Source: Clostridia bacterium
GTDB taxonomy: Bacteria; Bacillota; Clostridia; UBA1381
Direction: 5' to 3'
Length of the DNA stretch: 35,641 bases
Assembly: GCA_022768695.1 (NCBI GenBank)
Contig: JALEPO010000184.1
Location: 1-35,641 of the forward strand
Made by a program: the position numbers and the translations under genes. Position 1 is the stretch's first letter; each line of letters starts with the position of its first letter. The notes beneath the pieces were generated by a model that saw only the letters and a list, made by a program, of their open reading frames with translations, did not search any database and was not told the origin of the DNA. This document shows positions 1 through 35,641 of the stretch, piece after piece.

Positions 1-174
1 GTGTGTGCCATTGCAAGGAATATCGGACGTGACGGCGAGGAATATGCTGTTATGACATTAAGTGAGCTGCGTGACTATAAGGCGGATATGTTTACAACAG
101 TATTTATAGGAAATTCGCAGACGAGAGAAATAAAAGGAAAAATGGTGACTCCGAGAGGATATAAAAATGTATGA
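1..174 (+). CDS. cobJ: Precorrin-3B / cobalt-precorrin-3B C17-methyltransferase, C-terminal 57 residues (partial)
   Basis: An open frame enters at base 1 and ends at TGA 172-174. Its tail contains TTVFIGNSQT and GKMVTPRGYK, the conserved C-terminal end of the CobJ/CbiH methyltransferase family, which methylates C17 and contracts the corrin ring. The catalytic part lies left of the window. The stop overlaps the start of cobK by 8 bases, so it is the upstream member of the same cobalamin operon. Family assignment rests only on the tail motif and on operon position. In an anaerobic pathway the protein would be called CbiH. Confidence 0.85.
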   Translation: MCAIARNIGRDGEEYAVMTLSELRDYKADMFTTVFIGNSQTREIKGKMVTPRGYKNV

Positions 175-886
175 TGTTATATTGTTCGGCGGAACAGATG
201 AGGGACATAAAATTGCCGATTTTCTTTCGCAGAAAAACATAAGCCATATTGTGTGCGTGGCGACGGAATACGGCGCGCAAATTCTCGACAGTGTAAATGT
301 GCATACAGGAAGAATGACCGCTGAGGAAATGAAAGAGTTTTTTGAAGAAAAAGGCGCAAAGCTTGTTGTTGACGCGACACATCCTTATGCAGACAAGGTA
401 ACGGAGAATATAAAGAAAGCTTGTCAATGCAAATATATACGAATTGTACGAGGGGATATTGAGAGTAGCGGCAAGTCTTTTGATAATATGCGGTCGGCGG
501 CTGAGTATCTTGAGGGGACGGACGGAAATATTCTGATAACAACAGGCTCAAAGGAGCTTGCGTGTTTTTCGGGACTTTCCAAAAGAGCGTATGCCCGTGT
601 TCTGCCGACAGTGGAATCGATTAAGCTGTGTCAGGATGCAGGCTTTGAGATGAAGCGGATAATCTGTATGCAGGGGCCGTTTTCAAAGGAGTTAAATTCC
701 GCGCTTATTAATGAGCTTGACATAAAATATCTTGTCACAAAGCGCAGCGGAAAAAGCGGAGGCTTTGTGGAAAAAATTGAGGCGGCAAAAGAAAATAATA
801 CCGAATGTATAATAATAGACCGACCTGTAACAGAGGTTGGACTATCGGTTGAAGAAGCTGAAAAAATGATTTTGGAGTGGTTGTAA
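167..886 (+). CDS. cobK: Precorrin-6A / cobalt-precorrin-6A reductase
   Basis: This 239-residue protein has the CobK/CbiJ layout: a glycine-rich nucleotide-binding start (ILFGGTDEG, residues 5-13), the family signature DATHPYA at 69-75, LITTGSKEL at 123-131, MQGPFS at 168-173 and TKRSGKSGG at 191-199. The family uses NAD(P)H to reduce the macrocycle of (cobalt-)precorrin-6A in the cytoplasm. The length is normal. The ATG lies inside the end of cobJ and the next gene starts one base after its stop, so translation is probably coupled on both sides. Confidence 0.93.
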   Translation: MYDVILFGGTDEGHKIADFLSQKNISHIVCVATEYGAQILDSVNVHTGRMTAEEMKEFFEEKGAKLVVDATHPYADKVTENIKKACQCKYIRIVRGDIESSGKSFDNMRSAAEYLEGTDGNILITTGSKELACFSGLSKRAYARVLPTVESIKLCQDAGFEMKRIICMQGPFSKELNSALINELDIKYLVTKRSGKSGGFVEKIEAAKENNTECIIIDRPVTEVGLSVEEAEKMILEWL

Positions 887-887
887 T

Positions 888-2057
888 ATGAACATTTCTA
901 TAATAGGAGCAGGGGTGGGGGACACAAAAAACCTAACCTGCCAAGCGGCAGAAAAAATTGAAAATGCTGATATTATAATCGGTGCTAAACGTGTCATTGA
1001 GCCGTTTGCTGTCAGTGGTAAAAAGGTATTTTACGAATACAATGCTGAAAAAATTGTGGAGATTATCAAAAACAATCCGTGTGATAATGCGGCGGTGCTT
1101 TTTTCGGGCGATATTTCATTTTTCAGCGGCGCAAAAAAGCTGTGTAAAATATATCCTGATGCACAGGTAATTCCGGGCATAAGCTGCGTTTCATATTTTT
1201 GCTCAAAGGTCGGTATTCCGTATGACGACATGAATATTATTAGTATGCACGGCAGAAAGTGCAACATAGTAAGCGAGGTCAGAACGCACAGAAATACATT
1301 TGTATTGCTTGGCGAAAATCCATGCAGACGATTATCAGAGTTTAATCTTGCAGATGTGCGGGTATATATCGGAGAAAGACTATCCTATACTGATGAAAAA
1401 ATTATGGAGGGCAGTGCGGCAGATTTTACCGATATGCAGCTAAATCCCCTGTCGGTAATGATTATTGAAAATCCCAATTATTCCACCGGACTTAAAATCG
1501 GTATACCCGACTGTGAGTTTATAAGGGGAGATGTGCCTATGACTAAAAGTGAGGTTCGATGCGTCAGCATATCAAAGCTGAATATTGCAGATGACGATAT
1601 TTGCTGGGATATTGGCGCAGGAACAGGCTCGGTTACAGTCGAAATGGCGTTTTTATGTCCGCGCGGCACTGTGTACGCCATAGAAAAAAACAGCGCCGCA
1701 GCAGAGCTGATAAGGCTTAACTGCCGGAAATTCAAGACTGATAATGTAATCATAAAGGAAATTAATGCTCCCAAGTGCCTTGACGGCATAGAAGCGCCCG
1801 ATAAGGTGTTTATAGGCGGAAGCTCAGGAAATATGCGCGGAATAATTGAAACGGCACTTGTGAAAAATAAAGATGTACGTTTTGTGATAAATGCTATAGC
1901 GTTGGAAACATTATCAGAAGCTGTTTGTATTCTTGAGGATATGAATATGGAGTTTGAGGTATCGCAGATAAGTGCGGCAAGAAATAAAAAGGCAGGAAAG
2001 TTTAATCTTATGACAGGAATGAATCCTGTGTTTATAATAAGCGCAAAACGGAATTAA
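888..2057 (+). CDS. cobL: CbiE-CbiT fusion: precorrin-6B C5,15-methyltransferase (decarboxylating)
   Basis: The 389-residue product joins two methyltransferases. Residues 1 to about 205 are CbiE-like, of the tetrapyrrole methylase fold, with GVGDT (9-13), LFSGDISFFSG (71-81), IPGISC (95-100) and MHGR (120-123). From about residue 210 the protein is CbiT-like, with MTKSEVR (218-224) and the S-adenosylmethionine-binding DIGAGTGSVTVE (241-252). Together they methylate C5 and C15 and decarboxylate the acetate side chain at C12. CobL-type fusions are common, while many anaerobes keep the two parts separate. It starts with ATG one base after the cobK stop. Confidence 0.93.
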   Translation: MNISIIGAGVGDTKNLTCQAAEKIENADIIIGAKRVIEPFAVSGKKVFYEYNAEKIVEIIKNNPCDNAAVLFSGDISFFSGAKKLCKIYPDAQVIPGISCVSYFCSKVGIPYDDMNIISMHGRKCNIVSEVRTHRNTFVLLGENPCRRLSEFNLADVRVYIGERLSYTDEKIMEGSAADFTDMQLNPLSVMIIENPNYSTGLKIGIPDCEFIRGDVPMTKSEVRCVSISKLNIADDDICWDIGAGTGSVTVEMAFLCPRGTVYAIEKNSAAAELIRLNCRKFKTDNVIIKEINAPKCLDGIEAPDKVFIGGSSGNMRGIIETALVKNKDVRFVINAIALETLSEAVCILEDMNMEFEVSQISAARNKKAGKFNLMTGMNPVFIISAKRN

Positions 2058-2085
2058 TTTTGAGAGGAGTAAAATATATTCAGAT

Positions 2086-3426
2086 ATGAAAAAAATAATG
2101 TTGGCCGGTATATCAAGCGGCTCGGGAAAGACAACGGTGATATGTGCATTATTGCAATATCTTGTGAATAACGGCATTAACGTTACCTCGTTTAAATGCG
2201 GTCCGGATTATATTGATACAATGTTTCATAAGGAGGTTATAGGCACTCCGTCATATAATCTTGACAGCTTTTTTATGGACGATAGGACAGTAAATTATTT
2301 ATTTGAGAAGAACAGCGGCGACATAGCGGTTATTGAAGGGGTTATGGGCTTTTATGACGGAATGAATTATACGGAGAAGGCAAGCTCATATGATATTTCC
2401 GAAATTACAAATACACCTGTTATCCTTGTTGTGAATGCGAGGGGAATGGGTAATTCGGCAGGCGCTCTGATAAAAGGCTTTATGGATTACAGAAAGAATA
2501 ATATAAAAGGAGTAATATTTAACTGTGTGTCATCGCCTGTATATGAAAGGTTAAGGAAGATATGCGAAGAAATTGGAATTAAACCTTTGGGATACCTTCC
2601 TTTCTGTGAAAAAGCGAAAATTGAAAGCAGGCATCTGGGGCTTGTTACAGCGACAGAAATCAATGATTTAAAGGAAAAGCTTATGGTTTTAGCGGACACT
2701 GCGGCGCAGACGCTTGATATTAACGGTATACTGGAAATGGCAGCAGTATCGGAAAAAACGACATATATAAAAAATGTGCATCCTGTAAACCATATTCGTA
2801 TTGCTGTAGCGAGAGATAAAGCTTTTTGCTTTTATTATGAAGATAATTTACAGCTTTTGAGAGAGCTTGGCGCGGAAATAGTGGAATTCAGTCCTATGTC
2901 TGACGACGCTCTGCCTGAAAATATTGACGGTCTTATTTTGGGAGGAGGTTATCCTGAGATATATGCTGAGAAGTTGTCACAAAATATCTCTATGAAGGAA
3001 TCTATAAAAAATGCTGTCACTTCGGGATTGCCTTGTATTGCTGAATGCGGCGGATTTATGTATCTCCATGACGGAATGTGTGATGTGACCGGACGGTACT
3101 ATGATATGGTTGGCATAATAAATGGCAGATGTGCTCATACTGAACGCTTGCAGCGTTTTGGATATATAGAAATAGAAGCGCAAAGCGACAATATTTTTTG
3201 CAAAAAGGGCGAAAAAATTCGGGCGCATGAGTTTCACTATTATGACAGCGAAAACAATGGCGATGATTTTGTTGCAAGAAAGAACGGCAGCGAATGGGGG
3301 TGCGCGCATACGAGTGAAAATCTTTTTGCAGGATTTCCGCATATACATTTTTATGCGAACAGGAAGTTTGCCGAAAGCTTTATAGAACATTGTGAAAAGA
3401 GGAAGAAAAGTGTACAGGATAAATAA
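2086..3426 (+). CDS. cbiA: Cobyrinate a,c-diamide synthase (CbiA/CobB)
   Basis: This 446-residue protein has an N-terminal dethiobiotin-synthetase-like ATPase domain with the P-loop GISSGSGKTT (8-17) and the substrate motif KCGPDYIDTMFH (37-48). A C-terminal class I glutamine amidotransferase domain carries LILGGGYPE (283-291) and the nucleophile Cys321 in AECGGFMYL. The family uses glutamine and ATP to amidate carboxylates a and c of (cobalt) cobyrinic acid. A strong GAGAGGAG lies at 2062-2069, 16 bases before the ATG, which is farther than usual. No better in-frame start is visible. Confidence 0.94.
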   Translation: MKKIMLAGISSGSGKTTVICALLQYLVNNGINVTSFKCGPDYIDTMFHKEVIGTPSYNLDSFFMDDRTVNYLFEKNSGDIAVIEGVMGFYDGMNYTEKASSYDISEITNTPVILVVNARGMGNSAGALIKGFMDYRKNNIKGVIFNCVSSPVYERLRKICEEIGIKPLGYLPFCEKAKIESRHLGLVTATEINDLKEKLMVLADTAAQTLDINGILEMAAVSEKTTYIKNVHPVNHIRIAVARDKAFCFYYEDNLQLLRELGAEIVEFSPMSDDALPENIDGLILGGGYPEIYAEKLSQNISMKESIKNAVTSGLPCIAECGGFMYLHDGMCDVTGRYYDMVGIINGRCAHTERLQRFGYIEIEAQSDNIFCKKGEKIRAHEFHYYDSENNGDDFVARKNGSEWGCAHTSENLFAGFPHIHFYANRKFAESFIEHCEKRKKSVQDK

Positions 3427-4444
3427 GTTTGATGACGATGCGGCAAAAATGGCAAAAGAACGATGGAATAGTATTGCAAAGCCTCTTTACGGATTGGGTA
3501 AATTTGAGAAAACAATAATTGATATAGCCGGTATATCCGGCACAAGCGAGGTTGATATATCGAAAAGAGCGGTATTGGTAATGTGCGCTGATAACGGCAT
3601 TGTAGAGGAAGGTGTTACCCAGACGGGAGCAGAGGTGACGGCTGTTGTGACAGAAAATTTTGCGAAAGGGAAAACAAGCGTATGTGCAATGGCACGAACT
3701 GTCGGCGCGGAAGTTTTTCCGGTTGATGTTGGTGTTGACGCGGATATTGACGGTGTAAAGAATTGTAAGATTGCGTACGGAACAAGAAATTTTCTAAAAG
3801 AGTCGGCAATGTCTTATGCAGAAGCGGAAAAAGCGGTCAATATAGGGATTGAATGTGTAAAAGAGCTTGCAAAAAAGAGATATAAAATTATAGTAACAGG
3901 CGAAATGGGGATAGGAAATACAACCACAAGCGCGGCTGTTACGGCTGTTATTTTAAAACGCGGTGTAGCGGAGGTTACCGGAAGAGGCGCGGGACTTTCT
4001 TCCGAAGGCTTACATAGAAAAATTGAAGTGATAAAGGCAGCGATTGAAAAGCATAAGCCAAATCCCAATGATGCAATAGATGTGCTTTCAAAGGTCGGCG
4101 GATTTGACATTGCGGCATTGGCAGGAGTGTTTATAGGCGGCGCAATTTACAGAATACCAATTGTGATAGACGGTGTAATCAGCAGTGCGGCGGCTTTGTG
4201 CGCAGAGAAAATTGCTCCGGGCTGCAAGGATTTTATGATAGCATCACATTCTTCAAAGGAATCAGCGGAGGAATTAATTTTAAGCGCGCTCGGAAAATCT
4301 GCCGTAATATATGCTGATATGTGTCTTGGTGAGGGGACAGGCGGAGTAATGCTGCTGCCGCTTCTTGACGCGGCGCTGTCGGTTTACAGAGATATGGAAA
4401 CCTTTGAGGCTGTGGAAATAGAGGAATATGAGGAGTTGGTATAA
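3410..4444 (+). CDS. cobT: Nicotinate-nucleotide--dimethylbenzimidazole phosphoribosyltransferase
   Basis: From GTG 3410 the product has 344 residues. It carries the CobT signature GEMGIGNTTTSAA and the C-terminal LGEGTGGVM, whose Glu308 aligns with the catalytic glutamate (Glu317 in Salmonella CobT). The enzyme makes alpha-ribazole phosphate, the activated lower ligand. An in-frame GTG at 3392 would add six residues, but GTG 3410 has AGAGGA six bases upstream and is preferred. It overlaps cbiA by 17 bases. The stop TAA 4442-4444 shares one base with the next ATG. Confidence 0.94.
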   Translation: MYRINKFDDDAAKMAKERWNSIAKPLYGLGKFEKTIIDIAGISGTSEVDISKRAVLVMCADNGIVEEGVTQTGAEVTAVVTENFAKGKTSVCAMARTVGAEVFPVDVGVDADIDGVKNCKIAYGTRNFLKESAMSYAEAEKAVNIGIECVKELAKKRYKIIVTGEMGIGNTTTSAAVTAVILKRGVAEVTGRGAGLSSEGLHRKIEVIKAAIEKHKPNPNDAIDVLSKVGGFDIAALAGVFIGGAIYRIPIVIDGVISSAAALCAEKIAPGCKDFMIASHSSKESAEELILSALGKSAVIYADMCLGEGTGGVMLLPLLDAALSVYRDMETFEAVEIEEYEELV

Positions 4445-4947
4445 TGCTTGTGCTTGTTACAGGCGGAAGCGGAAGCGGAAAATCGGAGTTTGCAGAAAAT
4501 ATTGCGGCGGGGCTTGGCGGAAGCTTAACATATATTGCCGCAATGAAGCCGATTGATGATGAAACGGTAAAACGCATAGAACGCCACAGAAAAATGCGCA
4601 GCGGAAAGGGATTTTCTACTGTTGAGTGCTATACGGGAATAAAAAATCTTGACATATCCGCAACGGCGCTGCTTGAATGTATGTCAAATCTTACTGCTAA
4701 CGAGATGTATCTGCCGGAGGGCGCGGGCGAGAATACCGTTGAAGAAATTTTATCGGGAATAAATCATTTAAGAGCGGTATGTGATAATCTTGTGATTGTG
4801 ACAAACGAGATTGATTCGGATGGCATGGATTACAGCGATGAAACGGTAAGCTATATGAAAAATCTGGGTATGATAAACTGCAAAACAGCGGAATTTGCCG
4901 ATGAGGTTTATGAGGTTGTATGCGGAGTACCGGTCAGAATAAAATAA
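4444..4947 (+). CDS. cobU: Adenosylcobinamide kinase / guanylyltransferase (CobU), divergent C-terminal half
   Basis: The 167-residue protein has an intact P-loop GGSGSGKS (7-14), the RIERHR segment (44-49) that in CobU carries the guanylylated histidine, and LLECMSNLTANEM (76-88). It ends with ADEVYEVVCGVPVRIK as in the family. The family phosphorylates adenosylcobinamide and transfers GMP to it. The usual NEVGMGIVP block is replaced by NEIDSDGMDYSD, so the C-terminal active-site region is atypical. A second, shorter CobU homologue lies at 5883 with the opposite pattern of conserved parts (see findings). Confidence 0.88.
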   Translation: MLVLVTGGSGSGKSEFAENIAAGLGGSLTYIAAMKPIDDETVKRIERHRKMRSGKGFSTVECYTGIKNLDISATALLECMSNLTANEMYLPEGAGENTVEEILSGINHLRAVCDNLVIVTNEIDSDGMDYSDETVSYMKNLGMINCKTAEFADEVYEVVCGVPVRIK

Positions 4948-4958
4948 TTTGGAGGAGC

Positions 4959-4980
4959 TTAGTGTGAAAATTCACACTAA
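4959..4980. repeat. Perfect 10-bp inverted repeat after cobU
   Basis: The arms TTAGTGTGAA (4959-4968) and TTCACACTAA (4971-4980) are perfect complements separated by two bases. No T-run follows, so it is not a classic terminator. A strong GGAGGAG (4951-4957) sits just before it. GTG 4964 could open a six-codon reading frame ending at TGA 4982-4984. It may be an operator, a transcript-processing hairpin, or the remnant of an older start of the next gene. Confidence 0.55.
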
Positions 4981-4990
4981 TTGATTTAAT

Positions 4991-5032
4991 TGCCTGTGCG
5001 TTTTCGCCTGAAGGCAAAAACGCACATAGGCA
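4991..5032 (+). other. Long stem-loop in the cobU-cobS intergenic region
   Basis: The segment folds as TGCCT / TAGGCA outside, GTGCGTTTT / AAAACGCAC in the middle and GCC-TGAA-GGC at the tip, making an almost continuous stem of about 20 pairs. It lies directly upstream of the conserved cobS leader element. No run of T follows, so intrinsic termination is unlikely. It may stabilise the downstream transcript or insulate the leader fold. Confidence 0.6.
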
Positions 5033-5033
5033 T

Positions 5034-5121
5034 AAATCACCATTTAACGCCTTATCTGCCCACGATAAGGAGTTAAAGTTTTTCATTACTATTTGTGGGC
5101 AGAAAGGCTATGGTGATTTTT
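5034..5121 (+). promoter_or_regulatory. Candidate structured leader RNA (cobS copy of a two-copy element)
   Basis: The hairpin CCTTATC (5050-5056) / GATAAGG (5064-5070) has the loop TGCCCAC, which is exactly complementary to GTGGGCA at 5095-5101. Pairing of that loop would make a pseudoknot. As an alternative, GCCTTATCTGCCCAC can pair with GTGGGCAGAAAGGC (5095-5108). An outer helix AAATCACCAT (5034-5043) / ATGGTGATTT (5110-5119) would bury the likely Shine-Dalgarno GGTGA (5112-5116). The same core precedes mntP near 20511-20561. The sequence facts are direct, and a translational switch is inferred. I do not recognise a known riboswitch family in it. Confidence 0.65.
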
Positions 5122-5886
5122 ATGAGAGTTTTAAAGTCATTATGCTTGGCATTTTCGATGTATTCAAAAATTCCTATGCCAAATGTTTACTGGAGCAAGG
5201 AAAATATGAGATATTCGTTATGCTTTTTGCCTGTTATCGGCGCCGTTGTCGGCGGACTGCTTATGGCATGGTTTAGCATTTGTTTAAAGCTTGGAATCAA
5301 TAATGCCTGTTTTGCTGCCGCTGCGGCGGCAATACCTGTTTTTGTCACAGGCGGGATACATACTGACGGTTTTATTGATACGAGCGATGCGCTGTCCTCA
5401 TACGGCGATAAGCAAAAAAAGCTTGAAATATTAAAGGATCCCCATGTGGGTGCTTTTGGAATAATAAACGCGGTTGTTTATTACCTGCTGTACTTTGGAT
5501 TTCTGAATGAGATAAAAATTTACGGTGAAGCGGCAATGTTGGCACTGGGGTTTGTTATGTCGCGCTCTGTCTGCGCGGTAAGTATAATGATGCTCAGATG
5601 CGCTAAAAATACAGGACTTTTATTTAAATTTTCAACAGCAGCCAATAAGCCGGTTACACTTGCCGTAACGATGCTTATGCTGCTCGGCTGTGCCTTTGTG
5701 GTGATTTTGTTGAGCGCGTATATAGGTGCGGCAGTATTACTTTCGCTTGTTATTCTGTTTTTTTATTACAGATTTGTTATATATAATAAATTCGGAGGCA
5801 TAACAGGAGATACCTGCGGATGGCTTATAAAAATGTGTGAGCTTATCACGGTTATTGTTGTTGTTATTGGAGGAAAACTGGTTTGA
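5122..5886 (+). CDS. cobS: Adenosylcobinamide-GDP ribazoletransferase (cobalamin synthase)
   Basis: The 254-residue membrane protein has the CobS motifs FVTGGIHTDGFIDTSDAL and DPHVGAFGI, plus several hydrophobic segments, and ends next to a GGITGDTCGW motif typical of the family. It joins adenosyl-GDP-cobinamide to alpha-ribazole (phosphate) at the membrane. Earlier in-frame starts exist (GTG 5095, ATG 5110), but they lie inside the conserved leader. ATG 5122 has GGTGA five bases upstream and gives the usual CobS N-terminus. The stop overlaps the next TTG start. Confidence 0.92.
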   Translation: MRVLKSLCLAFSMYSKIPMPNVYWSKENMRYSLCFLPVIGAVVGGLLMAWFSICLKLGINNACFAAAAAAIPVFVTGGIHTDGFIDTSDALSSYGDKQKKLEILKDPHVGAFGIINAVVYYLLYFGFLNEIKIYGEAAMLALGFVMSRSVCAVSIMMLRCAKNTGLLFKFSTAANKPVTLAVTMLMLLGCAFVVILLSAYIGAAVLLSLVILFFYYRFVIYNKFGGITGDTCGWLIKMCELITVIVVVIGGKLV

Positions 5887-6254
5887 TTTTTATAATTGGC
5901 GGCAGATTTGCGGGAAAAGAAAAATTTGCAAAAAATACTTTGTTGATTGACAGCGCGGCGGGATATGACGCAGACTATGAAACGCTCAGAACAGCGGAGG
6001 CAGTTCGTGATTTTCATTTGCGTGTAAGAGCAGCTATTAACAGCGGATGTGACATAAAGACGGAAATTGACAGCCTTTTGCGTGATAATCCGAACGTAAT
6101 AATAATATCGGACGAGCTTGGCTGCGGTGTTGTTCCGATTGATAAAACTGATCGTGAATATAGGGAGCTGTCCGGTAGAATAAACTGTTATTTGTCTGAA
6201 AGAGCGGACAAGGTTTTTCGGGTTGTGTGCGGAATAGGGGTGAGAATAAAGTGA
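5883..6254 (+). CDS. Short CobU-like P-loop protein, second copy
   Basis: This 123-residue protein starts at TTG 5883, with GGAGGA about eight bases upstream and a 4-base overlap with cobS. Its C-terminal half is clearly CobU-like: DELGCGVVP (77-85), GRIN (98-101) and a CGIGVRIK end. The N-terminal P-loop is altered to GGRFAGKE (6-13), with Glu where Ser or Thr normally coordinates Mg. The middle of CobU, including the RxxxH guanylylation segment, is missing. It may be a pseudoenzyme, a subunit that complements the other CobU, or a kinase-only form. Family membership is clear and activity is uncertain. Confidence 0.75.
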   Translation: MIFIIGGRFAGKEKFAKNTLLIDSAAGYDADYETLRTAEAVRDFHLRVRAAINSGCDIKTEIDSLLRDNPNVIIISDELGCGVVPIDKTDREYRELSGRINCYLSERADKVFRVVCGIGVRIK

Positions 6255-6784
6255 TTGCATTAATAAGGCATGGTATGACAATGGGGAATAAGCTGCGACG
6301 CTATATCGGGGCTACAGATGAGAGTCTGTGCGATACTGAATGTTTAAAACGCACTTACCCCGATGCAGAGCTTGTTGTTTCAAGCCCTATGAAACGATGC
6401 GTTGAAACAGCAGAATTTATTTATCCCGACAAAAACAGAATTATAATAGATGATTTGCGTGAATGTGATTTCGGGATTTTTGAAAATAAAAGCTACGAAG
6501 ATTTAAAAAACAATTCGGCATATAAAAAATGGCTTGAAACTATGTGCAAAATGCCGTTTCCCGGCGGCGAATCACATGACGAGTTTAAGAAGCGGTGCAT
6601 AAAAAGCTTTAACGAAATAATTTCCCAAAATCCTAAAACAGATATAGCTTTTGTTATTCATGGCGGAACTATTATGGCGATTATGGAATCAATTTTTGAT
6701 GACGGCTTTTTTGATTATCAGGTCAGAAACGGCAGCGGATATGTTATTGATATAGCAGAAAGAAAAATAATATCACAATTGTAG
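6251..6784 (+). CDS. cobC: Histidine phosphatase family protein, probable alpha-ribazole phosphatase
   Basis: The 177-residue product begins VIALIRHGMT, the phosphohistidine motif of the branch 1 histidine phosphatases, with His7 as the expected nucleophile. It continues with SSPMKRCVETA, ECDFGIFENKSY and the second catalytic histidine in VIHGGTIMA. In a cob operon this family normally dephosphorylates alpha-ribazole-5'-phosphate or cobalamin-5'-phosphate. GTG 6251 overlaps the preceding stop by four bases and has GGGGTGA upstream. An in-frame GTG at 6227 lies deeper in the neighbour and is less likely. Confidence 0.85.
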   Translation: MIALIRHGMTMGNKLRRYIGATDESLCDTECLKRTYPDAELVVSSPMKRCVETAEFIYPDKNRIIIDDLRECDFGIFENKSYEDLKNNSAYKKWLETMCKMPFPGGESHDEFKKRCIKSFNEIISQNPKTDIAFVIHGGTIMAIMESIFDDGFFDYQVRNGSGYVIDIAERKIISQL

Positions 6785-6844
6785 CAATATGCCCTCTGAC
6801 GCTTCAGCGACGGTATAATTCGCGGCAGAAACGCAAAATAACAG

Positions 6845-6899
6845 AGTGATGTTTTTACCAAATAGCGCGCATATTTTTGCGTGCGTGAAAAATCATACT
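6845..6899 (+). other. Hairpin leader upstream of cbiB
   Basis: An inner stem GCGCGCA (6865-6871) / TGCGTGC (6878-6884) is extended by an outer imperfect stem between 6845-6858 and 6885-6899 (GATGTTTTTAC with GTGAAAAATC). It ends just before the ribosome binding site GAAAGGTGA of cbiB. It has no sequence similarity to the cobS/mntP element. It may tune cbiB translation or protect the message. The role is inferred. Confidence 0.45.
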
Positions 6900-6915
6900 G
6901 AAAGGTGACATTTAG

Positions 6916-7884
6916 ATGCTTTTATATTCAACAGCGGCACTGGCGGCGGGATTTATAATCGACTGTTTTATTGGAGATCCTCATTGTATTCCGCATCCTG
7001 TATGCTTTATAGGGAAAATGATTTCTTTTTTTGAGAAGACGCTAAGACGTATTTTTAGGGACACTAAAAATGGTCAGCTTTTGGGCGGCGGCATAATGAC
7101 AATGCTTGTTCTGCTGATATCCTTTTTAATTCCACTGACAGTTCTTATTGCGGCATATAAAATCAATCTGTGGTTGGGTTTTATGTTTGAGGCAATAATG
7201 TGCTGGCAGTGTATTGCGGCAAAATCACTGAAAAAAGAGAGTATGATGGTATACAGCGATTTGATGGAGGATGATATTGAGAAAGCGAAGCATTCGTTGT
7301 CTATGATTGTGGGACGTGACACGGAGCCTCTGGATAAAAAAGGAGTTATTAAGGCAGCGGTAGAAACTGTTGCCGAAAACACATCTGACGGAGTTGTCGC
7401 GCCTATGATGTTTCTGATATTCGGCGGAGCTGCCGGCTTCCTTTATAAAGCAGTAAACACTATGGATTCAATGGTGGGGTATAAGAACGAACGGTATCTT
7501 TATTTTGGACGCTGTTCTGCAAAAGCGGATGATTTTTTAAATTACATACCTGCGCGCGTATCGGCATATATGATGATTTTTGCGTCATGGCTGCTTGGTA
7601 TGGATTTAAAAAACGCTGTAAAAATACACAGACGTGATTCAAAAAAACATTCAAGTCCAAATTCGGCACAGACGGAGTCGGTATGCGCCGGGGCGCTTGG
7701 AGTAAAGCTTGCCGGAGATGCCTGCTATTTCGGAAAGTTGGTAAAAAAGCCTGAAATAGGCGACTCGTTAAGAGAAATTGAAATTGAAGATATAAAAAGA
7801 GCAAACAGACTGATGTATCTTACGTCGGTGCTTGCGCTCATTTTATGCTTGGCTGTTAAATTAATTATTTGGGTGATATTATGA
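6916..7884 (+). CDS. cbiB: Adenosylcobinamide-phosphate synthase (CbiB)
   Basis: The 322-residue integral membrane protein has the CbiB/CobD signatures FIGDPHCIPHPVCFIGKMI near the N-terminus and ETVAENTSDGVVAPM in the middle. The family attaches (R)-1-amino-2-propanol phosphate to adenosylcobyric acid. The ATG has AAAGGTGA upstream. The stop overlaps the next start as ATGA, and the next gene supplies the aminopropanol phosphate, which fits an operon. In Pseudomonas-style naming this gene is called cobD. Confidence 0.93.
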   Translation: MLLYSTAALAAGFIIDCFIGDPHCIPHPVCFIGKMISFFEKTLRRIFRDTKNGQLLGGGIMTMLVLLISFLIPLTVLIAAYKINLWLGFMFEAIMCWQCIAAKSLKKESMMVYSDLMEDDIEKAKHSLSMIVGRDTEPLDKKGVIKAAVETVAENTSDGVVAPMMFLIFGGAAGFLYKAVNTMDSMVGYKNERYLYFGRCSAKADDFLNYIPARVSAYMMIFASWLLGMDLKNAVKIHRRDSKKHSSPNSAQTESVCAGALGVKLAGDACYFGKLVKKPEIGDSLREIEIEDIKRANRLMYLTSVLALILCLAVKLIIWVIL

Positions 7885-8903
7885 AACGGTTTGAACACGG
7901 CGGTGATATTTACAGAAATAATGTGCGCATTGATTTTTCTGCGAATATAAATCCCTTTGGAATTCCCGAAGGAGTAAAAAAGGCAATAATTAATGATATT
8001 GATAAGCTGGCGTATTATCCCGATACGGAATGTGTCAGACTGCGACGGGCAATTTCGGAAAAAGAAAATATTCCGGTTGAGAATATATTGATTGGAAACG
8101 GCGCGGCAGATTTAATTTTTGCGGTGGTGAGAGTGTTGCGTCCTGAGCGCGCGCTTCTTATTTCACCGACCTTTTCAGAGTATGAAAAGGCGCTTGAAAG
8201 CGTGAGCTGTGATATAAAATATTTCACTTTAAAAGAAGAAAACGGATTTGCTTTGACGGATGACTATTTGAATCATTTAACCGATACGGATATGATATTT
8301 ATATGCAATCCGAATAATCCCACCGGTAATATTGTGGATAAAAATTTGATGGATAAAATTCTGTCAAGGTGCAGACAGAATAATATAACTGCGGTTGTGG
8401 ATGAGTGCTTTATGGATTTTGTTCCGCATGGGTATTCAGTAAGGGGAGATGCGGTCGTTATTAAGGCATTTACCAAGCTTTACGCCATGGCGGGCATAAG
8501 ACTCGGCTATATGATTGGGGACACTAAAATTATCAAGGACAGCAAATCTGTTATGCAGAGCTGGAGCGTAAGCTCATTGGCGCAGGTTGCAGGCGTAGCA
8601 GCAGTCTGCGATACGGAATATGTTGAAAAATCAGTAGAGTATATAAATCACGAACGTGAATTTCTGATTGCGGAATTAAAAAAAATGAATTTTATTGTTT
8701 ACGGCTCACAGGCGAATTTTGTGTTTTTCAAAGGGGACACTAATATACATAAGGAGCTTTTGAAAAAAGCTATTTTAGTAAGGAGCTGTGAAAATTTCCG
8801 CGGACTTGACGGACAGTTTTACAGAATTGCGGTAAAATTGCATGAGGAGAATGTTCAGCTGATTGAAGCGTTAAGGGAGGCAGTGCAGTGGCAAAAGCGA
8901 TAA
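7881..8903 (+). CDS. cobD: Threonine-phosphate decarboxylase, PLP-dependent
   Basis: The 340-residue class I/II aminotransferase-fold protein has NPNNPTG (143-149), Asp174 in VVDECF to contact the PLP ring, and Lys199 in [16 protein letters not shown] as the expected Schiff-base lysine. The N-terminal [10 protein letters not shown]...[10 protein letters not shown] is typical of CobD rather than HisC. It would make (R)-1-amino-2-propanol phosphate from L-threonine phosphate. ATG 7881 is chosen because it forms the ATGA overlap with cbiB. TTG 7869 would add four residues. Confidence 0.9.
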
Positions 8904-10357
8904 TGATTCAGGGAACAATGTCAAATGCGGGAAAAAGTATAATTGCCGCTGCATTGTGCCGTATTTTCAAACAGGACGGATATAAGGCGGCGCCTTTTAA
9001 ATCTCAGAATATGGCTCTTAATTCCTATATAACCGAGGAGGGACTGGAAATGGGGCGCGCTCAGGTGGTTCAGGCAGAGGCGGCAGGGATAAAGCCGTCA
9101 GTGCTGATGAATCCCATTCTGCTAAAGCCCACAAGTGACCGCGGCTCGCAGGTAATAGTAAACGGCGAGGTGCGTTCGGATATGAGCGCCGCAGATTACT
9201 ATAAGTATAAAAAGAAACTGATACCGGATATTATGAAAGCATATAATGCGTTGGCGGCGGAATATGATATTATTGTAATTGAAGGGGCGGGCAGTCCGGC
9301 AGAAATTAATCTTAAGCAGAATGATATTGTAAATATGGGTATGGCAAAGATGGCAGACGCGCCTGTGCTGCTTGTGGGCGATATTGACAGGGGCGGTGTA
9401 TTTGCGCAGCTATACGGTACGGTCGAGCTGCTTGAACCGTCTGAAAAAGAACGCATAAAGGGTTTAATTATAAACAAATTTCGGGGTGATAAGGAGATAT
9501 TAAAGCCGGGGCTTTCAATGCTTGAGGAGCTTACTAAAATTCCGGTTGCCGGAGTTGTTCCGCATATGCAGCTTGATATAGATGATGAGGACAGTCTTTC
9601 GGAGCGCTTTAATAATAAGCGTATAGGGGCGGTGGATATTGCGGTTATACATTTCCCGAGAATTTCAAATTTTACGGATTTTTCCGTATTTGAGAGATTT
9701 AATAATGTATCTGTGCGATATGTAAAAAGCGTGGCGGAGCTAAAAAATCCGGATATGATTATTTTTCCCGGTACAAAAAATACAATAGAGGATTTAAGAT
9801 GGCTGCGCGAGAGTGGTCTTGAAGCGGCGGTGCTTAAAGCAGCTGATTCAGGAAAGGCTATTTTCGGAATATGCGGAGGCTATCAGATGCTTGGTGAGGA
9901 GATAAGCGATCCGCATTATGCCGAGGGAGGCGGAAAGATACGCGGCATGGGACTTTTACCTATGCTTACAGTTTTTGAAAAGGAAAAAACACGTACAAAT
10001 ATTAAAGGCTGTTTTAAAAATGTTACAGGCATATTGAAAAATATGAATGGAGCTGAATTTTCCGGCTATGAAATTCATATGGGGAAATCGGACTTCCTTG
10101 GCGCGCCTATGACAGAGCTTTCAAACGGAAAATATGACGGCGGCTGCCGTCATAATATATACGGCAGCTATATTCACGGAATTTTCGATATGTGCGCTGA
10201 TGAACTCATAAAATGCCTATGCAGTGCAAAAGGTATTGCCGCGGAGGATATTACACACTTTGACGCGGCGGAATATAAAGAAAAGGAATATGACAAGCTT
10301 GCTGACGCGGTAAGAAACAGCCTTGATATGGACTTTATTTATGAGGTGATGAAATGA
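8888..10357 (+). CDS. cobQ: Cobyric acid synthase (CobQ/CbiP)
   Basis: The 489-residue protein has a P-loop GTMSNAGKS (9-17), [13 protein letters not shown] (35-47) and [11 protein letters not shown] in the synthetase domain. A C-terminal glutamine amidotransferase domain carries IFPGTKNTI and Cys329 in [11 protein letters not shown]. It amidates carboxylates b, d, e and g of the adenosylated diamide to give adenosylcobyric acid. Translation begins at GTG 8888 with GGGAGG seven bases upstream, overlapping cobD by 16 bases. The stop overlaps cobA as ATGA. Confidence 0.95.
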
Positions 10358-10869
10358 TTCATATATACTGCGGTGACGGAAAGGGAAAGACAACTGCCGC
10401 TGTGGGACTGGCTGCGCGTATGCTTGGTACGGGAGGGCGTGTGCATATTGTTCAGTTTTTGAAGGGAAATGACAGCAGTGAAATTGATTTTCTGAAAAAT
10501 TGCGCAATAAACAGCAATGTGACGATAAGCAGATGTGATAAGAATTACGGATTTTATAAAAATATGTCCGACATCGCAAAAAAGGAAATAACGAATTGTC
10601 ACAATAAAAATCTTACAGAGGCACTTGAAATGCTGTCTAAGCTTGATATGCTTGTTCTTGATGAAATTTTTGCCGCACTACGGTTTAATCTGGCGGATAT
10701 GAGTATTGTAAAGGAAATAATCAATTCCTGTCATGGTGTTGAGCTGATACTTACAGGCAGAGAGCCGCAGGAATACTTTATTGAAAACGCTGACTATATT
10801 TCAGAAATAAAAAAGGTCAGACATCCGTATGATAAAGGAATAAAAGCGAGAAGGGGAATAGAGTTTTAA
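10354..10869 (+). CDS. cobA: Cob(I)yrinic acid a,c-diamide adenosyltransferase (CobA/BtuR type)
   Basis: The 171-residue protein begins [20 protein letters not shown], with the P-loop GDGKGKTT at 7-14 that is characteristic of CobA/CobO/Btu[14 protein letters not shown] provides the Walker B-like acidic segment, and LILTGREP is a further family block. It adds the 5'-deoxyadenosyl group of ATP to Co(I). Its position between cobQ and cbiC, with a 4-base overlap to cobQ, supports the role. Symbols vary between genomes (cobO, btuR). Confidence 0.92.
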
Positions 10870-10911
10870 AAACTATCCAATGACAGCTTGGGAAAGGAAT
10901 CAACAGAAAAA

Positions 10912-11532
10912 ATGAAAGTAGAGAAAATTTTGCCAAAGGATATTGAAGCGCGGAGCTTTGAGATAATTGAACAGGAGCTTGGAGATGCGGAGCTTGACGC
11001 AATGCAGAAGCCGATTATAAAAAGAGCAATTCATACCACAGCGGATTTTGATTATCTGGAGAATTTGTATTTTTCGGACGGCGTGGTTGAAAAAATGATG
11101 AAAGCAATAAAGAACGGCGCGGATATTGTCACGGACACAAATATGGCAAGAGCCGGAATAAATAAAAAGCTGCTTGCAAAATTCGGCGGTGAGGTTTATT
11201 GCTTTATGGCGGATGAGGATATAGCAAAAGCTGCAAAATCAAACGGAACCACACGCGCGGCGGCAAGCATGGATAAGGCTGCAAAGCTTAACGGTGATGT
11301 GATTTTTGCGATAGGAAATGCGCCGACTGCGCTGATGCGTCTGTGTGAACTGATTGATGAAGGAAGAATAAATCCGGCAGCGGTGATAGGTGTTCCTGTC
11401 GGGTTTGTGAATGTGGTTCAATCAAAAGAAATGATAATGGAAAGAAAAGTACCGCAAATTGTCGCACGCGGCAGAAAGGGCGGCAGCAATGTTGCGGCGG
11501 CAATCTGCAATGCGGTACTTTATATGACTTAA
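10912..11532 (+). CDS. cbiC: Precorrin-8X / cobalt-precorrin-8 methylmutase
   Basis: From ATG 10912 the product has 206 residues. It contains IEARSFEII near the start, AIHTTADFDY with the catalytic His41, TDTNMARAGI, GNAPTALMRL and GVPVGFVNVVQSKE. The family moves the C11 methyl group to C12 to give (hydrogeno)cobyrinic acid. TTG 10888 is also in frame but has no ribosome binding site. ATG 10912 has AAAGGA about 13 bases upstream and matches family N-termini. It is the last gene of the operon seen here, and its stop overlaps the convergent ldh stop. Confidence 0.93.
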   Translation: MKVEKILPKDIEARSFEIIEQELGDAELDAMQKPIIKRAIHTTADFDYLENLYFSDGVVEKMMKAIKNGADIVTDTNMARAGINKKLLAKFGGEVYCFMADEDIAKAAKSNGTTRAAASMDKAAKLNGDVIFAIGNAPTALMRLCELIDEGRINPAAVIGVPVGFVNVVQSKEMIMERKVPQIVARGRKGGSNVAAAICNAVLYMT

Positions 11533-12479
11533 TTGTAGCTTGGTTTGATTTGTTCGAGATTTTCACGGAGAGTCTTTGCAGAGCTGCAAAGACCGTCCAT
11601 TTCGTTTTTGCTTAAAGGAACTTCGAAAATGCGTTCAACACCATAGCCGGAAACCTGAGTAGGAACGCTCAGCGCCACATCCTTTATTCCATATTCGCCG
11701 TCGAACACGCTTGAAACGGTTAAAATTGAATTTTCTTCACCGGCTATACAGGCGGTTATTCTTGCAACGGCAAGCGCGATAGCGTAATAGGTTGCGCCCT
11801 TTTTATCTATAATTTCATATGCCGCGCTTTTTACCTGATTATACATCTTTTCGAGATCCTTTGGTGTGCATTTGCCGGTTTTTGCGGAGTATTCCTCCAT
11901 AGTCATACCGGCAATGTTTGTTATGCTCCATGCGGCAACCTCACTGTCGCCATGCTCACCTATTATATAGGTGTGGCAGTTGCGCGCGTCAACTCCCGTA
12001 TGGCGGCTTATCATATATTTAAGCCTTGAGGTGTCAAGCACAGTGCCGGAGCCTATAACCTGATTTTTTGGAAGTCCGGACAGCCGGTAGGTAACATAAG
12101 TGAGAATATCAACAGGATTTGAAACCGTGAGAAGGATTACGTCATCGGGAGCATATTTCATAATCTGACCTATAATATCCTTAAATATTGCGGAGTTCTT
12201 TTTTAAAAGATCAAGTCTTGTTTCTCCCGGCTTTTGATTTGCGCCGGCAGTTATAACAACAATATCGGCATCGAAGCAGTCTGAATAATCTCCGCTGTAC
12301 ACATTTACCGGTTTTACAAATGAAACTCCGTGCATCATATCCATAGCGTCGCCTTCAGCCTTGGCGCGGTTTATATCGATTATTACTATTTCGTTGAAAA
12401 GACCTCCGCACATTATTGTATATGCTGTGGTTGAGCCAACAAACCCTGTGCCTATCATTACTAATTTTCCTCTGAACAT
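11529..12479 (-). CDS. ldh: L-lactate dehydrogenase
   Basis: The 316-residue protein has the NAD-binding GTGFVGSTTA (10-19), the substrate-loop GANQKPGETR (79-88) with the Gln that marks lactate rather than malate dehydrogenases, SRLKY (151-155) with a substrate-binding arginine, and the catalytic His176 in IGEHGDSEV. It reduces pyruvate to L-lactate with NADH in fermentation. A strong AAGGAGGAAG lies upstream of the ATG. It converges on cbiC, with a 4-base overlap of the two stops and no terminator between them. Confidence 0.95.
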   Translation of the reverse strand: MFRGKLVMIGTGFVGSTTAYTIMCGGLFNEIVIIDINRAKAEGDAMDMMHGVSFVKPVNVYSGDYSDCFDADIVVITAGANQKPGETRLDLLKKNSAIFKDIIGQIMKYAPDDVILLTVSNPVDILTYVTYRLSGLPKNQVIGSGTVLDTSRLKYMISRHTGVDARNCHTYIIGEHGDSEVAAWSITNIAGMTMEEYSAKTGKCTPKDLEKMYNQVKSAAYEIIDKKGATYYAIALAVARITACIAGEENSILTVSSVFDGEYGIKDVALSVPTQVSGYGVERIFEVPLSKNEMDGLCSSAKTLRENLEQIKPSYN

Positions 12480-12587
12480 ATTGCTTCCTCCTTGCTTTTT
12501 TTTGTTTGGAAAATTTAAAATCCTGTGTGTTTTACAGTTATATATTGATTAGTATTTGAAAAATAATAAAAAATATTACAAAAATAC

Positions 12588-12616
12588 TTGACATTTGGGA
12601 AATAGTGTGGTAAACT
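12588..12616 (+). promoter_or_regulatory. Sigma-A promoter of the infC-rpmI-rplT operon
   Basis: A consensus -35 box TTGACA (12588-12593) is followed after exactly 17 bases by TAAACT (12611-12616). Transcription should start near 12623, leaving a leader of about 158 bases before infC. Confidence 0.8.
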
Positions 12617-12622
12617 ATATCA

Positions 12623-12780
12623 GAAAAACAAGCAGAACCACCGTTCTCGCCGTACAGCTTTTGTGTTTTGCGGCAAATACATAGCAGCAAAAAATGTTGT
12701 TTTATGTTCAACGGGTGGGTTATGCACTCGTTTTTTTAGTGTTTGGTAAATTAAAATAATGTATCTGGGAGGGATTAACC
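12623..12780 (+). promoter_or_regulatory. Structured infC leader, likely L20/IF3-type attenuator
   Basis: AACCACCGTT (12636-12645) can pair, with two bulges, with AACGGGTGGGTT (12710-12721) around an inner stem GCCG / CGGC. A T-run at 12731-12737 follows, and a GGGAGGG ribosome binding site lies at 12767-12773. In Bacillus subtilis the infC-rpmI-rplT leader is bound by L20 to cause premature termination. The shape here fits such an attenuator, but ligand and mechanism are inferred from that precedent. Confidence 0.6.
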
Positions 12781-13293
12781 ATAGCTAAGAATGATTTACA
12801 AATCAACGAACAAATCCGTGACCGTGAGCTTCGTCTTGTTTCAAGTGACGGCGAACAGCTTGGTGTTATGGATGCGGCCAGCGCGCAGGCAATAGCCAAT
12901 GAAAAGGGAATGGATCTTGTAAAGATTGCTCCTCAGGCAAAGCCGCCTGTCTGCAAAATTATGGACTACGGTAAGTATAAATTTGAACTTAACAAACGTG
13001 AAAAGGAAAATCGTAAAAATCAGAAGGTTGTTAATATCAAAGAGGTTCAGCTTTCTCCGTCTATTGACACTAATGACTTTAACACAAAATGCCGTAATGC
13101 TATGAAATTTTTAAAGCATGGCGATAAGGTTAAGGTTATGGTTAGATTCAGAGGACGTGAGGTTAGTCATTCTGAGATTGGTTATACATTACTGGATAAG
13201 TTTGCCGAGCAGCTAAAGGAAGCGGGAACGGTTGAAAGACCGGCAAAGCTTGAGGGAAGAAATATGATTATGTTTCTTGCCCCATTATCATAA
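12781..13293 (+). CDS. infC: Translation initiation factor IF-3 (ATA start)
   Basis: The frame ending at TAA 13291-13293 can be read back without a stop to ATA 12781. That gives 170 residues starting (M)[19 protein letters not shown] and containing [10 protein letters not shown], the standard IF-3 N-terminus. No ATG, GTG or TTG exists in frame before ATG 12868, which would delete 29 conserved residues. GGGAGGG ends seven bases before the ATA. IF-3 rejects non-canonical starts, and infC genes often use such starts for self-control. IF-3 binds the 30S subunit and checks the start codon. Confidence 0.92.
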
Positions 13294-13325
13294 TAGATTT
13301 TTTAAATTCGGAAGGAGTGGACACT

Positions 13326-13529
13326 ATGCCTAAGACCAAGATAAAGACACACAGAGGCGCAGCTAAGAGATTCAATCTTACAAAGAATGGTAAGGTTAAG
13401 ATGAACAAGGCTTTCAGAAGACACATTCTTAATAAGAAGACAACAAAGAGAAAGAGACATCTTAGAAAGCAGGCTTACTGCTCAAAGGCTAACGCTGCAG
13501 TAATCAAGAAGCTAATTCCTTACAAATAA
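13326..13529 (+). CDS. rpmI: 50S ribosomal protein L35
   Basis: This 67-residue basic protein begins [16 protein letters not shown] and contains [17 protein letters not shown], the L35 signature. ATG 13326 is chosen over GTG 13317 because L35 always begins MPKxK and GGAAGGAG lies just upstream. It is the middle gene of the conserved infC-rpmI-rplT operon. Confidence 0.97.
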
Positions 13530-13551
13530 TTTGAAAGAGAGGTAGAAACTA

Positions 13552-13905
13552 ATGGCAAGAGTAAAAGGTGCTTTAAATACAAGAAAACATCATAAGAAGA
13601 TTTTGAAGCTTGCAAAGGGCTTCCGCGGTGCTGAGAGTAAGCAGTACAGAATTGCAAATCAGGCTGTTATGCGTTCAATGCAGAATGCTTATGTTGGCAG
13701 AAAGAGAAGAAAGAGAGATTTCCGTCGTCTTTGGATTGCGAGAATTTCAGCTGCTTGTAAGCAGAACGGCATGAACTATTCAACATTCATGAACGGACTT
13801 AAGAAGTCAGGCATTGATTTGAACAGAAAAATGCTTTCAGAGATTGCTATTGCTGACCCTGCTGCATTTGCAAAGCTTGTTGAAACAGCTAAGGCTGCTC
13901 TTTAA
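13552..13905 (+). CDS. rplT: 50S ribosomal protein L20
   Basis: The 117-residue basic protein begins [20 protein letters not shown] and continues with [17 protein letters not shown] and [17 protein letters not shown], all typical of L20. It is an early 23S rRNA assembly protein and, by analogy with Bacillus, the probable repressor of its own operon through the leader. GAGAGGT lies upstream of the ATG, and the operon terminator follows the stop. Confidence 0.98.
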
Positions 13906-13922
13906 TTTTTTACGAGTATAAT

Positions 13923-13962
13923 AAAAGAACTGTTACTTACATAAGCAGCAGTTCTTTTTTTT
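13923..13962 (+). terminator. Intrinsic terminator after rplT
   Basis: The stem AAAAGAACTG (13923-13932) / CAGTTCTTTT (13949-13958) runs into eight consecutive T residues. It ends the infC operon. Confidence 0.88.
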
Positions 13963-14016
13963 ATCTGTTATGAAATTGCCTGAGGGGCGGGCAGCTTACT
14001 ATATTCAAGGCAAAGC

Positions 14017-15081
14017 TTACATCACTGTTCCGCCTCCGAGAACTATATCTCCGTCATAGAACACAACCGCTTGTCCGGGTGTAATTGCGCGCTGAGGAGA
14101 GTCGAATACTATTCGGACATTTCCGTTTTCAAGCGGATATAATGTGGCATAGGCGGGAGCTGCCTGATATCTGACCTTTGCCTGTAGTCTTATCGGTTCT
14201 GTCGGAAATTCTCCCGATACAAAATTCACATCTGAGGCTGTCAGCTCATCAGCAAATTCCATGCCCTTTTCTCCAAGAACTATAGTGTTATTTTTGGCGT
14301 CAATTTCTTTTATAAACATAGGTCTTCCGTATGCGCCTATGCCTTTTCTCTGACCGATAGTATAATAAATCAGTCCCTTGTGTTCGCCGAGCTTGTTGCC
14401 GTTTGTATCAAGAATATCGCCGGGAATGGGGGTGTAATTGGAATAGTCCATTATGAATTTTGCATAGTCGTCGTCCTCTACAAAGCATATTTCCTGACTG
14501 TCGGGTTTATTTGCAACCTGAAGTCCGTATTTTTCGGCAAGCTTGCGAACCTCATTCTTATTGTAGCCTCCTAAGGGCATAAGAGTATGCGCAAGCTGCT
14601 CCTGAGTAAAATTATACAACACATAGCTTTGGTCTTTTTTTGCCGCCTTGGACATACGCAGAAGATATTTTCCGCTGCTGTTCTTTTCTATTATTGCATA
14701 GTGACCGGTAGCGATATAATCAATTTCCATTGCAAGAGCTTTTTTCAGCATTGCGTCAAATTTAAGATATTTGTTGCATCTGATACATGGATTGGGAGTT
14801 CTTCCATGTGTGTATTCATCAATAAAATTATCAACCACCTTTTCACGAAACAGCTCCTTGAAATTCATTACATAAAAATCAATACCGAGCTTGTCACATA
14901 CACGCCGCGCGTCCTCAACTGCGCTTTCCGCGCAGCAGCCCTCGTGAGTGCAGCTGTCGCTGTATGTCCATAGCCGCATTGTTGCTCCTATTACATGATA
15001 GCCCTGTTCTTTTAAAAGTGCTGCCGCAACGGAGCTGTCAACTCCGCCTGACATTCCTATTAATACGCTTTTTTGTTTCAT
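14017..15081 (-). CDS. mnmA: tRNA-specific 2-thiouridylase
   Basis: The 354-residue protein has the PP-loop GMSGGVDSS (9-17) that activates U34 with ATP and the two catalytic cysteines, Cys99 in PNPCIRC and Cys199 in SQEICF. It transfers sulfur to position 2 of the wobble uridine in tRNAs for Lys, Glu and Gln. It starts 16 bases after the response-regulator stop, on the same strand, and is probably co-transcribed with it, which is an unusual pairing. Confidence 0.96.
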   Translation of the reverse strand: MKQKSVLIGMSGGVDSSVAAALLKEQGYHVIGATMRLWTYSDSCTHEGCCAESAVEDARRVCDKLGIDFYVMNFKELFREKVVDNFIDEYTHGRTPNPCIRCNKYLKFDAMLKKALAMEIDYIATGHYAIIEKNSSGKYLLRMSKAAKKDQSYVLYNFTQEQLAHTLMPLGGYNKNEVRKLAEKYGLQVANKPDSQEICFVEDDDYAKFIMDYSNYTPIPGDILDTNGNKLGEHKGLIYYTIGQRKGIGAYGRPMFIKEIDAKNNTIVLGEKGMEFADELTASDVNFVSGEFPTEPIRLQAKVRYQAAPAYATLYPLENGNVRIVFDSPQRAITPGQAVVFYDGDIVLGGGTVM

Positions 15082-15097
15082 TTACGTTTCCTCCGAG

Positions 15098-15769
15098 TTA
15101 TGAAAATTTATATCCCACACCCCATACTGTTTCAATAAATTTTTCGTTGTTAATGTTGATTTTTTCTCTTATGCGCTGGATATGTACCGTCACAGTGGAA
15201 ACATCACCTAAAGCGTCCAAGCCCCATATGCGGTCAAAGAGAAGATCCTTTGAAAATGTACGGTTGGGATTTTCGGCAAGGAAAAGAAGTAAGTCATATT
15301 CCTTGGCAGTAAGATTAATCTCTTTTCCACCTACTGAAACGGTATGCGCGTCTTTATTTATTATAAGACTGCGGCGTGTAATTATATCTGCTTTACCGTT
15401 TGTTAAAATATCGTGACGAGCAATATGTGCTTTTACTCGTGCCACAAGCTCGTTGGGGGAAAAGGGTTTTGTCATATAATCGTCTGCACCGAGTCCCAAT
15501 CCTCTGATTTTATCTATATCACTGTTTTTAGCGGAAAGAAAAATTACGGGAGTTTGTTTTCTTTTCCGCAGCTCTGAAATTACGGAAAATCCGTCCATAC
15601 CCGGCAGCATAATATCGATTATGATTAAATCATAATCGTTTATGAGAGCTTTGTCAAGTCCTGTTGTGCCGCGTTCGGCAATTTCACATTCAAAATCGTT
15701 GATTTCAAGATAGTCGCGCTCAAGCTCCGCAATTTCCTTGTCGTCTTCTATAATAAGTATTTTTTTCAT
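15098..15769 (-). CDS. OmpR/PhoB-family response regulator
   Basis: The 223-residue protein has a receiver domain with acidic pair Glu8/Asp9, phospho-acceptor Asp52 (IIIDIMLPGMDG), Ser79 and Lys101 (MTKPFSP). A C-terminal winged helix contains EYDLLLFLAENPNRTFSKDLL and VTVHIQRIREKI. AAGGAGAG precedes the ATG. Its likely partner kinase ends at 16221, 450 bp of repeats away. The winged helix family binds direct repeats spaced by a helical turn, and such repeats occur at 19893-19931. Confidence 0.93.
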   Translation of the reverse strand: MKKILIIEDDKEIAELERDYLEINDFECEIAERGTTGLDKALINDYDLIIIDIMLPGMDGFSVISELRKRKQTPVIFLSAKNSDIDKIRGLGLGADDYMTKPFSPNELVARVKAHIARHDILTNGKADIITRRSLIINKDAHTVSVGGKEINLTAKEYDLLLFLAENPNRTFSKDLLFDRIWGLDALGDVSTVTVHIQRIREKININNEKFIETVWGVGYKFS

Positions 15770-15872
15770 ATTCTCTCCTTGATAGTAGTAAATTATTGTT
15801 TATAGGCGTGCGCGTCCATAAGGCTCCCCTTAACACTTATGCCATTGGCAAAAGCCGCTTTGTGGGTTTCGC

Positions 15873-15988
15873 AAGGCTCCCCTATTAGGGGAGCTGTCAC
15901 GAAGTGACTGAGGGGTTTTAGTATTAAAATTTCCGCCATAAACCCCTCCGTCGCCTAATGGCGACACCTCCCCTATTAGGGGAGGCTT
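15873..15988. repeat. MITE-like palindromic unit, copy 1
   Basis: The unit begins AAGGCTCCCCTATTAGGGGA and ends with the near inverse TCCCCTATTAGGGGAGGCTT. It has internal small hairpins GTCACGAAGTGAC and GTCGCCTAATGGCGAC and arms GAGGGGTTT / AAACCCCTC. The whole 116 bp can fold into one large cruciform or RNA hairpin. It carries no gene. Units with a GGGGAGCTGTCACGAAGTGA stretch are, to my knowledge, widespread in Clostridia genomes. Confidence 0.75.
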
Positions 15989-15990
15989 GC

Positions 15991-16032
15991 AAACACCTCT
16001 CCGCCCTTCGGGCACCTCTCCTCAAGGAGAGG
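15991..16032. repeat. Partial palindromic unit (right half, variant)
   Basis: This piece has CCTCTCCGCCCTTCGGGC followed by CTCTCCTCAAGGAGAG, which corresponds to the right half of the flanking units with changed bases that keep both hairpins. A short left-end fragment (AAGGCTCCCCTTA) also occurs at 15820-15832. Confidence 0.6.
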
Positions 16033-16039
16033 TTATTAA

Positions 16040-16157
16040 AAGGCTCCCCTAATAGGGGAGCTGTCACGAAGTGACTGAGGGGTTTCAATAATAAAAATTT
16101 CCGCCATAAACCTCTCCGTCGCCTAACGGCGACACCTCCCCTATTAAGGGGAGGCTT
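16040..16157. repeat. MITE-like palindromic unit, copy 2
   Basis: This is a second 118-bp copy in the same orientation as the one at 15873, differing at scattered positions (for example AATAGGGG for ATTAGGGG, and GCCTAACGGC for GCCTAATGGC). The hairpin arms are largely kept by paired changes. Tandem same-direction copies suggest duplication or repeated insertion at the same site. Confidence 0.75.
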
Positions 16158-16220
16158 ACCAGGCTAAACAATAATATTTTTGTAGGGGTGAACCGTGTTC
16201 GCACGCCTTTAAACAATATT

Positions 16221-17369
16221 TTATATTACCACAGGCAAATATATTATTGCCGTAGTACCCTTGCCCAATCCCTCGCTTTTAAGCCAAAATTTACCGCCGT
16301 GCTTTTCGATAATCTGTTTTATAATGCCAAGTCCCAAACCGCTGCCTTTAATGCTCCGAGAGCTGTCTATTCTGTAAAAGCCCTCAAAGACGTTTTTCAA
16401 CTCTGATTCTTCAATACCTATCCCATTATCGTTGATATAGATATAAACACCTTTGTCACGCAGGTATGAAGCCGCTTCAAGTCTTGGATTGTGTGAATTA
16501 CCGTACTTTACCGCGTTGTCAATAATATTTGCAAGGGCGCGGCCCATTTTGTCATAATCGATTTTTATGACGGCAGGCTCTGAGGAAATTTTATCAATAA
16601 ATTCAATGCCTTTTTTTTCAAAATCAAGCTTGTATTCGCTCATAAATTCACGAAGAAATTCATTTATATCACCCTTTTCAAATTCAAAGCATATTCTTGA
16701 TAATTCAAGCTTTGAAAACATTGAGAGATTATTTACCATTTCATCAATTATTTCGGTTTTGGCATAAATTGTGTTAAGATAACGCTCTGTCTTTTCAGGC
16801 GTATCTGCAATTCCGTCGTGTATACCGTCTATATATCCTTTGATTGAGGTTACAGGCGTTTTTAAATCGTGAGAAATATTTGCAAGCAGCATACTGCGCT
16901 CCTTTTTCATCAGCCTTTCCCGCTCTTGAGCAAGCTTCAGCTCCTTGCGCATAGTATCAAAATTGCTGCAAAGAGTGTCTATTTCATCGCAGTCGCTGCC
17001 CATCACCTCAAAATCCAGATTGCCGTTCCTAATAAGCTCTGTTGCTTTTGCAAGCTCGTTTATTGGCTTTTCGACGCTTTTTGTCATAAGATGCGTTGTG
17101 ACAGTAGTTGATATTATTATGAGTGTGAAACACAGCGCAAGCCATAAAACAGCATATCCAATCGCTTCGGGATTGCTTTTAAAAAATTCACCTAAAGCCT
17201 GTGCAAATACCTGCGGATTAATCATTGAAGCGCGGGTGATATTCAGCTCCTCGACGGGAAATTTTAATATGAAAATTATAATAAAGCACACAGAAATGAC
17301 ACCTATCATTATAATAGGTGTCATCAGCATTATGACGTTGTATATTGTGAATTTATTTTTTATTTTCAT
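16221..17369 (-). CDS. Membrane sensor histidine kinase
   Basis: The 382-residue protein has two N-terminal membrane segments flanking a short extracellular loop of about 35-40 residues, then a HAMP region. A HisKA box ANISHDLKTP carries the phospho-histidine near residue 167, and HATPase motifs are present (IIDNAVKYGN, DNGIGIEE, GSGLGLGI). The small sensor loop suggests detection within or at the membrane, as in kinases paired with ABC exporters. TTG 17387, overlapping the permease stop, is an alternative start. ATG 17369 is chosen but neither has a strong ribosome binding site. Confidence 0.9.
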   Translation of the reverse strand: MKIKNKFTIYNVIMLMTPIIMIGVISVCFIIIFILKFPVEELNITRASMINPQVFAQALGEFFKSNPEAIGYAVLWLALCFTLIIISTTVTTHLMTKSVEKPINELAKATELIRNGNLDFEVMGSDCDEIDTLCSNFDTMRKELKLAQERERLMKKERSMLLANISHDLKTPVTSIKGYIDGIHDGIADTPEKTERYLNTIYAKTEIIDEMVNNLSMFSKLELSRICFEFEKGDINEFLREFMSEYKLDFEKKGIEFIDKISSEPAVIKIDYDKMGRALANIIDNAVKYGNSHNPRLEAASYLRDKGVYIYINDNGIGIEESELKNVFEGFYRIDSSRSIKGSGLGLGIIKQIIEKHGGKFWLKSEGLGKGTTAIIYLPVVI

Positions 17370-17383
17370 ATCCGTAATTAGAA

Positions 17384-18127
17384 TCAATAATCATTTTTAT
17401 CAAATAACATATACGAAAGTATATATAAAATCAATACCGAGCCCAATAAAATACCTATTTTTGAAATTATTGCCGATAATGGAAGTATAGAGCCTATCCA
17501 TAGCCTGTGCCATTGTGAATATGCGGTGAATACTATTTGTCCGACAGGGGAAATATAGAAATTCAAATATTTAAAGAATATATATACCGCGATGCACAAA
17601 AGCATTGCAAGAGTCGGGCTTTTTGCAATCATGTTAATAAAAAGCGCCATTGCAACAAGCGATATTACAGGTATCATATCGATGGCATATGCCGCAAATG
17701 TTGCGGGAATTATATTCAGGTTTCCGCCGGAAATGATTTGAATAACAAGACATACTGCAAACATCGCAAGTATTACCAGACAGCCCAATATGAATACGGC
17801 AAGTGATTTTGAGGTCATAACCTTAAAGCGTGTAAGCGGACGCAGAAGCGATGCCTTTAAGGTATCCTCCTGAATTTCGCTTGCAAATAAATCCGTAACA
17901 CCCATAAATACAATAAGCGGAATTAGTATGTCTGTTATAAATCCGAGCATTTCCATAATCAGATTGCTTTTGATAATAATCTCACCGCCGGAAACCTTAG
18001 CAATAAGCACGTTTCCGCCAAGACGGAGAATGCAGACAAGAGCGCCGATTAGTGTGATAATAATATATTTTTTCTTCATAATAAGCTTTTTCAGCTCGTT
18101 TTTTGTATTTAAAATAAGTGACCTCAT
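17384..18127 (-). CDS. ABC-2 type membrane permease
   Basis: This 247-residue, very hydrophobic protein has about six predicted membrane segments and the region FASEIQEDTLKASLLRPLTRFKVMTSK typical of ABC-2/NatB/bacitracin-type permeases, where that segment couples to the ATPase. Its start overlaps the ATPase stop by four bases and its stop overlaps a possible TTG start of the kinase gene. The substrate cannot be read from the sequence. Confidence 0.85.
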   Translation of the reverse strand: MRSLILNTKNELKKLIMKKKYIIITLIGALVCILRLGGNVLIAKVSGGEIIIKSNLIMEMLGFITDILIPLIVFMGVTDLFASEIQEDTLKASLLRPLTRFKVMTSKSLAVFILGCLVILAMFAVCLVIQIISGGNLNIIPATFAAYAIDMIPVISLVAMALFINMIAKSPTLAMLLCIAVYIFFKYLNFYISPVGQIVFTAYSQWHRLWIGSILPLSAIISKIGILLGSVLILYILSYMLFDKNDY

Positions 18128-18852
18128 ATAACAATCTCACCCCTTTTATCCTTCACAACACTGAGGAAATAATCCTCCATTGACGGATGAAGTCTTAGCG
18201 CATTTTCAGTTGATGACTGAGCAATCAGTTCACCCTCATACATAATAGCAACCTTATTGCAGGTTTTTTCAATTTCGCTTGACATATGACTTGAAATAAG
18301 GAAGGTTACACCTTTTTCCTCGTTAAGCTTTTTTATTATTTCCCGTATTTCAACCACACCCTCAATGTCAAGTCCGTTTACAGGCTCATCAAGGATTATA
18401 AGCTCCGGCTCGGTAACAAACGCTATGGCAAGTCCGAGTCTTTGCTTCATGCCAAGCGAAAATCTGCCCGCCTTGTCATCCTTGTACTGCAAAAGATGTA
18501 CAAGATTTAAAATGTGCTCAATTCGCGCCTTGCTTATATCAGGGTATATTGACGTATGCATTTTAATATTTTCAAAAGCCGTCATGTCCTTGTAAATGGC
18601 AGGTGCTTCTATCAATGCACCTGTCCTGAGCATAATTTTTTCAAAATTTTCGTGGAGCGGCATTTCAAATATCTTTATATCACCCGTACTATGCACAAGA
18701 TTAAGAATTGCCTTCATAGCGGTGGTTTTGCCGGAGCCGTTAGGCCCCAGCAATCCCAGTATATCGCCCTGCTGAACTGTCAGTGATATATTTTTAATAC
18801 CTCGGTTGTTTTTATACAGCTTTGTAAGATTGTTTATTTCAATTACATTCAC
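18124..18852 (-). CDS. ABC transporter ATP-binding protein
   Basis: The 242-residue ATPase has Walker A GPNGSGKTT (36-44), a signature loop in the form FSLGMKQRLGLA, Walker B LIILDEPVNGLD and the switch histidine in ISSHMSSE. The LGMKQ-type signature is typical of exporters of the bacitracin/lantibiotic self-protection class and of related ABC-2 systems. It forms a transporter with the permease that follows. Together with the kinase and regulator this suggests an envelope-stress or antimicrobial-peptide response module. That role is an inference. Confidence 0.92.
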   Translation of the reverse strand: MNVIEINNLTKLYKNNRGIKNISLTVQQGDILGLLGPNGSGKTTAMKAILNLVHSTGDIKIFEMPLHENFEKIMLRTGALIEAPAIYKDMTAFENIKMHTSIYPDISKARIEHILNLVHLLQYKDDKAGRFSLGMKQRLGLAIAFVTEPELIILDEPVNGLDIEGVVEIREIIKKLNEEKGVTFLISSHMSSEIEKTCNKVAIMYEGELIAQSSTENALRLHPSMEDYFLSVVKDKRGEIVI

Positions 18853-18873
18853 GTCCTCACCCTCCGGACTTAA

Positions 18874-19812
18874 TTATTCTCTGATTTCAACAGCTACTTC
18901 GTCGTCTTCGCTTACATAGCGGCTGCTTGCTGTATCAGCGGTCATGTCATATATTTCCACGTTTGGAAGTGTTGAAATATCAACTCTCTGCGGCACTGTT
19001 GTGCCGTAGTCCGACATTGTAAGCGTAATATCTACAGCAGCTTCATGACCGTTTCCGCTCATTGTTATGTTTGTAGCTCCATATGTCAGTCTGCCCTCAT
19101 TGTCAACGGTAAATTTCAGATATGCGCTTTTAACAATAGGGTCTGTACCAAGCACCATATACGGATCCTCATTGTCGTACTGATTCATTGATGAGAACAT
19201 TGCCGAAAGTCCCGCGTTTACAAGCTCCGGAATCTGAATTGCATCAAGACTGATTTCATAGGTTGCGCTGTCATCGTCGCCGGATACGTAAACAACATTG
19301 TTCTTTAAATCTCCCACGAACGTGTCGCATGCAAGTTCTACGAAACGGACTACCTTGCTTGTGGTTTCCTTGTCGCCATCATTCATTTCGTTAAGTTCAT
19401 CAAAGGCTCCGATACCCATATTCGTATCACCTTTATATATGCTTGTATGCGCCTCACCGTCTGAATAATATGTGCTTATATATGAGCCATCCTGAAAATA
19501 TGCTTTATATTCTCTTCCTATGTCAACATACGATGCGTCAGATGTGCTGGTTTCCATTCTGTTCATGCTGACATCACCGTTTCTGTCATACAGCTCTGTC
19601 ATAGTACTTTTTTCAAATTCTGCGCCATCAATTGACATTTTAAACTCCGTATTCGCGGTGTAGTTTTCATTGTTCAGCAAGCCCTTCATCGCTGTTTTTC
19701 CCACCTCATAGCCGTTTGAGGTGTTGTAGCCGGCAAGAGCTGCGCTTGTAAATACTGTTATTCCCACAGCCATGCCTATTATCATTGTCAGCTTTTTTTT
19801 CTTTGCTGTCAT
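18874..19812 (-). CDS. Secreted or membrane-anchored protein of unknown function
   Basis: The 312-residue protein begins with a lysine-rich N-region and one hydrophobic segment (about residues 8-28), which is a signal peptide or anchor. No lipobox cysteine is visible. The rest is soluble, acidic and rich in Thr, Asp and Tyr, with no motif I recognise. GGGAGAG precedes the ATG. It is the first gene of the transporter/kinase operon and the only one with upstream phased direct repeats, so it is likely a target and possibly a sensing partner of the two-component system. Confidence 0.75.
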   Translation of the reverse strand: MTAKKKKLTMIIGMAVGITVFTSAALAGYNTSNGYEVGKTAMKGLLNNENYTANTEFKMSIDGAEFEKSTMTELYDRNGDVSMNRMETSTSDASYVDIGREYKAYFQDGSYISTYYSDGEAHTSIYKGDTNMGIGAFDELNEMNDGDKETTSKVVRFVELACDTFVGDLKNNVVYVSGDDDSATYEISLDAIQIPELVNAGLSAMFSSMNQYDNEDPYMVLGTDPIVKSAYLKFTVDNEGRLTYGATNITMSGNGHEAAVDITLTMSDYGTTVPQRVDISTLPNVEIYDMTADTASSRYVSEDDEVAVEIRE

Positions 19813-19877
19813 AGTATATCTCTCCCTTTTTTATATATTTTGCAGCTGCAATTACATTGTATATCTCATCTATAAAT

Positions 19878-19931
19878 ATTATATAATGCATTTATAAACT
19901 TTTTATAAACAAATATAAACAAAATATAAAT
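19878..19931 (-). promoter_or_regulatory. Promoter region with four phased direct repeats (candidate response-regulator sites)
   Basis: On the + strand TATAAAC occurs at 19893, 19904 and 19914, and TATAAAT at 19925, giving start spacings of 11, 10 and 11 bases, about one helical turn each. A -10-like TATAAT lies on the minus strand at 19883-19878. The repeats cover and extend upstream of the -35 position, which itself is poor. OmpR/PhoB-family regulators bind such repeats, and an activator-dependent promoter is inferred. Confidence 0.6.
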
Positions 19932-19941
19932 TTTTGAAAAA

Positions 19942-20499
19942 TTATCCGAATATGTGCTCCAAGAGAGTCTTTGTGCCAATCAGAATAAGAATTATACCAC
20001 CGATAATTTCAGCCTTGTTGCCGAGAATATCACCGAATTTTCTTCCGGCGTACATTCCGAAAAATGAGAATAAAAACGCAACAATTCCGATTACTAAGGA
20101 GGAGAACAAAATCGGTGCCGAAACTGCTGCGAGTGAAATTCCGGCAGCGAGCGCATCTATGCTTGTTGCGATTGCCATAAGAAAAAGAGTCGATATTTTA
20201 AGTGGATTTTGTGGGATTTCCTCCTCGCCGCGCAATGCTTCCCATATCATGCGTATGCCTAAAAATGCCAAAAGTCCGAACGCAATCCAATGGTCAAAGC
20301 TCTCAATATATGACGACGCAAAGGAGGCAAGAAAGTTGCCTATGCATGGCATAAGAAACTGAAATAATCCGAAAAACAGACCTACCTTTAAAGCGTCGAA
20401 AGCTTTGAAGCTTCTGACAACAAGTCCGTCTGTCACCGCGACTGAAAAAGCGTCCATAGCAAGTGCTACAGATAAAAATAAAAGTGAAACTATATCCAT
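19942..20499 (-). CDS. mntP: Manganese efflux pump MntP
   Basis: The 185-residue membrane protein has about six hydrophobic segments and the two DUF204 half-repeats with membrane aspartates, ALAMDAFSVAV and ATSIDALAAGIS. The family exports Mn(II). ATG 20499 has AAGG six bases upstream. An in-frame GTG at 20523 would add eight residues but lies inside the conserved leader element. In many Firmicutes mntP is controlled by the yybP-ykoY manganese riboswitch. I do not see that motif here, but the leader shared with cobS is present instead. Confidence 0.93.
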   Translation of the reverse strand: MDIVSLLFLSVALAMDAFSVAVTDGLVVRSFKAFDALKVGLFFGLFQFLMPCIGNFLASFASSYIESFDHWIAFGLLAFLGIRMIWEALRGEEEIPQNPLKISTLFLMAIATSIDALAAGISLAAVSAPILFSSLVIGIVAFLFSFFGMYAGRKFGDILGNKAEIIGGIILILIGTKTLLEHIFG

Positions 20500-20561
20500 A
20501 ATGACCTTAGCCTTTCTGCCCACGAATAAAAAGTTTACAGCCTTACCGTGGGCAGATAAGG
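20500..20561 (-). promoter_or_regulatory. Candidate structured leader RNA (mntP copy of a two-copy element)
   Basis: Read on the minus strand, CCTTATC (20561-20555), loop TGCCCAC (20554-20548), GGTAAGG (20547-20541) form a hairpin. GTGGGCAGAAAGG follows from 20523 to 20511, and GTGGGCA is complementary to the hairpin loop. The core matches the cobS leader nearly base for base, with one A-to-G stem change that keeps a T-G pair. CCTTA can instead pair with the TAAGG of the Shine-Dalgarno region. A further small hairpin (ACGG..AGAT / ATCT CCGT) lies upstream at 20585-20604. Confidence 0.65.
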
Positions 20562-20706
20562 AATTGTATTTTACCGCTTTTGTGACGGAGATTAAATCTG
20601 CCGTTGTGATTTTTCGCGTTAATATTTCATGCAGATAAAATAATTTTGATATTTTATTCTATCATATTATCAGTAATTAGTAAATAGCAGAGATTTCTTT
20701 TGATTT

Positions 20707-20749
20707 GCAAAATAAAAACAGACTGCCGCATTAAAATGCAAGCAGTCTG
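20707..20749 (-). terminator. Intrinsic terminator of malQ
   Basis: Read on the minus strand, CAGACTGCTTGCATT and AATGCGGCAGTCTG form a stem with a short loop, followed by TTTTTATTTT. It lies 30 bp after the malQ stop. Confidence 0.85.
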
Positions 20750-20777
20750 AAAGAAGATAAAATACGATTTACCAATA

Positions 20778-22268
20778 TTACCTTTCGCATCTGCCGTATG
20801 TGCGAGTAATGTCCGCAATTTCTTTGGCAAGCTTTTTGGTAAAATCTCTTTTGCCTGCGCGCCATGCCCAGTTGCCGCCGAGGGTTGAAGGAATATTCAT
20901 TCTTGCCTCGGAGCCAAGCTCCAGATAATCCTGCATTTGTATAATTACCGTATCGCCTACACAGGCAAAGGCGGCTTTGATGAACTTCCAGACAAGATTA
21001 TGCTCTGTGTCGGATTCTACATCAAGATATTTTTTGCAGAAGCGCATTGTATCCTTGTCCATATCCTTTGCCCATCCGATAATAGTATCATTATCATGTG
21101 TGCCTACATATACAACGCAGTTTTTGTCGTAATTATGCGGAAGATAGTTACTTTCTTCTCTTGGGTCAAACGCAAATTCAAGAACCTTCATTCCCGGGAA
21201 ACCCGAATCTGACAGCATTTTCAACACCGACGGAGTAAGGAATCCTAAATCCTCCGCGATGATTGGAAGCTTGCCGAGTCTGCTTTCTATAAATCGGAAA
21301 AACTCAATTCCCGGTCCCTGACACCAGTGTCCGTATTCAGCGGTTTCATCTCCGTAGGGGATTGAATAATATCCGTCAAAGCCGCGGAAGTGGTCAATAC
21401 GAACCATATCGTATAATTCGGCTGAAGCGCTCAGACGGTCAATCCACCAGCTGTATTCGGTTTCCTTGTGTCGCTCCCAGTTATAAATAGGATTTCCCCA
21501 AAGCTGACCGGTAGGCGAGAATGCGTCCGGCGGACAGCCTGCGACTGCTGTAGGATTTAAGTCCTCGTCAAGCTCGAATAAGTCGGGATGAACCCATACT
21601 GCCGCGCTGTCAAGGGCAACGTAAATGGGAATATCACCGATAATCTGAATACCCTTTTCATTTGCATAGCTTTTGAGCTGCTGCCATTGCTCAAAAAATT
21701 TGAACTGCAAAAATTCCCAGAACATTATATCGTCCTCGTGTGAGGACTTGAAGGTCCATAGGGCATGAGGGTCACGGCGCTTTAAGTCCTCATCCTCCCA
21801 TTCAAGCCATGATTTACCGTTATTTTCGTACTTGATGCTCATAAACAGAGCGTAGTTTGAAATCCATGATTCATTTTCTTCAAGAAACAGATTAAATTCG
21901 GTCAAATCTGTTTGCTTAAAATTTTCAAATGCTTTTCTCAGTATCGGGAAACGCTTGTTGTAAATATTTTCATAATCAACTCTGTGCTTGTCCGCGCCCC
22001 ATTTGATATTTTTATAATCCTCTTTTTTGAGAAGTCCATCCTCTGTAAGCATATCCAAATCAATAAAATAGGGATTGCCCGCATGGGTGGAGAAGGACTG
22101 ATAAGGCGAATCACCATAGCTTGTGGGACATATCGGTAGGATTTGCCAGTAAACCTGCTTTGCCTCAACTAAAAAGTCTATAAATTTATATGCTTCCTTG
22201 CCCATTGTGCCTATTCCGTAGTCCGACGGCAAGGATGAAATGTGCATTAATATTCCGCTTGCACGCAT
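20778..22268 (-). CDS. malQ: 4-alpha-glucanotransferase (amylomaltase, GH77)
   Basis: The 496-residue protein begins MRASGILMHISSLPSDYGIG and has the GH77 blocks PTSYGDSPYQSFSTHAGNPYFID, MVRIDHFRGF with the catalytic Asp nucleophile, IIAEDLGFLT with the general acid/base Glu, and VGTHDNDTI. It disproportionates maltodextrins in maltose and glycogen breakdown. AAGGGGG precedes the ATG and a sigma-A promoter lies at 22339-22311. It is transcribed alone and ends at a clear terminator. Confidence 0.96.
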   Translation of the reverse strand: MRASGILMHISSLPSDYGIGTMGKEAYKFIDFLVEAKQVYWQILPICPTSYGDSPYQSFSTHAGNPYFIDLDMLTEDGLLKKEDYKNIKWGADKHRVDYENIYNKRFPILRKAFENFKQTDLTEFNLFLEENESWISNYALFMSIKYENNGKSWLEWEDEDLKRRDPHALWTFKSSHEDDIMFWEFLQFKFFEQWQQLKSYANEKGIQIIGDIPIYVALDSAAVWVHPDLFELDEDLNPTAVAGCPPDAFSPTGQLWGNPIYNWERHKETEYSWWIDRLSASAELYDMVRIDHFRGFDGYYSIPYGDETAEYGHWCQGPGIEFFRFIESRLGKLPIIAEDLGFLTPSVLKMLSDSGFPGMKVLEFAFDPREESNYLPHNYDKNCVVYVGTHDNDTIIGWAKDMDKDTMRFCKKYLDVESDTEHNLVWKFIKAAFACVGDTVIIQMQDYLELGSEARMNIPSTLGGNWAWRAGKRDFTKKLAKEIADITRTYGRCER

Positions 22269-22310
22269 AATTTTACCCCCTTAAATGTTTATATGCAAAT
22301 ATATATTAGT

Positions 22311-22339
22311 ATTATACTCCCAAATCTATAATTTTTCAA
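22311..22339 (-). promoter_or_regulatory. Sigma-A promoter of malQ
   Basis: On the minus strand TTGAAA (22339-22334) and TATAAT (22316-22311) are separated by 17 bases. The -35 box lies within the last codons of the upstream phosphatase gene. Confidence 0.78.
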
Positions 22340-22979
22340 TAATTTTTGAAATATCCGACGGTAAATCGACAATATATTCTGCTCCGGCATCGATTAGCTC
22401 ATGTCGGTCACGGAAGCCCCAGGTTACACCTACCGAGGTCATGCCGGCATTTTTTGATGTAAATATATCCACGTTTGTATCGCCGATAAACAGACACTCC
22501 TCCGGAGAAACGTCAAGCTTTTCGGCTATTTTAAGCGCTGTGTGAGGATTGGGCTTTGTCGGCTCTCCGTCTATAACTCCGCATACAATGTCGAATATAT
22601 CTCCGAAAATTATTTTTACCACATCCTGAACAACATTGTCAGGCTTGTTGGAGCATACGGCAATTTTTATATTATTCTGCTTCAGTTCATTTAAAAGCTC
22701 CGGGATACCACTGTATGCGTTTGTGTCGTACATAGGGTCTGCCTCATAATGCTCGTCATAAACCTGACATACCTTTTGAAAATTTTCGGGTGTGTCAGCA
22801 TTATGCGCGTTAAGCATACGGTGTATCAAAAGCGTTCTGCCATCACCCACATAATGTCTGTAGTCCATGACAGGAAGCGGTTTAAAGCCGTAAGCTTCCA
22901 GCGCAAGATTTCCGAAATGTGCTATTGCATTGAGTGTGTTGGTGAGTGTTCCGTCTAAATCAAATATACAAGCTTTCAT
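22326..22979 (-). CDS. HAD-family phosphatase, phosphoglycolate phosphatase-like
   Basis: The 217-residue protein has the HAD motif I DLDGTLTNT at the N-terminus with the nucleophile Asp, motif II VCSNKPDN, and motif IV FIGDTNVDIF. The helical cap lies between motifs I and II, as in Gph-like subclass I enzymes. Substrates of this family range from phosphoglycolate to sugar phosphates and pyrophosphate, and the sequence does not settle which applies. It is monocistronic with its own promoter. Confidence 0.9.
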   Translation of the reverse strand: MKACIFDLDGTLTNTLNAIAHFGNLALEAYGFKPLPVMDYRHYVGDGRTLLIHRMLNAHNADTPENFQKVCQVYDEHYEADPMYDTNAYSGIPELLNELKQNNIKIAVCSNKPDNVVQDVVKIIFGDIFDIVCGVIDGEPTKPNPHTALKIAEKLDVSPEECLFIGDTNVDIFTSKNAGMTSVGVTWGFRDRHELIDAGAEYIVDLPSDISKIIEKL

Positions 22980-23017
22980 AATTGTTTCCTCAAATATCTA
23001 TTATTTTTAATTACATT

Positions 23018-23046
23018 ATTATATCACAATATGTATAGTGTGTAAA
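23018..23046 (-). promoter_or_regulatory. Sigma-A promoter of the HAD phosphatase gene
   Basis: On the minus strand TTTACA (23046-23041) and TATAAT (23023-23018) are separated by 17 bases, about 40 bp upstream of the ATG. Confidence 0.75.
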
Positions 23047-23098
23047 CAGATTATGAATTTTTAGTGAAAAACTTGATTTTTATTTATTGTTATGATAG

Positions 23099-23189
23099 TA
23101 TAATTTCGTACAAATTTCCACAATAGATAATTGCGTAAGCTGCGCTTTGACTACCGATTTTATGGATATGCAGCTTCGCAGTTTTAAGA
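23099..23189 (+). promoter_or_regulatory. -10 box and leader hairpin of the lipoprotein gene
   Basis: TATAAT at 23099-23104 is a good -10 box, but no -35 box is found at the proper distance. TTGATT lies 20 bases upstream. In the leader, TGCGTAAGCTGC can pair with GCAGCTTCGCA across a loop of about 26 bases, ending shortly before the AAGAAAGGA ribosome binding site. Confidence 0.45.
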
Positions 23190-23208
23190 AAGAAAGGAAT
23201 GACCATTA

Positions 23209-23799
23209 ATGAAGAAAAAAATCTTGATAATAATTGCAGCTTTTGCTCTTGCAGCTTCAGCAGCAGGCTGTGGACAGGTGAAAGACACAACTGAAAATAC
23301 ACAGACTGCCCAGACTGAAAAAAATGAGCAGACAAAAACAGACGTATCTGGCAATTATGCTGACGGTGCATCTAAAAATGTTGACATGGATAAGGTAGAC
23401 GGTGTTGATTTGGATTCTGAGAGCGACAAGGCAGATTCATCTGCTACTCTTGAGGAAAGTGCAGTTTCTATTGAAGACGCAAAGGTAGTTGACTATGAAG
23501 GCAAGCGTCTTGTTATAGTGTCGTATAAGTTTACAAATAAGTCGAATTCTGACCAGAGCTTTACAGCACTGATGAAATCCGAAGCTTATCAGGACGGCTT
23601 ATCAATAAGCAATGCAATAGGCGATTTTAATATCGAGGGCTTTGAACCGGCATCAACTGCCGAGATTATAGCGCCGGGAAAGACAATAACCGTACAGGAG
23701 GCATTTCTTCTTGTGAATGATGCGCCGGTAGAGGTAGTTGTTCAGGAATTTCACTCACAATCAGGTGTAAATGTAACAAAAACCTTTAATTTGCAATAA
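23209..23799 (+). CDS. Lipoprotein with DUF5067-like domain
   Basis: The 196-residue protein has a lipoprotein signal peptide, with Lys residues, a hydrophobic core and the lipobox ASAAGC (Cys at about 21), so it should be anchored on the outer face of the membrane. A Thr/Gln/Asp-rich linker runs to about residue 80. It is followed by a beta-rich domain with EGKRLVIVSYKFTNKSNSDQ and ending VNVTKTFNLQ, which looks like DUF5067 (FxLD-type immunoglobulin-like domain). Function is unknown. AAAGAAAGGA lies upstream of the ATG. Confidence 0.82.
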   Translation: MKKKILIIIAAFALAASAAGCGQVKDTTENTQTAQTEKNEQTKTDVSGNYADGASKNVDMDKVDGVDLDSESDKADSSATLEESAVSIEDAKVVDYEGKRLVIVSYKFTNKSNSDQSFTALMKSEAYQDGLSISNAIGDFNIEGFEPASTAEIIAPGKTITVQEAFLLVNDAPVEVVVQEFHSQSGVNVTKTFNLQ

Positions 23800-23872
23800 A
23801 AAATTCTGCTGTTGAGAGCAATAAAAAATTTGTTTTGAATTAATAGAATTGCTTACACTGCAAATAATTTAC

Positions 23873-23907
23873 AAGTCCCCTGATTTTTGGAAATCAGGGG
23901 ACTTTTT
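23873..23907 (+). terminator. Strong intrinsic terminator after the lipoprotein gene
   Basis: A perfect 14-bp stem AAGTCCCCTGATTT / AAATCAGGGGACTT with a TTGG loop is followed by T residues. A second, weaker hairpin AATCCGTC / GGCGGATT with TTT follows at 23916-23938. Confidence 0.9.
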
Positions 23908-23938
23908 ACTTGTATAATCCGTCTGTCGGCGGATTTTT

Positions 23939-24372
23939 ACCACATATGGTACAATGCTTTTTTACCCGGGTACTGTATTTTGCTGACATTTTTCATAAGG
24001 AATCTATATAATCAGCCAAGTACAGGCTGTAATTGTTTGTTTTCAAAAGCAGCCTCAATCGCTTCGGGAAGTCTTGAAAAATCAGCTACTAATGAATTTG
24101 GTTTTTTTATGTAATCATCCCTTGAAGAAGTATGGTTGATACAATTTTGAGTGAATAAATAACCGCTGAAACCGCAGTGTTAAGCTATTTGTAGGGGCTT
24201 TGGAAAATTTGTGGTTTTGGCGGTTTTGTTGATATTGGGCTGTGTTTTAATGTTTGATTTCGCTTTGCACACAGTAGAGATAAAAAGTTATAAGGTTATA
24301 TGATTTAACTTTTTAGGAGGATAGGGGTGTGCAGGGGTGAAAATTAGTTATTTAATAAAAAGCGGTGATATA
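23939..24372. other. Gap of about 430 bp with gene remnants only
   Basis: No intact gene is supported between the two terminators. The minus strand holds a readable peptide fragment (24016-24168) and a short Cys-containing frame near 23915-23998. The part from 24170 to 24370 shows T- and G-rich sequence without a reading frame worth calling. The region looks like decayed coding DNA. Confidence 0.5.
24016..24168 (-). pseudogene. Probable remnant of the C-terminal end of a protein
   Basis: A minus-strand frame without a start codon reads FSGYLFTQNCINHTS, then RDDYIKKPNSLVADFSRLP and EAIEAAFENKQLQPVLG before TGA at 24018-24016. The composition (PxSLVADFSRLPEAIEAAF) looks like real protein rather than noise. 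An in-frame stop at 24169 or just above it cuts it off. I do not recognise the family. Confidence 0.4.
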
Positions 24373-24374
24373 AG

Positions 24375-24414
24375 ACCACACCGCACTTATGTTTAATAGT
24401 TTGTGCGGTGTGGT
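24375..24414 (-). terminator. Perfect 12-bp stem-loop after the lac operon
   Basis: ACCACACCGCAC (24375-24386) and GTGCGGTGTGGT (24403-24414) are exact complements around a 16-base loop. It lies 20 bp after the minus-strand stop at 24435, but the T-run on that strand is about 15 bases away (24360-24350), so it may act as an RNA 3' end stabiliser more than a classic terminator. Confidence 0.6.
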
Positions 24415-24434
24415 TCGAGAGGGTTAACTAAAAC

Positions 24435-24779
24435 TTATTCGTAGTCGACAACGTCTACCCAAGAAAGTAAGAGCTCCTTTTCTTTTTCATTGCCTTTTAC
24501 AGATTGTGATGCTGCTACAATCGGCATCCACTTCTGAACATATTGTTTTGCAGTGTCACTCTTTTTGCAAAACAGGTCAAGATATGTGTTTGCACCTGAA
24601 ACATCACCTGCAAGTGAGAACAACAAATATGTTCTTGCTACATCTGCCGAGGCATTGCCTTGTGTAGCATGTGACCAATCTAAGATGTACGGAGTACCGT
24701 TTTCTGCAATATCCATACGTTGAATTGCCTTTTCAAGCATTTCAATACTGTCTATGAGTTCGTAATCTCTGGTCATCAT
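24435..24779 (-). CDS. N-terminally truncated aminoglycoside-phosphotransferase-like protein
   Basis: The 114-residue frame has GTPYILDWSHATQGNASADVARTYLLF, which matches the C-terminal DxD-type metal-binding segment of APH/choline kinase-like enzymes (IDW...GDPxADxAR). The tail is of the same family. The kinase N-lobe and the HGDxxxxN catalytic loop are absent, and an unrelated-looking segment of about 27 residues precedes. It has a strong GGAGGGAAATT ribosome binding site and sits 58 bp after lacZ. It could be a pseudogene or a small protein in its own right. Catalysis is unlikely. Confidence 0.6.
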   Translation of the reverse strand: MMTRDYELIDSIEMLEKAIQRMDIAENGTPYILDWSHATQGNASADVARTYLLFSLAGDVSGANTYLDLFCKKSDTAKQYVQKWMPIVAASQSVKGNEKEKELLLSWVDVVDYE

Positions 24780-24837
24780 AATTTCCCTCCTGGTTATAAC
24801 TGCAATTCGTGTTCAGTTAGAATTATAGGAAAGTCAA

Positions 24838-27420
<2,583 letters not shown>

Positions 27421-28779
27421 TTAGATGTTTTTCTCTTCCATAAGAAGTTTATTTGCCTTTTCAACCTTCAAGCGTGAAAGAAGGAATGTTACTATCAGAC
27501 AAAGAATTGCCGGTGCCCACAAATATAGGAACTGAAGCATGCCGATAGTTGCCGGTGTCTGAACAGCAGCATTTTCAATGTAGCCTGCAGCGTCAAGAAG
27601 CCAGCCGCAGATTGCTGTACCAAGAGCACCACCGATTTTAATACCAAGTGATGAACAAGAATACATCATACCGTCAAGACGGTGACCTGTTTTCATTGTT
27701 GTATGTTCTGAGCAAGATGCAATAAGTGCATTAAGGTCGCCCTGAAGTGGAGCGATACCAAGTGTAGCTATTGCTGTGAAAGCAAGCATAAGCGGAATAT
27801 TGCCCATATAGCCTGCAACCATTACACCCAGTCTGCCAACAGTTGCAACAATATATCCTATGACATTAAGCTTATACATACCGCCCATTTTCTGAATGAT
27901 AACAGGAAGGATAAGAAGCATTGCAACCATAGGAATGTTGATTGCTAACGCGAAGTCACTGAATAAGCCTTCGTTTCCAAGTATGTACTTCATGTAATAG
28001 ATACCCATACCGATTACTGATGCATATAGCTGTGTAATAATGTATGTAATGCAGATGATGACATAATACTTGTTCTTCAGAAGTAGCTTGAATGAGTCAA
28101 AGAATGTAAGAGTGTGTTCTTCTTTTCTTTCTTTTTCCATTTCTTTGTCAGCTTCAGGAAGTTCTTTAACAGAGAATACAGAAATTGTGTTTACAATAAG
28201 ACCAACGATAGCATAAATTATTGCAACAATTCTCCAACCTTCAGCTCCGCCTCCGAACCAGTTTACAGCATCAATAGTTATGTACTGAATCAACATACTT
28301 GTTCCGAATGCGAAGATGAAACGGATTGAACCAAGCTGCACTCTTTCGTTTGTATTCTTTGTTATAAGGGCTGTAAGAGAAGCATAAGCAATGTTGTTTG
28401 CTGTAAAGAATACTGCATTGAGTAGTGTGTATGCAATGAAGAAGAAAGCATACTGTGCTGTCTGTCCCCAGCTTGTAGGGATTGCAAAGCAGGCTACAAG
28501 AGCAATCGCACAGCCAATGTACGGCCATAGCATCCAAGGACGGGCCTTACCCATCTTTGTGTGGGTTTTATCTATCATACGTCCGAAGAAGAAGTCTGTA
28601 ACACCATCAAAAACTTTGGAAAGTGCAATCAATGTTCCTATGATACCCATGCTCAAACCAACCGTGTCAGTCAGATAGAACATTACAAAAGCTGTAAGAA
28701 GTGCATATACAACGTTACCTGCAATGTCACCTGAACCATAACCTATTTTGTGATACCATTTTAAATATTTCTTTTCCAT
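27421..28779 (-). CDS. GPH-family sugar:cation symporter (MFS), probable lactose/galactoside transporter
   Basis: The 452-residue protein has about 12 membrane segments and the GPH (glycoside-pentoside-hexuronide) features KIGYGSGDIAGN, FYLTDTVGLS, DGVTDFFFGRMIDKT and GKARPWMLWP. Such proteins carry disaccharides with Na+ or H+. The gene begins the operon with lacZ, with 12 bp between them, so a beta-galactoside is the likely substrate. AAAGGAGCG lies upstream of the ATG. Confidence 0.9.
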   Translation of the reverse strand: MEKKYLKWYHKIGYGSGDIAGNVVYALLTAFVMFYLTDTVGLSMGIIGTLIALSKVFDGVTDFFFGRMIDKTHTKMGKARPWMLWPYIGCAIALVACFAIPTSWGQTAQYAFFFIAYTLLNAVFFTANNIAYASLTALITKNTNERVQLGSIRFIFAFGTSMLIQYITIDAVNWFGGGAEGWRIVAIIYAIVGLIVNTISVFSVKELPEADKEMEKERKEEHTLTFFDSFKLLLKNKYYVIICITYIITQLYASVIGMGIYYMKYILGNEGLFSDFALAINIPMVAMLLILPVIIQKMGGMYKLNVIGYIVATVGRLGVMVAGYMGNIPLMLAFTAIATLGIAPLQGDLNALIASCSEHTTMKTGHRLDGMMYSCSSLGIKIGGALGTAICGWLLDAAGYIENAAVQTPATIGMLQFLYLWAPAILCLIVTFLLSRLKVEKANKLLMEEKNI

Positions 28780-28809
28780 AATATCGCTCCTTTTTTTAAA
28801 ATTTTTTTA

Positions 28810-28827
28810 TTAGTGAACGTTAACTAA
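28810..28827. promoter_or_regulatory. LacI/GalR-like palindromic operator in the lac promoter
   Basis: TTAGTGAACGTTAACTAA is an 18-bp palindrome with one mismatched pair and a central AACGTT, the form typical of LacI/GalR-family operators. It lies about 14-31 bases downstream of the minus-strand -10 box, a position where binding would block transcription. No LacI-family gene lies in the window. Confidence 0.6.
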
Positions 28828-28840
28828 TTTTCTTAATTAA

Positions 28841-28869
28841 ATTATAGCGAGTTTGTTCTTGTTTTACAA
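28841..28869 (-). promoter_or_regulatory. Sigma-A promoter of the transporter-lacZ operon
   Basis: On the minus strand TTGTAA (28869-28864) and TATAAT (28846-28841) are 17 bases apart, about 60 bp before the transporter ATG. Confidence 0.75.
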
Positions 28870-28913
28870 TAAATTAAATACAACAAAATATGCACAAAAT
28901 CACTTTCGATATA

Positions 28914-28942
28914 TTGAAAAATAGAGAAGATTAGTGTATAAT
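28914..28942 (+). promoter_or_regulatory. Sigma-A promoter of the araC-type regulator gene
   Basis: TTGAAA (28914-28919) and TATAAT (28937-28942) are 17 bases apart, divergent from the lac promoter, with the -35 boxes 44 bp apart. Confidence 0.8.
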
Positions 28943-28983
28943 ATAATTAAAAGCAAATAAATTGGTTGAAAGGAGGCTTTTAT

Positions 28984-29838
28984 ATGTATGTAAATGTTGC
29001 CTATTCAGTAAACGAAAATCCCAATCTGGAGAATTTGTCTGTACCTTTGCAGATTAATAATTGTGGCTACTACCGTGTACACACAGGACCGATAATAGCT
29101 ACAGAACATCCTGAAGGGAGGAATGATTATCAACTATTATATATTGCAGCAGGCAAAGGTCATTTCTATTTTAATGATGAGGAAACCATAGTAACAAAAG
29201 GGAATATGATTTTATACAGACCAGGAGAACCGCAAGTGTATTATTATTATGCAGCTGATAAGACGGAAGTGTATTGGGTGCATTTTACAGGTTCTCAGGT
29301 CGAAGAGTATCTTGCACATTATGAGTTTCCTAATGATAAGAATGTGTTTTTCACCGGCACTTCGCCTGATTATCAATGGTTGTATAATCAGATGATACAA
29401 GAACTACAACTTCGGAGAGTGAATCATGAGGAATTGCTCAGAATATTGTTAAGGCATGTTTTATTAGTGATAAACCGCTACATTAAAGAAGAACAACAAT
29501 CAGGAAGTGATGTTATGAATGAAATAGAGAGAGCGGCACATTATTTTAATGAGAATTATAATAAAAATATAATTATTGAGCAGTATGCTGAAGAACATCT
29601 GATGAGTAAAAATTGGTTTATTCATTGTTTCAAAGATATTATGAAGGTTACACCTATGCAATACATTCTTTCGCTCAGAATATCGGCGGCTAAAAATTAT
29701 CTGGAAAAGACGGATAAAAATATAACCGAAATTGCTGATGCGATAGGTTATGACAATCCTTTGTATTTCAGTAGATTGTTCAGTAAGCATGTGGGCTGTT
29801 CACCGTCTGAATACAAAAAAAGAAATTCTATTCGATAA
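28984..29838 (+). CDS. AraC-family transcriptional regulator
   Basis: The 284-residue protein has an N-terminal cupin-like sugar-sensing domain (GKGHFYFNDEETIVTKGNMILYRPGEPQVYYY, about 55-90). Two C-terminal helix-turn-helix motifs follow: YAEEHLMSKNWFIHCFKDIM, and ITEIADAIGYDNPLYFSRLFSKHVGCSPSEYKK, the latter being the AraC/XylS signature. It is divergent from the transporter-lacZ operon, so it is probably the sugar-responsive activator of that operon. ATG 28984 follows AAAGGAGG. TTG 28966 lies before the ribosome binding site and is rejected. Confidence 0.93.
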   Translation: MYVNVAYSVNENPNLENLSVPLQINNCGYYRVHTGPIIATEHPEGRNDYQLLYIAAGKGHFYFNDEETIVTKGNMILYRPGEPQVYYYYAADKTEVYWVHFTGSQVEEYLAHYEFPNDKNVFFTGTSPDYQWLYNQMIQELQLRRVNHEELLRILLRHVLLVINRYIKEEQQSGSDVMNEIERAAHYFNENYNKNIIIEQYAEEHLMSKNWFIHCFKDIMKVTPMQYILSLRISAAKNYLEKTDKNITEIADAIGYDNPLYFSRLFSKHVGCSPSEYKKRNSIR

Positions 29839-29870
29839 AAAATCTCTCCGAGTCTTTCGGAGAGATTTTT
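29837..29870. terminator. Bidirectional terminator between the araC-type gene and the glucokinase gene
   Basis: AAAAATCTCTCCGA and TCGGAGAGATTTTT are exact complements with a short loop and have A-runs and T-runs on both sides, so it can serve both convergent genes. Confidence 0.88.
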
Positions 29871-29879
29871 GCTTATATG

Positions 29880-30788
29880 CTATTCTAAAATAAGCTGCAC
29901 ACTGCCGTAAATTCCTGCGTCATTTCCGAGCTTTGCTAATACAAATCTTGCATCACTGCATATGTGAAAAGCTTGTTTTCTGAAGTGATGCTCGGTAGCG
30001 TCAATCAGGATTTTCCCTGCCTTTGATACACCCCCACCGATTACGAAAATCTGTGGGTTTGTCACATTTGCAACGGAGGCAAGTGCAGTGCCTAAAAATT
30101 CACCAAGCTGATTGATTAGTTCATTGGCGGATGCATCTCCTGCTTTTGCCTCATCAAAAATATCCTTTGCGGTTATGTCATACCTATGCAATTTTTCCTT
30201 TGCCATGCGGACAATACCTGTTGCGGATGCGTACTGCTCTAAACATCCTGTTTTGCCGCAACTACATTTCTCTGTTTCATCTTTATTGACACAGATGTGA
30301 CCTATTTCGCCTGCACCACCTTTGCTGCCTGAGATAATCTGACCATTTACAATGATACCGCCGCCTATGCCCGTGCCGATAGTAGCCATAACAATATTCG
30401 AATATCCCTTTGCTGCACCCTGCCACATTTCTCCAAGCGCGGCGATATTGGCATCGTTTCCTGCTTTGACCTTGAGTCCTGTTTTATCGCTCAGTTCCTT
30501 TGCTACGTTAAACACTCCCCAACCTAAATTAACACACTTATACACTGTTCCGTCTGCTGTGACAGGACCTGGAACGCCGATACCAATTCCCTCAATATCA
30601 GCCTTGTCAATTTGTGATGTCGATATTTTTGCCTCAATCGCATTTGCTATATCATCTAATATAAATGCACCGTTGTTTTCTGTGTTTGTTTTGATTTCCC
30701 ATTTATCCAATAATTCACCGTTTGTTTTAAAAAGACCTATTTTGCAGGTTGTACCGCCAAGGTCAACGCCAAATCCATATTCTTTCAT
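29880..30788 (-). CDS. glk: ROK-family glucokinase
   Basis: The 302-residue protein has the phosphate-binding DLGGTT (9-14), the ROK signature GEIGHICV and the zinc site CSCGKTGCLEQYAS, with GTGIGGGIIVNG in between. There is no helix-turn-helix domain, so it is a kinase rather than a repressor. It would phosphorylate glucose, for instance glucose released by beta-galactosidase and amylomaltase. GGAGG precedes the ATG and a sigma-A promoter lies at 30865-30837. Confidence 0.92.
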   Translation of the reverse strand: MKEYGFGVDLGGTTCKIGLFKTNGELLDKWEIKTNTENNGAFILDDIANAIEAKISTSQIDKADIEGIGIGVPGPVTADGTVYKCVNLGWGVFNVAKELSDKTGLKVKAGNDANIAALGEMWQGAAKGYSNIVMATIGTGIGGGIIVNGQIISGSKGGAGEIGHICVNKDETEKCSCGKTGCLEQYASATGIVRMAKEKLHRYDITAKDIFDEAKAGDASANELINQLGEFLGTALASVANVTNPQIFVIGGGVSKAGKILIDATEHHFRKQAFHICSDARFVLAKLGNDAGIYGSVQLILE

Positions 30789-30836
30789 TTTATGCCTCCT
30801 TCTGACTATAAAATACCATGTCAGCTAATTGATTTT

Positions 30837-30865
30837 ATTATATATGTTTTATTTATTTTTTTCAA
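30837..30865 (-). promoter_or_regulatory. Sigma-A promoter of the glucokinase gene
   Basis: On the minus strand TTGAAA (30865-30860) and TATAAT (30842-30837) are 17 bases apart. Confidence 0.75.
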
Positions 30866-30964
30866 TAAACAATAGTAAATAAAACATACACAAAATAACG
30901 TATACAATAATAGATGGGACGGCAAAAGCGAATAATCATACTTCCGCTGATACTCCGAAGCGTA

Positions 30965-30993
30965 TTGATTTTTCAAAGCTGACATGATATAAT
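30965..30993 (+). promoter_or_regulatory. Sigma-A promoter of the small gene pair
   Basis: TTGATT (30965-30970) and TATAAT (30988-30993) are 17 bases apart, 33 bp before the ATG at 31026. Confidence 0.8.
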
Positions 30994-31025
30994 AGACATA
31001 TCAAGATAATTAGCGAGGAAGAAAA

Positions 31026-31268
31026 ATGAACGATAAAATCACACTTGACCGTGCAACTTACAAGAGAATCAAGAGCTTTGACCGAAATCAAATGCAGAAG
31101 TTTATATCGGATATTTACGATGATGCTGCTGGGAATACGGCAGAGAATGGTATTGTTTCGTTTGATATGGATAAAGTTCGTAAGGAAATCGGCGAAATAA
31201 AAGGTATCGGCGAAAACCGCCTGAATGAGATTATGGCTATAATTGAAGTAAATCTTGTGAAGGAGTAA
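31026..31268 (+). CDS. Small protein with a helix-hairpin-helix-like C-terminus, unknown function
   Basis: This 80-residue protein has GAGGAAG upstream of the ATG, a clear promoter, and a partner gene two bases after its stop, so it is very likely real. The C-terminal EIKGIGENRLNEIMAIIE has the IxGIGxxxxxxI pattern of DNA-binding helix-hairpin-helix motifs. I do not recognise a named family. It could be a nucleic-acid-binding accessory protein, which is an inference. Confidence 0.7.
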   Translation: MNDKITLDRATYKRIKSFDRNQMQKFISDIYDDAAGNTAENGIVSFDMDKVRKEIGEIKGIGENRLNEIMAIIEVNLVKE

Positions 31269-31270
31269 TT

Positions 31271-31465
31271 ATGGCTGATATAAAAGACCAGGTACATGAG
31301 CTTGATGAAACTTTAAAGGCAGTAGCAGAATACTGTGAAAAGAACGGCAAAAACAAATATAGAAATCCTGCATTTAGGCTGTTAGTTCGTGATGGCCAAC
31401 GTAGATTTACAAAGTATGGGTACGTGTTCAACGGAACCTGCTTTGTATATCGCAGGGGTAAATAG
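31271..31465 (+). CDS. Small basic protein, unknown function
   Basis: This 64-residue protein begins two bases after the preceding stop, with AAGGAG as its ribosome binding site inside the end of that gene. The N-terminal half is helical and charged (ELDETLKAVAEYCEKNG). The C-terminal half is basic and aromatic (RRFTKYGYVFNGTCFVYRRG). No family is recognised. Tight pairing with the helix-hairpin-helix-like protein suggests they act together. Confidence 0.68.
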   Translation: MADIKDQVHELDETLKAVAEYCEKNGKNKYRNPAFRLLVRDGQRRFTKYGYVFNGTCFVYRRGK

Positions 31466-31469
31466 TACA

Positions 31470-31502
31470 TAAGAGCTTCTCACATGAGAGGCTCTTTTTT
31501 TG
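31470..31502 (+). terminator. Intrinsic terminator of the small gene pair
   Basis: AAGAGCTTCTCA and TGAGAGGCTCTT form the stem and a run of seven T residues follows. Confidence 0.88.
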
Positions 31503-31852
31503 CTTTCAAGAGAGCTGAACTATTGGGATGAAAAACAAATACGGTATATGCAGAGGCGGCTACGGATGTAGCTGTCTTTTTTGTTTAGGACAAGTCAAAT
31601 TTCGATGTTTTTCTGCATAGAAATAAAAAGGCTTTGATTAGAATCCGCCTGCGGGCGGAGGAATAGTGTGGCAATTTTGAAATATACGTCATTGTTTTTC
31701 AATGACGTATATTATAAAAAAGTTAAAAAGTTTTTTGTTTTGGGTGATTAAAACACCCGGCAAATCTCCGTATAGTGAAAGGTGAGCAATTTGCTTGCAA
31801 ATTGTAGGCGTGTTTGCAGAGCAAACAAACGCCGTAGGGAGGAGATGTTTTT
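31503..31852. other. Gap of about 350 bp with several hairpins
   Basis: No gene is supported. It contains TCCGCC-TGCG-GGCGGA (31643-31659), a perfect 14-bp hairpin at 31681-31713 and two hairpins directly before the next gene: CAATTTG / CAAATTG (about 31788-31805) and GGCGT-GTTTGC / GCAAAC-AA-ACGCC (about 31808-31834). The last two sit just ahead of the GGGAGGAG ribosome binding site. A left boundary of the recombinase element could lie here. Confidence 0.55.
31681..31713. repeat. Perfect 14-bp stem-loop
   Basis: AATATACGTCATTG and CAATGACGTATATT are exact complements around TTTTT. A-rich and T-rich runs follow rather than a clean T-tract. It could be a terminator, an attachment-site arm or a replication/transfer hairpin. 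Confidence 0.6.
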
Positions 31853-32260
31853 ATGAAGGAAAAACATGAGGCAGAGATTTTGCGGATGCGTCAGTCAGGT
31901 ATGTCCTATGGCAAAATATCCGAGATGCTTGATATTTCAATAAACACGGTAAAAAGCTATTGCAGACGAAATAATATAAAACCACTTGATAAAACGATAG
32001 CTATGGAAGATATATGCCTTAATTGCGGTAAGCATATAGTTCAACATAAGAAAGTGAAAAAACGCAAATTTTGCTGTCTTGAATGCAAAACAGCATGGTG
32101 GAATTCTCATCCTGAAGCCGTCAACCGAAAAGCAAATTATGAACTGCGGTGCAATTCATGCGGCAGGAACTTTATTTCTTATGGGAATAAGAACAGAAAA
32201 TATTGCTCTCACGAATGTTATATAAACGCCCGTTTTAAAGGGATAAAATGCGATGGATAA
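31853..32260 (+). CDS. Recombinase-associated HTH / double zinc-ribbon protein (sigma-70 region 4-like)
   Basis: The 135-residue protein has an N-terminal helix-turn-helix (RQSGMSYGKISEMLDISINTVKSY, about 12-36) like sigma-70 region 4. Two zinc-binding knuckle pairs follow: CLNC...CCLEC (about 56-80) and CNSC...CSHEC (about 100-122). Proteins of this build usually sit just before large serine recombinases in Clostridia. It may regulate the recombinase genes or act as a directionality or DNA-binding partner. The role is inferred. GGGAGGAG precedes the ATG. Confidence 0.75.
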   Translation: MKEKHEAEILRMRQSGMSYGKISEMLDISINTVKSYCRRNNIKPLDKTIAMEDICLNCGKHIVQHKKVKKRKFCCLECKTAWWNSHPEAVNRKANYELRCNSCGRNFISYGNKNRKYCSHECYINARFKGIKCDG

Positions 32261-32392
32261 GTGGCATAATTGATACAATTTGTCAAAGTTTATGGCGAAT
32301 ATGTTTGTGTGATATATAGTCGCAACATCCCTTGATATAAAGCTGTTTTTGAGTAATATATATAGGTAACAATCGGATAAAGGAGGAGCAAA

Positions 32393-34003
32393 ATGCGTAG
32401 GGTTATAAAGCTGAAACAGCATAAAACTAAACCGAAAAAACTCAGAGTGGCTGCTTACGCACGAGTGTCAAAGGAAAGTGAGAGAAGTTCACATTCGCTT
32501 GCGGCACAGGTGAGCTATTACAGCGGACATATACAGTCAAATCCTGAATGGGAGTATGCCGGAGTATATATTGACAGTTTTATCGGCGGTACTCAAACAA
32601 CAGGTAGAAACGGCTTCAATGAACTTATGGCCGAGTGTGATGAAGGAAATGTTGACCTTATATTAGTCAAGTCAATTTCACGATTTGCAAGAAATACGGT
32701 AGACCTTTTGAATACCGTCAGGCATTTAAAGGAGATAGGCGTTGCGGTGTTTTTCGAGAAGGAACGTCTTAACACATTGAGTACCGAAGGAGAATTTCTG
32801 CTCACAGTACTTGCATCTTTTGCACAAGAAGAAATTAACTCGATGAGCAATAATATCAAATGGGCATTTCGGCGTAAGTTTGGGCAGGGAATTCCGCACA
32901 GGCAGTGTAAGGTGTTAGGTTATGATTGGCAAGACGATAAAATGGTCATAAATGAACCTGAAGCAGAGATTGTACAGCGAATATATACTGACTTCCTCAC
33001 AGGGAGCAGTGTAGCAGAGCTTACGAGAGCATTGGCTGAAGAACACCCTGAGCTTGATTTGAATTATCATCGTATATGCCGTATTTTAGAGAATGAAATT
33101 TATATAGGGAAATTGGTTATGCAAAAGACCTATTCGACAAATCCTGTTACTAAAAAGAATCGAGTGAATAAAGGGGAACTTCCGTTTTATGTGGTCGATG
33201 AACATCACGAGCCTATAATTGAAACAGCAATCTTTGAGGAAGTTCAGTCTGAAAGACAAAGGCGGATGGAGCTTGGTGCTGTTTGGAATAAGTACATAAA
33301 CACCTCATCGTTGACGGGTAAAATTAAGTGCGGATGCTGTGGAAGTAATTATATAAAAAACGGCAGAGGTATTTGGATGTGTAGGAAAAGAACACACGGT
33401 CACGGTAGTGAATGTAGTGGAAGAAATGTACCTGATGAAATTATAAAATCAAAATTTACAGAGATTTGCGGTGGGGATTATGATATGATTTCAGCAATGA
33501 TTGTAAATAACAATACTTTTGAATTTCGATTTAATGATGGCAACACTACTATGGTTAATTGGGAATTGGCAGGAAACAAAGACCGATGGACTGATGAAGA
33601 GAGACAGAGGAAAAGTGACTATGCAAAAGCACATCCTATTGATAACGGCAGACTGAACTGCTTTACTTCAAAAATACAATGCGGTGTGTGTGGTGAAAAT
33701 TTCAGAAGGCGGAGTGTAAAATCTGTCGGTAGTTATAGCTGGAGCTGTGCCAAAGGGAAAAAGGTATGCGGAATATGCTGGATGAGAGAGGAAGAATTAA
33801 AAAGGGTTTTGACGGAAGCTCTCAAACTTCCTGATTTTGATGAAACAGCTTTTACAGAGCGTGTGAAACGTTTAGTGGTTCATTCTAATGAAGAACTTAC
33901 AATATACTTTAAAGACGGCTCGGAAAAAACAGTGCCGTGGGATTCCAAAAGGAGGATAAGAAAAAATGTCAAAAGCAGTACGAATAATACCGCCAACGAT
34001 TGA
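32393..34003 (+). CDS. Large serine recombinase 1
   Basis: The 536-residue protein has a resolvase domain with the nucleophile Ser26 in AAYARVSKESE, GRNGFNELMAECDEG and LVKSISRFARNTVDLL (catalytic arginine). A recombinase domain follows (about 170-290). Two zinc ribbons, CGCCGSNYI...CRKRTHGHGSEC and CGVCGENF...CAKGKKVCGIC, make up its C-terminal part. The long coiled coil seen in its neighbour is not evident. AAAGGAGGAG precedes the ATG. Its end overlaps recombinase 2 by 38 bases. Confidence 0.93.
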   Translation: MRRVIKLKQHKTKPKKLRVAAYARVSKESERSSHSLAAQVSYYSGHIQSNPEWEYAGVYIDSFIGGTQTTGRNGFNELMAECDEGNVDLILVKSISRFARNTVDLLNTVRHLKEIGVAVFFEKERLNTLSTEGEFLLTVLASFAQEEINSMSNNIKWAFRRKFGQGIPHRQCKVLGYDWQDDKMVINEPEAEIVQRIYTDFLTGSSVAELTRALAEEHPELDLNYHRICRILENEIYIGKLVMQKTYSTNPVTKKNRVNKGELPFYVVDEHHEPIIETAIFEEVQSERQRRMELGAVWNKYINTSSLTGKIKCGCCGSNYIKNGRGIWMCRKRTHGHGSECSGRNVPDEIIKSKFTEICGGDYDMISAMIVNNNTFEFRFNDGNTTMVNWELAGNKDRWTDEERQRKSDYAKAHPIDNGRLNCFTSKIQCGVCGENFRRRSVKSVGSYSWSCAKGKKVCGICWMREEELKRVLTEALKLPDFDETAFTERVKRLVVHSNEELTIYFKDGSEKTVPWDSKRRIRKNVKSSTNNTAND

Positions 34004-35540
34004 CCGATACACTATGGCGTCAATCGATAAGCCAAGACTACGCAAGGTAGCAGCGTATGCGAGAGTTTCAACAGATATGTTAGAACAGCTCACAAGCTAT
34101 GAAGCACAGATAGATTATTATACTAAATACATAAAGAATCACGAGGGTTGGGAGTTTGTCAAGGTTTATACCGATGAAGGTATTACAGGCACAAGTACGA
34201 AAAAACGTGACGGATTTAATGAAATGATAAAGGATGCTCTGGACGGTAAGATAGACCTTATTGTTACAAAGTCTGTTAGTCGATTTGCAAGAAATACGGT
34301 TGATTCGCTTTCGACAATACAGAAACTCAGAGATAACAATGTTGAATGTTATTTTGAGAAAGAAAATGTGTACACCTTTGACAGTAAGGGAGATTTACTA
34401 CTCACTTTTATGTCAGGAATGGCACAGGAAGAAGCTCGTAACATTTCCGAGAACACCACATGGGGACAGCGCAAACGATTCGCAGACGGCGACGTGACAT
34501 TCGCATATTCAAGGTTTCTCGGATATGACAAAGGCGAGAATGGCAAGCTCGTAATTAACGAAGAACAAGCCGAACTTGTCAGACGGATTTATACAATGTA
34601 TCTGCAGGGATACACTTTTTGCTCTATTGCAAGACGGCTTACCGAGGAAGGTATTCCAACGGTTACGGGAAAGACAAAATGGCGTGATACCATTATTAAA
34701 AGCATACTCACAAATGAAAAGTATAAGGGCGATGCACTTTTGCAAAAGTCATATACGGTAGATTTTTTAAGTAAGAAGGTAAAAAAGAATAATGGTGAAG
34801 TACAGCAGTATTATATTGAAGGAAATCATGAGGCAATTATAGAGCCTGAAACATTTGATGCGGTACAGTATTTGATAGAGAGTAGAAAAAACAGAAAAAG
34901 CGGTAAGGGTAATTCAAGCGTGTTTTCGGGCAGGGTGATTTGTGGAGATTGCGGCAGAAATTTCGGTTCAAAGGTATGGCATTCAAATAATAAATACCGC
35001 AGGGTTATATGGCAATGCAATAAAAAGTTTGAAAATAATAAAAAATGTACCACACCGCATTTCAGTGAACAAGAACTTCAGGAAAGGGTTATAAAAGCTA
35101 TAAATGAACTGATTCCTCAAAGAGAAAAAATGAAGGCTGAATTTGAGAGAATGAAACCATCGCTTGATACAGCAAAGCTTCAGGAAGAACTCATGGAGCT
35201 TAAAAGTAGAGCGGATAAAATTGCAGATGAAATGGATAAGATGATAGAACGAAATGCACGTCTTGCATTAAATCAAAATGAATTTAACAGTGAGTATTCC
35301 AAGCTTGAGAAAAAGTATTTAGCGTTAAGAAAGAAAATTGATGAAATAGCAGGTGAAATCACTAAACGTACAATCAGAAAAAAACAGACTGAAGAATTCT
35401 TCAAAATGCTTGACAGTTTAGAGTGTGAAGTGACAGAATTTGATGAAAAGCTGATTGTTACATTGGTTGATAAAATTATGGTTTATGGAAAATCCGATGT
35501 ACGAGTGACGTTTATAAATGGTGCGGAAATAACTGGATAA
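33966..35540 (+). CDS. Large serine recombinase 2
   Basis: The 524-residue protein has the nucleophile Ser35 in AAYARVSTDMLE, TKKRDGFNEMIKDA and VTKSVSRFARNTVDSL. A recombinase domain follows (about 180-300), then one zinc ribbon (CGDCGRNFGS ... CNKKFENNKKC) and a long lysine/glutamate-rich coiled coil (about 385-475), the part that mediates synapsis in large serine integrases. AGGAGG precedes the ATG within recombinase 1. The differing C-termini suggest two non-identical subunits working together, as with CcrA/CcrB of staphylococcal cassettes. That role is an analogy. Confidence 0.94.
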   Translation: MSKAVRIIPPTIDRYTMASIDKPRLRKVAAYARVSTDMLEQLTSYEAQIDYYTKYIKNHEGWEFVKVYTDEGITGTSTKKRDGFNEMIKDALDGKIDLIVTKSVSRFARNTVDSLSTIQKLRDNNVECYFEKENVYTFDSKGDLLLTFMSGMAQEEARNISENTTWGQRKRFADGDVTFAYSRFLGYDKGENGKLVINEEQAELVRRIYTMYLQGYTFCSIARRLTEEGIPTVTGKTKWRDTIIKSILTNEKYKGDALLQKSYTVDFLSKKVKKNNGEVQQYYIEGNHEAIIEPETFDAVQYLIESRKNRKSGKGNSSVFSGRVICGDCGRNFGSKVWHSNNKYRRVIWQCNKKFENNKKCTTPHFSEQELQERVIKAINELIPQREKMKAEFERMKPSLDTAKLQEELMELKSRADKIADEMDKMIERNARLALNQNEFNSEYSKLEKKYLALRKKIDEIAGEITKRTIRKKQTEEFFKMLDSLECEVTEFDEKLIVTLVDKIMVYGKSDVRVTFINGAEITG

Positions 35541-35554
35541 CGCTGAGCAACTGC

Positions 35555-35579
35555 GGCAGTCTGAATGGACTGCCTTTTT
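35555..35579 (+). terminator. Intrinsic terminator after recombinase 2
   Basis: GGCAGTC (35555-35561) and GACTGCC (35568-35574) form a stem followed by TTTTT. The remaining 60 bp to the window end hold nothing I can name. Confidence 0.82.
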
Positions 35580-35641
35580 GCGTGGATGGTTATTTTCAAT
35601 AATCCAATAAGTTAAGTGAAAGATGTCAATATAAAAAATTA

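Follow-up and report, generated by a model that had tools for sequence, protein, structure and literature searches.

A structured RNA element dispersed at gene starts of gut Clostridia, with filled and empty sites

The preQ1, SAM-II, SAM-V and SAM/SAH riboswitches bind a ligand and precede the genes of one pathway. The element described here, present in two copies on a 35,641-nucleotide contig of a Clostridia bacterium (the whole of which is referred to as the window), shares with them an H-type pseudoknot topology at or beside a Shine–Dalgarno (SD) sequence, but has no Rfam match and no theme among the genes that it precedes. Rickettsia palindromic elements are short palindromic mobile repeats that affect genes, can look like spurious open reading frames and insert in frame inside coding sequences, whereas in the present element no reading frame is kept and the insertion lies before the ATG. 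Palindromic elements derived from IS200/IS605 (REP) have hairpins near their ends, lack a target-site duplication and need a fixed short target beside the left end; the present element agrees in the first two properties, but shows no fixed left target and has two dissimilar ends.

Among the repeats of Streptococcus pneumoniae, BOX and RUP are reported to carry both terminal inverted repeats and target-site duplications, and enrichment between convergent genes is reported for all of BOX, RUP and SPRITE (PMC3049150). The present element resembles these three in being small, structured, non-coding and multi-copy, and their occasional transcription as 5′ extensions and probable mobilization in trans are counted as a further likeness; it differs in having no duplication, in sitting only at start codons and in carrying its own SD. 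MRSC-65-2, a mobile/repeat sequence candidate, is described as a single long stem (PMC11109978). Like it, the present element forms dozens of covarying structured copies per genome, but by that description it differs in its several helices, its SD and its apparent targeting of start codons. MITEs, IS200/IS605-derived repeats, Rickettsia-type palindromic elements and the known riboswitch families each depart from the element in at least one of the defining features tested.

Structure of the element

The leaders of cobS and mntP had been described in an earlier note as two copies of one pseudoknot-like RNA fold, with the pattern of a selected structure and not matched to a riboswitch family. Both leaders are present on opposite strands of the window (Table 1), each with a GCCCAC loop that can pair with GTGGGC directly beside the SD, and Pfam confirms the identities of CobS and MntP. 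The pattern TGCCCAC-N20–50-GTGGGCA occurs twice in the window and in none of 100 dinucleotide shuffles, the cobS leader has a fold energy of −37.6 kcal/mol (z −6.7 against shuffles), and the outer pairing proposed for it is exact. The pseudoknot-type pairing by the SD, the link to gene starts and the covariation uphold the view of a selected fold, and an Rfam search with the window and 18 related loci gave zero matches at or above the gathering threshold and only chance hits at permissive E-values. Two details were amended. The single stem difference between the copies (U-A to U-G) does keep pairing, but it is one among many changes across relatives, most of them compensatory; and the flanks, which had been taken to differ, do not simply do so, as long-form similarity in the cobS copy reaches 5′ to about position 4959 within a longer element.

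Table 1. Features of the cobS and mntP leaders (positions in the window)
Feature	Position	Strand	Evidence or remark
Native cobS SD (TTTGGAGGAG), upstream of the insertion	4948–4957	+	Empty-site cobS orthologues have SD, spacer and ATG here
Hairpin A, cobS copy (TTAGTGTG AAAATT CACACTAA), 5′ end of long form	4959–4980	+	Helix 1: 96% paired, double changes
Hairpin B, cobS copy (TTGCCTGTGCG ... CGCACATAGGCA)	4990–5032	+	Helix 2: 7/10 pairs changed on both sides
Outer helix P0, 5′ strand, cobS copy (AAATCACCAT)	5034–5043	+	Long-form alignment
P1 5′ strand, cobS copy (CCTTATC), also complementary to SD	5050–5056	+	Covariation
T between P1 5′ strand and S2 5′ strand, cobS copy	5057	+	
S2 5′ strand (P1 loop), cobS copy (GCCCAC)	5058–5063	+	Covariation
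P1 3′ strand, cobS copy (GATAAGG)	5064–5070	+	Covariation
S2 3′ strand, cobS copy (GTGGGC)	5095–5100	+	Covariation
Element's own SD, cobS copy (AGAAAGG), adjoining S2	5101–5107	+	Near-invariant among 85 aligned copies
P0 3′ strand, cobS copy (ATGGTGATTT), between SD and start codon	5110–5119	+	Long-form alignment
cobS coding sequence, native ATG at 5122	5122–5886	+	Pfam CobS
Hairpin A remnant (TTAACGCGAAAAATCAC) upstream of mntP copy	20606–20622	-	Compared with A7 consensus
P1 stem and S2 5′ strand, mntP copy (CCTTATC T GCCCAC GGTAAGG)	20541–20561	-	
Parts of the above: CCTTATC; GCCCAC; GGTAAGG	20561–20555; 20553–20548; 20547–20541	-	
S2 3′ strand, mntP copy (GTGGGC)	20518–20523	-	
SD, mntP copy (AGAAAGG)	20511–20517	-	
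mntP coding sequence, ATG at 20499–20497	19942–20499	-	Pfam MntP

The core consists of (C)CTTATC-N-GCCCAC-(A)-GATAAG(G), a spacer usually of 7–30 nt, GTGGGC and AGAAAGG. One unpaired nucleotide before a 6 bp S2 fits the classical geometry of an H-type pseudoknot. In an alignment of 59 copies, which had been chosen for pairing, 12 of the 13 P1 and S2 pairs are changed on both sides, and no shuffled or slid control comes close. When S2 was placed without use of P1 in 198 copies, with 3′ strands swapped between genomes as the control, six or seven of the seven P1 pairs formed in 86% of the copies (swapped controls 62%); for copies with an unusual P1 strand the figures are 86 and 53%. A seventh S2 pair, between the nucleotide before S2 and the first SD base, showed no coupling and was rejected. 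Beyond the helices and the SD no aptamer-like conserved core was found.

The P1 5′ strand can pair with the SD as well, in 52–57 of the 59 copies at six of seven positions and in 45 at the seventh, and could in this way close the SD and make the module bistable. This pairing lies beyond the reach of a covariation test because the SD hardly varies; copies with a changed P1 strand preserve their P1 pairing better than their pairing with the SD. Nearest-neighbour energies average −22.2 kcal/mol for the unconstrained nested fold, which usually has the greater part of the SD in pairs, and −14.8 kcal/mol with the SD free and no pseudoknot. By these energies the nested hairpin that closes the SD is preferred to the pseudoknot, so that the ON state is uncertain. 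S2 appears compatible with both folds, and exchange of the GATAAGG and GAAAGG strands would expose or hide the SD.

Aligned with one another (alignment A7), 27 long forms drawn from many families give the order hairpin A (NNNAACGTGAAAAATCACGTTNNN, almost invariant), hairpin B, P0, the P1/S2 core, the SD and an end at the start codon. Pairing reaches 94% over the complete structure, both partners have changed in 19 pairs and none of 500 shuffles does as well; the weakest helix is P1 (85% paired). P0 occurs in the compensatory variants TTTCC/GGAAA, TATCC/GGATA, TCACC/GGTGA, TCGCC/GGCGA, TTCCC/GGGAA, TTTTC/GAAAA and TCTCC/GGAGA; over all copies its pairing exceeds the control in a minority only (22 versus 12% at score 16), mostly long forms. 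Hairpin A lies at the 5′ end of the element only, and terminal inverted repeats at both outer ends were not found: P0 lies close to the 3′ end, but its 5′ strand is internal. No reading frame is conserved across the element, frames and lengths both varying; a leader peptide within the long form was rejected, as both stops and frames vary. Frames running across the element may account for many of the short hypothetical proteins of these genomes. In many long forms P0 contains an ATG (positions 5110–5124 of the window and their equivalents), 12 nt upstream of the native ATG and in frame with it (ATG GNN ATT NNN ATG).

Further variation was seen among the long forms. Two copies (L454, before uxaB in genome G060, and L130) are a variant with about 105 extra bases, rich in inverted repeats, between the P0 5′ strand and P1, and this block recurs upstream of another copy in that genome. 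Five long forms of the f2 type (L125, L126, L127, L129 and L131) have CCTCC or CCTTC directly after hairpin A, which could pair with the native SD and hide it. The bases flanking hairpin A can themselves pair (UA with AU; A7 columns 2–3 with 25–26), the left ones resembling native spacer; this pairing might be a trace of the insertion mechanism.

Distribution and downstream genes

A covariance model (R1), built after a pattern search, identified about 22 good copies in the 2.09 Mb genome to which the window belongs and matches in 45 of 61 relatives, with up to 30 copies in one of them. With a second, broader covariance model (R2, E ≤ 1e-5), at least 57 of 391 sampled Clostridia genomes from many families are carriers, the R2 counts being minima from at most 12 candidates scored per genome. 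In a Bacillota-wide sample R2 matched none of 397 genomes besides the window's own, which points to a low rate of false hits. Where an exact core match falls in a named contig, the contig is nearly always clostridial, as with the cultured Ructibacterium gallinarum DSM 107454 and with Candidatus Avimonoglobus. Phage and plasmid records gave no match to the element; one viral contig did. A literature search of open-access papers found nothing relevant on the sequence, on Monoglobus riboswitches or on repeats that target start codons. The element is a new structured RNA family, previously uncatalogued and widespread in gut Clostridia.

The position of the element is closely defined. In 190 of 194 distinct elements from 63 genomes a start codon follows the SD in sense orientation at a distance of 8–18 nt (mode 14), and the start is ATG in 182, compared with 9% for random windows of the same loci. 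A search in family f2 with hairpin A alone, disregarding the ribosome-binding site, gave 11 matches, all of them sense-oriented long forms at gene starts.

The downstream genes in the window's genome are cobS, mntP, ispG and mnmE and those for a SleB-like hydrolase, an MGDG-synthase-like glycosyltransferase, a serine and a tyrosine recombinase, a DNA-alkylation-repair protein, a TcdA-like protein, a sodium-dependent transporter, HPr, TRAP and a V-type ATPase subunit. In other genomes they include pgk, efp, nusG, rho, topA, pyrH, hisZ, asd, glmM, fabF, murA, lepA, guaA, glmU, greA, serS and argH, together with genes for V-ATPase K, a 2-oxoacid:ferredoxin oxidoreductase subunit and an EF-G-like protein. 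The TRAP copy of the window's genome (L052, contig C161) precedes the gene for a trp RNA-binding attenuation protein (PF02081). No shared pathway or ligand was seen among the downstream genes of the window's genome and the other carriers.

These observations bear on the proposal of the earlier note that one ligand or metal signal acts on cobS and mntP. A ligand- or ion-sensing riboswitch that closes or frees the SD in response to a signal common to these and the other genes would account for a structured 5′ leader with a covarying pseudoknot beside the SD, for the complementarity of the P1 5′ strand to the SD and for the position shortly ahead of start codons. We nevertheless consider it highly improbable, given the absence of a functional theme (from pgk, efp, nusG, rho, topA, murA, lepA and guaA to a spore hydrolase, a recombinase, TRAP and others), the absence of an aptamer-like core, the recent insertions described below and the sporadic occurrence at orthologous genes (3 of 20 ybaB and 1 of 16 cobS). 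The element is absent from 15 cobS orthologues, and of 30 mntP loci examined, the window included, only one other species has it; after this survey a shared cobalt/manganese signal was rejected. The earlier note saw a real selected fold, but read as one plausible metabolic switch two copies of an element that precedes dozens of unrelated genes.

An RNA thermometer, or the binding site of one global RNA-binding protein, would likewise place one conserved structure before many genes and could make use of the stable alternative fold that closes the SD. There is no protein candidate, and the set of copies differs between close relatives, which makes this explanation equally hard to credit.

Filled and empty sites

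Comparison with orthologous loci shows that the cobS copy is a recent insertion. In a sister species (79% identical protein) and in 14 other relatives, cobS directly follows its upstream neighbour with a plain SD, whereas in the window 163 nt separate the native SD from the ATG. Filled and empty sites of the same geometry were found at ybaB, murG, iscS, uxaB and rpiB, and further ones at a feoB-linked gene, mnmE and a lipoprotein gene. At the feoB-linked gene the flanks are near-identical: the empty site reads AGAAAGAAGGAATT-GAA-ATG and the filled site, present in two species, reads AGAAAGAAGGAATT-[AACGTG ... GATATT NNN]-ATG. In 19 of 26 long forms hairpin A is preceded, at a distance of no more than 16 nt, by a strong SD, compared with 0–2 of 26 in control windows; no such enrichment was found directly upstream of short forms. 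Within one genome, copies can be 88–98% identical with unrelated flanks.

Two elements stand in series before one SleB-like gene in the window's genome (L048, contig C63, minus strand); in this nested insertion the SD of the older element takes the role of the native SD for the newer long form. A complete long form with a native SD (TTTGGAGG) also occurs in a putative viral contig (L448, IMGVR_UViG_3300031555_010414, minus strand, about 6889–7077), and the product of the gene behind it has no PHROGs match. Palindromes resembling hairpin A in four other viral contigs proved unrelated.

At matched filled and empty sites the flanking bases show no consistent repeat that would indicate a target-site duplication, and the left flanks vary, with no fixed tetra- or pentanucleotide target. 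The earlier note had allowed that its leaders might turn out to be a scattered DNA repeat. The copies are indeed dispersed, but they are linked to gene starts, covary and match no Rfam family. An ordinary MITE or small interspersed repeat, inserting without preference and surviving only where it does no harm, would fit the size, the palindromic hairpins, the near-identical dispersed copies with unrelated flanks and the lack of coding capacity. It is a very unlikely explanation, since the copies are not scattered but sit exactly at gene starts, since no duplication accompanies them at the matched sites and since among the long forms no insertion was seen upstream of the native SD, where it should do just as little harm.

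Ageing of copies and a possible mobile origin

Several sites appear to record stages of decay. Hairpin B is gone at one site in one of two sister species (L504), at another hairpin A has degenerated and the native SD has disappeared (L499/L503), and the mntP copy retains a remnant of hairpin A. Among 20 family members of ybaB, three have the element, as one long form and two diverged short forms in congeneric species. These intermediates and the ybaB forms suggest that short forms are probably old insertions reduced to the pseudoknot–SD module, a descent shown by only a few intermediates.

The short forms could alternatively represent an ancient general leader for translation initiation, a pseudoknot ribosome-binding site inherited with its genes, with the long form as a later mobile offshoot that captured the leader. 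Most copies are short forms, many of them before housekeeping genes, and orthologues in two genomes (G040 and G058) have diverged but compensated copies at ybaB, asd and efp. The patchy presence at orthologous loci, the existence of intermediates between long and short forms and the hairpin A remnant kept in the mntP copy argue against such a leader, and we judge it rather unlikely.

We consider it probable that the family is mobile but non-autonomous and is targeted to translation starts, its ribosome-binding module being kept by its hosts. The family would comprise small (about 150–190 nt) mobile elements of Clostridia that are non-coding and apparently non-autonomous, and each new copy would land in the gap from the native SD to the native start codon, always in sense orientation. 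Its transcript would fold into hairpin A, hairpin B and a 3′ module in which the P1 loop pairs with the strand adjoining the element's own SD (S2) and P0 pairs the stretch between the SD and the start codon. The 3′ module would act as a replacement ribosome-binding site, so that the host gene stays expressed; over time the native SD and the 5′ hairpins would decay, while the pseudoknot–SD module would be retained with compensatory changes. The way in which the element moves, and the presumed use of its SD by ribosomes, are what we infer from the sequences compared. Against a mobile origin, the short forms common to ybaB and asd orthologues across species would also fit an older cis-regulator, no target-site duplication is seen and hairpin A is not recognizable in about 156 of 192 copies.

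A bolder version, which we regard as unlikely, is that what the element recognizes is the translation initiation site itself, perhaps as RNA on the mRNA with later copying back into DNA, and that a portable, bistable switch for ribosome binding is spread through the genome in this way.

We know of no earlier mobile element that targets the gap between the Shine–Dalgarno sequence and the start codon. If the mobile origin is correct, it is a whole translation-initiation region, and not a promoter, that is moved, and hosts retain it as the leader of housekeeping genes, the translation start of unrelated genes being taken over. The filled and empty sites, which can be dated, would then be a natural record of regulatory rewiring and would raise the question of what machinery is able to find a start codon in DNA or RNA.
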